A stretch of DNA of 47,266 nt from assembly GCA_020726335.1 (NCBI GenBank), contig DYSU01000010.1, positions 1 through 47,266 of the forward strand, in the 5' to 3' direction. This DNA is from Thiomargarita sp. GTDB taxonomy: Bacteria; Pseudomonadota; Gammaproteobacteria; Beggiatoales; Beggiatoaceae. A program made the translations under genes and the position numbers. Positions 1-47,266 of the stretch are shown piece by piece (position 1 is the first letter of the stretch; each line of letters starts with the position of its first letter). The notes beneath the pieces are model-generated. The model searched no databases and was not told where the DNA came from. It saw only the letters and a list, made by a program, of their open reading frames with translations.

Positions 1-32
1 TTGAATATTGTAATGTTATTGAATTGTCTGGT

Positions 33-977
33 TTATTTCCAATAAAACACCCATGGCCAATGTTGGTTTTGTTGGGTTTGCAAGCGTTGTCCCACAGTTA
101 AATATTGGCGCAATTGGGCTTCATCATAAGCGGTTGTCAAGATGAATAACGCCCGCTGGTTTTCGACGCGCACTACATCCACTTGATATATTTCTTTGAA
201 TTGACTGAAATAATTTTTAATCAAGCTAAAATCCTCTGCTTGACTTAAGTTTTCTATCCACACTTCCATAGAATGAACAGCCCTTGTTGTTGTGTTGTCT
301 GCGGGCAAAACAGGCTTTATCTGTTCTGTTGGTTCAATGGGCGGTTCAAGCGCAGGTTGTATCGCCATTGCGACATTGGCCACGCTCACAGGCGGCGCAT
401 GGGTTGGCGGTTGTTGTAAATATTGGCTGGCATGAACAATGCCCTGTTGTAGTGGAGTTTCTATGGTTTGCCCTGCGTCTTGCCAGTGTTCGTGTTGTTG
501 GTCACGGTAAAGGTGCCAACGGCTTTGCCAACCTGTTTCATCGGGATAAAAATACAGGGTCAATATCCATTCGGTGGGATAACGTTGCGAGGCGTGTCGA
601 ATGTTTTTTAAGTTGTTGGCCGCCAGTTGAATGGGGCTGAGTGCGCGCAGGTCTTGGGAATCAAACAGGGGAAATAACAACAGCAAACCTTGTTGTTCAG
701 CGGCTGTTTGTAGGGGTTGGTAAATCGCGGTGTCGGTGCGTTGGATGAAGCGTTGTTGACCCTTTTGCTGTTGGACAAACCAAACTAAAATCGGCGTGCT
801 GTGGGTTTTGGGGCGGTTTTCAGCTTGGGTTTCGTCTATTGGGTTGTCTGTTGTTGTTAAGTCATTGTGGGTTGTCGCTTGACTTAGTTGACAAAAAAAC
901 CATACAATCGCGCCGAAAAAAACAGCATGGAAGCGAACATATCGTCTTAACCTTACCGTGGATTTTCTATTAATCAC
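33..977 (-). CDS. DUF2066 domain-containing protein
   Basis: A 314-residue protein of unknown function that resembles DUF2066 proteins, a family found mostly in gammaproteobacteria. The family-like stretch is 'ILVWFVQQQKGQQRF' followed by 'GLLLLFPLFDSQDL' (about residues 63-110), the usual core where a short strand is followed by a 'leucine-rich LLFPL.D' segment. An N-terminal hydrophobic stretch (about residues 17-34, 'AVFFGAIVWFFCQLSQA') looks like a signal peptide or anchor. The start is a GTG at 977-975 preceded by AAGGAG about 11 nt upstream. It is divergent from the gpmI-argJ fusion gene, with a 91-nt gap in which I see no convincing promoter. In many gammaproteobacteria DUF2066 genes sit near purM; the sequence beyond the window edge would be needed to see that here. 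Confidence 0.75.
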   Translation of the reverse strand: MINRKSTVRLRRYVRFHAVFFGAIVWFFCQLSQATTHNDLTTTDNPIDETQAENRPKTHSTPILVWFVQQQKGQQRFIQRTDTAIYQPLQTAAEQQGLLLLFPLFDSQDLRALSPIQLAANNLKNIRHASQRYPTEWILTLYFYPDETGWQSRWHLYRDQQHEHWQDAGQTIETPLQQGIVHASQYLQQPPTHAPPVSVANVAMAIQPALEPPIEPTEQIKPVLPADNTTTRAVHSMEVWIENLSQAEDFSLIKNYFSQFKEIYQVDVVRVENQRALFILTTAYDEAQLRQYLTVGQRLQTQQNQHWPWVFYWK

Positions 978-1068
978 TGCGGGTATTTCTCCTTGCCTTA
1001 TGCTGACTTGCCCCTGCTGTTACTGTAGTTTCCATGGGTTTTACCCTAACTAAGCACATCTGCATCTT

Positions 1069-3840
1069 ATGAATAAATCGCATAAACCTTTGACCTTAAT
1101 CATTTTAGATGGTTGGGGTTATACTGAACACCATGAATACAACGCCATTTTTGAAGCCCACACGCCCACTTGGGATAGATTATGGCAAAACGCACCGCGC
1201 ACTTTTTTGCGTGCTTCAGGTGCTGAAGTGGGTTTGCCTGCCAATCAAATGGGTAATTCGGAAGTCGGTCATTTAAATTTGGGCACGGGCAGGGTGGTTT
1301 ATCAAGAATTCACCCGCATCAGCCGTTCCATCCGCACAGGTTCGTTTTTTACCAACCACACTTTAACCGATGCCGTTGATTTGGCTAAAGAAAAAGGCAG
1401 TGCGGTGCATATCATGGGCTTGTTGTCTTTAGGGGGCGTACACAGCCATGAAGACCATATTATAGCAATGGCTGAACTGGCGGCACAACGTGGTATCGAT
1501 AAAATTTATTTACACGCTTATACAGATGGCCGCGATACCCCGCCAAAAAGTGCCTCCAGCTCGATTCAACGGATGAATCAAGTGTTTAAACGCATAGGCA
1601 AAGGCCGTTTTGCTTCCCTCATTGGCCGTTATTATGCGATGGACAGGGACAACCGTTGGGAAAGGATACAAAAAGCCTATGATTTAATTGTCAACGGCCA
1701 AGCCGAATTTGAAGCCAATGACGCGATTAAGGCCTTGGAAATGGCTTATGAACGCGGTGAAACCGATGAATTTGTTCAAGCCACGGCGATTGTCAGCAAA
1801 AGCAAAAAGCGCGTCAGAATCAAAGATGATGATGTGGTGGTGTTCATGAACTTTCGTTCTGACCGCGCCCGCCAAATCACCCGTGCCTTTATTGAACCCA
1901 AATTTAATGAATTCAAACGCAGTTATGTGCCAAAAATCAGTCGCTTGGTCTGCTTAACTGAATACAAAAAGGAATTTGATGCGCCTGTGGCGTTTCCTTC
2001 TGAACGCTTGGAAAACGGCTTGGGCGAATACATCGCCGACAAAGGTTTGCGCCAACTGCGAATTGCTGAAACCGAAAAATATGCCCATGTGACATTTTTT
2101 TTCAACGGTGGCTCAGAAAAAATCTATGAAGGTGAAGACCGCATTTTGATTGATTCGCCCAAGGTCAAAACCTATGACCTCAAACCTGAAATGAGTGCCA
2201 AAAAAGTCACGGATAAACTCATCAAAGCGATGAAACGCACTTCAAATGACAAACCTTTTTACGATGTCATCATTTGCAATTATGCCAACAGCGACATGGT
2301 CGGCCACACAGGCAACATGGAAGCCGCGATTAAAGCGGTGGAATACATTGATTCTTGTCTGCAACAACTGATTAACACCGCCAATGAAATCGGTGCAGAG
2401 CTGTTGATCACCGCTGACCACGGCAATATCGAAAAAATGCGCGATTTAGAAACCGAACAACCGCACACCGCCCACACCACCAATTTGGTGCCGTTCATTT
2501 ATGTGGGCAATCGTGCGGTGGTGATGAATGACAAAGGCGTGTTATCGGATGTCGCGCCCACCATGCTCAGTTTAATGGGTTTGGAATCACCACGGCAAAT
2601 GACAGGGCGTTCGTTAATTGGCTTGCCAAAAGGCGACGTGCTGGAAAACCAAGGCATTGTCTATGGCATTACAGGCATCCATTTAGGTACAGCTTGCGCG
2701 GGGATTAAACAAACTGAACACGATGATTTGACTTTAATCAAAATCAACAGCGAAGCGCAAGTGGCGGCAGTGTTCACCCGCAATGATTTTTGCGCCGCGC
2801 CCGTGCAAATTGCCCGCCAACATCTGCAAGAAGCCACCCCACGCTTTTTGTTGATCAACTCAGGCAACGCCAATGCAGGCACAGGTCAACAAGGCATGGA
2901 TGACGCGCTGGCCTGTTGTCAAGCGGTTGCTGACCAAAACCATTGTAAAATCAACCAAGTGCTGCCCTTTTCCACGGGGGTGATTGGTCAGTATTTGCCC
3001 GTGGATAAAATCAACCCCGCGATTCCAAAAGCCCTGCGCAACGGTGATTGGCAACAAGCGGCCAAAGCCATCATGACCACCGACACCGTGGAAAAAATCG
3101 TATCCAGTCAAATCATGATTCAAGGCAAAACCGTCAACATCACAGGCATTGCCAAAGGCTCAGGCATGATTTGCCCTGACATGGCGACCCTGTTGGCGTT
3201 TATTGCCACCGATGCCAAAGTGAGCAAAAAATTACTGCAAACCTGTCTGCAACAAGCGGTCAACAAAAGCTTCAACCGCATCACCGTCGATGGCGACACC
3301 TCGACCAACGATGCCTGTGTATTGATTGCCACAGGCAAAGCGGGTCATACCTTGTTGGCAGATGAAAAAAACCCCGATTATCAACAACTTCAGCAAGCCA
3401 TCTCCCACAATTTTCAACAATTAGCGAAAATGATCATCCGTGACGGTGAAGGCGCGACCAAATTCATCACGGTTCAAGTGGCGCAAGGTCGTGATGAACG
3501 CGAATGCTTGAAAGTGGCCTATACCATTGCCCATTCACCCTTGGTTAAAACCGCATTTTTCGCCAGTGATGCCAACTGGGGGCGGATTTTAGCCGCCGTC
3601 GGGCGCAGTGGTTTGACCAGTTTTGATTTGCAGAAAGTCAAAATCTACTTAAACCATGTTTGTATTGTGGAAAACGCAGGCCGCGCCGCCCACTATACGG
3701 AAGAACAAGGCAAGGCCGTGATGCAAGAAACAGACATCACCATCAAAGTTTTATTGGGACGCGGTGAAGCCAACACCGAAATTTGGACAACAGACTTGTC
3801 GTATGATTATGTCAAAATCAATGCCGAATACCGCACTTAA
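1069..3840 (+). CDS. gpmI-argJ: GpmI-ArgJ fusion: phosphoglycerate mutase fused to glutamate N-acetyltransferase
   Basis: One uninterrupted 923-codon frame joins two complete enzymes. Residues 1 to about 520 are cofactor-independent phosphoglycerate mutase (3-PG to 2-PG in glycolysis): metal ligand Asp14 in 'LDGWG', the phospho-serine Ser64 in 'GNSEVGHLNLGTGR', 'HSHEDH' (125-130), 'TDGRD' (152-156), 'NYANSDMVGHTGN' (404-416), 'TADHGN' (448-453), ending at 'MTGRSL'. From about residue 530 it is ArgJ (ornithine/glutamate acetyltransferase, arginine biosynthesis): 'LINSGNANAGTGQQG', 'FSTGVIGQ', 'TTDTVEK', the self-cleavage motif 'GSGMICPDMATLL' with nucleophile Thr707, 'DGDTSTND', 'DGEGATKF', and the C-terminal 'YVKINAEYRT'. 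ArgJ normally cleaves before this Thr, which here would leave GpmI joined to the ArgJ alpha chain (1-706) plus a beta chain (707-923). The linker is under 12 residues. A GTG at 2638 with AAAAGG just upstream could start a separate ArgJ of about 400 residues. The stop overlaps the end of convergent ispD by 4 nt. Confidence 0.93.
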   Translation: MNKSHKPLTLIILDGWGYTEHHEYNAIFEAHTPTWDRLWQNAPRTFLRASGAEVGLPANQMGNSEVGHLNLGTGRVVYQEFTRISRSIRTGSFFTNHTLTDAVDLAKEKGSAVHIMGLLSLGGVHSHEDHIIAMAELAAQRGIDKIYLHAYTDGRDTPPKSASSSIQRMNQVFKRIGKGRFASLIGRYYAMDRDNRWERIQKAYDLIVNGQAEFEANDAIKALEMAYERGETDEFVQATAIVSKSKKRVRIKDDDVVVFMNFRSDRARQITRAFIEPKFNEFKRSYVPKISRLVCLTEYKKEFDAPVAFPSERLENGLGEYIADKGLRQLRIAETEKYAHVTFFFNGGSEKIYEGEDRILIDSPKVKTYDLKPEMSAKKVTDKLIKAMKRTSNDKPFYDVIICNYANSDMVGHTGNMEAAIKAVEYIDSCLQQLINTANEIGAELLITADHGNIEKMRDLETEQPHTAHTTNLVPFIYVGNRAVVMNDKGVLSDVAPTMLSLMGLESPRQMTGRSLIGLPKGDVLENQGIVYGITGIHLGTACAGIKQTEHDDLTLIKINSEAQVAAVFTRNDFCAAPVQIARQHLQEATPRFLLINSGNANAGTGQQGMDDALACCQAVADQNHCKINQVLPFSTGVIGQYLPVDKINPAIPKALRNGDWQQAAKAIMTTDTVEKIVSSQIMIQGKTVNITGIAKGSGMICPDMATLLAFIATDAKVSKKLLQTCLQQAVNKSFNRITVDGDTSTNDACVLIATGKAGHTLLADEKNPDYQQLQQAISHNFQQLAKMIIRDGEGATKFITVQVAQGRDERECLKVAYTIAHSPLVKTAFFASDANWGRILAAVGRSGLTSFDLQKVKIYLNHVCIVENAGRAAHYTEEQGKAVMQETDITIKVLLGRGEANTEIWTTDLSYDYVKINAEYRT

Positions 3841-4535
3841 ACGGGATAACAAGCTTGATTTTTAAGGTAAAATTCAGCTAAAACCCAATCAGCGGGGTGG
3901 GTGATTTTCAAATTACTGACCTCGCCCACAACCAACTGGCCATAATGGCCTTGCAATTCCATCGCTTGCGCTTCATCGGTCACGGTGAGGTTGTTGGCCA
4001 AAGCCTGTTCTAATGCGTGGTGCAATAAACCGACACGAAACATTTGTGGCGTTTGTGCGTGCCAAAGGTTGTCGCGTGCAACCGTGCGTTGAATCACGCC
4101 TTGGGCATCGCCCAGCTTCATGGTGTCGCGCACAGGTTGCGCCAACAGCCCGCCCACAGGGTGATTTTTCAAATCGTTCATCAAGCGTTCAATGGTTTGT
4201 CGCTGAACGCAAGGGCGCGCCGCATCGTGGGTCAACACCCAATCGTGTTCATCGGCACAAACTCTAATAAAATCAAGCGCATTGAAGACGGATTGACAAC
4301 GTTCAGCACCGCCGATGACGGTGGATATTTTGGGGTACTTTTGGGCTATTTTGGGCCAAAATTCATCGTCAGGATGTACGGCCACCACCACTTGTTGAAT
4401 CACATCCATGTCAAGAAAACAGTGGATGCTATGCTCTATCACCGTTTGCCCACACAGCGGCAAATATTGTTTGGGGTGTTTGCTGGCCATTCGTTTCCCC
4501 ATGCCAGCGGCGGGAATGATAACCCAACAGCTCAT
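3837..4535 (-). CDS. ispD: 2-C-methyl-D-erythritol 4-phosphate cytidylyltransferase
   Basis: IspD transfers CMP to methylerythritol phosphate in the MEP isoprenoid pathway. At 232 residues it has the usual family length. The start 'WVIIPAAGMGKRMASKHPKQYLPL' region carries the nucleotide-binding loop (Gly/Arg/Lys of 'PAAGMGKRM', residues 7-15) and the Lys of 'KQY'. 'VLTHDAARPCV' (about 100-110) is the conserved D-A-A-R-P motif, and 'VTDEAQAMELQG' plus 'NLKITHPADW' are typical C-terminal blocks. It overlaps the upstream PGDYG-like gene by an ATGA, so the two are translationally coupled. It is not next to ispF or ftsB, its common partners. It meets the gpmI-argJ fusion tail to tail with a 4-nt overlap. 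Confidence 0.95.
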   Translation of the reverse strand: MSCWVIIPAAGMGKRMASKHPKQYLPLCGQTVIEHSIHCFLDMDVIQQVVVAVHPDDEFWPKIAQKYPKISTVIGGAERCQSVFNALDFIRVCADEHDWVLTHDAARPCVQRQTIERLMNDLKNHPVGGLLAQPVRDTMKLGDAQGVIQRTVARDNLWHAQTPQMFRVGLLHHALEQALANNLTVTDEAQAMELQGHYGQLVVGEVSNLKITHPADWVLAEFYLKNQACYPV

Positions 4536-4987
4536 GATATTATCTGTTTGTTTTTAATGTTAAAATATTCGTGGTCAGCCGCAGGGCGGAGAATTTCAAA
4601 GGTTTCATAAAACACATTGGGTTCACAAGGATAACCGCTGTTGTCGTTGGCTTGGACAATGAAATAGCCCGATTCGGCGTGAAAATTTTCATTGCGGACT
4701 TGAAAATCTAAAGGTTCATACGTTTGGTATACCCGCATTTCAAAAGTGCGTTTTTGCACTTTAAGTTTTTCACCCGTTGGGTGGGTGCTGATGATGCAAT
4801 ACAGTTGGTCAAACTGTTTGCCCGGCACAGGCCAATGTTCGCCTTGGGTACCGCATAAAATATAATCGCCCATAAACGCGGTTCTTGCCCCTTCCCAAGT
4901 TTCCACCACCTGTTGTTTTTCCACTTTAACCGCTTCTAATTGAATCGGGCGGCGACCAGCGATATAGGTTTGACTGCGGTTGTCCAT
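4532..4987 (-). CDS. PGDYG-like hypothetical protein
   Basis: A soluble protein of 151 residues with no signal peptide or membrane segment. The region 'AFMGDYILCGTQGEHWPV' (about residues 37-54) followed by 'PGKQFDQLY' resembles the short PGDYG family, in which a 'GDY/W-I-x-x-G-x-x-G-E-x-W/Y-P' core recurs; function unknown. A second half rich in aromatic residues ('FEMRVYQTYEPLDFQVRNEN', 'GYFIVQANDNSGYP') may be a duplicated or related fold. The ATG at 4987 has AAGGAT 8 nt upstream. It is translationally coupled to ispD by a 4-nt overlap, but nothing in it suggests an isoprenoid role. The family call is moderate; the gene itself is likely real. Confidence 0.65.
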   Translation of the reverse strand: MDNRSQTYIAGRRPIQLEAVKVEKQQVVETWEGARTAFMGDYILCGTQGEHWPVPGKQFDQLYCIISTHPTGEKLKVQKRTFEMRVYQTYEPLDFQVRNENFHAESGYFIVQANDNSGYPCEPNVFYETFEILRPAADHEYFNIKNKQIIS

Positions 4988-5029
4988 TCATTAATCCTTG
5001 GCAATGGTAGCATGAATAATAATCAAGTG

Positions 5030-5038
5030 TGCTATTAT
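5030..5038 (+). promoter_or_regulatory. Extended -10 promoter for alr
   Basis: TGCTATTAT matches the extended -10 form TGnTATAAT with one mismatch. Transcription would start near 5045, about 24 nt before the preferred alr ATG at 5069. No -35 box is visible at 17 nt, which is normal for extended -10 promoters. Because the ATG at 5012 lies upstream of this element, it argues for the shorter alr. Confidence 0.4.
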
Positions 5039-5068
5039 TTAGCGATTGAAATCAATAAGCAAAAACTG

Positions 5069-6145
5069 ATGTCGTGCCCTACTTTTATTGAGCTTGATTG
5101 GTCTGCCTTAGCACATAATTTCCATTTAGTCAAAAAACAGTGTCCCCAAGCAAAAATCATGGCAGTGATTAAATCCGACGGCTATGGCCATGGTTTGCTG
5201 GCAGTGGCTGGGCATTTGCCCGATGCCGATGGTTTTGCCGTGGCCTGCATTGAAGAAGCCTTGCAATTGCGCGCAGCGGGAATCAGCCAGCCCATTTTAT
5301 TGTTGTCAGGCTTTTTTGAAGGGGCCGAATTGCCGTTGATTGCACAACATCACTTGGCTTGTGTGTTACATCAGCCCTGGCAGTGTGAAGAATTGTTGCG
5401 TTATCCTGTGCCAACCCCGCTGGCCATTTGGCTGAAAGTTGACACAGGCATGGGACGGCTGGGTTTATCGCCTGAGCAATTACACACTTTTTGGCCCCAA
5501 TTAAAAAATGCGCCCCAAGTACAATCTTTGACTTTAATGAGCCATATGGCGTGTGCAGATGACCGCAACCACCCGCTTAATCAACAACAATTGCGCTTAT
5601 TTGCTGATTATCAACAATATTATCAAACCCCTGCCAGTTTGGCCAATTCCGCTTGTTTGCTTGCCATGCCCAACAGCCATTATACATGGGTGCGGGCGGG
5701 CATTATACTGTATGGGGTTTCGCCTTTTTTACCCGAACAGCGTTTAGCCGCTTTGCCCTTAAAACCTGTGATGCGTCTGCGATCAAGTCTGATGGCTGTC
5801 GTGTGGCATCACAAAGGCGACAACATCGGTTATGGCGGCACATGGCGGTGTCCACAAGACATGCCTGTGGGCATCATTCCAATTGGCTATGGCGATGGCT
5901 ATCCCCGCCATGCCAAAAATGGCACGCCTGTTTTATTGAATCAACGCCCCGTGCCGTTGATTGGGCGGGTGTCGATGAATTTAATCAGCCTTGATTTGCG
6001 CAGCCAACCCCATGCCCAAGTCGGTGACCCCGTGTTGTTGTGGGGACAAGGCTTGCCCGTGGAAACCGTAGCCGATCATGCCGATACCATTGGCTATCAA
6101 TTGTTGACCAATGTCACCCAACGGGTTGCACGCAAAACAATTTAA
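5069..6145 (+). CDS. alr: Alanine racemase
   Basis: PLP-dependent racemase that makes D-alanine for peptidoglycan. I chose the ATG at 5069 (358 residues) because family members begin with a 'PTFxEIDxSALxHN' block and here 'CPTFIELDWSALAHN' starts at residue 3; in-frame ATGs at 5012 and 4940 would add residues without homology. Lys35 in 'AVIKSDGYGHG' is the PLP lysine and Tyr255 in 'NIGYGGTW' is the second catalytic base; 'IPIGYGDGYPR' (270-280) is the conserved block after it. Length is typical for Alr. D-alanine made here feeds Ddl, encoded 10 kb downstream. The gene is followed by a clear intrinsic terminator, so it is probably a single-gene unit. Confidence 0.95.
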   Translation: MSCPTFIELDWSALAHNFHLVKKQCPQAKIMAVIKSDGYGHGLLAVAGHLPDADGFAVACIEEALQLRAAGISQPILLLSGFFEGAELPLIAQHHLACVLHQPWQCEELLRYPVPTPLAIWLKVDTGMGRLGLSPEQLHTFWPQLKNAPQVQSLTLMSHMACADDRNHPLNQQQLRLFADYQQYYQTPASLANSACLLAMPNSHYTWVRAGIILYGVSPFLPEQRLAALPLKPVMRLRSSLMAVVWHHKGDNIGYGGTWRCPQDMPVGIIPIGYGDGYPRHAKNGTPVLLNQRPVPLIGRVSMNLISLDLRSQPHAQVGDPVLLWGQGLPVETVADHADTIGYQLLTNVTQRVARKTI

Positions 6146-6186
6146 ATAAAAATTTATATTTAAATCTGAGTGTTATTAAGCAGGAC

Positions 6187-6211
6187 AAAAACCGCGGATA
6201 ACTCGGTTTTT
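6187..6211 (+). terminator. Intrinsic terminator after alr
   Basis: AAAAACCG (6187-6194) pairs perfectly with CGGTTTTT (6204-6211) around a 9-nt loop, giving an 8-bp stem that ends in a T-run continuing as TATTT. It lies 42 nt after the alr stop. The A-rich/T-rich arms mean it could also stop transcription from the opposite strand. Confidence 0.75.
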
Positions 6212-6239
6212 ATTTAAAATCAATCAATTAAGCCACGCA

Positions 6240-7532
6240 ATGGGGTGCGAACGCATGGAACGAATGACTTTAAGTGGTGGGCGGGTTTTAGACCCCTTGA
6301 CAGGTTTTGACGCAATCACAGATGTGCATATTGCCAACGGCAAAATCATCGCTTTGGGTGACAAACCCGCTGATTTTATCGCTGACAGTGTCTTGGATGT
6401 GCGCCAACAAGTGGTGGTGCCGGGGTTGGTTGATTTGTGCGCCAGATTGTGGGAAAACAGCACCCAGCAAAAAGCCCATATTTGCAGTGAAACCAGAGCG
6501 GCCAGCTTGAATGGCATCACCACCTTGTGTTGTCCGCCTGACATGCAACCGATTATCGACAATTCAGCCGCATTGGAATTGTTGCAACAACGCAACCACC
6601 GCAGTGTATTATTATTGAATTTATTGCCATTGGCGGCGCTGACCAAAGAGCTGGCGGGCGAACACTTAACCGAAATGTACACTTTAACCCGCATGGGCTG
6701 TGTCGGGGTGAGCAATGCCCAAATGCCCGTGGCCAACAGCCAAGTGTGGAAAAATGCGCTGGAATACGCCGCCACCTATGATTTGACCGTGTTCATCTAT
6801 CCGCGTGATGCGTGGCTGGGGCGCGATGGTTGTGTCCATGAAAGCGCGCTCAGCACCCGTTTGGGCTTGCGCGGTATTCCCGCCTTAAGCGAAAACGTTG
6901 CCTTGGCGCGTGATTTATTGCTGGTGGAACAAACAGGGGTGCGCGCCCATTTTTGTCGCCTGTCCACTGCCCAATCAGTGGACATGATCGCCCAAGCCCA
7001 AGCCAAAGGTTTGCCCGTGACAGCAGATGTTGCGTTGCATCAATTGTTTTTAACCGAAAACGACAACCGCCATTATGACACCGCTTGCCATGTGTATCCG
7101 CCGTTGCGCAGTGACCGCCACAAAACCGCGTTGCGTCAAGGGGTAAAATCAGGGGTTATCAGCGCGATTTGCTCTGACCACCAACCGCAATCGCCTGACA
7201 GCAAAGCCTGTATTTATGCCGAATCATCCCCAGGGATTTCCGCCTTGGACAGTTTTTTGCCATTGAGTTTAAAATTGGCCGCCGAGCTGAACATGTCTTG
7301 GCATGATTTATTTCAGCGCATCAGCCAACAACCCGCGCAAATTTTACGTCAACCCTGTCTGGGCTTGAACGTTGGCGCGCAGGCCGATCTATGTGTCTTT
7401 GACCCTGAAGCAGTTTGGTCGTTGCAAAAAGCCGACATGCACAGTATGCGTTACAATACACCGTTTCTCAGCTGGGAATTCAAAGGCCGCGTCACCCACA
7501 CTTTATTAAATGGACAGAGGAGTTTTGCATGA
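6240..7532 (+). CDS. Dihydroorotase-like protein without metal ligands (PyrC'/PyrX type)
   Basis: A 430-residue amidohydrolase of the class I dihydroorotase family. The fold is recognisable from 'GGRVLDPLTG', 'VVPGLVDL' and 'TTLCCPPDMQPIIDNS' (normally MPNTxPxxDN). The catalytic H-x-H that follows 'PGLVDL' in active enzymes is C-A-R here (Cys67, Arg69), and the late 'TDHAPH' block reads 'CSDHQPQ'. It should therefore not hydrolyse dihydroorotate. Known counterparts are the inactive PyrC' (PyrX) subunits that hold aspartate carbamoyltransferase (PyrB) together in Pseudomonas and relatives, where the gene normally follows or overlaps pyrB; no pyrB is nearby here. ATGs at 6240, 6255 and 6264 are all possible starts; the family fits 6255 or 6264 best. 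Its stop overlaps the next small gene. Confidence 0.85.
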   Translation: MGCERMERMTLSGGRVLDPLTGFDAITDVHIANGKIIALGDKPADFIADSVLDVRQQVVVPGLVDLCARLWENSTQQKAHICSETRAASLNGITTLCCPPDMQPIIDNSAALELLQQRNHRSVLLLNLLPLAALTKELAGEHLTEMYTLTRMGCVGVSNAQMPVANSQVWKNALEYAATYDLTVFIYPRDAWLGRDGCVHESALSTRLGLRGIPALSENVALARDLLLVEQTGVRAHFCRLSTAQSVDMIAQAQAKGLPVTADVALHQLFLTENDNRHYDTACHVYPPLRSDRHKTALRQGVKSGVISAICSDHQPQSPDSKACIYAESSPGISALDSFLPLSLKLAAELNMSWHDLFQRISQQPAQILRQPCLGLNVGAQADLCVFDPEAVWSLQKADMHSMRYNTPFLSWEFKGRVTHTLLNGQRSFA

Positions 7533-7810
7533 GTAGCATCAAAATCAGTTTAATCGCGTTAATCAGTTGTAGCGCGCTGTATTTTTCATCCGTGGCCACG
7601 GCAGAAGAATTCAGTGCAGAAGAAGTGGCCAAATTAAAAGACCGTTGTCGCCGCAAACCCGATGACCCCGCATGTAAAGTGCTGGGCAAGGTGCTGGAAC
7701 ATGCGCGCAAACGCTGTTTGCAACAACCTGAAAAAGAAGTGTGTAAACGCTTGAACGAAGGCGAAGCACCGCTTGTTGAACCCGCACCACCTGCACCACC
7801 TGCCCAATAA
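7529..7810 (+). CDS. Small secreted protein with two CX8C repeats
   Basis: A 93-residue protein that I do not recognise. The ATG at 7529 overlaps the pyrC' stop (ATGA) and is preceded by GAGGAG, a strong ribosome site. Residues 1-25 form a signal peptide (Lys5, hydrophobic core, cleavage near 'SVATA'). The mature part carries an internal duplication: 'KDRCRRKPDDPACKVL' (37-52) and 'RKRCLQQPEKEVCKRL' (60-75), each an R-C-x3-P-x4-C-K motif (Cys40/Cys49 and Cys63/Cys72), within charged, probably helical sequence. The tail is proline-rich ('PAPPAPPAQ'). Four evenly placed cysteines in an exported protein suggest disulfides or metal binding. A strong terminator follows. Confidence 0.8.
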   Translation: MSSIKISLIALISCSALYFSSVATAEEFSAEEVAKLKDRCRRKPDDPACKVLGKVLEHARKRCLQQPEKEVCKRLNEGEAPLVEPAPPAPPAQ

Positions 7811-7819
7811 GCCGTTTAC

Positions 7820-7852
7820 TCTGCCTTGCCCTGCAAGGCAGACTTGTTTTTT
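7820..7852 (+). terminator. Intrinsic terminator after the small secreted protein gene
   Basis: TCTGCCTTGC (7820-7829) pairs perfectly with GCAAGGCAGA (7833-7842) around a 3-nt loop, followed by CTTGTTTTTT. A 10-bp stem followed by a T-run is a canonical rho-independent terminator. It closes the pyrC'-small protein unit and separates it from the beta-barrel gene. Confidence 0.88.
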
Positions 7853-7900
7853 GGTCAAGCTCTTGCTTAATAAACAGCACCGTTTTTTTGAGTCTTGATT

Positions 7901-9229
7901 ATGCGATGTTTTATCATTTTTTTCCTGTTTTGTTTGGTTAAACAAAATGTTAGCGCGCTGGAGATTGACCCCCACATCAGCGCAGGGGGACGCTATAGCG
8001 ACAATCCGCAACAATCGACCACCGCCACCCAAGGGCAATGGATTAATGAAATTGAAGTGGTCAGCACAGCACAACAAAAATCACAACAAATAGATGCCCA
8101 AGCACAAGGGCAAATGACGGTGGAAAACAGCCGAGTCAACGCCCAATTGCAGTCGGATATTGATTGGCATCTCAAACCCCAACAACTGGATTGGCTGTTT
8201 CGCAATGTCCTACAACAAATTCGCCAAGATGTCCGCAAAACCGCCCAACGCGATAACCGCCAGCCTGTGCATCAATTCAGCACAGGCCCTGTGGTGCGCG
8301 CTTTCTTGTCGCCGATTGACCAACTGACGTGGCAAACGTTATACAGCCAAACCACAGGCGAACAACAGCAAAGCCACGGTTATGACAGCCAACTTTTATG
8401 GCAACATCTTTTATCACCCGTTTACACGTTTAACAGCCAACTCATTGGTTTTAAACAAAAAGATACGCAACAACGCAGAGGCTACAAAGCCAGCGTCGGT
8501 TTGGCAGGCCAGTTGCGCGACAGCCATTGGCAAGTGGATGTCGGTTGGAACGCTTTACATCAAAGCACCCAAGCTGAACAAACCGGTTTTTTATGGCGGT
8601 TGGGCTATGATTATCAAATCGACCGTCAACAAAGCCTGATTTTTTCCCTCGGCGATGCGTTGAGCGACACCCGTCACAGATCGTTGGCGAATGACCCAAC
8701 CACCTCAACACTGCAAACCCGTGGCGGTGTTGTGCGTTATCAACGCCAAATGGCGCGGGGTTTATTCAGTGTCGGCTACAGCCAAGAACTGACACGGCTG
8801 TCGCAACAACTTTCCCAGTTAAATCCTTATATTAATGAAGATTTTAGCCAAGATGATGACCTTGTTTTAGAGCAATTCAGCCTGCAATACAGCCAAGGCC
8901 AGCCGAATTTATGGCAATGGCAAGTCGATGCAGGTTATCATCACTATGATTATCAACAACTTGGCCGCGATAACGGTGTTTGGCATGTGGCCATCAGCAG
9001 CCGTTACCCGATTTTACCGCGCTTGAGCTTGGGTATTGAAACGCAAATGCAATGGCTGGCCAGTGACCTGTTGAGCGATGAACGTTACGGCCATTGGGGC
9101 ATCATCAGCCATTATGCCTTAAGCCGCAATTGGCTGTTGAAAAGCGGTTTTCGCCAACACCGCAAGCTGAATCAAACCACGCAACAACGTGCAATCGAAA
9201 ACGAAGTGTTTATGGCGATAGAATATTGA
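7901..9229 (+). CDS. Outer-membrane beta-barrel protein of unknown function
   Basis: About 442 residues. The ATG at 7901 begins a typical signal peptide ('MRCFIIFFLFCLVKQNVSA'); a TTG two codons earlier is possible. The mature protein has alternating polar/aromatic strands throughout, many Gln, Trp and Tyr residues, no cysteines, and ends in 'FMAIEY', with the terminal aromatic of the outer-membrane assembly signal. The early 'GGRYSDNPQQS' and mid-protein 'QPVHQFSTGP' with 'LTWQTLYSQT' resemble, by eye only, beta-barrels associated with exopolysaccharide/PEP-CTERM gene sets. It lies 11 nt upstream of hoxW in the same direction, so it is probably transcribed with the hoxW-hoxF-cytochrome-PIG-L run. 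It has no haem-binding motif. Confidence 0.75.
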   Translation: MRCFIIFFLFCLVKQNVSALEIDPHISAGGRYSDNPQQSTTATQGQWINEIEVVSTAQQKSQQIDAQAQGQMTVENSRVNAQLQSDIDWHLKPQQLDWLFRNVLQQIRQDVRKTAQRDNRQPVHQFSTGPVVRAFLSPIDQLTWQTLYSQTTGEQQQSHGYDSQLLWQHLLSPVYTFNSQLIGFKQKDTQQRRGYKASVGLAGQLRDSHWQVDVGWNALHQSTQAEQTGFLWRLGYDYQIDRQQSLIFSLGDALSDTRHRSLANDPTTSTLQTRGGVVRYQRQMARGLFSVGYSQELTRLSQQLSQLNPYINEDFSQDDDLVLEQFSLQYSQGQPNLWQWQVDAGYHHYDYQQLGRDNGVWHVAISSRYPILPRLSLGIETQMQWLASDLLSDERYGHWGIISHYALSRNWLLKSGFRQHRKLNQTTQQRAIENEVFMAIEY

Positions 9230-9240
9230 AGGAGGAAAAA

Positions 9241-9780
9241 GTGGTTATTTTTGCCTGTGGCAACCCCAGTCGCGGTGATGATGCGCTGGCTTTGTGTTTG
9301 GTTGATGGCTTGGCAGAAAGCCAAGCTCTGCAATTGATTTGTGATTTTCAACTGCAAATTGAACACACGCTGGATTTGGCGCAACAAGATTTGGCTTTGT
9401 TCATTGATGCCGACAGCCATTGTTTATCCGCCTGTCAACTGCAAGCGCTATCGCCCCAAGCCATGCCCGATTACAGCAGTCACAGCCTGCACCCCGCCAC
9501 CTTGTTGGGCATTTATCAACACCACCTCAAACAACCGCCGCCGCCCGCGTTTTTATTGCGCTTACGCGGCCAGCAGTTTGCGTTGGGAACAGGCTTAAGC
9601 GTGCAAGCGCAACAAACATTACAAACTGCGCGACCTTTGCTACAATCGTTATTGACCCAACCTTGCGTTCACTTTTGGCGACAACACTGCAATGAATTCA
9701 TTTATCCGTCAACTTCTGACCCCCAAACCCACAGCGACCGCGCTCATACCGCTGTTGCACGCGATTCAAGCGCGCTTTAA
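9241..9780 (+). CDS. hoxW: Hydrogenase maturation protease, HoxW-like
   Basis: Proteases of this family trim the C-terminus of the [NiFe]-hydrogenase large subunit after nickel insertion. The GTG at 9241 sits 5 nt after a near-perfect AGGAGG. 'ACGNPSRGDDALA' (5-17) is the family's G-N-x-x-R-G-D-D-x-x signature with the acidic nickel ligand; 'FIDADSH' (54-60) carries the Asp and 'HSLHPATLL' (81-89) the His block; 'FALGTGLS' (113-120) is the last conserved stretch. Normal family members end around residue 145-155. Here the frame runs to residue 179, with its last 29 or so codons overlapping hoxF by 89 nt, as if the original stop had been lost. No hydrogenase large subunit (its substrate) is in the window. 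Confidence 0.85.
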   Translation: MVIFACGNPSRGDDALALCLVDGLAESQALQLICDFQLQIEHTLDLAQQDLALFIDADSHCLSACQLQALSPQAMPDYSSHSLHPATLLGIYQHHLKQPPPPAFLLRLRGQQFALGTGLSVQAQQTLQTARPLLQSLLTQPCVHFWRQHCNEFIYPSTSDPQTHSDRAHTAVARDSSAL

Positions 9781-11332
9781 TTACCTGCCCGCGTTTGCGC
9801 TGGCCGCTTTGGCTGACGCTTTGCAGTGCAGTGTGGCAGAAATTCACAGCGTCAGCAGTTTTTATCATTTATTCAACCACAGCCCACGCGCTTATGACAT
9901 CCGTTTTAGCCACAACATCATTGAAATTTATCAAGGCAAAGCGGCTTTGATGCAACAACTGTTGGACGGCTTACAGCTCAAACAAGGCCAAGTACGCCCC
10001 GATTTACGGGTGTGCGTGGACAACACCTCTTGCATAGGCATGAGCGACCAAGGCATATCCGCGCTGGTCAATGGTTTACCCGTCACCCATTTGACCCCGG
10101 CGCGCATTACGCAAATGATTGAATTAATTGAACAAAGCATACCCATCAGCCAATGGCCCGCCACATTTTTTCAAATTGACCACAGGATTCAACACAAAAA
10201 CCGCTTATTAAACAGTCAGATAAAAGCGGGCGACGTGTTGACAAAACTCAGCGACAAGGCGCAGATGTGGCAAACCCTGCAACAGGCAGGCATTCGCGGT
10301 TGTGGCGGTGCGGGTTTTCCCGTGTATCAAAAATGGCGGCTGTGTCAGGCAACGCCTGCCAAACAGCGCATCATCGTTTGCAATGCCGATGAAGGTGAGC
10401 CTGCGACCTTCAAAGATCGCGTTTTATTGAGCGATTATCCCGAATGGGTGATTGAAGGCATGACCATTGCCGCCCAATTAATTGAAGCGAATCAAGGATT
10501 TATTTATCTGCGCGGCGAATACCGTTATTTATTGCCCATGCTGGAAGCCGTGTTGGCGCAACGGCGGCGGTTGGGCTTATTGGGGCCAGCCGCAGGGTTT
10601 GATATTCAAATTTATTTGGGTGCGGGCGCGTATGTTTGCGGCGCAGAAACGGCCTTGCTCAATTCGCTGGAAGGTCAGCGCGGCATACCGCGTGCCGTGC
10701 CACCGTATCCCGTCAACCACGGCTATTTGGGTTGGCCAACGGTGGTCAACAACGTTGAAACCTTGGCGCAAGTGACCTTGGCGTTTTTAATCGGCGGGCA
10801 ACACTTTGCCCAAATCGGCACGGCAGCCAGCAAAGGCACCAAATTATTCAGCGTCAGCGGTGATTGTCAGGCTGGCATTTATGAACTGCCGTTTGGCACT
10901 ACAGTGGCCGAGCTGTTGGCGTTGGCAAACGCAACCGAAGTGCAAGCGGTGCAAAATGCAGGCGCGGCAGGACAACTGCTTTTGTCGCCAGATTTTCACC
11001 GCCGTTTTTGTTTCGATGATGTGGCCAGCACAGGTTCGTTCATGGTGTTCAATCGCCAGCGCGATTTGTCGGCCATGGTGGCCAATTTTGCCCAATTTTT
11101 TGCCGCTGAAAGCTGTGGTTTTTGCACGCCGTGCCGCGTCGGCACCCGTTTGATGGCCAAAACAGTGGAAAAAATCCAAGCAGGTCAAGGCCATGCACGC
11201 GATGTGGACGATTTAACCGACCTTTGCCACTTGTTGCGCCACCACAGCCATTGCGGTTTGGGCAGCAGTGCGGGCAATCACATCCGCGACACCTTGACGC
11301 AACGCCCTGATTTATATCCATTAAAAGCTTAA
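9692..11332 (+). CDS. hoxF: NAD-reducing hydrogenase diaphorase subunit HoxF
   Basis: HoxF oxidises or reduces NAD(H) with FMN and an Fe-S cluster in the cytoplasmic bidirectional hydrogenase. Residues 1-150 are the NuoE-like half, starting colinear with Ralstonia HoxF ('IRQLL', 'SSFYHLF'); as in that protein the second cluster motif reads CIGMS (114-118), not CxxxC, so no [2Fe-2S] is expected there. Residues about 180-546 are the NuoF-like half: glycine-rich 'GCGGAGFP' (203-210) and 'NADEGEPATFKDR' for FMN/NAD, 'GAGAYVCGAETALLNSLEG', and the [4Fe-4S] ligands Cys475, 478, 481 and 521 in 'ESCGFCTPC' and 'HCGLGSS'. Length 546 against about 600 in Ralstonia. The usual partners hoxU, hoxY and hoxH are absent; a decaheme cytochrome follows 5 nt downstream. 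Confidence 0.92.
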   Translation: MNSFIRQLLTPKPTATALIPLLHAIQARFNYLPAFALAALADALQCSVAEIHSVSSFYHLFNHSPRAYDIRFSHNIIEIYQGKAALMQQLLDGLQLKQGQVRPDLRVCVDNTSCIGMSDQGISALVNGLPVTHLTPARITQMIELIEQSIPISQWPATFFQIDHRIQHKNRLLNSQIKAGDVLTKLSDKAQMWQTLQQAGIRGCGGAGFPVYQKWRLCQATPAKQRIIVCNADEGEPATFKDRVLLSDYPEWVIEGMTIAAQLIEANQGFIYLRGEYRYLLPMLEAVLAQRRRLGLLGPAAGFDIQIYLGAGAYVCGAETALLNSLEGQRGIPRAVPPYPVNHGYLGWPTVVNNVETLAQVTLAFLIGGQHFAQIGTAASKGTKLFSVSGDCQAGIYELPFGTTVAELLALANATEVQAVQNAGAAGQLLLSPDFHRRFCFDDVASTGSFMVFNRQRDLSAMVANFAQFFAAESCGFCTPCRVGTRLMAKTVEKIQAGQGHARDVDDLTDLCHLLRHHSHCGLGSSAGNHIRDTLTQRPDLYPLKA

Positions 11333-11337
11333 TCGGC

Positions 11338-13056
11338 ATGAACTGTTTATTGCGCTATTTTCTGCGTCACGGCAAAACAGGTAAAGTTTATCAAGACAAA
11401 GTGTTTAACGGCGTGAATTTATCCATTGGCCGCGCCGCTGACCAAACCTTGTTTTTATCCGATTTGCGCGTGGCGTTGCAACATGCCGTCATCAGCCAAA
11501 CCCATAAAAACCGTTTTTTGCTTCAATCCAAATCGTTGTTCGGCATTTGGGTCAATGGCCGTTTGGCGCAATCGGTGGTGATTGGCACAGGCGATGAAAT
11601 TAAAATCGGCAATTCGATTTTAAAAGTGGTTGAACCGTTGCAAGATTTTGATTTATGTTTAGAAATTGAAATCATGCCCGCAGGCAAAACGCGGTTGCCC
11701 AGCAAACAAGCGCGCCCACAAGCTCTGTGGTGGCGCAGTGTGCGGGGCTGGTCGTGGGTGTTGTTTTTGACCGTCATCGGTTTTTTTTTGCTGTTGCCGC
11801 TGTTCAGTGTTTATCAACAAGATTTTTATCAGCCTTATGTTGACCAATGGGCAGAAAAATTGAATATTGACACCATGGAACAAGAATTGTCTTTGCCGCT
11901 GATGTTCAGCCAACGTTTTTGGAACACGGGTCAAGTGGCTTCAGCGCATTATTATTTTCAACAAGATTGCGGCGTATGCCATCAAAATGCGTTTGAACCT
12001 GTCACCGATGCCCGTTGTGTCAATTGTCATGACCAAACTGCGCCGCATGTGGAGCCTGATTTTTATGATTTGCCTGAAATTCAGCAAACCCGTTGCGCAG
12101 TTTGTCACCCTGAACACAACGGCAAACACGCATTGGTGCGCCAAGATGACCATTTATGCAGCCAATGCCATCAAAATTTACAAGCGCGGGTGGACACCGA
12201 TTTGGACGATGCCAGCGATTTTGGTCAACATCACCCCGAATTGCGTGCTTCATTGTTGCGCGAAGACAATGGCACTTTTCATATTGAACGCTTAAGCGAA
12301 CGCCAGCCACAGTTTGTTGAAACTTCTCACCTTAAATTTTCCCATGAAACCCATTTAGACCGCCGTGGTTTGATGACATTGGATGGCGTTGAACGTTTGT
12401 GGTGCGAAGATTGCCATCAGCGCGACAAAGGCGAGAAAAAAACGCACCCGATTGATTATCAAAAACATTGCGCCAACTGTCATCCGCTGAATTTCACCCC
12501 GCTGGACAACAATCGTTTGGTGCCACACGGACGGGTCGCAGAAGTTTTATTCACTTTGGAAGAATATTTTGGCAATCTGGCGTTGTTGGGCGGTTATGAA
12601 GATTTTGATGGTGAACAAGTGCCTGAAGTGGTCAGCGGTCAGCGTGATGTCGAAGAATTAACGGCTGAACAATTGCACGCCGCCATGGCCTGGGCGAAAC
12701 AAAAAGCTGAAAGCGTGGGCGAAGATGTGTTTGAATTCAGCTTGTGCATCAACTGCCATACGGTGGAGAAAACACAAGAAGACCCGCCGCGTTGGGAGAT
12801 TGCAACCGTGGGAATTTCACAGCAATGGTATCCCAAAGCTTATTTTAACCACGAACAACACAAAAGCAACACATGCGTCACCTGCCATCTTGCGCCTGAA
12901 TCGCCCAGCAGTGAAGAAATTTTGATGCCCACACTGACCACTTGCCGCGAATGTCATGCGGGCATTACCAGCCCCAATAAATTGCAATCGACTTGTGTGG
13001 ATTGTCATGGTTTTCATACCCAAACCGATCATGTGATGGCTAAAAAAGACAGGTAA
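11338..13056 (+). CDS. FHA-domain, membrane-anchored decaheme cytochrome c
   Basis: A 572-residue protein with three parts. Residues about 25-98 are an FHA domain, normally a phosphothreonine reader: 'SIGRAADQ' (Gly31-Arg32), 'ALQHAVI' with His49, and 'GIWVNGR' (Asn73-Gly74). The serine of the usual S-R-x-H is Ala46, so phosphopeptide binding may be weak or lost. Residues about 139-158 are a transmembrane helix. The rest holds ten CxxCH haem c motifs at 211, 227, 253, 274, 356, 378, 470, 513, 536 and 553, in the style of cytochrome c3/c7-type multihaem proteins, and must lie outside the cytoplasm because haem attachment occurs there. The FHA part would then face the cytoplasm. It follows hoxF by 5 nt and precedes the PIG-L gene by 5 nt. 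Likely an electron-transfer protein; donor and acceptor are unknown. Confidence 0.9.
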   Translation: MNCLLRYFLRHGKTGKVYQDKVFNGVNLSIGRAADQTLFLSDLRVALQHAVISQTHKNRFLLQSKSLFGIWVNGRLAQSVVIGTGDEIKIGNSILKVVEPLQDFDLCLEIEIMPAGKTRLPSKQARPQALWWRSVRGWSWVLFLTVIGFFLLLPLFSVYQQDFYQPYVDQWAEKLNIDTMEQELSLPLMFSQRFWNTGQVASAHYYFQQDCGVCHQNAFEPVTDARCVNCHDQTAPHVEPDFYDLPEIQQTRCAVCHPEHNGKHALVRQDDHLCSQCHQNLQARVDTDLDDASDFGQHHPELRASLLREDNGTFHIERLSERQPQFVETSHLKFSHETHLDRRGLMTLDGVERLWCEDCHQRDKGEKKTHPIDYQKHCANCHPLNFTPLDNNRLVPHGRVAEVLFTLEEYFGNLALLGGYEDFDGEQVPEVVSGQRDVEELTAEQLHAAMAWAKQKAESVGEDVFEFSLCINCHTVEKTQEDPPRWEIATVGISQQWYPKAYFNHEQHKSNTCVTCHLAPESPSSEEILMPTLTTCRECHAGITSPNKLQSTCVDCHGFHTQTDHVMAKKDR

Positions 13057-13061
13057 TTGAA

Positions 13062-13838
13062 ATGGAACAAAATTTTATTCCGTATGAATCTCGCACCACG
13101 CGCCCCAATGCGCGGGTATTGGTTTTAGCCCCCCATGCTGATGATGAAATTTTCGGTTGTGGCGGCGCGGTGATTGCCCACTGCCTGCAAGGCGATTTTG
13201 TGCAAGTGGTGGTGACCACCGATGGCCGCATGGCCGAACCCCAGCACCCCAACCCTGATGCCTATGTGCGCTTGCGTCAACAAGAAAGCCTGCAAGCGGC
13301 TCATCTCATCGGTTATGCCCCTGAGTTTTGGCCGTATGTTGACAGAGAGCTTTCGCAAGCGACTGATTTGGTTTCAAAAATTATTAATCATATTGAATCA
13401 GTTGCTTGTGACATGGTGTATGCGCCCAGTTTACACGAAATCCATCCCGACCATTTTGCGTTGGCGCAAGCCGCTGTCCATGCCATCACTCAATTAGCGA
13501 AACAAAACAATAACATACAATTGGTGATGTATGAAGTCGGTGTGCCGTTGGCGGCCAATGTGTTGCTGAACATCACGCCCTATTTTGCGCAAAAGCAACG
13601 GGCCATGGCGTGTTTTGCTTCACAATTGAAAATTCAAGATTACCGCCGCCATGTGCGGGCGTTGAATGAATACCGCAGTTATACACTGGGCAAAGACGTG
13701 TTGGCCGCCGAGGCCTATTATCAAATTGATGGGCTGACTTTGTTGCAACAGCCCCACCGCTGTTTTGGCCAGTCGCAACAAAATCTTTATTTTTTACAAC
13801 AACTTACACTTGCGGGTGGGTGCGTTGTTCAAGGTTGA
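13062..13838 (+). CDS. PIG-L family deacetylase (LmbE-like)
   Basis: Zinc-dependent de-N-acetylase family acting on N-acetylated sugars (MshB, BshB, PIG-L and lipopolysaccharide-modifying members). The motif '[13 protein letters not shown]' (23-35) supplies His25 and Asp28 for zinc plus the catalytic acid pair, and '[10 protein letters not shown]' supplies the third zinc ligand. At 258 residues it has the usual length. No signal peptide, so cytoplasmic. It starts 5 nt after the cytochrome gene, suggesting co-transcription, but a functional link to electron transfer is not evident. Its last 35 nt overlap the end of leuA on the other strand, so the C-terminal '[11 protein letters not shown]' is probably not conserved. 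Exact substrate cannot be told from sequence. Confidence 0.88.
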
Positions 13839-15339
13839 AGGTTTTGTTTAACGCATTGACATAGGCTTTGGCAGACGCTTTAATGATGTCAGTGTCCGCG
13901 CCATGTCCCGTTAAAATGATGCCATTTTTATCCAAACGCACATTGACTTCGCCTTGCGCGTCCGTGCCGTTGGTGACGTTTTTCACCGAATAAATTTGCA
14001 AATGCCAGCCGCTGTTGATAATGGCTTCAATCGCTTTATACGTCGCATCGACCAAGCCGCTGCCTGTGGCATCCACTGTGGTTTCTTGGCCATCGACTGA
14101 CAAGGTGATTTCCGCGTGCGGCTGTTCGCCCGTTTCGGTTTCCCCCTTCAAATGCACCAATCTAATCCGTTCATTTTCGGTGGCAAACGTGTCGCTGACC
14201 AAGGCTTGCAAATCATCGTCATAAATTTCATGTTTTTTGTCGGCCAAATCTTTGAAGCGCGCAAATGCGGCGTTCAAATCTTCATCCGAGTTGAACACAC
14301 AACCCAAGGTTTTTAAACGATCCCGAAACGCATTGCGCCCCGAGTGTTTGCCCAACACCATGCGATTGGCACCCCAACCGACCTCTTCGGCGCGCATGAT
14401 TTCATAGGTTTCACGGTGTTTTAATACGCCGTCTTGGTGAATGCCCGATTCATGGGCAAACGCATTCTCGCCGACAATCGCTTTATTCGGTTGCACCGCA
14501 AAACCTGTGATGTTCGACACCAAACGCGAGGCCGTGAGGATTTGGGTGCTGTCTATTTGCGTGTTGCAGGTGAAAATATCTTGACGGGTGCGCACGGCCA
14601 TCACCACTTCTTCTAACGACGCATTGCCTGCGCGTTCACCCAAACCGTTGATGGTGCATTCCACTTGGCGCGCACCGTTTTGCACCGCCGCCAATGAATT
14701 GGCCACCGCCAAACCCAAATCATTGTGGCAATGCACGGAAAAAATCGCTTGGTCGGCATTGGGGATGCGGTGGATTAAATTGTGAATCAAACCACCGAAT
14801 TGATGCGGCAAATTATAGCCAACGGTGTCGGGGATGTTGACGGTTTTCGCACCCGCCGCAATCACCGCTTCAAGGATGCGGCACAAAAAATCCAATTCAG
14901 AGCGGCCTGCATCTTCGGGCGAAAATTCAACATCATCAGTGTATTGGCGCGCATGTTTGACCGCGAACACCGCTTGTGCCACCACGTCATTGGGGGTCAT
15001 GCGCAATTTTTTTTCCATGTGAATGGGGGAGGTGGCGATAAAGGTGTGAATGCGCGCACGCTCTGCCATTTTTAATGCGGCAGCAGCTTGGTCAATGTCT
15101 TTTTGCAACGCCCGCGACAAAGCGCACACTGTGGCGGTTTTGATCGCTTTGGCCACGGCTTCCACCGCCGTAAAATCGCCCAAGCTGGCGGCGGGAAAAC
15201 CCGCTTCAATCACGTCTACCCGCAATTTTTCCAAAGCCAAAGCGATGCGTACTTTTTCATCTTTGGTCATGGAAGCCCCCGGGCTTTGTTCGCCATCACG
15301 CAAAGTGGTATCAAATATAATAAGTTTATCAGACATCAT
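13804..15339 (-). CDS. leuA: 2-isopropylmalate synthase
   Basis: LeuA condenses acetyl-CoA and 2-oxoisovalerate, the first committed step of leucine synthesis. The catalytic domain begins '[18 protein letters not shown]' with the metal-binding Asp and the conserved Arg-Asp of 'LRDGEQ'; '[14 protein letters not shown]' carries the metal-binding histidines and Asn. '[15 protein letters not shown]' opens the linker region, and the C-terminal regulatory (leucine-binding) domain follows to residue 511, so feedback inhibition by leucine is expected. The start 'MMSDK' has two consecutive ATGs with AAGGAAA upstream. No leuB, leuC or leuD is adjacent; leuD is 22 kb away on the other strand. It overlaps the PIG-L gene tail to tail by 35 nt. 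Confidence 0.97.
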
Positions 15340-15375
15340 GAGTTTCCTTATAAGGCACGTTAATATGATATACGG

Positions 15376-15633
15376 ATGGGTTTAATGCTTGATATGAGAG
15401 AGGCTGCCCCTCAGGGCAGGAAGCGTGACAGCAAAAAGGGGGCGTTGCGCAAACACAAGCGCATCCTGTTGGATTGGATGTTAAGCCATGACAGAGTAAA
15501 CGCGGGTGCAGTTTCCATAACCGACATAATAATGGCTATTGTCGCATTTGCCAATGATTATTTGCCCAAAAGCAACGAAGACAAAAATAAAGCGGTCACT
15601 TTGTTGGTGGGCTTAAAATTGATTATCGGCTAA
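15376..15633 (+). CDS. Small hypothetical protein
   Basis: An 85-codon frame that I do not recognise. The first third is very basic and Lys/Arg-rich ('[16 protein letters not shown]'), the middle has a hydrophobic segment ('[19 protein letters not shown]') and the end is '[12 protein letters not shown]'. ATGs at 15376, 15385 and 15394 are possible starts, none with a good ribosome site. A short hairpin (CTGCCC 15404-15409 with GGGCAG 15414-15419) falls within the first codons. It lies in the leuA-ddl gap, divergent from leuA, and ends 36 nt before ddl. It may be a real small gene or a chance frame. Confidence 0.4.
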
Positions 15634-15669
15634 AATAGCGGCCATAGACAGCAGATTTTAGGATAAAAC

Positions 15670-16587
15670 ATGCAAAAACAAACAGTTGATTATGGCAAGG
15701 TCGCGGTTTTTTTGGGCGGCCATTCAGCCGAACGGGAAATTTCACTCAACAGCGGCCAAGCGGTGTTGGCCGCCTTGTTGCGCCAAAACATTGATGCGGT
15801 GGCGATAGACCCACAACAGAATTTACTTGAACAAATACAACAGCATAAACCAAATCGGGTGTTCATCGCCCTGCATGGGCGTGGGGGTGAAGACGGTTTA
15901 ATCCAAGGTTTTTTGGACACCTTGGGTCTGCCCTATACGGGCAGCGGGGTGCTGGGTTCGGCGATTGGCATGGACAAATGGCGGTGCAAACAAATTTGGC
16001 AATCCATGGGTTTGCCCACGCCCAAAGCGATGATGATTGATGAACGCACGGATTTAACTGAAGTTTTACAAAGCCTTGGCTTGCCGTTGATGATCAAGCC
16101 ACCGCATGAAGGCTCCAGCGTAGGCATGAGCAGAGTGGACAAAGCCCATGATTTGCCCGCCGCGTTGGCCGTTGCCCGCGCCCATGATGCGGTGATTTTG
16201 GCTGAGCAATTCATCCATGGGGCAGAATACACCGCCAGTTTATTGCAAACGCGCGCCTTGCCGTTGATTCGCTTGCAAACCCCCCACAGTTTTTATGACT
16301 ATCAAGCCAAATACCACGACAAAACCACCCAATACCATTGCCCTTGCGGCTTGCCCGTTGCGCTGGAAACAAGCCTACAAACCATGGCGCAACAAGCTTT
16401 TGTCGCCGTCGGTGGCCACGGTTGGGGACGGGTGGATTTTATGCTGGATGAACAACAACAGCCATGGCTGTTGGAAATCAACACGTCGCCGGGCATGACC
16501 GACCACAGTTTGGTGCCAATGGCGGCCAAAGCGGTGGGCTTGGATTTCGATGCGTTGGTGTTGCAAATATTAGCCAATACCTTATAA
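15670..16587 (+). CDS. ddl: D-alanine--D-alanine ligase
   Basis: ATP-grasp ligase that makes D-Ala-D-Ala for peptidoglycan, using D-alanine from alr. At 305 residues it is the DdlB length. 'VFLGGHSAEREISLNSG' (about 12-28) is the N-terminal signature, 'ALHGRGGEDGLIQGFLD' and 'LPYTGSGVLGSAIGMDK' the substrate and Lys region, 'PPHEGSSVGM' the ATP-grasp loop, and 'WLLEINTSPGMTDHS' the metal-binding Glu/Asn with the C-terminal loop. The ATG follows AGGA at short distance. It lies outside the usual mur-fts division cluster, where ddlB sits in many proteobacteria; here the next gene, 14 nt downstream, is a lipopolysaccharide-type glycosyltransferase. Confidence 0.96.
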   Translation: MQKQTVDYGKVAVFLGGHSAEREISLNSGQAVLAALLRQNIDAVAIDPQQNLLEQIQQHKPNRVFIALHGRGGEDGLIQGFLDTLGLPYTGSGVLGSAIGMDKWRCKQIWQSMGLPTPKAMMIDERTDLTEVLQSLGLPLMIKPPHEGSSVGMSRVDKAHDLPAALAVARAHDAVILAEQFIHGAEYTASLLQTRALPLIRLQTPHSFYDYQAKYHDKTTQYHCPCGLPVALETSLQTMAQQAFVAVGGHGWGRVDFMLDEQQQPWLLEINTSPGMTDHSLVPMAAKAVGLDFDALVLQILANTL

Positions 16588-16601
16588 ATCAAGGCGTTAT
16601 C

Positions 16602-17648
16602 ATGCCATATCGCCGCATTTTAGTCATCGCCACCCGCCAAATCGGTGATGTGCTGTTGATTACGCCGCTGTTGCGCAGTTTGCATCACGCTTATCCGAAG
16701 GCACAATTGGATGTGTTGGCGTTTGCAGGTCAAGCGGGTATGTTGCTGGGCAATGGCGATGTTCATCAAGTGATTGAAATTGCTTGCAAACCAAGCGTAC
16801 AGCAACACAGACAGTTGTTGCGCCAAATTTTTCGCCGCTATGATTTGGCCATCGCCACACTGACGGGCGATAAACCGCTGTTGTATGCGTGGCTGGCGGC
16901 TGAACGCCGCATCGCTTGTGTGCCGCCTGCGCCATGGCAAAGTGTATGGAAACGCTGGATTTGCCATGCTGTCGTGCCATTTGATGATGTCAACAGCCAC
17001 ACTGTGATTCAGAACCTGCGTTTGGCTGATTTGTTGCACATCTCCCGCGATTACGCCCTGTATCCGCCTGTTTCGGCGGAAAAAATACCGCCATTGCCTG
17101 CTGATTTTGTGGTGTTGCATCTGTCACCGATGTGGCCATACAAACGTTGGCCTGCAACGCATTGGCAAGAATTGCTGGATTTTTTCCAGCAAAAAAAAAT
17201 GGCAGTGGTGTTGACGGGCGGCAACCACGCTGAAGAATTGGCGTATATCCACAGCGTGGTGGGCAAGCGCGATGTCATCAATTTGGCGGGGTGCTTGAGT
17301 TTGGCGCAAGTGGCCGTGATTTTGCGCCAAGCCCGTGCCTATCTGGGGCCTGATACCGCCGTGACCCACTTGGCCGCCGCGTCTGGGGTGTTGACTGTTG
17401 CGCTGTTTGGGCCGACCAATCCTGTCAAATGGTCACCATGGCCTGTTGATTATCACTGTGACCGCAACCCTTTTGTCCGTAAAGCGGTCTGTCAACAAGT
17501 GGGCAATGTGGTGGTGTTGCAAGCTGATTTGCCCTGTGTGCCTTGTCATCAAGAAGGCTGTGACCGCCATCGCCACAGCCGCAGCCTTTGTATGGAACAA
17601 TTGTCGGTTAATCAAGTCATTAAAACGTTGCCATATTATAATTTATGA
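16602..17648 (+). CDS. Glycosyltransferase family 9 (ADP-heptose:LPS heptosyltransferase-like)
   Basis: GT-B enzyme of the WaaC/WaaF/WaaQ type that adds heptose to the lipopolysaccharide inner core at the cytoplasmic face of the inner membrane. The start 'MPYRRILVIATRQIGDVLLITPLL' is the family N-terminus (I-R-x-x-x-I-G-D-x-x-x-x-x-P), so the ATG at 16602 was preferred to an upstream in-frame ATG inside ddl. The C-terminal half has 'VVLTGGNHAEE', 'NLAGCLSLAQVAVILRQA' and 'YLGPDTAVTHLAAASGV', the ADP-sugar-binding region, followed by 'ALFGPTNPVKWSPW'. A Cys-rich tail ('CVPCHQEGCDRHRHSRSLC') is common in RfaQ-like members. 348 residues. Which acceptor it uses is not clear. Confidence 0.9.
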   Translation: MPYRRILVIATRQIGDVLLITPLLRSLHHAYPKAQLDVLAFAGQAGMLLGNGDVHQVIEIACKPSVQQHRQLLRQIFRRYDLAIATLTGDKPLLYAWLAAERRIACVPPAPWQSVWKRWICHAVVPFDDVNSHTVIQNLRLADLLHISRDYALYPPVSAEKIPPLPADFVVLHLSPMWPYKRWPATHWQELLDFFQQKKMAVVLTGGNHAEELAYIHSVVGKRDVINLAGCLSLAQVAVILRQARAYLGPDTAVTHLAAASGVLTVALFGPTNPVKWSPWPVDYHCDRNPFVRKAVCQQVGNVVVLQADLPCVPCHQEGCDRHRHSRSLCMEQLSVNQVIKTLPYYNL

Positions 17649-17711
17649 TGCAATATATGCTGATTATTGAATCACTTATGCCCCATTGAAGTGTTCAGGA
17701 GATAAAAACGA

Positions 17712-19952
17712 ATGAAAACCTCTGCCCTTGTCTGTTGTGTCTTTATCGGTTGTTTTGCGGCATCTACTGCGTTGGCGCGTGGTTTATGCGTGAATACCCG
17801 CCAAGTGACAACCGATGATGATATCAATGCGTTAATCACTGAAAGTATTGAAGAATTGATGTCTCGCACCATCACCACGGCATCAAAACACGAAGAATCA
17901 CGCGATTGCAGTCCCGCCACCACGTTGGTGATCACCGCTGAGCAAATTCGAGAACGCCATTATGTCAATTTGGTTGATTTGCTGGAAGATGTGCCATCGG
18001 TCAATATTCAACGTGCCAGCCGTTCATCCAGCTATAACAACGTCAGTATTCGCGGCCACGTCAACAGCAACACGTTTTTGATTTTGCAAGATGGGGTGCG
18101 GATTGATTCGCCGATGGGTGGCGAAATTCCTGTGGCGGATAATTTTCCGCTCTACCATGCCAAACAAGTGGAAATTTTAATGGGGCCTGTGGCCGCGTTG
18201 TATGGCGCGGATGCGTTCGCAGGGGTGATTAACATCATCACCGAAGACGAAAAACCCCGCCACAGCACGGCTGCGGTTTCAGTCAGCCAAGGCCGTGATG
18301 ATTATAAATATTATCAAGGGCTTGGTGTGTTGCGCTTCAATGATAAAGTCAGCCTTACGTTGAGTGGCCACAGCCATCAAACCGATAACGATGATTTGGC
18401 GGCACTTTATCCCGCACAATTTGCCAAAGTCGATGCCCGCACTTTTGCAGGCGATGTGGTGATTCCTGCCCGCGAACGTGAAGATTATCAAGGTGGGGTC
18501 AAAAGCAACAGCGCGTTTTTGAAATTAAATTTGGGTGATGATTTGACTTTGGGTTATCAACACAGTTTTTTTTCCAGTTTGACCAGCACAGGTGATTTAC
18601 CCAGCACGGCCTTGTATTTGCCGCAAGGTCAGTGGAATACGCAAATCGACACCGCTTATCTAAAATACAAAACGGATTTGTCTGACCGCTTGTCCACTGA
18701 ACTGTTGCTCAATTACAGCCGTTTTGAAGTTGACCCCTTGTCCAAATACCAAAATATTTATGTCAATTTTGCCGATGATGGGTATCAATATGCCAAGGGG
18801 GATAAGCGTTCCATCAGCCAACAATTCAATTATCTGCTCAGCGATGAGCATTTATTGTTGGGCGGGGTGGTGTATGACAATTTATATGCTTTGCCGCAAA
18901 CGCCCAGCTTGCCCCAACCTTATGACCGCAACCGCTCACCGCAAGACCAAGGTTTGTATTACAGCAACACCGACATCCCCATTCCGATTTTAGACATGAC
19001 TTATCACAACACCGCCCTTTATGCCCAATTGCAATCCAATTGGAATGAGCGTTTATCCACCACCTTGGGCCTGCGTTATGACAACAATTCTCGTTACGAT
19101 GCCAGCTTAAACCCGCGTTTGGGTTTGGTTTATCGCCTCAGTGAACAAACCACGTTGCGCGGGTTATACGGCGAAGCGTTTCGCGCACCCTCGCCCAAAG
19201 AAAGCTTTTCCACTTATGGCTCTTTCAGCGGCGAACAAGATGAACAAGGGCGTTATATCGGTATTAAATTTCGTTCACCTAATTTTGATTTACAACCCGA
19301 AAAATCACGCAGTTTGTCCGTAGGTGTCGATCATTTATTCAACGCCGATTTGCATTTAAGTGCCAATGCGTATTACACCCAAGTGGATAATTTAATCGTC
19401 AGCCAAGATGAGGCTGTGCCAATCCAATACATTCCCAACGCGATTTTAAGTCAATCGTCTGTCAAAGAAAACGCGGGCGAAGAACAACATTATGGCTTTG
19501 ATTTAATTCTTAGCGCGCAACGGCGTTTTTCTGCCCAATGGCAAGCCTCTCTCTGGGGGAGTTACAGTTTTGCCGATGGCTCAATCAAAGACAGCGTACA
19601 AGGCATGGCTTGGGATTTGCCTTATCTGTCCCGACATAAAATTAAGCTGGGCAGCACATGGCGTTATTTGCAAAAATATGTCATCACCCCCCAACTGTAT
19701 CTCATCGGCTCAACCAACAGTGCGCGCCAAGATAAACATAACCTTGGCCATCGGATTAAAACCGCAGGTTATGTATTGGGTCATTTGCATTTGGGCGCGG
19801 AAAACGTCTTACCGAATTTGTCGGCCTATTTATCGTTTTACAATCTTTTCGACACCCGTTATTACGCGGCGGCAGGCTCAAGCAGCACCACCTTCACCGC
19901 CATGCCGCAAGCAGGACGCAGTGTCATTTTCAGCTTACGCTATCAATTTTAA
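17712..19952 (+). CDS. TonB-dependent outer-membrane receptor
   Basis: A 746-residue energised transporter of the outer membrane. A signal peptide (1-22, ending 'STALA') leads to a short segment with 'DINALITESIEELM' and then the plug: 'TTLVITAEQIRERHYVNLVDLLEDVPSV', 'VSIRG', 'LILQDGVRID', 'KQVEILMGPVAALYGADAFAGVINIIT' (about residues 70-178). The remaining residues form a 22-strand barrel with 'LRGLYGEAFRAPSPKE' and a terminal aromatic in 'RSVIFSLRYQF'. CAGGAG precedes the start. The combination 'EELM...TASKHEES' before the plug is seen in BtuB/FepA-like receptors of unknown substrate; iron chelates or corrinoids are the likely cargo. No TonB, ABC transporter or regulator is adjacent to say which. 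relA follows after 8 nt. Confidence 0.93.
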   Translation: MKTSALVCCVFIGCFAASTALARGLCVNTRQVTTDDDINALITESIEELMSRTITTASKHEESRDCSPATTLVITAEQIRERHYVNLVDLLEDVPSVNIQRASRSSSYNNVSIRGHVNSNTFLILQDGVRIDSPMGGEIPVADNFPLYHAKQVEILMGPVAALYGADAFAGVINIITEDEKPRHSTAAVSVSQGRDDYKYYQGLGVLRFNDKVSLTLSGHSHQTDNDDLAALYPAQFAKVDARTFAGDVVIPAREREDYQGGVKSNSAFLKLNLGDDLTLGYQHSFFSSLTSTGDLPSTALYLPQGQWNTQIDTAYLKYKTDLSDRLSTELLLNYSRFEVDPLSKYQNIYVNFADDGYQYAKGDKRSISQQFNYLLSDEHLLLGGVVYDNLYALPQTPSLPQPYDRNRSPQDQGLYYSNTDIPIPILDMTYHNTALYAQLQSNWNERLSTTLGLRYDNNSRYDASLNPRLGLVYRLSEQTTLRGLYGEAFRAPSPKESFSTYGSFSGEQDEQGRYIGIKFRSPNFDLQPEKSRSLSVGVDHLFNADLHLSANAYYTQVDNLIVSQDEAVPIQYIPNAILSQSSVKENAGEEQHYGFDLILSAQRRFSAQWQASLWGSYSFADGSIKDSVQGMAWDLPYLSRHKIKLGSTWRYLQKYVITPQLYLIGSTNSARQDKHNLGHRIKTAGYVLGHLHLGAENVLPNLSAYLSFYNLFDTRYYAAAGSSSTTFTAMPQAGRSVIFSLRYQF

Positions 19953-19960
19953 GGATTCGT

Positions 19961-22141
19961 ATGGTCAGCAGTGTAGAAGCAACACTGGGTTCATTGGAGC
20001 GCGACAAAATCGACTTTGACCGCTGGTTGCAACGCATTTGTCAACACCGAAACCTTGCAGAGCAAAACTTGTTGACCCAAGCTTATCATTTGGCGCAACA
20101 ACACCACAACATCACCACCCGCCCATCGGGTGAACCTATTTTAATCCACATTTGCAACACGGTGGATATTTTAGCCGATTTGGGCATGGACACCGACACC
20201 TTGGTGGTGGCGATGATTTATGAAATGCTCAACCAAGAAGGGGTCAGCTTGGCGCAAATCCAACAGCAATTTGGCGATAAAATTGCGCGTTTAGTGTCTG
20301 AAGTCAACAACATGGCGTTTCTTCAACACAACAGCCAACACCCCGAATTACACAACGACCACATCCAAGCCGAAAGGTTGCGCAAAATGTTGTTGGCCGT
20401 GGTACATGATGTGCGCGTGGTGTTGATCAAACTGGCGGCACGGTTGCACGATATGCGTGTTTTGTCCAAACTGCCTGAAGATGAACAAAAACGCATCGCC
20501 CATGAAACCCAGTTGATTTTCGCGCCGCTGGCCAATCGGCTGGGCATTTGGCACATCAAATGGGAACTGGAAGACATGGCCTTGCGCTATTTGCAACCGC
20601 AGGTGTACAGCCGCATTGCTAAACTGCTGGATGCGCGGCGCATTGACCGCCAACGCTATGTTGAAAGCTTGATTCAACAACTCAATCATGAATTGAAAAC
20701 CTTGGGCATCAAAAGCCAAATAACAGGCCGCGCCAAACACATCTACAGCATTTGGCGCAAAATGCAGCGCAAAAAAGTCGATTTTCACCAAATTTTTGAT
20801 GCGCTGGCTTTGAGGGTGTTGGTGGATGACATCGGCGATTGCTATCGGGTATTGGGCGTGGTGCATAACAGTTGGCGACCCATACAAGGCGAATTTGATG
20901 ATTATATTGCCGCGCCCAAAGCCAACGGTTATCGTTCGCTGCACACCGCCGTGATGGGACCTAAACAAAAAATCTTTGAAGTACAAATTCGCACCCACAA
21001 CATGCACCAGCACGCGGAAATGGGCGTGGCTTCGCATTGGCGATACAAAGAAGGGGTGCAACATGATGTTTTTTTTGAACAAAAACTGGCGTGGTTGCGT
21101 CAAGTGTTGAGCAATCCGCACGAAGATGACGGCTTGTTGAGTGAACTGCAATCCGATGCCGACTTGATACGCATTTATGTCATCAGCCCAAAAAATCAAA
21201 TCATCGAATTGCCCAAAGGCGCAACCCCGCTGGATTTTGCCTATCAAATTCACACCCATTTGGGCCACCGTTGTCGCGGCGCGAAAGTCAACGGCCAAAT
21301 CGTGCATTTGAATAAAAAACTGAAAACGGGCGACAGAATTGAGATTTTAGGCGGCAGCCAACAAGAACCGAAACGCGATTGGCTTAATCCTGAGTTGGGC
21401 TACCTCAAAACCAGCCGCGCCCGTGCCAAAGTGCGCACATGGTTTAACCAACAAGACGACAAACAGCAAATCAAACACGGCGAAACCGTGTTAAAACAAG
21501 AATTGCATAGGCTCAACATCAAGGAAATCAACCTTGATGACATGGTCAAAACGCATAAAAAATTCAAAGACATCAATGAATTGCTGGCCGCTTTGGGGCG
21601 TGGCGATTTTAACATTGCCCAAATTTCTGAACTCGTCAATGAGCAGATTTTCCCCAGCAAAACCACCCAAAAATTGCCAAACAAAAGCCACAGCCAATCT
21701 GATATTCAAGTGTTGGGCGCAGAGGGTCTATTGACCACTATCGCCGCCTGTTGTCAACCTGTACCCAATGAACCGATTATCGGCTATATCAGCCAAACAC
21801 GCGGCATTGTGGTGCATAAACAAACGTGTCCCCATATTCAAAAATGGCAAAAACAACGCAAAGAACGCTTGATTGAAGTCAGTTGGCACGCCCAAACAGC
21901 GTCGATTTACCCTGTTAAAATTCAAATTCACGCCCACGACCGTCAAGGTTTGTTGCGTGATGTCACCCATTTGCTCAGCAGTGAAAAAATCAACATCATT
22001 GCCATTCAAACCCAAACCGATGCCGACAACATCGCCGACATGATTTTAAATTTGGAAGTGACGGGTATTCAACAACTGAGCCGCGCTTTATTGAAAGTGG
22101 AACAATTATCCAACATCATTGAAGTGGTGCGCCTCAATTGA
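19961..22141 (+). CDS. relA: GTP pyrophosphokinase RelA, hydrolase domain inactive
   Basis: RelA makes (p)ppGpp on ribosomes carrying uncharged tRNA. In order: pseudo-hydrolase domain (about 25-190), where the catalytic His-Asp of bifunctional Rel/SpoT proteins is Tyr87-Glu88 in 'VAMIYEML'; synthetase domain (about 230-350) with 'RAKHIYSIWRKM', 'FDDYIAAPKANGYRSLHT' and 'EVQIRTHNMHQHAEMGVA'; TGS domain with 'IELPKGATPLDFAYQIHT'; a zinc-finger region with 'AACCQPVPNEPIIGY'; and a C-terminal ACT/RRM domain ('IQIHAHDRQGLLRDVTHLL'). The 726-residue length fits RelA of beta- and gammaproteobacteria, which usually also carry a separate SpoT, absent here. It overlaps speD at TTGA. Confidence 0.95.
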   Translation: MVSSVEATLGSLERDKIDFDRWLQRICQHRNLAEQNLLTQAYHLAQQHHNITTRPSGEPILIHICNTVDILADLGMDTDTLVVAMIYEMLNQEGVSLAQIQQQFGDKIARLVSEVNNMAFLQHNSQHPELHNDHIQAERLRKMLLAVVHDVRVVLIKLAARLHDMRVLSKLPEDEQKRIAHETQLIFAPLANRLGIWHIKWELEDMALRYLQPQVYSRIAKLLDARRIDRQRYVESLIQQLNHELKTLGIKSQITGRAKHIYSIWRKMQRKKVDFHQIFDALALRVLVDDIGDCYRVLGVVHNSWRPIQGEFDDYIAAPKANGYRSLHTAVMGPKQKIFEVQIRTHNMHQHAEMGVASHWRYKEGVQHDVFFEQKLAWLRQVLSNPHEDDGLLSELQSDADLIRIYVISPKNQIIELPKGATPLDFAYQIHTHLGHRCRGAKVNGQIVHLNKKLKTGDRIEILGGSQQEPKRDWLNPELGYLKTSRARAKVRTWFNQQDDKQQIKHGETVLKQELHRLNIKEINLDDMVKTHKKFKDINELLAALGRGDFNIAQISELVNEQIFPSKTTQKLPNKSHSQSDIQVLGAEGLLTTIAACCQPVPNEPIIGYISQTRGIVVHKQTCPHIQKWQKQRKERLIEVSWHAQTASIYPVKIQIHAHDRQGLLRDVTHLLSSEKINIIAIQTQTDADNIADMILNLEVTGIQQLSRALLKVEQLSNIIEVVRLN

Positions 22142-22527
22142 CCGACATCCGCGCCCAACATTTGTTGATAGAATTTACCCGATGTCAGCGTGCGCGGCTA
22201 AATGATTTGCCTTATATTGAGCAATTGATGCAACAAGCGGCTACAGCGGCACAAACCACGGTGTTGGCTTCCATTTTTCATCCGTTTCAGCCCCAAGGGG
22301 TGACAGGCTTGTTGGTGATCGCCCAATCACATTTGTCCATTCACACATGGCCGCAATTCGCTTATGCCAGTGTCGATTTTTATACCTGTGGCACAGGTTT
22401 GCCCGAACAAGCTTATGCGGTGTTAAAACGCGGTTTGGGCGCGCAAACAGCCGAATGTTTGCTGGTTGACCGTGGCTTGTCGTTAAAGCAAACGGCAATG
22501 GCGGTGCGCTATCACCACCACCGTTGA
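22138..22527 (+). CDS. speD: S-adenosylmethionine decarboxylase proenzyme, SpeH type
   Basis: Pyruvoyl enzyme that decarboxylates AdoMet to give the aminopropyl donor for spermidine. At 129 residues it belongs to the short prokaryotic class. The signature '[19 protein letters not shown]' (54-72) contains Ser64, which becomes the pyruvoyl group on self-cleavage; His69 and Cys84 ('FYTCGTG') match the catalytic His68 and Cys83 of the Thermotoga enzyme. The residue before the cleavage serine is Gln where Glu is commoner. The start is a TTG whose codon overlaps the relA stop (TTGA), so expression should be coupled to relA. A spermidine synthase gene is not adjacent. Confidence 0.92.
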
Positions 22528-22583
22528 ACAATGCGATATTGCGCTGTAAAAAAAGGGCGGTGTTGTTATCTGCCATGGTTCAG

Positions 22584-22612
22584 TTTATTTTTAGCCCAAT
22601 TAATGTTCTAAT
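22584..22612 (+). promoter_or_regulatory. Possible promoter for ssb
   Basis: TGTTCTAAT (22604-22612) matches the extended -10 form with one mismatch, with TTTATT (22584-22589) 17 nt upstream as a weak -35. It lies in the 125-nt speD-ssb gap, about 40 nt before the ssb ATG. I see no terminator in the same gap. Confidence 0.35.
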
Positions 22613-22652
22613 GCACTCAAAACTTTTTAAGCATCTCAGAAAAGGAACCCCC

Positions 22653-23099
22653 ATGGCAGGCAGTGTAAACAAAGTAATTTTAGTTGGGCATTTGGGCAAA
22701 GACCCCGAAATGCGCTATACGAAATCAGACATGGCGGTTGTTAATTTCAGCATGGCCACAAGCAGTTCACAAAAGAACGACCAAGGCGAATGGCAAGACC
22801 AAACCGAATGGCACAAAGTCGTCTTGTTTGGCAAACAAGCCGAAACCGCAGGCCAATACTTGCGCAAAGGCAGTTTGGTGTACATCGAAGGCAAACTGCA
22901 AACCCGCAAATGGAAAGACAAATCAGACCAAGACCGCTACACCACTGAAATCATGGGCAATACCATGACCATGTTGGGCGCGCGCGCCGATGGTGGCTCA
23001 AGCAAAGACACCGCTTACAGCGCACCACCTGCGGCCAAGCCAGCACCCGCCGCCAGTCCTGCGCCCAGCAATGATTTTGATGACGATATTCCGTTTTAG
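22653..23099 (+). CDS. ssb: Single-stranded DNA-binding protein
   Basis: 148 residues. The OB-fold begins '[23 protein letters not shown]', the standard SSB N-terminus, which sets the start at 22653 (AAAGGA upstream) and not the in-frame ATG at 22524. '[27 protein letters not shown]' and 'EGKLQTRKW' are conserved DNA-binding and oligomer segments. The tail is a Pro/Ala/Ser linker ending in the acidic 'DDDIPF' tip that recruits repair and replication partners. SSB works as a homotetramer at the replication fork. It is followed after 2 nt by rnfC, an unusual neighbour. Confidence 0.97.
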
Positions 23100-23101
23100 G
23101 T

Positions 23102-24478
23102 ATGCACAGTTTATCCGCGATTTTTCAGCCAATTTTAGCCGTCTTGCGCGGTGATGAGGATGTTTTGCCCAGTTTTTCCCACGGTGTACATCCGCAGGAA
23201 CACAGGGCACAAACCGAAAATTTGCCCATTCAACGCGCCCCGTTTGGCAAAACCTATATTTTGCCGCTGGGGCAACACATTGGCGCGCCCGCCAAACCTG
23301 TGGTGGCGGTTGGCGATAAAGTCGAGCGTGGCACACTCATCGCCCAAGCGGGGGCGTTTGTATCCACCGCATTACACGCGCCCGTCACAGGTTGGGTTAA
23401 AGCGATTGAACCCAGACGCATCCCCAGCGGTCAACTGCAAAACGCCATTGAAATCGAAGCCGACCCGTATGCCAGCCAACGCTTGCCCACCAAAGCGGCG
23501 ATTCCTTGGCAAAACTTAAGCTTGGATGACTTCATTCAACACATTCAAAACGCGGGGATTGTCGGTTTGGGCGGCGCGGCGTTTCCATCGCATGTCAAAT
23601 ATGCGTTGCCTGATGGGGTTAAAATCAAAACCATCATCATCAACGGCGCGGAATGTGAGCCGTATTTGACCAACGACCACCGTTTGATGTTGGAACGCCC
23701 CGAAGCGACCTTGCAAGGTGCTGAAATCATTCGACAAAAATTACAGGCCGATGCTGTGATTATCGGCGTGGAACTGAACAAAGCCCATGCGTTGGACGCG
23801 CTCAACCAAGTGATTAAAGCACATCATTATCAACACATTACCGCCAAAGCCTTGCGGGTTAAATACCCCCAAGGTGCGGAAAAAATGTTGATTAAATCAC
23901 TGTTGGATGTCGAAGTGCCTGTCAATCACATACCGCGTGACATCGGCGTGTTGGTCAACAACGTTGGCACAGCCGTGGCGATTGCCGATTATTTTGAGTT
24001 TGGCTTGCCCTTGATTGAACGCATTGTCACGGTGTCAGGTTCAGGGGTCAGCCGTCCCGCCAATTTGATTGTTCCGATAGGCACACGGGTGCGCGAATTG
24101 CTGGATTTTTGCGGCGGCTTGACGGACAATATCAAAGAAATCGTCATGGGCGGCCCCATGATGGGTACACCGATTACCAGCCTTGATGTGCCGATTCTCA
24201 AAGGCAGTTCGGGAATTTTGGCTTTTACCGCAGTCGAAACCCACAAACCCAAAGAATACGCTTGCATCCATTGTGGCCGCTGTCTGGACGCTTGTCCGCA
24301 TTTTCTCAACCCTGCGCGCTTGGCCAAGCTGGCCAAATACCAAGCCTATGGCGAAATGGCCAAGCTTCACGCGATGGACTGCGTCGAATGCGGGGCTTGC
24401 ACCTTTGCTTGTCCATCGGGGATTCCCATCGCCCATTTGATTCGCGTCGGCAAACATGAAATTCGAGCCAAAAAATGA
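23102..24478 (+). CDS. rnfC: Electron transport complex subunit RnfC
   Basis: RnfC is the NADH- and Fe-S-binding cytoplasmic subunit of the Rnf ion-pumping ferredoxin:NAD oxidoreductase (RsxC in E. coli). The N-terminus has 'PIQRAPFGKTYILPLGQHIGAPAKP', the NADH/FMN fold 'GIVGLGGAAFPSHVKY' and 'INGAECEPYLTNDH', and 'GGPMMGTPI'. Two [4Fe-4S] motifs lie near the end: Cys388/391/394/398 and Cys427/430/433/437. At 458 residues it is the compact form without the long Ala/Lys-rich tail of enteric RsxC. The membrane subunits rnfA, B, D, E and G are not adjacent; ssb precedes and nudF follows with an ATGA overlap, so rnfC is displaced from its usual operon. Confidence 0.93.
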   Translation: MHSLSAIFQPILAVLRGDEDVLPSFSHGVHPQEHRAQTENLPIQRAPFGKTYILPLGQHIGAPAKPVVAVGDKVERGTLIAQAGAFVSTALHAPVTGWVKAIEPRRIPSGQLQNAIEIEADPYASQRLPTKAAIPWQNLSLDDFIQHIQNAGIVGLGGAAFPSHVKYALPDGVKIKTIIINGAECEPYLTNDHRLMLERPEATLQGAEIIRQKLQADAVIIGVELNKAHALDALNQVIKAHHYQHITAKALRVKYPQGAEKMLIKSLLDVEVPVNHIPRDIGVLVNNVGTAVAIADYFEFGLPLIERIVTVSGSGVSRPANLIVPIGTRVRELLDFCGGLTDNIKEIVMGGPMMGTPITSLDVPILKGSSGILAFTAVETHKPKEYACIHCGRCLDACPHFLNPARLAKLAKYQAYGEMAKLHAMDCVECGACTFACPSGIPIAHLIRVGKHEIRAKK

Positions 24479-25073
24479 ACGTTGAACTGATTGATAAACA
24501 ACAAGTTTTTCAAGGCTATTTTAAAATTTACCGTTATCAACTGCGCCACAGCTTGTTTAACGGGGGCAAGAGTGCGCCAGTGACCCGCGAATTATTTGAC
24601 CGAGGTCACGCTGTTGCCGTGTTGCCTTATGACCCTGTGTTGGATAACGTGTTGTTAATTGAGCAATTTCGCATCGGTGCCTATGCCACGGGGGTCAATC
24701 CATGGTTGTTGGAAATCGTTGCGGGTATCATCGAAGAAGGGGAGAGCATTGAAACGGTGGCACAGCGCGAAAGCCTTGAAGAAACAGGTTGTCAAATTCA
24801 ACAATTGGTGCCAATTTATTCTTATTTGGTCAGCCCGGGGGCGGTTTCGGAACATTTTGATATTTTCTGTGGCACCATCGACAGCCGCAACGCGGGCGGT
24901 GTTTTCGGCGAAAAAAGCGAACAAGAAGACATCAAAGTGCATGTGCTGTCCGCCGACGAAGCCTTGCACAAGCTGGCGCAGGGCGAAATCCAATCCAGCA
25001 GTGCCATCATCGCCTTGCAATGGCTGGCGTTGAACCGCGATAAACTGCGTCAAGCCGACAATGGGCGCGCTGT

Positions 25074-25077
<4 letters not shown>
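24475..25077 (+). CDS. nudF: ADP-ribose pyrophosphatase
   Basis: Nudix hydrolase that splits ADP-ribose to AMP and ribose 5-phosphate, a house-cleaning step in NAD turnover. The Nudix box runs over residues 84-106: 'GIIEEGESIETVAQRESLEE' followed by T-G, matching G-x5-E-x7-R-E-U-x-E-E-x-G. Upstream 'VAVLPYDPVLDNVLLIEQFR' and 'PWLLEIVAG' are the ADPRase-type lead-in and 'YSYLVSPGAVSEHFDIF' the specificity region, with the typical proline about 16 residues after the box. Length 200, near the E. coli enzyme. The ATG overlaps the rnfC stop. In enterobacteria nudF is near tolC and parE, not seen here. Confidence 0.92.
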
Positions 25078-26654
<1,577 letters not shown>

Positions 26655-26701
26655 ACAAAAGTGTCAGGCCCGTTTTTTTTGACCTATTGAGAAATCTATT
26701 C

Positions 26702-27526
26702 ATGCAAACAAATGTATTATCGGCTTTGTTCACCCTGTTGCGACGTTTGCCGTTGCCGCGTTGGCTGATGGCTGTGGTGCTGGCCGTGGCGGGGCTGTTG
26801 ATGTTTGGCGGCGATTTTTTTCATTCTAAACCACCTTCGCCTCCACCTGTGGCCGATGTGTCGTTGACCGATTTACCCAAAACGCCCAAAAGCTTCAGCC
26901 AAGCGAAAAAATTATTGTATACAGAGGTTTACAAAGGCCACCCGTATACGTTTTATTGCCATTGTAAATTTGACAGCAAGCGCAAAGTGGATTTAACCGG
27001 TTGTAACGTCCAAGCGCGCAGCAATGAAAAACGCGCCCAGCAATTGGAAGCCGAGCATGTGTTTCCTGCCTATCATTTTGGTCAACAACGTGCCTGCTGG
27101 CGTGAACCCTTATGCACCAACAAAAAAGGGGAAAAATTCAAAGGCCGTGAATGTTGTGAAGAAATGGATACGGTGTTTAGAACGGCGCACAACGATTTGC
27201 ACAATTTGTATCCTGCCGTGGGCGAAATTAACGGCGACCGCAGCAATTATTCTTGGGGCATGATTGAGGGCGAGAAAAAAGAGTATGGTCGCTGTGACAT
27301 TGAAGTTGACAGCACCAACCGCCGCGCAGAGCCGCCCGAAAACGTGCGCGGTGACATCGCCCGCACTTATTTTTATATGGCCAAAACCTATCGCTTAAGC
27401 ATTTCTGACCAAGAAAAACAATTGTTTAGCGCGTGGGACAAACTTGACCCCGCTGATGATTGGGAGCGGGAACGCAACCAGCGGATTGAAAAAATCCAAG
27501 GTAATCGCAATCCGTTCATCCAATAA
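26702..27526 (+). CDS. Endonuclease I family nuclease with membrane anchor
   Basis: A beta-beta-alpha-metal nuclease of the Vibrio Vvn/Dns and E. coli EndA family that degrades DNA, and often RNA, without sequence preference outside the cytoplasm. Catalytic Glu118-His119 in 'AEHVFPAYHFGQQRACW', 'NDLHNLYPAVGEINGDRSNY' with the metal-binding Asn, and 'RGDIARTYFYM' line up well with Vvn, including the final 'NRNPFIQ'. Eight or so cysteines (for example Cys86, 88, 132, 138, 151, 152) would form disulfides. Unlike Vvn, it has a basic N-terminus and a hydrophobic helix (about 21-38) then a Pro-rich linker, so it may stay tethered to the inner membrane. The ATG at 26702 was chosen over an in-frame ATG inside ruvC. 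Confidence 0.92.
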   Translation: MQTNVLSALFTLLRRLPLPRWLMAVVLAVAGLLMFGGDFFHSKPPSPPPVADVSLTDLPKTPKSFSQAKKLLYTEVYKGHPYTFYCHCKFDSKRKVDLTGCNVQARSNEKRAQQLEAEHVFPAYHFGQQRACWREPLCTNKKGEKFKGRECCEEMDTVFRTAHNDLHNLYPAVGEINGDRSNYSWGMIEGEKKEYGRCDIEVDSTNRRAEPPENVRGDIARTYFYMAKTYRLSISDQEKQLFSAWDKLDPADDWERERNQRIEKIQGNRNPFIQ

Positions 27527-27540
27527 CCCGATGACGGCCA

Positions 27541-28905
27541 TCAATCGCCTTCTTTCCAGCCGATAAATTCCGCCGTGCCGCCGCACGCTTCGATTTCATC
27601 AGCAACCGCCAAAGCACGCGCTTTGGTGCGATTGAAAAACCACGCTTTGTCATCATTGGTATTGGGGGTGGTTTCTTGAATAGCATCGGTTTCTAAACGG
27701 CGCAAACATTGTTGGGCTGACAACGGCAAATCTTGCCATTGGGTTTTCACGCAATACATGTCACCAAGGTGGTCTATGGTTGGAATCAATTCGCGTGTGC
27801 CATGTGCTTGAATGTATTGTTCTAATTCAATGATTTTGGGTGTTTTTTCTTGCGCGTCAATTTTGTGCAGAATACGCAATGCGCGTTTGAGCTTGAGACG
27901 TTTTATAATGGTGCTGCCTTTTTGTTGTTGTTGTGTTTGTTCGCTTAACAATAAATTTTTAATTAAATTATCCACTTGGTTGAAATTGCCATAGTGGTGA
28001 TGAATGACCGCACGGGTGAAATAAGCCAGTTCTTTGTCGGTGGCATGGGTTAAATCCAATAAAGTCAACAACAAAGGTTCAGCCATTGCAGGTTCTTGAT
28101 AATCACGCAAAGAATTGGCCGGACGATGCAACAATTGTTTGAGTATCTCCAATTTACGAAAAATAGGTGTGCGTTCGCGCTGTAAATTTTCAATGGTGTC
28201 TGGCAAGTCATTTTCAGGCAAAAGCTCGGGGGCGGCTTCTGCCATCGGTTGTTGCAACGGCACTGTTCTTTGATTAAAAATAAAAGGCCTGATAGGGGAC
28301 TCTTCTTGAGCATAAGCTGATGAAATCAAAAAGTTATTGACCAAAGGTTTGGGGGTTAAATCTTTCAGCATTGTTTTGCCTTTTTCATCATCCCATTCGA
28401 TTTTATAGCTGGGATCATCGCTGTTGTGATAAGGCAATTCAAATTGCTCAAACGAATTTTCCCCTTTGCTGAACACCAAATCAAAAGATTCCCCTTCTTG
28501 AAAAGGGGTGTCGCGGACAATGATAAAATATTCATTGCGCAACAGTGGGGCATCACGTTGCACAGGACTTAAAAACACGGGTTTAAAATACAGTTCATTG
28601 GATGCAATTTGTTCATAAGATTTTAAATTTTTAATTTTTCCTTCAAAAACATAGCGTTCGGGTTGTTTATCGACAATCCACCATGCGATGGAAGCCACCA
28701 CTAAAAACATACCAAACGAAGCCATGGCCAAAAAATACAGCCGATAAGTGTCTTTTTCCCGCTCACTGGCCACAGGGTCTTTGCGTGAACACGCGGCGGT
28801 GTAGATGCGGTGTCCCCAACGGGTGATGATTAAATTGAAAATCAGGGCAAACAAAAAAGGCCCATATTCATAGGCCAAACTGGTTAAAAGCTGTAATTCA
28901 TCCAT
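27541..28905 (-). CDS. Unknown membrane protein
   Basis: A 454-residue protein that I do not recognise. Two N-terminal transmembrane helices ('YGPFLFALIFNLIITRW', about 14-30, and 'FLAMASFGMFLVVASIAWWIV', about 58-78) flank a short basic loop. The rest is soluble: a mixed region to about 190, a Pro/Glu-rich linker with 'NNFLISSAYAQEESP', then a helical, repeat-like half ('LLLTLLDLTHATDKELAYFTR', 'KRALRILHKIDAQEKTPK') ending in an acidic tail. The helical half could be armadillo-like or TPR-like, but no signature is clear. It is the last gene of the eight-gene minus-strand run, 12 nt after trhP, and ends 14 nt from the convergent endonuclease gene. Confidence 0.75.
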   Translation of the reverse strand: MDELQLLTSLAYEYGPFLFALIFNLIITRWGHRIYTAACSRKDPVASEREKDTYRLYFLAMASFGMFLVVASIAWWIVDKQPERYVFEGKIKNLKSYEQIASNELYFKPVFLSPVQRDAPLLRNEYFIIVRDTPFQEGESFDLVFSKGENSFEQFELPYHNSDDPSYKIEWDDEKGKTMLKDLTPKPLVNNFLISSAYAQEESPIRPFIFNQRTVPLQQPMAEAAPELLPENDLPDTIENLQRERTPIFRKLEILKQLLHRPANSLRDYQEPAMAEPLLLTLLDLTHATDKELAYFTRAVIHHHYGNFNQVDNLIKNLLLSEQTQQQQKGSTIIKRLKLKRALRILHKIDAQEKTPKIIELEQYIQAHGTRELIPTIDHLGDMYCVKTQWQDLPLSAQQCLRRLETDAIQETTPNTNDDKAWFFNRTKARALAVADEIEACGGTAEFIGWKEGD

Positions 28906-28917
28906 TGAAATATCCTG

Positions 28918-30168
28918 TTAGGTTAAATCGCGCATTAATAACCCCATGCGAGCATCGGCTGTACTGTGTCGAATCCACACAGTATAGCCAGAGCCACGGG
29001 CAACTGCAATTTCATTGCCATCCAAATCTTTCATCGCGGCCAAAGTGAAATGTTGGTTGCCGCTGGGCAACATCAATTCCAAACGGTCGCCAACGGCAAA
29101 ATGGTTTTTGGCTTCAATTTGCAACCAGTCGCCGTTTTGTGCCAGCACTTCGCCGACAAACTGTTGTTGATTGCTGATGGAACTGCCCTGTTCATAATTT
29201 TGCACATCTTGCGGCGCATGACGGCGGTAAAACCCTTCGGTGTAGCCGCGATGGGCCAAGCTATCCAGTTGTTGCATCAGGTCAAGATTAAACGCCCGCC
29301 CCGCCAATGCGTCATCGATGGCTTGGCGATACACTTGGGTGGCGCGTGCGGTGTAAAAATGCGATTTGGTGCGCCCTTCAATTTTCAAGCTGTCAATGCC
29401 GATGTTGACCAAGCGTTGCACATGGTGTACGGCGCGTAAGTCTTTGGAATTCATGATATAAGTGCCGTGTTCATCTTCAATAATGGGCATGTATTCGCCT
29501 TGGCGTTGTCTTTCTTCGATGATAAACACATTGCCCGCCGCATCTTCTTGGCCTTGCCATACCTTGTAATCCCAACGACACGCATTGGTGCAACTGCCTT
29601 GGTTGGCATCGCGGTGGTTGAAATAACCTGATAATAAACAACGACCTGAATAAGCAATGCACAGCGCGCCGTGAACAAAGACTTCTAATTCGATGTCAGG
29701 ACAGCGTTGGCGGATTTCTTCAATTTCATCCAGTGACAGTTCACGCGATAAAATAATGCGTCGAAGGCCCACCGATTGCCAAAACTTGACCGCCGCATAA
29801 TTGACCGTGTTGGCTTGCACGGATAAATGAAGGGGCATGTCAGGCCAACGTTCTTGCACCAACATGATTAAACCCACATCGGACATGATCAGCGCATCGG
29901 GTCGCATGGCAATCACGGGTTCAACATCGGCCATAAAAGTTTTGACTTTGGCATTGTGCGGCGCGATGTTGGCGGCGACATAAAAAGCTTTGCCTTGTTG
30001 TTGTGTCACACGAATGCCCTGCGCAAGGTTTTCTAAGTGATTGAAATCATTGTTGCGCACCCGCAAACTGTAGCGCGGCTGACCTGCATAAACGGCATCT
30101 GCGCCATAAGCCAGCGCATAATTCAAACTTTTTAATGTGCCTGCAGGCGATAACAGTTCAGTTTTCAT
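28918..30168 (-). CDS. trhP: tRNA uridine-34 hydroxylase TrhP (YegQ, U32 family)
   Basis: U32 peptidase-family protein. E. coli YegQ (TrhP) takes part in prephenate-dependent 5-hydroxylation of uridine 34 in tRNA, towards cmo5U. The match is strong throughout: 'ELLSPAGTLKSLNYALAYGA', 'YAGQPRYSLRVRNNDFNH', 'NIAPHNAKVKTFMADVEP', 'LHLSVQANTVNY', 'RIILSRELSLDEIEEIRQRC' and 'FVHGALCIAYSGRCLLSGYF', with cysteines (ALC, GRC, GSC-TNAC) that in the family bind an Fe-S cluster, and 'HGTYIMNSKDLRA' then 'LKIEGRTKS'. It is shorter than E. coli YegQ because a segment after 'NACRWDYKV' is trimmed. It is 3 nt downstream of apaG. Confidence 0.93.
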   Translation of the reverse strand: MKTELLSPAGTLKSLNYALAYGADAVYAGQPRYSLRVRNNDFNHLENLAQGIRVTQQQGKAFYVAANIAPHNAKVKTFMADVEPVIAMRPDALIMSDVGLIMLVQERWPDMPLHLSVQANTVNYAAVKFWQSVGLRRIILSRELSLDEIEEIRQRCPDIELEVFVHGALCIAYSGRCLLSGYFNHRDANQGSCTNACRWDYKVWQGQEDAAGNVFIIEERQRQGEYMPIIEDEHGTYIMNSKDLRAVHHVQRLVNIGIDSLKIEGRTKSHFYTARATQVYRQAIDDALAGRAFNLDLMQQLDSLAHRGYTEGFYRRHAPQDVQNYEQGSSISNQQQFVGEVLAQNGDWLQIEAKNHFAVGDRLELMLPSGNQHFTLAAMKDLDGNEIAVARGSGYTVWIRHSTADARMGLLMRDLT

Positions 30169-30171
30169 CGT

Positions 30172-30546
30172 TTAATGCAACGCATGGGGTTTTGCCAAAC
30201 AAAACAAGGGGATGGACGCGTGAAACGGTTCACCATCGTCAGCCACCATTTGGTAACGGCCTTCCATGCTACCCACAGGGGTTTCCAAAACGGTGGAGCT
30301 GGTGTATTCAAAATGTTCCCCTGGACGCAAATAAGGTTGTTCGCCCACCACGCCTTCGCCGCGCACTTCTTGGGCTTTGCCGTTGGCATCGGTGATCAAC
30401 CAATAGCGGCTGAGCAATTTGGCGGGCAATGAACCTGTGTTGCTGATGTCAATGGTGTATGAAAACCAATAGCGGTCATTTTCAGGCTCAGATTGTCGGT
30501 CAATGTATTGGGTTTTGACCGCAATGGCGATGGCGTATTTATTCAT
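30172..30546 (-). CDS. apaG: ApaG domain protein
   Basis: A 124-residue fibronectin-III-like beta-sandwich protein of the ApaG/CorD family, linked to divalent cation homeostasis and, in eukaryotes, to F-box and polymerase partners; its biochemical role is unsettled. 'QSEPENDRYWFSYTIDISN', 'LLSRYWLITDANG', 'VRGEGVVGEQPYLRPGEHFEYTS' and 'GSMEGRYQM' are the hallmark blocks, the last containing the conserved G-x-M-x-G. The start at 30546 ('MNKYAIAIAVKT') fits the family; the frame opens 29 codons earlier inside the DUF2304 gene. In enterobacteria it lies with ksgA and apaH, which are not present here. It overlaps the upstream DUF2304 gene by 8 nt. Confidence 0.95.
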   Translation of the reverse strand: MNKYAIAIAVKTQYIDRQSEPENDRYWFSYTIDISNTGSLPAKLLSRYWLITDANGKAQEVRGEGVVGEQPYLRPGEHFEYTSSTVLETPVGSMEGRYQMVADDGEPFHASIPLFCLAKPHALH

Positions 30547-30892
30547 GGGGGTTTCTTTGCTGTTCTTCGAGTAAAGCCAGTTGTTGGGTGAGACGGCGAA
30601 TTTTGCGCTCATGTTGGGCTTGTTGTAAATCAATGGTCAACAATTTGACTAAAATAAACCCAATCGCCACCACCAAAACCAAAATGGGTGGATAGCCAAT
30701 TTTCAGGAATTGGGCCATATGATCGACCAGTTGGGGATAAATCCCAAAAACGGCAATCGCAGTGGCCACCGCCAACCACCAAAACACATGGCGGGTGTGT
30801 AAATGGTCACGGCGCAACAAATAAAAAATCAATCCCGTAATGGCCAAGCCAAACAATGCTGAAAGATGTTGATAAGTCATCAGCCAAGCCAC
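30539..30892 (-). CDS. DUF2304 membrane protein
   Basis: A 117-residue protein with three predicted transmembrane helices (about 8-25, 36-52 and 67-87) followed by a Gln/Arg-rich amphipathic tail ('ERKIRRLTQQLALLEEQQ') that probably forms a coiled coil. The layout and 'LLRRDHLHTRHVFWWLAVATAI' then 'YPQLVDHMAQFLKIGYPP' match DUF2304, a family of unknown function often found with membrane glycosyltransferases; none is adjacent here. It lies 6 nt after dsbC and overlaps apaG by 8 nt, so it is part of the same transcript. A second ATG at residue 6 is also possible. Confidence 0.8.
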   Translation of the reverse strand: MAWLMTYQHLSALFGLAITGLIFYLLRRDHLHTRHVFWWLAVATAIAVFGIYPQLVDHMAQFLKIGYPPILVLVVAIGFILVKLLTIDLQQAQHERKIRRLTQQLALLEEQQRNPHE

Positions 30893-30898
30893 GCCTTT

Positions 30899-31684
30899 TT
30901 ATTTTTTAGCTTGGGTTTTTTGTTCATCCAAATAAGCGGCCAAACGTTTGGCCGGCAGATAACCGGGCAACAATTCACCCGTGGGCAAAATCATCGCAGG
31001 TGTGCCTGTCACGCCCAATTTTTGAGCCAATTCATATTGTTGCGGAATTTTAGTCTCACATGTTTTGCTCGTGTCAATCGCTTTGCCCGCTTTGGCATCG
31101 GTCATCGCTTTGTTTGGGTCATCCGCGCACCAAACCGCCACCATTTTTTGATAAGTCTCGGATTTTAAGCCTGCCCGTGGAAAAGCCAAATAACGAATTT
31201 CAATGTCAGCGTTGTTGAAGTCTTTGATTTCACTGTGTAATTTACTACAATAAAAACAATCGACATCGGTAAACACTGAAACGATGTGTTTGGCCTCTTT
31301 TTCAGGTTTAAATATAATCATGTTTTTGATATCCAATTGACTCAAAACCGTTAACCGCAGGTTGTTTCGCTGTTGTTCGGTGATGTTTAAACCTTGTTGC
31401 TTGATGTCAAAAACACTGCCGCCTTGAATTAAATAGCGGCCACTGGCAGAAATATAAAACACTTCAACGTGTTGGCTGTCGATAATTTCATAAACATCCA
31501 GTTCGGGCAATTTTTTGATCTGTAATTGCTTTAAATTAATTTCACCCAGCATCTCGTGCAATGCTTTGTTGACCGCTTCGGGGATGGGGGGTTTTTGTTC
31601 AGGGGCGGTTGAAGCGGGGGTTGTTGCCGACAAACCAACCGACCCGCACAATAATAAAACAGCCCATAATTTTGATGTTTGCAT
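30899..31684 (-). CDS. dsbC: Thiol:disulfide interchange protein DsbC
   Basis: Periplasmic disulfide isomerase, a V-shaped dimer kept reduced by DsbD. The start at 31684 gives a signal peptide ('MQTSKLWAVLLLCGSVGLSA'), whereas the frame extends 32 codons into ftsH. The N-terminal dimerisation domain ('LPELDVYEIIDS', 'FYISASGRYLIQGGSVFDI') precedes a thioredoxin fold with the active site C-F-Y-C in 'VFTDVDCFYCSKLH', then 'YLAFPRAG', the second disulfide ('WCADDPNKA' and 'KTCETK') and the cis-proline loop 'GVTGTPAMILPTG'. The usual DsbC active site is C-G-Y-C; Phe for Gly is a small difference. The gene lies 16 nt after ftsH, where folP/glmM sit in many gammaproteobacteria. Confidence 0.93.
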   Translation of the reverse strand: MQTSKLWAVLLLCGSVGLSATTPASTAPEQKPPIPEAVNKALHEMLGEINLKQLQIKKLPELDVYEIIDSQHVEVFYISASGRYLIQGGSVFDIKQQGLNITEQQRNNLRLTVLSQLDIKNMIIFKPEKEAKHIVSVFTDVDCFYCSKLHSEIKDFNNADIEIRYLAFPRAGLKSETYQKMVAVWCADDPNKAMTDAKAGKAIDTSKTCETKIPQQYELAQKLGVTGTPAMILPTGELLPGYLPAKRLAAYLDEQKTQAKK

Positions 31685-31700
31685 GAAAAGCTCCAATGGT

Positions 31701-33611
31701 TTAAGTAGATGAATTGGCTGGATTATTAAAACCATCCGTTTGTGCTTGGGTTTTTTTAGACGGTGGATTGCTGTCATCACGGTTGTTATCCGTCCAACCT
31801 TCAGGCAAACGCACCGCTTTATGCGCCATCAAATCGTCAATTTGACCGCTGTCAATGGTTTCAAATTTAATCAACGCTTTGGCCATTTGGTGCAAAATGT
31901 TGATATTTTCGGTTAAAATTTCTTTACTTCGTTGATAATTACGGTCAATCACGGCACGCACTTCTTCATCAATGATGTGTGCGGTTTCATCAGACACCGC
32001 TTTGTGTTGGGTAACACTGCGCCCCAAAAACACTTCTTCGTCTTCTTCGCCATAGGTTAAAGGGCCTAAACGTTCAGACAAGCCCCATTTGGTCACCATG
32101 TTGCGCGCAATTTCGGTGGCACGTTGAATGTCGTTGCTCGCGCCCGTGGTCACTGCGCCTGTGCCAAAAATCATTTCTTCGGCGATGCGTCCGCCAAACA
32201 AGCTGGAGATATTGCTTTCCAAATATTCGCGGCTGTAGCTGTAGCGGTCTTCTTCGGGCAAAAACATGGTCACGCCCAATGCGCGGCCACGGGGGATAAT
32301 GGTCACTTTGTAGACAGGATCGTGCATGGGCAACACCCGCCCGACAATCGCATGGCCTGCTTCGTGATAAGCGGTGAGTTCTTTTTCTTTATTGCTCATC
32401 ACCATGCTTTTACGCTCTGCACCCATCATGATTTTATCTTTGGCTTTTTCAAAATCTTCCATGTCCACTGTGCGCTTGTTGGCACGCGCAGCAAATAAAG
32501 CCGCTTCGTTGACCAAATTGGCTAAATCTGCCCCCGAAAAACCGGGTGTGCCACGGGCGATGGGATTGGTGTTGACATTTTTATTCAACGGCACTTTTTT
32601 CATATGGACTTTAAGGATTTTTTCTCGCCCTAAAATATCAGGCAATGGCACCACCACTTGACGGTCAAACCGCCCCGGACGCAACAACGCGGGGTCTAAC
32701 ACATCGGGGCGGTTGGTGGCGGCGATCACAATCACGCCTTCATTGCCTTCAAAACCATCCATTTCGACCAACAATTGGTTTAAGGTTTGTTCGCGTTCAT
32801 CATGTCCGCCGCCCAAACCCGCACCGCGATGGCGACCGACGGCATCAATTTCATCAATGAAAATAATACAAGGCGATTTGGCTTTGGCTTGTTCAAACAT
32901 GTCGCGTACCCTTGATGCGCCAACACCGACAAACATTTCGACAAAATCAGACCCCGAAATGGTGAAAAACGGCACTTTGGCTTCGCCCGCAATCGCTTTG
33001 GCCAACAAGGTTTTGCCCGTGCCGGGGGAGCCAACCATCAACACCCCGCGTGGAATTTGGCCGCCCAATTTTTGAAATTTACTCGGGTCGCTTAAAAATT
33101 CAACCAATTCGCGCACTTCTTCTTTGGCTTCTTCCACGCCTGCGACATCGGCAAACGTGATTTTCACTTGGTCTTCGCCCAACATACGCGCCCGACTTTT
33201 GCCAAACGATAATGCGCCCCGTCCGCCGCCGCCTTGCATTTGGCGCATGAAAAAAACCAACATGCCAAACAACAATAACATCGGAAACCACGAAATGAAC
33301 ACTTGCATCAATAAAGATTGGCGTTCAGGGGGTACAGCGTTGATGGTCACATTGTATTTTAATAAATCACCGATCAAGCCGTCGTCATTGGGGTTGTAGG
33401 TGGTAAAACGTGAATTATCGGCTTTAATGCCTTTGATTTCGCGGCCATCAATGCTGACTTCTTTCACTTGGCCTTGATGAATATCGCTGATAAATTGTGA
33501 ATACTCCAACTGGGTTTGTGGCTTGTGTTGTTCGCCAAAGTTATTGAACACCATCATCAATACCAAGGCGATAACCACCCAAAGCAACAGATTTTTCAAC
33601 ATATCATTCAC
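31701..33611 (-). CDS. ftsH: ATP-dependent zinc metalloprotease FtsH
   Basis: Membrane-bound hexameric AAA protease for quality control and regulated proteolysis (LpxC, sigma-32 and others in E. coli). Two N-terminal helices (about 5-23 and 106-122) flank a periplasmic domain. AAA module: Walker A 'GSPGTGKT' (194-201), Walker B 'CIIFIDEID' (248-256), pore loop '[13 protein letters not shown]', second region of homology '[20 protein letters not shown]'. Protease: zinc motif 'HEAGH' (416-420) with a downstream Asp/Glu ligand in '[10 protein letters not shown]'. 636 residues, the normal length. It overlaps rlmE by 8 nt, the conserved rlmE-ftsH pair of gammaproteobacteria. Confidence 0.98.
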
Positions 33612-34290
33612 TGTGATTTCCTTCTTTTGACTTAAAACTACGGGCTAATAAATACACTTCGCGTGAGCGTGGCCGCGAAGCTTTGGGTTTACGCACTTTG
33701 ATGCCATCAAAATGAGGGCGCAACATTTTGACATAGGCATCAAATCCTTCGCCTTGAAAAATTTTGGTTAAAAAATGGCCTTGGGGTTTTAATAATGAAA
33801 AGGCCAAATCAGCGGCCAATTCGGCCAAATACATCGCACGCGGTTGATCTACGGCTTTCATGCCTGAAATATTGGGTGATATATCGGAAATTACAAGGTC
33901 AACCATTTGATTTTCCGTGGTATTATAAATTTCTGCCGCCACAGCATCCTCTTGAAAATCGCCTTGAATCACCGTCACATCGGGCAAAGGGTCAATCGGC
34001 AAAATATCCACCGCGATGATGCGGGTTTGATGTTGCTGGTTTAACAGCCGCCGCTGTTGAATAATCCATTGCGACCAGCCACCTGGGGCCGCGCCTAAAT
34101 CCACCACGCGCAAAATATTTTTATTTTTGGGTAAAAATAAATGTTCACGTTCATCTATTTCCGCCAATTTATACACTGCGCGTGAACGATAACCTTCTTT
34201 GCGCGCTAATTTAACATAAAAATCATTTTCATGTTCATCCAACCAACGGCGGCTACTGGCCGAACGCTTATTTTTGGAGGACATGGGCAT
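33604..34290 (-). CDS. rlmE: 23S rRNA (uridine-2552-2'-O)-methyltransferase
   Basis: RlmE (RrmJ/FtsJ) methylates the A-loop of 23S rRNA late in 50S assembly. '[22 protein letters not shown]' is the N-terminal signature with the first catalytic Lys soon after ('[12 protein letters not shown]'); '[16 protein letters not shown]' binds AdoMet; '[11 protein letters not shown]' has the catalytic Asp; '[11 protein letters not shown]' the second Lys; and '[12 protein letters not shown]' the catalytic Glu. I chose the ATG at 34290 ('[13 protein letters not shown]'); the one at 34284 fits equally, and the long upstream extension has no homology. The start overlaps the DUF4124-like gene by 23 nt. Confidence 0.95.
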
Positions 34291-34891
34291 TGTTGCGTAT
34301 TTGGAAAAAACGTCTTTTATATTCTTGATATTCCTTGGTAATGTTGTCTTGCTCTTGTTTTTTTTGTACCACAATTGCTTGGGTTTTTTTAATCTGCCCT
34401 TCTAACTGGTTGATATAAATATCAATTCTTTTTAAGTCTTCACCTTGCGGCGGATTTTGCGCCATCGCATTTTTGGTGTCGATCAAATTACGTTGATAAT
34501 CACTGATGCGTTCACTGGCCACTTTAATCGCAGTGGCCACCGACAACAGCTTGGCATCACGGGCAATATCAATGTCATCCACGCTGGGAAAATTGTCCAA
34601 CAAGGTTTGGTCAGCCTGTTGCTGGGCTTCAATTGCCGCTTGTTTGGCCACCTCTGCCACTTCTTCTTCCTTCAGCTTTTGAATTTCCGCCGCAGTTTTT
34701 TCTGCCGAAACTTCATTGATAATCACCCCTGTTTCAGGGTTGACCTCTTTATAACCTTGCCCACTGTATTGCGGCGGCATCACACTGCCACATTCACGCA
34801 CCCCTTCTTCGTTTGTCCAACATTTAATGGTGCTGTCCATTTCTGCGTGTACTGTACTGACACAGCCTAATAATAACCAAAACCAGCGCAT
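34268..34891 (-). CDS. DUF4124-like exported coiled-coil protein
   Basis: A 207-residue exported protein of unknown role. The ATG at 34891 has a perfect AGGAGGA 5 nt upstream and begins a signal peptide ('[16 protein letters not shown]'). The segment '[24 protein letters not shown]' region (about 22-44) resembles DUF4124, a short domain with a Tyr/Cys-Trp-x-Asp/Asn-x-x-G core found at the N-terminus of many gammaproteobacterial envelope proteins. The rest is Glu/Lys/Gln/Ala-rich and almost certainly coiled coil, with two long helices ('[20 protein letters not shown]' and '[20 protein letters not shown]'). It heads the rlmE-ftsH run. Confidence 0.85.
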
Positions 34892-34912
34892 GAGAGTCCT
34901 CCTTTTTCGCTC

Positions 34913-34940
34913 ACTATAACTTTGTGGCCTTTTTTTGCAA
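34913..34940 (-). promoter_or_regulatory. Possible promoter of the DUF4124-like/rlmE/ftsH run
   Basis: On the minus strand TTGCAA (34940-34935) and TATAGT (34918-34913) are 16 nt apart. Transcription would begin around 34906, only about 15 nt before the ATG but just ahead of the ribosome site at 34903-34897. It lies in the short gap after gcvPA, where I see no clear terminator. Confidence 0.42.
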
Positions 34941-34944
34941 GCTT

Positions 34945-36300
34945 TTAAGCCAAATACTGTGCCATCGCTTGCACCAGCGCGTGTATTTGTGCCGCGTCGC
35001 GTTTTTCGCTGGCGCACAACAACAGCGCGTTGCCCAGTTCAGGATAATCTTGGCTCAAATCCACGCCCGCCAGAAAACCTTGTTGCATCAAAGCGTTGCG
35101 CAATTTAGCCACAGGCTTGGGCAAACGCACCGCCAGTTCATGAAACAGCGCGCCCGTAAAACAAGCTTCAATTGCAGGCAAAGCGGTCAATTGTGCGCGC
35201 AACACATGGGCATTTTGATGGCAGACCATCGCCACCCGTTCCAAGCCTTGTTGTCCCAGCAACGCCATATAAATGGTTGCCGCCGTGACCATCAAACCTT
35301 GGTTGGTGCAAATATTCGACGTGGCTTTGGCGCGGCGGATGTGTTGTTCCCGCGCTTGCAAAGTCAAGGTATAGCCCGTGTTGCCGTCGCTGTCCACCGT
35401 GCGGCCAACGATTCTGCCCGGCATTTGCCGCAGCCAATCTTGTTTGCATCCCATAAAACCAAAATAAGGCCCACCTGAAGACAAGGGAATGCCCAAGGGT
35501 TGGCCTTCGCCGCAACAAATGTCCACGCCTTTTTCGCCCCATTGTCCCGCAGGTTTTAACACCGCCTGCGCCATGGGGTTGACCACCGCAATGGCCAGCG
35601 CGCCGTGTTTTTGCGCCCAATCGGTCAGCCCATCCACCGCTTCAACCACGCCGAAATAATTGGGCTGGGCGATGATCACCGCTGTGATGTCTGCCGCTGC
35701 ATAAGCGTCCAAGGCCGCCAGCGGTGTTTGTCCCGTGGTCAAATCAAACGGCAGTTCAATCAATTCAATTTGTTGATGATGGACAATGCTGTGAACCGTT
35801 TTGCGATATGCGGGGTGTAAACTGCGGGGAATCAATATCTTACGCGATTGGCTGTGGCGATTGGCGCGCACCGCCATCAACACCGCTTCAGCCAACGCCG
35901 ATGCCCCATCATACAATGACGCATTGGCCACATCCATCGCGGTCAGCGCGGTTATCATGGATTGGTATTCATACAGCACTTGCAACGTGCCTTGGCTGGC
36001 TTCGGCTTGATAAGGGGTGTAGGCGGTATAAAATTCGCCCCGACTGGCCAATGCCCACACGGCGGCAGGAATGTAGTGGTCATACGCGCCTGCCCCTGCA
36101 AAACAAAGCAAACCCTCGTCTTGCTGGGCGCGTTGTTGCATCACAGAGCTGATGGCCATTTCATTGAGTGCGTCGGGTAAATTGAGCGAGGCACAACGCA
36201 AGGAAACGGGGATTTCACTAAATAAATCATCGAGATGCGACAGCCCAACGGTGTTGAGCATGTGTTGGGTTTCGTTGACAGTATGGGGAATATAGGGCAT
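34945..36300 (-). CDS. gcvPA: Glycine dehydrogenase (decarboxylating) subunit 1
   Basis: N-terminal half of the split glycine cleavage P-protein, which decarboxylates glycine and passes the aminomethyl group to GcvH. 'MPYIPHTVNETQHMLNTVG' is the standard N-terminus, so the ATG at 36300 was chosen over one 9 nt earlier. 'FAGAGAYDHYIPAAV', 'TAYTPYQAEASQGTLQVLYEYQ', 'MDVANASLYDGASA', 'IAQPNYFGVVE', 'GEGQPLGIPLSSGGPYFGF' and 'PGRIVGRTVD' are conserved blocks. The PLP lysine is on subunit 2 (GcvPB), whose gene usually follows directly but is absent here. Overlaps gcvH slightly or abuts it; third gene in gcvT-gcvH-gcvPA. Confidence 0.95.
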   Translation of the reverse strand: MPYIPHTVNETQHMLNTVGLSHLDDLFSEIPVSLRCASLNLPDALNEMAISSVMQQRAQQDEGLLCFAGAGAYDHYIPAAVWALASRGEFYTAYTPYQAEASQGTLQVLYEYQSMITALTAMDVANASLYDGASALAEAVLMAVRANRHSQSRKILIPRSLHPAYRKTVHSIVHHQQIELIELPFDLTTGQTPLAALDAYAAADITAVIIAQPNYFGVVEAVDGLTDWAQKHGALAIAVVNPMAQAVLKPAGQWGEKGVDICCGEGQPLGIPLSSGGPYFGFMGCKQDWLRQMPGRIVGRTVDSDGNTGYTLTLQAREQHIRRAKATSNICTNQGLMVTAATIYMALLGQQGLERVAMVCHQNAHVLRAQLTALPAIEACFTGALFHELAVRLPKPVAKLRNALMQQGFLAGVDLSQDYPELGNALLLCASEKRDAAQIHALVQAMAQYLA

Positions 36301-36305
36301 AACAA

Positions 36306-36692
36306 TCACTCGTTGGCCAGCAAAGCGGCGTAAGCATCGGCATCCATCAAGCTGTCCAGCGCATGGCTGTCATCTAATTGAATCTGCAATAACCACGCGG
36401 CATAAGGGTCGCTGTTTAAACGTTCGGGCGCGTCGATTAAACCGTCATTGAGGGCAATCACCACGCCTGCCACGGGGCTGTATAAATCGGACGCGGCTTT
36501 GACCGATTCCAATACGCCGCATTCTTGGCCTGCTTTCATATGCTCGCCAATGGCGGGCAATTCGATAAACACCAAATCGCCCAACAGGGCTTGCGCATGG
36601 TCGGTGATGCCGATATGGGCTGTGCCGTCTTCCAAAACCTGTACCCATTCATGGGTGTCGATATACAATAAATCAGCGGGAATAGGGGTCAT
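36306..36692 (-). CDS. gcvH: Glycine cleavage system H protein
   Basis: Lipoyl carrier of the glycine cleavage complex. 128 residues from the ATG at 36692, which has AAGGAA upstream; the frame extends 20 codons further into gcvT without homology. Lys65 in 'GVLESVKAASDLYSP' is the lipoylation site (same number as E. coli GcvH), and 'THEWVQVLEDGTAHIGITDHAQ' and 'LGDLVFIELPAIGE' make up the N-terminal barrel. The end 'DLINxxPYxxGW' block of the family reads 'LNSDPYAAWLLQIQL'. It lies 10 nt after gcvT and 5 nt before gcvPA. Confidence 0.96.
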   Translation of the reverse strand: MTPIPADLLYIDTHEWVQVLEDGTAHIGITDHAQALLGDLVFIELPAIGEHMKAGQECGVLESVKAASDLYSPVAGVVIALNDGLIDAPERLNSDPYAAWLLQIQLDDSHALDSLMDADAYAALLANE

Positions 36693-36702
36693 ATTGAGTT
36701 CC

Positions 36703-37782
36703 TTAAAGTGAAAGGCAGGATTGTCCGTTACGCACAAACGGTATTTTAACAATTTTTATCGGGTAACGCTTGCCCCGAATATCGACTTCACAAGCGTCGA
36801 TTTCATTCAACACCCGCGCCAAACCGATGCTGTGGTTCAACGTCGGTGAAAAGCCGCCTGAAGTGATTTCACCGACAATTTCATTGCCTTGCAATAAATT
36901 TTGCCCGTGACGCAACACCCCGCGTTCGGTCAACAGCACGCCGACAAACTTTTGCTCAAGCTGTTGTTTTTGTTGCTCTAATGCGCCACGGCCCATAAAA
37001 TTGCGGTTGTCAGGCTTAAACGCCACCGTCCACGCCAAACCCGACACCAGCGGCGAATGCTGTTCATCCATGTCCAGCCCATATAAATTCATGCCCGCTT
37101 CAAGGCGCAGGCTGTCACGCGCCCCCAACCCACACGGGGCAACACCCGCTTTGAGCAAGGCTTGAAAAAATGCGCTCGCCTGCGTGTTGGGCAACATCAC
37201 TTCAAACCCATCTTCACCCGTGTAACCTGTGCGCGCCACACACCAGCCCTCTGTGACGGCGGTGGAAAAAAAATAATCTAAATCAGCCGCTTGCGCTTGA
37301 ATCGCTTTGGGCAACAGTGGCAACGTTTTTGCGCGTGCATGGTGTCCTTGAACCGCTAAAATCGTTAAATCTTGGCGGCTCAATTCGACTTGAAAAGCCT
37401 GTGCCTGTTGTTGTAACCACGCGAAATCTTTATCAATACAATCAGCATTTAAGACCAAACGAAAACCAGCGGGTTGATGATAGACAATCAAATCATCAAT
37501 CACGCCGCCGTTGGCGTTGAGCATACAAGTGTATAAGGCTTTGCCGTGGTTCAGTTTGGTCACATCGTTGGCTAAAATATATCGAAGAAAATCAACTGCT
37601 TGCGCGCCAGCCACATCAACAGCTTGCATATGCGACACATCAAACATGCCTGCATCTTGGCGCACGCGCTGATGCTCTTGGATTTGTGAACCATAATGCA
37701 GCGGCATCAACCAGCCTGCAAAATCCACCATGCGTGCGCCCAATCGCTGATGCTCAGCAAACAGCGCGGTTTTTAAGCCCAT
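36703..37782 (-). CDS. gcvT: Aminomethyltransferase (glycine cleavage T protein)
   Basis: GcvT releases ammonia from the aminomethyl-lipoyl group of GcvH and makes methylene-THF. 'LKTALFAEHQRLGARMVDFAGWLMPLHY' is the typical N-terminus; 'GMFDVSHMQAVDVAG' carries the catalytic Asp; 'TGYTGEDGFEVMLPN' and 'GLGARDSLRLEAGMNLYG' are hallmark folate-site blocks; 'GEITSGGFSPTLNHSIGLA' and 'YPIKIVKIPFVRNG' close the protein. 359 residues, the usual length. First gene of gcvT-gcvH-gcvPA. I see no glycine riboswitch in its 141-nt upstream gap. Confidence 0.96.
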   Translation of the reverse strand: MGLKTALFAEHQRLGARMVDFAGWLMPLHYGSQIQEHQRVRQDAGMFDVSHMQAVDVAGAQAVDFLRYILANDVTKLNHGKALYTCMLNANGGVIDDLIVYHQPAGFRLVLNADCIDKDFAWLQQQAQAFQVELSRQDLTILAVQGHHARAKTLPLLPKAIQAQAADLDYFFSTAVTEGWCVARTGYTGEDGFEVMLPNTQASAFFQALLKAGVAPCGLGARDSLRLEAGMNLYGLDMDEQHSPLVSGLAWTVAFKPDNRNFMGRGALEQQKQQLEQKFVGVLLTERGVLRHGQNLLQGNEIVGEITSGGFSPTLNHSIGLARVLNEIDACEVDIRGKRYPIKIVKIPFVRNGQSCLSL

Positions 37783-37816
37783 AATGTACTCCCGCCAACC
37801 CCTTAAAAAAGCGCGC

Positions 37817-37854
37817 TATGATACCGAAAAATGTCGCTAAAGTCAGGTATTATA
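37817..37854. promoter_or_regulatory. Inverted repeat overlapping gcvT -10 box
   Basis: TATGATACC (37817-37825) and GGTATTATA (37846-37854) are inverted with one mismatch in nine and a 20-nt spacer. The right arm contains the only perfect TATAAT on the minus strand in the gcvT-leuD gap (37854-37849), a plausible gcvT -10 box with a weak -35. An operator is possible; the arms are not followed by a T-run, so it is not a terminator. Confidence 0.3.
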
Positions 37855-37865
37855 AAAGGCTGAAC

Positions 37866-37894
37866 TTGGCACAATTTTCTAACTTGGTTAAAAT
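37866..37894 (+). promoter_or_regulatory. Sigma-70 promoter for leuD
   Basis: TTGGCA (37866-37871), 17-nt spacer, TAAAAT (37889-37894), which is five of six consensus bases in each box with ideal spacing. Transcription would begin near 37901, about 23 nt before the leuD ATG. It faces away from the gcvT -10 box 12 nt upstream. Confidence 0.62.
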
Positions 37895-37923
37895 GACCAT
37901 TTTGCTCACAACAGGCGTTTTTT

Positions 37924-38568
37924 ATGCAAGCTTTCACAACCTTAACTGCGGTGGTTGCGCCATTGGACCGTGTCAATGTTGACACGGATGCCATTATTCC
38001 CAAACAATTTTTAAAGTCGATTAAACGCACGGGGTTTGGGGCTAATCTGTTTGATGAATGGCGGTATTTGGATGTGGGCGAGCCTGAGCAAGGTTGTGAC
38101 CAACGGCCAAAAAACCTTGATTTTGTGTTAAACCAACCCGTTTATCAGCAGGCACAAATTTTATTGACCCGCAAAAATTTTGGCTGTGGCTCCAGCCGTG
38201 AACACGCACCATGGGCGTTGCTGGATTTTGGCTTTCGCGCCATCATCGCCCCCAGTTTTGCCGATATTTTTTATAATAATTGTTTTAAAAACGGGATTTT
38301 GCCAATCGTGCTGACTGAAGCGCAAGTGGATGATTTGTTTCAACACGTTTATCAGCACAGCGGCTATTGTGTGACGGTTGATTTGCCACGGCAACAAATT
38401 CAAGACAACGCAGGTTTGGTTTGGTCGTTTGCAGTGGATGAATTTAAAAAAACTTGTTTGTTGCACGGTTTGGATGATATCAGCTTGACTTTGCAACAGG
38501 CGGACAGAATTTTAGCCTATGAACAACAAGCCAAACAGCGCACGCCTTGGCTTTTTAGCACCCATTAG
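37924..38568 (+). CDS. leuD: 3-isopropylmalate dehydratase small subunit
   Basis: Swivelling-domain subunit of isopropylmalate isomerase, which acts with the Fe-S subunit LeuC in leucine synthesis. '[27 protein letters not shown]' is the N-terminal signature; '[30 protein letters not shown]' is the conserved substrate-binding block with G-S-S-R-E-H; '[19 protein letters not shown]' follows. 214 residues. Neither leuC nor leuB is adjacent, and leuA lies 22 kb away, so the leucine genes are dispersed. It has its own promoter and is followed by a hybrid kinase gene after 8 nt. Confidence 0.97.
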
Positions 38569-38576
38569 GGACGGTT

Positions 38577-40574
38577 ATGCGCCTGCGTCGCCAACTGTAT
38601 TGGATTCTCAGCGGTTTTTTTGTGGTGATTATGCTGGCTTGGTCGGGATTGTTATGGTTGTTTGAGCAAGGGCAAGAACAGACACTGATGGCACAAAGCC
38701 AAACCATTTTGATGACAATATTGCATTACCGCACCCGCTTTGAAAATATGTTGGCTTTGCCGCAAGCACAGCAACAACGGGTTTTTGCCAATTTATTGCC
38801 TGAAGTCGAAAGCAAAAAAAAAATGCTGTCTATCGCTTTGTTTGACCACAAACAGCGGTTGTTATACGCCTCCCATTCCCAAGAAGACGCTTTATTGGTG
38901 TTGAACAATTACCAACGACCCGTTTATGGTTTGGGCTTGATTTTGAATGAAAGATGGCTAAAACAAGCTGTTTTGACTTACCTCACCCCGTTAAAAAACA
39001 ACAATGACCACACAGCTTACTTAAAAATTCGCTTTGTTGTTAATAAGTTACCGCAATCATATGATTATGTTTGGTTGGTCAGCATCGGCTTTTTTTTGAT
39101 TTTAGCCGTGGTACTGGCCACGGGCTATTTCAGACTGCGCCATGTGTTTGAATCGCCTTTGAACCAATTGCGCCAAGCGTTGGCCCACGTTAAAGTACAC
39201 GATATGGGTGTTGAGCATGACTTTGGCCATCAGCCATCGGCGTTGTTGGAATTACAATCTATTCAACAGCAATTGGCGGCATTATTAGAGACTGTAGAGG
39301 ATAAATTACAAAAACTAGAGAATAAAAACAATAACTTAGTTAATGAAATTCAACAACGTATCCAACTGCTGGAGCAACAAAGTAAAACCATCGCCGATTT
39401 AGAGTTGAATTTGCAAACGGTCAAACAAAACAATCACAGTATGCTGTTGGCGCAAAGTGAATTCACCGCCAACATCAGCCAACAATTGCGCACCCCAATG
39501 AATGCCATTTTGGGCATGGTTGAAATGTTATTGGCAAGTGAAGTCACTGAAACAGTGTGCCAACAGTTGGAAGTCATTCAGGAAGGCAGCCAACAAGTGC
39601 ATCAAATCATTGAAAACCTCATGACCTTATCAACCATTGAATCGGGTAATCTGCATTTTAAAAATCAATCCTTTGATTTACAACGCTTATTGCAACAGGT
39701 TGTGATGCAAGCCCATGTGCCTGCGGATAAAAAATTGATTCCGATTGAAATTGAATTCAATGAGACCCAGCCAAGCCGCTTGCGTGGCGATGTTGAACGC
39801 ATTCAAAATATTTTGGCTGTGTTGCTCAACCATGCGTTGATGCTCACTCAACAAGCGGCGATTCGTTTGCAGGTCAAAGCCAAAGCCAAAGACGCGCACT
39901 ATACCCAGTTAAAATTCATGATCAGCTATCAAGGCAACCTCATCAAAGAAAAGAATAAAGTGTTGTTTTTTTCAGAAACGGGGCGGTTTAATTTTTTTAA
40001 TTTCAAGCTGAAAAACTCGGAGTTGGATTTGACCATGTGCCATCAATTGGCGCAATTGATGGGCGGTAAAATCGGCTTTGATTCACAACAAAACCAGCAT
40101 TGTTTGTGGCTAAAATTGTTGTTGCCCATCAGCCAAAGCCCTGACAAAACAAAAAAAATACTGTTGCCTGTCCGCTCTGTGCATGATTTTCAGCAACGGC
40201 ACATTTTATTGGTGGAAGACAATTATACCAATCAATTGGTGGCCAAGCTGATGTTGGAAAAATTGGGTTGTAGGGTAACTTTGGCCAACAACGGCGAAGA
40301 AGCGTTGGCTTTGTATCAAAATCAAAATTTTGATTTGATTTTAATGGATGTGCAAATGCCTGTGATGGATGGTTTAAATGCCACGAAAAAAATTCGGGAA
40401 CAAGAGCGTTTAAACGGCAAACACCACACCATCATCGCCATCACCGCCAATGCGCTACAACAGGATAAACAACAGTGTTTTGATGTGGGCATGGATGATT
40501 TTTTGGCCAAGCCCATCAGTCAACAATCATTGGTGCAATTGCTGGATAAATGGGTGTTGCAAAAAGCCGCTTAA
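38577..40574 (+). CDS. Hybrid histidine kinase with degenerate kinase core and intact receiver
   Basis: A 665-residue inner-membrane sensor in the layout of BarA-type hybrids. Two transmembrane helices (about 9-29 and 164-184) enclose a periplasmic sensor of about 130 residues, followed by a HAMP-like stretch and a coiled coil (about 225-290). The dimerisation/phospho-acceptor helix reads 'ANISQQLRTPMNAILGM', with Gln302 where the phosphorylated histidine of S-H-E-L-R-T-P belongs. The ATPase part is recognisable but its N-box reads 'LLNHALMLT' (His419 for the Asn) and the D-x-G-x-G loop is missing. The receiver (541-660) is complete: Glu547/Asp548, phospho-acceptor Asp591 in 'LMDVQMPVMDG', Thr623 and Lys645. 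No Hpt domain follows. It is probably a pseudokinase signalling through its receiver, possibly with a partner kinase. Confidence 0.9.
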   Translation: MRLRRQLYWILSGFFVVIMLAWSGLLWLFEQGQEQTLMAQSQTILMTILHYRTRFENMLALPQAQQQRVFANLLPEVESKKKMLSIALFDHKQRLLYASHSQEDALLVLNNYQRPVYGLGLILNERWLKQAVLTYLTPLKNNNDHTAYLKIRFVVNKLPQSYDYVWLVSIGFFLILAVVLATGYFRLRHVFESPLNQLRQALAHVKVHDMGVEHDFGHQPSALLELQSIQQQLAALLETVEDKLQKLENKNNNLVNEIQQRIQLLEQQSKTIADLELNLQTVKQNNHSMLLAQSEFTANISQQLRTPMNAILGMVEMLLASEVTETVCQQLEVIQEGSQQVHQIIENLMTLSTIESGNLHFKNQSFDLQRLLQQVVMQAHVPADKKLIPIEIEFNETQPSRLRGDVERIQNILAVLLNHALMLTQQAAIRLQVKAKAKDAHYTQLKFMISYQGNLIKEKNKVLFFSETGRFNFFNFKLKNSELDLTMCHQLAQLMGGKIGFDSQQNQHCLWLKLLLPISQSPDKTKKILLPVRSVHDFQQRHILLVEDNYTNQLVAKLMLEKLGCRVTLANNGEEALALYQNQNFDLILMDVQMPVMDGLNATKKIREQERLNGKHHTIIAITANALQQDKQQCFDVGMDDFLAKPISQQSLVQLLDKWVLQKAA

Positions 40575-40627
40575 ACCATTGTCGCCGTGTTTTGCATTGT
40601 ATTGTGCCACCAACTGCATTTTGCCTG

Positions 40628-41488
40628 TTATATTGAATCAATGAACAATTGTGGCGACAACATCACATGCGGCAGGTGGGTGGAGAACCCCGCCGCATGG
40701 CGGTGGCCGCCTCCTCCATAACGTTGGGCAACTCTGGCCACATCAATCCCTTCTTCGGTTGAACGCAACGACCAATTGCGGCGAGTGGCTATGTCTTGAT
40801 AACCCATGGCAAACGGATGACCCAACGCCAATTCGTTGAGCAATTCACTGGTTAAGCTGGGCGGGCAATTGACCACGGGTACATGATAACCCGCCACATC
40901 GGTGAGAACCACTTGTTCTTTATAATATTCAATCTGTTGGCGACGATAGCGGTTAATCGCTTGGCCTTCTTCAAGCAATTGGCATAAATCATCAGGGCAA
41001 TAAATTAAATGTTGCCAACGAACAAAATCAAATGGATAAGAGCGCAAAGCGGCAACAATGTCTTGGGTTTCTTTGAATTTAAATTCCCATAAATCATTGT
41101 CTTGAATATATTGCAACAAACACGGAGGGGCTTCTTTGGCGTTATTGAAAAATTGCCACACCAAAACAGCCGCAGAATAACGGGTGTCATAGATGATTTG
41201 TAAATTGCCATGGTCTTCATCTAAACCCGCCAAATCTTGTTCGGCTGAAATGTGATGGTCAATGAGGGTGACATTGTCCGCGCTCAAGCACAAGGCGGCC
41301 AACAGGGTGCGTTTATAACTATAATCAAAGATATAAACATCACGTTGTTGGCAATTGGGTGGCAAGTCGTGGTGATTGGCGGCGATAAATTCAACCTCTT
41401 GTTGTTGGCGTTGAAAATAATCATAAGCGACGCAAGCCGCTCCAAAACCATCCAAGCAATTTTTATGATAAATGACGACAGGTTTCAT
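40628..41488 (-). CDS. DHH family phosphoesterase
   Basis: 286 residues with the DHH-DHHA1 layout shared by oligoribonucleases, nanoRNases and cyclic-dinucleotide phosphodiesterases. 'IYHKNCLDGFGAACV' (6-20) gives the first metal site (His and Asp; D-G-F-x-A), 'VYIFDYSYKR' the next Asp, 'VTLIDHHISAEQ' the D-H-H motif, and 'RYGGGGHRHAAGF' (about 258-270) the DHHA1 substrate-binding G-G-G-H. No signal peptide. Family members of this length with 'HKNCxDGFGAA' are often called oligoribonuclease-like or DHHA1-domain phosphohydrolases of unknown substrate. It is convergent with the hybrid kinase gene and 15 nt downstream of the Nudix gene. Confidence 0.88.
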   Translation of the reverse strand: MKPVVIYHKNCLDGFGAACVAYDYFQRQQQEVEFIAANHHDLPPNCQQRDVYIFDYSYKRTLLAALCLSADNVTLIDHHISAEQDLAGLDEDHGNLQIIYDTRYSAAVLVWQFFNNAKEAPPCLLQYIQDNDLWEFKFKETQDIVAALRSYPFDFVRWQHLIYCPDDLCQLLEEGQAINRYRRQQIEYYKEQVVLTDVAGYHVPVVNCPPSLTSELLNELALGHPFAMGYQDIATRRNWSLRSTEEGIDVARVAQRYGGGGHRHAAGFSTHLPHVMLSPQLFIDSI

Positions 41489-41503
41489 GGGTTATCCTTA
41501 ACG

Positions 41504-42370
41504 TTATATTGGTTTGCCGTGCAAGCCTTTAACCACGGTCATGTAATTTTCGTCGTCAGGCGTGAAAAATCCATAACGGACAAAAAAATCAATCAGCACC
41601 AAATTGACATTGGTTTTAAACAACTGGGTGTTGACCACCGCATCCATCACCCGTTCTATCGGCCACAAATAAAACGCCGCCACTTCGCCATCGTTATTTT
41701 TGGGAATAAAATTTTCAGGCAGGAATAAATCGTAGATAAACAAAGTTTCTCTCTTAACTTCTTGTTTTCTATCTAAAATATAGCGGATAAACCCTGCAGA
41801 TTGTGCTTGTATGGCCAAGGGTTGAGGAATATTGGCCTCTTCATAACATTCTTTGATCAGCGTTTCGCTGACAGTTTTATTGGCCACATGACCACCTGCG
41901 GTTAAATTATCCAATTTATTGGGTGATGACGGTTTATTTTTGGCTCTTTTCGCTATCCACATGTGTAAACGATTGTTTCTGTAAGTTAAACCATTGACAT
42001 GAATGCCATAGCGACCCATGCCAAAAATAGGCGCGGCACTGCGTTCTATTTTCATCAAGGGCAGGGTATTAAATTCGGTGGTGACATTGTATATTTCTTC
42101 CCGCCAACCTGAAATTTTACCCCAGACATACCAGTTTTTGACCAATTGATGAATGATTTGCGTACGGTTTTCAGGGCTGTTATAACGAGAATCAAGCTTA
42201 ACCACTTGATTTTCAACATTGAAAATTGTCGGATGGGCTTGAAATAACGGCAGATTATTTTTATGAATTGCACCAACAACCGTGTTGGCGACCACAAAAT
42301 CAAAATAATGGATTGGATTATAATTATTGCATAGGCTAATCCAATTGAGAAATTGTTTGCTTTTAAACAT
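41504..42370 (-). CDS. DUF4743/Nudix hydrolase, TNR3-like
   Basis: A 288-residue two-part protein. The N-terminal half ('FVVANTVVGAIHKNNLPLFQ', 'KLDSRY') resembles DUF4743, the domain preceding the Nudix domain in yeast-type thiamine pyrophosphokinase TNR3 and plant Nudix 20/24 proteins. The Nudix half starts near 'SAAPIFGMGRYGIHVNGLTY' and contains 'LDNLTAGGHVANKTVSETL' followed by I-K-E-C-Y-E-E-A-N, the extended TNR3-type form of the Nudix box with its E-C-x-E-E-A. Such proteins act on thiamine diphosphate derivatives or nucleotide sugars; substrate here is unknown. Start may also lie a few residues upstream. Confidence 0.82.
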   Translation of the reverse strand: MFKSKQFLNWISLCNNYNPIHYFDFVVANTVVGAIHKNNLPLFQAHPTIFNVENQVVKLDSRYNSPENRTQIIHQLVKNWYVWGKISGWREEIYNVTTEFNTLPLMKIERSAAPIFGMGRYGIHVNGLTYRNNRLHMWIAKRAKNKPSSPNKLDNLTAGGHVANKTVSETLIKECYEEANIPQPLAIQAQSAGFIRYILDRKQEVKRETLFIYDLFLPENFIPKNNDGEVAAFYLWPIERVMDAVVNTQLFKTNVNLVLIDFFVRYGFFTPDDENYMTVVKGLHGKPI

Positions 42371-42465
42371 TCACAAGCCTCTTGAGTCAGCATTAGAATC
42401 AACAAAAATTAAAAAATTTAATGGCCAATTCTATATTTTTTAGCTGAAAAACAGCGGTACTTCAG

Positions 42466-42494
42466 TTGATTTAGGTCATGAAACAGACTATAAT
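42466..42494 (+). promoter_or_regulatory. Sigma-70 promoter of the ATP synthase operon
   Basis: TTGATT (42466-42471), 17-nt spacer, perfect TATAAT (42489-42494). It lies in the 207-nt gap before atpI, the largest in the window, giving a leader of about 77 nt to the atpI ATG at 42578. The rest of the gap is AT-rich and shows no other feature I can support. Confidence 0.7.
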
Positions 42495-42577
42495 CGCCTC
42501 GCTTTTTGCATAGCGGCGAGTTGTTTTTGATAGATTTTATTGATAACTGTTGCGTTAAATGGCCTGAAGTCTACCCA

Positions 42578-42967
42578 ATGTCTGAACAAATACAACAAAC
42601 AGCTTTGCCTTTAAAAACGGGCAGTAAGCGTATTTTAACTGTCCAACTGATTTTTATTGCTTTGGTGGTTATTTTTTTTTATTTTTCTCAAAGTACAACA
42701 GCCGCTTTGGCCGCATTCTACGGCGGGGCGATGGCTTTAAGCAACCTTTGGATCAGCGAACGCCGTTTGCGTACAGCAGCCAGCATTGCAAAAATTGCTC
42801 CACAGAAAGAAGCCATGATTTTATATTTCGGTGCGATTCAACGGTTTATATTTTCAGCGTTATTTTTTGTGGCAGGCATGTTGTGGTTAAAATTGCCGCC
42901 TATTCCCTTGTTGATTGCTTTTTCCATGGCACAAGTGGCTTATTTGTTTAAAGGTGATACCCAATAA
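42578..42967 (+). CDS. atpI: ATP synthase subunit I
   Basis: A 129-residue protein with four predicted transmembrane helices ('LTVQLIFIALVVIFFYFS', 'AALAAFYGGAMALSNLWI', 'RFIFSALFFVAGMLWL', 'IPLLIAFSMAQVAYLF'). AtpI assists assembly of the c-ring and possibly magnesium uptake; it is poorly conserved and identified here mainly by size, topology, the 'AFYGGAMALSN' block and its place directly before atpB. The ATG at 42578 was preferred because the upstream in-frame extension lies in the leader. 27 nt to atpB. Confidence 0.88.
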   Translation: MSEQIQQTALPLKTGSKRILTVQLIFIALVVIFFYFSQSTTAALAAFYGGAMALSNLWISERRLRTAASIAKIAPQKEAMILYFGAIQRFIFSALFFVAGMLWLKLPPIPLLIAFSMAQVAYLFKGDTQ

Positions 42968-42979
42968 CGTTATGGCTAA

Positions 42980-43810
<831 letters not shown>

Positions 43811-43855
43811 GATTTTTAAGACCATTTTTATTTTTTATTAAAGGAGAAGACTTAA

Positions 43856-44149
43856 ATGTCCGCTGAAATGATCGCTGCTTTGAGTACCATTTACGCCTAT
43901 ACTGCAATCGGTGTGGGTGTTATTCTGGCAGGTGCAGGTATAGGCTCTACTTTGGGTTGGGGTTTAATTTGTGCCAAATATTTAGAAGGCATTGCCCGCC
44001 AGCCTGAAATGAAACCTCAATTAATGGGACAAATGTTATTCACAGGCGGTTTGATGGAAGCATTCCCTATGATTGTTTTGGGTCTGTCCATGTGGTTTGT
44101 GACCGCCAACCCTTTTATCAGTGCATTCAAAACGGCTGTTGGAGGCTAA
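43856..44149 (+). CDS. atpE: F0F1 ATP synthase subunit c
   Basis: Hairpin proteolipid of the rotor ring. 97 residues, two helices joined by the polar loop 'EGIARQPEMKP' (44-54) with R-Q-P. The ion-binding carboxylate is Glu68 in 'GGLMEAFPMIVLGL', where most gammaproteobacteria have Asp. The Gln and Ser needed for sodium binding are not in place, so protons are the likely ion. The ATG has AAAGGAG just upstream, behind a T-rich stretch that recalls the translational enhancer of E. coli atpE; both suit the high copy number of subunit c. A strong hairpin follows the gene. Confidence 0.97.
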   Translation: MSAEMIAALSTIYAYTAIGVGVILAGAGIGSTLGWGLICAKYLEGIARQPEMKPQLMGQMLFTGGLMEAFPMIVLGLSMWFVTANPFISAFKTAVGG

Positions 44150-44158
44150 ACATTGGGG

Positions 44159-44181
44159 GGATAACATCTGTGATGTTATCC
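44159..44181 (+). other. Perfect 10-bp hairpin between atpE and atpF
   Basis: GGATAACATC (44159-44168) pairs without mismatch with GATGTTATCC (44172-44181) around a TGT loop, 9 nt after the atpE stop. No T-run follows, so it is not a normal terminator. A hairpin here could protect the atpE end of the messenger after processing and help give the excess of subunit c over b that the complex needs; this role is inferred. Confidence 0.7.
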
Positions 44182-44221
44182 ATTGATTGCAAACGAGTAA
44201 TGCGGTTTTGGAGAAAATAAA

Positions 44222-44692
44222 GTGAATGTAACAGCCACACTTATTGGGCAAATCGGTACATTTGCTGTGCTGGTTTGGTTTGTAATGAAGTTTCTGTGGA
44301 AACCGATGTTACAAATGATGGAAACACGGCGCAATAAAATTGCAGACGGTTTAGCCGCTGCAGAACGCGGCAAAAGCGATCTGACATTGGCGCAACATCG
44401 CAGTGTTGAAAGTATGCGCGAAGCCAAACGCCAAGCCAGTGACATCATCGCGGGAGCCAACAAACGTGCGACAGCAATCATTGAAGAGGCCAAACGTTCG
44501 GGAGAAGACGAAGGTCATCGGAAGGTTGAGGCGGCCAAAGCTGAAATTGAACAAGAAATCAATCGGGCGAAAAACCATTTGAAATCTCAGTTTGTCAATT
44601 TGGTCATGTCCACAGCCGAAAAAGTTTTGGAGCGGGAACTCAATGCCAAAACCCATGGTGAATTCATCGAAAAACTGGCAGAAAAGCTGTAG
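44222..44692 (+). CDS. atpF: F0F1 ATP synthase subunit b
   Basis: Peripheral stalk subunit, 156 residues. One N-terminal transmembrane helix ('LIGQIGTFAVLVWFVMKFLW', 7-26) followed by a long charged helix ('METRRNKIADGLAAAERGKS' onward) that dimerises and reaches to F1. The start is a GTG at 44222 with TTTGGAGA upstream; 'VNVTATLIGQ' fits the family N-terminus. 9 nt to atpH. Confidence 0.96.
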   Translation: MNVTATLIGQIGTFAVLVWFVMKFLWKPMLQMMETRRNKIADGLAAAERGKSDLTLAQHRSVESMREAKRQASDIIAGANKRATAIIEEAKRSGEDEGHRKVEAAKAEIEQEINRAKNHLKSQFVNLVMSTAEKVLERELNAKTHGEFIEKLAEKL

Positions 44693-44701
44693 GAGCTGAA
44701 C

Positions 44702-45241
44702 ATGGCAGAATTTGCAACCTTGGCGAGACCTTATGCCGAAGCTTTGTTTAACCTCGCTTCCCAAACAGACACCACAGAACATTGGGACAACTTTTTAGCC
44801 CTCTTAAGTGTTTCTTTGCAAGAGCCGATGATGGTCGCCTTGTGTGCCAATCCACGGTTTTCTGATGACCAGCGCATCGCCTTGTTGGTTGAATTGTGCG
44901 AATCACAAAAAATCACCTTAGGTTCATTGGAAAACAATTTTCTCAGAATACTGGCGGACAATCAGCGTTTTGCCGTGTTGCCTGAAATTTACAAGCAATA
45001 CCACGCATTGCAAATCGAAAACGCAGGCTATTTGACCGTTGATTTGACTTGCACTTATGCACTTAAAACCGATCAAAAAATCAAATTAATCAAATCGTTA
45101 GAACAACGTTTTAATAAAAAAATTCAATTAAATGTTGATATTGATAGAAATTTGTTAGGTGGTTGGGTGATTCGAGCAGACGGTCAAATGATTGACTTAA
45201 GTGCGCGTGGCCGATTACAACAGTTGGCTTCAACTTTATAG
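44702..45241 (+). CDS. atpH: F0F1 ATP synthase subunit delta
   Basis: Joins the peripheral stalk to the top of the alpha3-beta3 head. 179 residues. 'FATLARPYAEALFNLA' is the conserved N-terminus, 'LRILADNQRFAVLPEIYKQY' the middle block, and 'NLLGGWVIRADGQMIDLSARGRLQQL' the C-terminal G-G-x-x-I-R-x-x-D-x-x-x-D motif that binds subunit b. The start has AGGAG upstream. An 81-nt gap with two weak 5-bp hairpins separates it from atpA. Confidence 0.96.
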   Translation: MAEFATLARPYAEALFNLASQTDTTEHWDNFLALLSVSLQEPMMVALCANPRFSDDQRIALLVELCESQKITLGSLENNFLRILADNQRFAVLPEIYKQYHALQIENAGYLTVDLTCTYALKTDQKIKLIKSLEQRFNKKIQLNVDIDRNLLGGWVIRADGQMIDLSARGRLQQLASTL

Positions 45242-45322
45242 CGTCAGTGTTGTGTCCTGACCAAAACAGATTTTAATATTAACTTCGCTTTGTGCGAATA
45301 ACGAATGAGGCGGTAAAGTTCC

Positions 45323-46864
45323 ATGCAACTGAATCCATCTGAAATCAGTGACTTGATCAAAAAGAAGATTGAAAATTATGATTTAGCGTTTGAAGCCCGT
45401 AGCGAAGGCGTGGTTGTCAGCGTAACCGATGGCATTGTGCGTATTCACGGATTGGCCGATGCGTTACAAGGAGAAATGTTGGAATTCCCCAACAAAACCT
45501 TTGGTATGGCATTGAATCTGGAACGTGATTCAGTGGGTGCGGTGATTTTAGGCGCGTACGAACACATTTGCGAAGGCGATTGGGTTAAATGCACGGGTAA
45601 AGTTTTAGAAGTACCCACAGGCGAAGCGTTATTGGGTCGGGTGGTTGATGCCTTGGGTAACCCCATTGATGGCAAAGGTGCGATTGAAAACGCCCTTTCT
45701 TCGCCGATTGAAAAAATTGCCCCCGGGGTTATTTACCGTAAATCGGTTGACCAACCTGTACAAACAGGGGTGAAAGCGATTGATGCGATGGTTCCCGTTG
45801 GCCGAGGTCAACGCGAATTAATCATCGGTGACCGTCAAACGGGCAAAACCGCTGTGGCTGTTGATACCATCATCAACCAAAAAGGCACAGGCGTTAAATG
45901 TATTTATGTGGCCGTTGGCCAAAAAGCGTCGTCGATTGCCAATGTGGTGCGCAGATTAGAGGAATATGGTGCGTTGGCACACACCATTGTGGTTGCCGCC
46001 CCTGCTTCTGATTCTGCCGCAATGCAATTTATCGCCCCTTATGCAGGTTGCACCATGGGCGAATATTTCCGTGACAAAGGCGAAGACGCGCTGATTGTGT
46101 ATGACGATTTGACCAAACAAGCATGGGCTTATCGCCAAGTTTCCCTGTTGTTGAAACGCCCACCGGGGCGCGAAGCCTACCCCGGAGATGTCTTCTATTT
46201 GCACTCGCGTTTATTGGAACGCGCCGCACGGGTCAATGAAGAATATGTGGAAAATGCCACAGGCGGCAAAGTCAAAGGCAAAACAGGCTCATTGACCGCA
46301 TTACCGATTATCGAAACCCAAGCGGGCGACGTGTCCGCCTTCGTGCCAACTAACGTGATTTCCATCACCGATGGACAAATCTTTTTGGAAACCGATTTAT
46401 TTAACGCGGGCATCCGTCCTGCGATCAATGCAGGGTTATCGGTGTCGCGGGTGGGTGGAGCGGCGCAAACCAAAATCATCAAAAAATTGGGCGGCGGTGT
46501 GCGCTTGTCCTTGGCGCAATACCGTGAACTGGCCGCATTTGCTCAGTTTGCATCGGATTTGGATGATGTCGCACGCAAACAAATCGAACGCGGTCAGCGG
46601 GTGACTGAATTGATGAAACAAAAACAATACAGCCCAATGTCTGTCGCTGACATGGGCTTGATTTTGTTCGCCGCCAATGAAGGCTTTTTGGATGATGTCG
46701 AAGTCAAAAAGGTGGTGGATTTTGAAAATGCGTTGTTGGGCTATGTTCACAGCAAACACGCTGATTTGTTGGCAAAAATCAACAAAGATGGCAACTTTGA
46801 TGGCACGACTGCCAACAGCTTTAAAGACATTGTGAGCCAATTCAAAGCCCATCACGCCTATTAA
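45323..46864 (+). CDS. atpA: F0F1 ATP synthase subunit alpha
   Basis: Non-catalytic nucleotide-binding subunit of the head. 513 residues, the standard length. '[20 protein letters not shown]' is the delta-contact N-terminus; Walker A 'GDRQTGKT' lies at 169-176; '[20 protein letters not shown]' gives Walker B; '[25 protein letters not shown]' and '[17 protein letters not shown]' with the conserved Arg complete the core. GAGGCGG lies 9 nt upstream of the ATG. Confidence 0.98.
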
Positions 46865-46878
46865 CCACAGGAATTATC

Positions 46879-47266
46879 ATGGCCAGCGGTAAAGAGATTC
46901 GCACCAAAATCAGCAGTGTCAAAAATACCCAAAAAATCACCCGTGCAATGGAAATGGTGGCGGGCAGTAAAATGCGTAAAGCCCAAGCACAAATGGAAAG
47001 AAGCCGACCTTATGCGGAAAAAATCCAACAAGTGATTGGTCATTTGGCCAATGCCAACCCAGAATATCGCCACAAATACATGGAAGTGCGCGACATCAAA
47101 CGGGTGGGCGTGATTGTGATTTCTTCTGACCGAGGCTTGTGCGGCGGTTTGAACACCAATTTGTTCCGTCGTGCCATCGGCCAGATGAAGCAATGGGGCG
47201 TGGAAAATAAAGAAATTGATGTTTGCGTTATCGGCAATAAAGCGCGCCAATTTTTCAAGCGGATCA
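46879..47266 (+). CDS. atpG: F0F1 ATP synthase subunit gamma (partial, cut by window end)
   Basis: Central shaft subunit. Only the first 129 or so codons are in the window. '[20 protein letters not shown]' is followed by T-R-A-M-E-M-V, the standard N-terminal helix that fits inside the head, and '[22 protein letters not shown]' is the conserved S-D-R-G-L-C-G-G-x-N block. It starts 14 nt after atpA; atpD and atpC should follow beyond the window. Confidence 0.97.

Follow-up and report, generated by a model that had tools for sequence, protein, structure and literature searches.

Described degenerate histidine kinases

In kinases of the HisKA family, the acidic residue beside the phospho-accepting His serves kinase activity only, and a Thr or Asn residue serves phosphatase activity only (PMC3510030). 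In RetS of Pseudomonas aeruginosa, the HATPase domain is degenerate and the receiver takes phosphate from the His of GacS; RetS can also take phosphate from HptB, and its core inhibits GacS (PMC5992135). DivL of Caulobacter crescentus is a HisKA-type pseudokinase in which the His is replaced; it has no autokinase activity, and its core is reused to sense a phosphorylated regulator (PMC4211667). In C. crescentus, the hybrid kinase CCNA_03265 (CC3162) is described as lacking the conserved His and keeping the receiver Asp; it came up in a biofilm screen, and either an Hpt donor or a heterodimer was proposed for it (PMC11481889). Finally, a ChrS pseudokinase alters the output of its partner system, and ChrS-HrrS heterodimers form (PMC9491836).

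The window analyzed here, a stretch of 47,266 nucleotides from Thiomargarita sp., holds at positions 38577 to 40574 (+ strand) a gene whose 665-aa product, hereafter the pseudokinase, has the layout of a hybrid histidine kinase by its reading frame, translation, and Pfam domains. It combines a kinase half that has lost its catalytic motifs with a single complete receiver.

Domain layout and predicted structure

By Pfam and AlphaFold, the domains follow the order of an active hybrid kinase (HisKA, HATPase_c, receiver), with the HATPase_c domain in its place and scoring below the Pfam cut-off. All features of the gene given below are on the + strand. At the N terminus, AlphaFold predicts a helix over residues 2 to 59 (38580 to 38753), which would comprise a membrane helix, placed by a hydrophobic stretch in the sequence, and an extension. 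It is followed by a putative extracytoplasmic sensor (residues 63 to 155; 38763 to 39041) with a predicted PDC/Cache-like fold. Pfam gave no match in this region; the AlphaFold model of the sensor, built from an input of four sequences only, has a mean pLDDT of 69.7, and the Foldseek matches, to the sensor domains of WalK, CqsR, KinD, and CitA, are weak. A relative of the sensor region in another genome (L142:655-2316, genome G018) is joined to what looks by eye like a PP2C/RsbU-type phosphatase, and this sensor type is, therefore, apparently not tied to kinases.

The second membrane helix probably covers about residues 162 to 187 (39060 to 39137), the hydrophobic part of a longer AlphaFold helix (residues 162 to 204), and leads into a linker and coiled coil delimited with Pfam and AlphaFold (residues 188 to 291; 39138 to 39449). 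A HAMP domain was not recognized by Pfam in this linker, although Pfam finds HAMP in relatives. Compared to the full-length relative L032, the length of the linker has changed by about -14 and +7 residues, which are heptad multiples, possibly by chance.

The HisKA (DHp) domain (residues 292 to 357; 39450 to 39647) has kept its fold and matches PF00512 with 63.2 bits. The degenerate HATPase_c (CA) domain (residues 358 to 518; 39648 to 40130), delimited by its sub-cut-off Pfam match, the conservation count, and AlphaFold, reaches 21.9 bits against a cut-off of 26.4 bits, the lowest score among the 40 HATPase_c matches of its genome. The receiver (residues 541 to 660; 40197 to 40556) is intact by Pfam, conservation count, and structural match, with a Response_reg match of 101 bits over residues 543 to 656. 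AlphaFold modeled the DHp, CA, and receiver domains at good to high confidence, and the ATP lid alone (about residues 455 to 478) was poorly defined or disordered. Among solved kinase cores, those of GacS and RetS, with ShkA, are nearest in both sequence and fold, and the best structural match of the receiver is the D1 receiver of GacS (Z 22.8, rmsd 1.6, 126 residues).

Loss of the kinase motifs and retention of the receiver site

Alignment to two full-length intact relatives showed changes in the H-, N-, G1, and G2 boxes. The H-box, SHELRTP in the relatives, reads SQQLRTP in the pseudokinase, with Gln302-Gln303 (39480 to 39485) in place of the phospho-acceptor His and the catalytic Glu, and the N-box has changed from NLVSNAIKFT to VLLNHALMLT, with one Asn replaced by Val and the other by His (residues 415 to 419; 39819 to 39833); alignments to GacS and RetS gave the same result for both boxes. 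The G1 box, DTGIGI in the relatives, has become SYQGNLI (D-x-G-x-G to Y-Q-G-N at residues 451 to 454; 39927 to 39938), and the G2 box has gone from GGTGLGL to LKNSELDL (GTGLG to NSELD at residues 480 to 484; 40014 to 40028). The catalytic losses include H302, E303, N415, N419, K422, D451, G454, G480, G482, and G484, while the positions that were kept (F296, A298, R305, T306, P307, G404, D405, L483, M495, and G497) are largely structural. Among the latter, Thr306 (39492 to 39494) is the position that has been linked to the phosphatase activity of HisKA kinases (PMC3510030). In the receiver, the active site is complete, with the acid pair E547 and D548, the phospho-accepting D591, T623, and K645.

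A first-pass annotation, made from the window sequence, had described a pseudokinase with His replaced by Gln302, the N-box Asn replaced by His419, no D-x-G-x-G loop, and the five receiver residues retained. Its reading frame, coordinates, and every residue that it named agree with the translation, and each of the three losses, as well as the retained receiver site, was confirmed here. Its list of losses was correct and too short, as it missed those of Glu303, the N-box Asn at 415, Lys422, and every Gly in the G2 box.

The annotation had also stated that it would be refuted by a structure-based alignment moving an intact His and N-box into the active positions. This did not happen, and the alignments kept the dead residues there. 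Scanning the sequence from H287 to H341 turned up no further His, so that no realignment can restore the phospho-acceptor. At the N-box, the alignment is gap-free between R408 and A420/T424, which holds the register although Asn418 adjoins the dead position. Furthermore, phmmer comparisons with RetS and GacS and the structural alignment (RetS residues 420 to 641, GacS residues 221 to 512) differ by no more than about one residue. With the phospho-acceptor and the catalytic Glu gone and no nucleotide-binding box left, the protein should be unable to autophosphorylate by the known mechanism, and there is good support for its prediction as a pseudokinase that retains a working receiver.

Conservation of the receiver compared to the kinase core

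For a leave-one-out count, we compared 49 hybrid kinases (the pseudokinase and 48 intact relatives) at the positions that show at least 90% conservation among the others. In the HisKA domain, the pseudokinase keeps 11 of 17 such positions and loses 6 (identity z = -4.0 against the 48 relatives), and in the HATPase domain, it keeps 14 of 30 and loses 16 (z = -7.6), whereas all other sequences in the set keep at least 82% of the conserved HisKA and HATPase positions. Divergence as strong as that of the CA domain was seen in the sensor, the linker, and the unrecognized HAMP. All 18 conserved positions of the receiver are kept (z = +0.6), with a mean identity to the relatives of 0.473 compared to an average of 0.456, and the receiver shares 57% identity with that of L032, compared to 60% between L032 and the intact relative L036.

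The losses are many scattered substitutions, without a frameshift; they fall among these highly conserved positions and none of them lies in the receiver. They come neither from chance nor from sequencing error, in line with the earlier view that a single sequencing error is not behind them. The comparison shows a receiver that, judged by its sequence, is constrained to the same degree as those of active hybrid kinases, with the reservation that hybrid kinases in general conserve their receivers and that a recent loss would not show there yet.

Relatives and gene neighborhood

In a receiver tree with few columns for its number of rows, the pseudokinase was placed as sister to intact hybrid kinases from two genomes of the same family (L033 and L034; support 99/87), in a clade shared with L032 and L036, the only relatives that match it over the full length. 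All four keep the His, N-box, G1, and G2. Of the retrieved relatives whose kinase core could be scored, 131 have no motif loss and 2 have one. The first-pass annotation had suggested a search for relatives with the same losses, and this came back empty: no ortholog in the dead form turned up in 42 family genomes, in 369 genomes from the class (searched at E up to 1e-60), or among the best 80 loci of a species-wide scan. As each of the nearest relatives is an intact kinase, the catalytic loss appears, as far as sampled, to be specific to the pseudokinase lineage.

Directly upstream lies leuD (37924 to 38568, + strand; Pfam Aconitase_C), with 8 nt between its stop and the pseudokinase start, and the two genes are probably cotranscribed; a promoter-like site upstream of leuD (37866 to 37894) is a consensus match only. 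There was no sign that leuD belongs to a signaling function, the leuD-pseudokinase adjacency was not found in relatives, and none of the window genes tested has a counterpart among the gene neighbors of the relatives. With leuD as the upstream neighbor, no partner gene adjoins the pseudokinase. It was also noted that L032 and L036 adjoin a gene resembling, by eye, a LivJ-type binding protein, and that none adjoins the pseudokinase.

Two fused reading frames were seen elsewhere in the window. A 923-aa ORF at 1069 to 3840 (+ strand) joins phosphoglycerate mutase (GpmI, residues 1 to 517) to ArgJ (residues 532 to 923); no match spanning this junction was found in the other 41 family genomes, where the matched frames were of single-gene length. 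At 9692 to 11332 (+ strand), homologs of NuoE and NuoF are fused in an ORF of 546 aa.

Degenerate kinases and Hpt proteins across the genome

The draft genome comprises 88 contigs (2.1 Mb, 96.8% complete), and absences from it are provisional. Of the 32 HisKA kinases scored in it, five have lost at least two out of five catalytic motifs, compared to 0/35 and 0/47 (in total 0/82) in the genomes of two relatives, an enrichment with a one-sided Fisher value of 0.0014 at a cut that was chosen after seeing the data and with comparison counts that leave out a few fragmentary matches.

Besides the pseudokinase, the degenerate set holds L029 (contig C81), L030 (C59), L024 (C84), and L019 (C41). L029:586-2937 is a second hybrid pseudokinase, with His changed to Gln, the N-box Asn to Tyr, and G1 and G2 lost; its receiver Asp is replaced by Asn, and its homologs across the family all keep the His. 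In L029, both halves are thus dead, whereas in the 38577-40574 protein, it is the transmitter alone. L030:1051-2127 is a REC-HK that has lost the H-box His and has His for the N-box Asn, L024:982-2193 has lost N, G1, and G2 and kept the His, and L019:325-2202 is a CHASE-sensor kinase with degenerate G1 and G2.

As potential phosphate donors, the genome has five stand-alone Hpt ORFs (on C42, C14, C46, C64, and C13) and three kinases with an Hpt of their own (on C20, C39, and C59). CsrA is present. A GacA-type regulator was not found in the genome, although it could lie in the missing part, and the sole LuxR-type regulator found looks, by eye, FixJ-like; a RetS-GacS-GacA circuit, therefore, seems less likely.

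It could be speculated, although we consider it improbable, that several kinases of this lineage were converted independently, two by the change of His to Gln and others via loss of the ATP boxes, and were retained as noncatalytic inputs that share fewer active kinases and free Hpt proteins, in a network acting through receivers or heterodimers.

A receiver probably fed in trans, and competing explanations

On balance, we lean toward a membrane-bound hybrid histidine pseudokinase in which the dead core acts as a scaffold, Asp591 is phosphorylated in trans, and the protein tunes another phosphorelay. The DHp/CA core would then serve for dimerization and signal transmission, and Asp591 would receive phosphate either from the phospho-His of a partner kinase, within a heterodimer or siphoned off as RetS does from GacS, or from a phosphorylated free Hpt protein. 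The sensor would set the amount of phosphate that is drained or stored, and the protein would for that reason tune another phosphorelay rather than start one. The first-pass annotation had likewise proposed phosphorylation by another kinase or heterodimerization with a partner. Either mechanism would fit the anatomy of the protein and the precedents of RetS (PMC5992135) and CC3162 (PMC11481889). The genome check for a partner, which the annotation had also suggested, gave candidate donors in the five stand-alone Hpt ORFs and three Hpt-bearing kinases without identifying one as the partner.

The main functional rival to the trans-fed receiver, which we favor, is heterodimerization: the dead DHp/CA core would pair with an active kinase and block or alter its autophosphorylation, as in mechanism 3 of RetS or with the ChrS pseudokinase, and the receiver would be secondary. 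In its favor, catalysis has been lost while the DHp and CA folds were kept, and a frameshifted ChrS pseudokinase, from a system in which ChrS-HrrS heterodimers form, alters the in vivo output (PMC9491836). GacS and RetS, with ShkA, being the closest solved cores also points this way, but such similarity is common to hybrid kinases in general. Moreover, the DHp domain has diverged (z = -4.0) and the receiver has not, which suggests that selection is strongest on the receiver, and we regard a regulator acting by heterodimerization as possible but doubtful.

Alternatively, the gene may be decaying, with a recent loss of kinase function in a small genome and decay of the receiver yet to come. At 2.1 Mb, the genome is small compared to the 3 to 8 Mb of most sampled family relatives, it has five degenerate HisKA kinases, one of them also without its receiver Asp, and the strong divergence of sensor and linker would fit a fading function as well. 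Size is insufficient as an explanation, however, as a relative of 2.3 Mb has 0/47 degenerate kinases. In the pseudokinase, catalytic positions were hit and structural ones spared, and no slippage is seen in the identity of the receiver. The ORF is also intact: in a simulation in which the extra divergence of the CA domain was neutral, rough in that it used one mutation model and left frameshifts out, about 4 stop codons were expected, and the chance of none, as observed, was about 0.02. Decay is, therefore, an unlikely account of this gene.

The retention of Thr306 of the E-x-x-T motif raised a further explanation, namely, that the dead core is a phosphatase-only regulator that may strip phosphate off a partner receiver. 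The residue lost beside the His is the one that serves kinase activity only and the one kept serves phosphatase activity only, and RetS dephosphorylates GacS through this Thr (PMC5992135). On the other hand, Thr306 sits within the structural RTP motif and may be kept for the fold, RetS has kept the His and Glu that are missing here, and active conformations are doubtful with a degenerate CA domain; we consider a phosphatase-only role very improbable. Lastly, a misalignment or assembly artifact masking an active kinase, conceivable in a draft of 88 contigs, can practically be discounted given the scattered substitutions without a frameshift, the absence of His from residues 288 to 340, the N-box spacing pinned by R408 and A420/T424, and the concordant sequence and structure alignments.

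The pseudokinase shows the halves of a hybrid kinase cleanly separated in nature, with a transmitter dead by every motif and a fully constrained receiver. Should the receiver be shown to be fed in trans, the protein would lend itself as a simple test of how sensory input passes from dead kinases into a phosphorelay. As degenerate kinases appear to be enriched in this one small genome, the question of decay versus rewiring can also be asked.

Comparison with known systems

Like RetS, the pseudokinase is a membrane hybrid sensor with a degenerate HATPase domain, and the RetS core is among its closest solved structures. In RetS, however, the HExxT box and N-box Asn are retained and there are two receivers, whereas the pseudokinase has QQLRT at residues 302 to 306, has lost the Asn, and carries one receiver. 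DivL is only a distant match. It has Tyr in place of the His and, in its described architecture of PAS domains and kinase core, no receiver; the pseudokinase has one, and the Tyr (or Ala) of the DivL family is not found at its His position, which is occupied by Gln302. With CC3162, as described, the pseudokinase shares the loss of the His and the retained receiver Asp. The 38577-40574 protein thus joins the already known pseudokinases of the RetS, DivL, and CC3162 kind, and the number of degenerate kinases in its genome is the more unusual feature.
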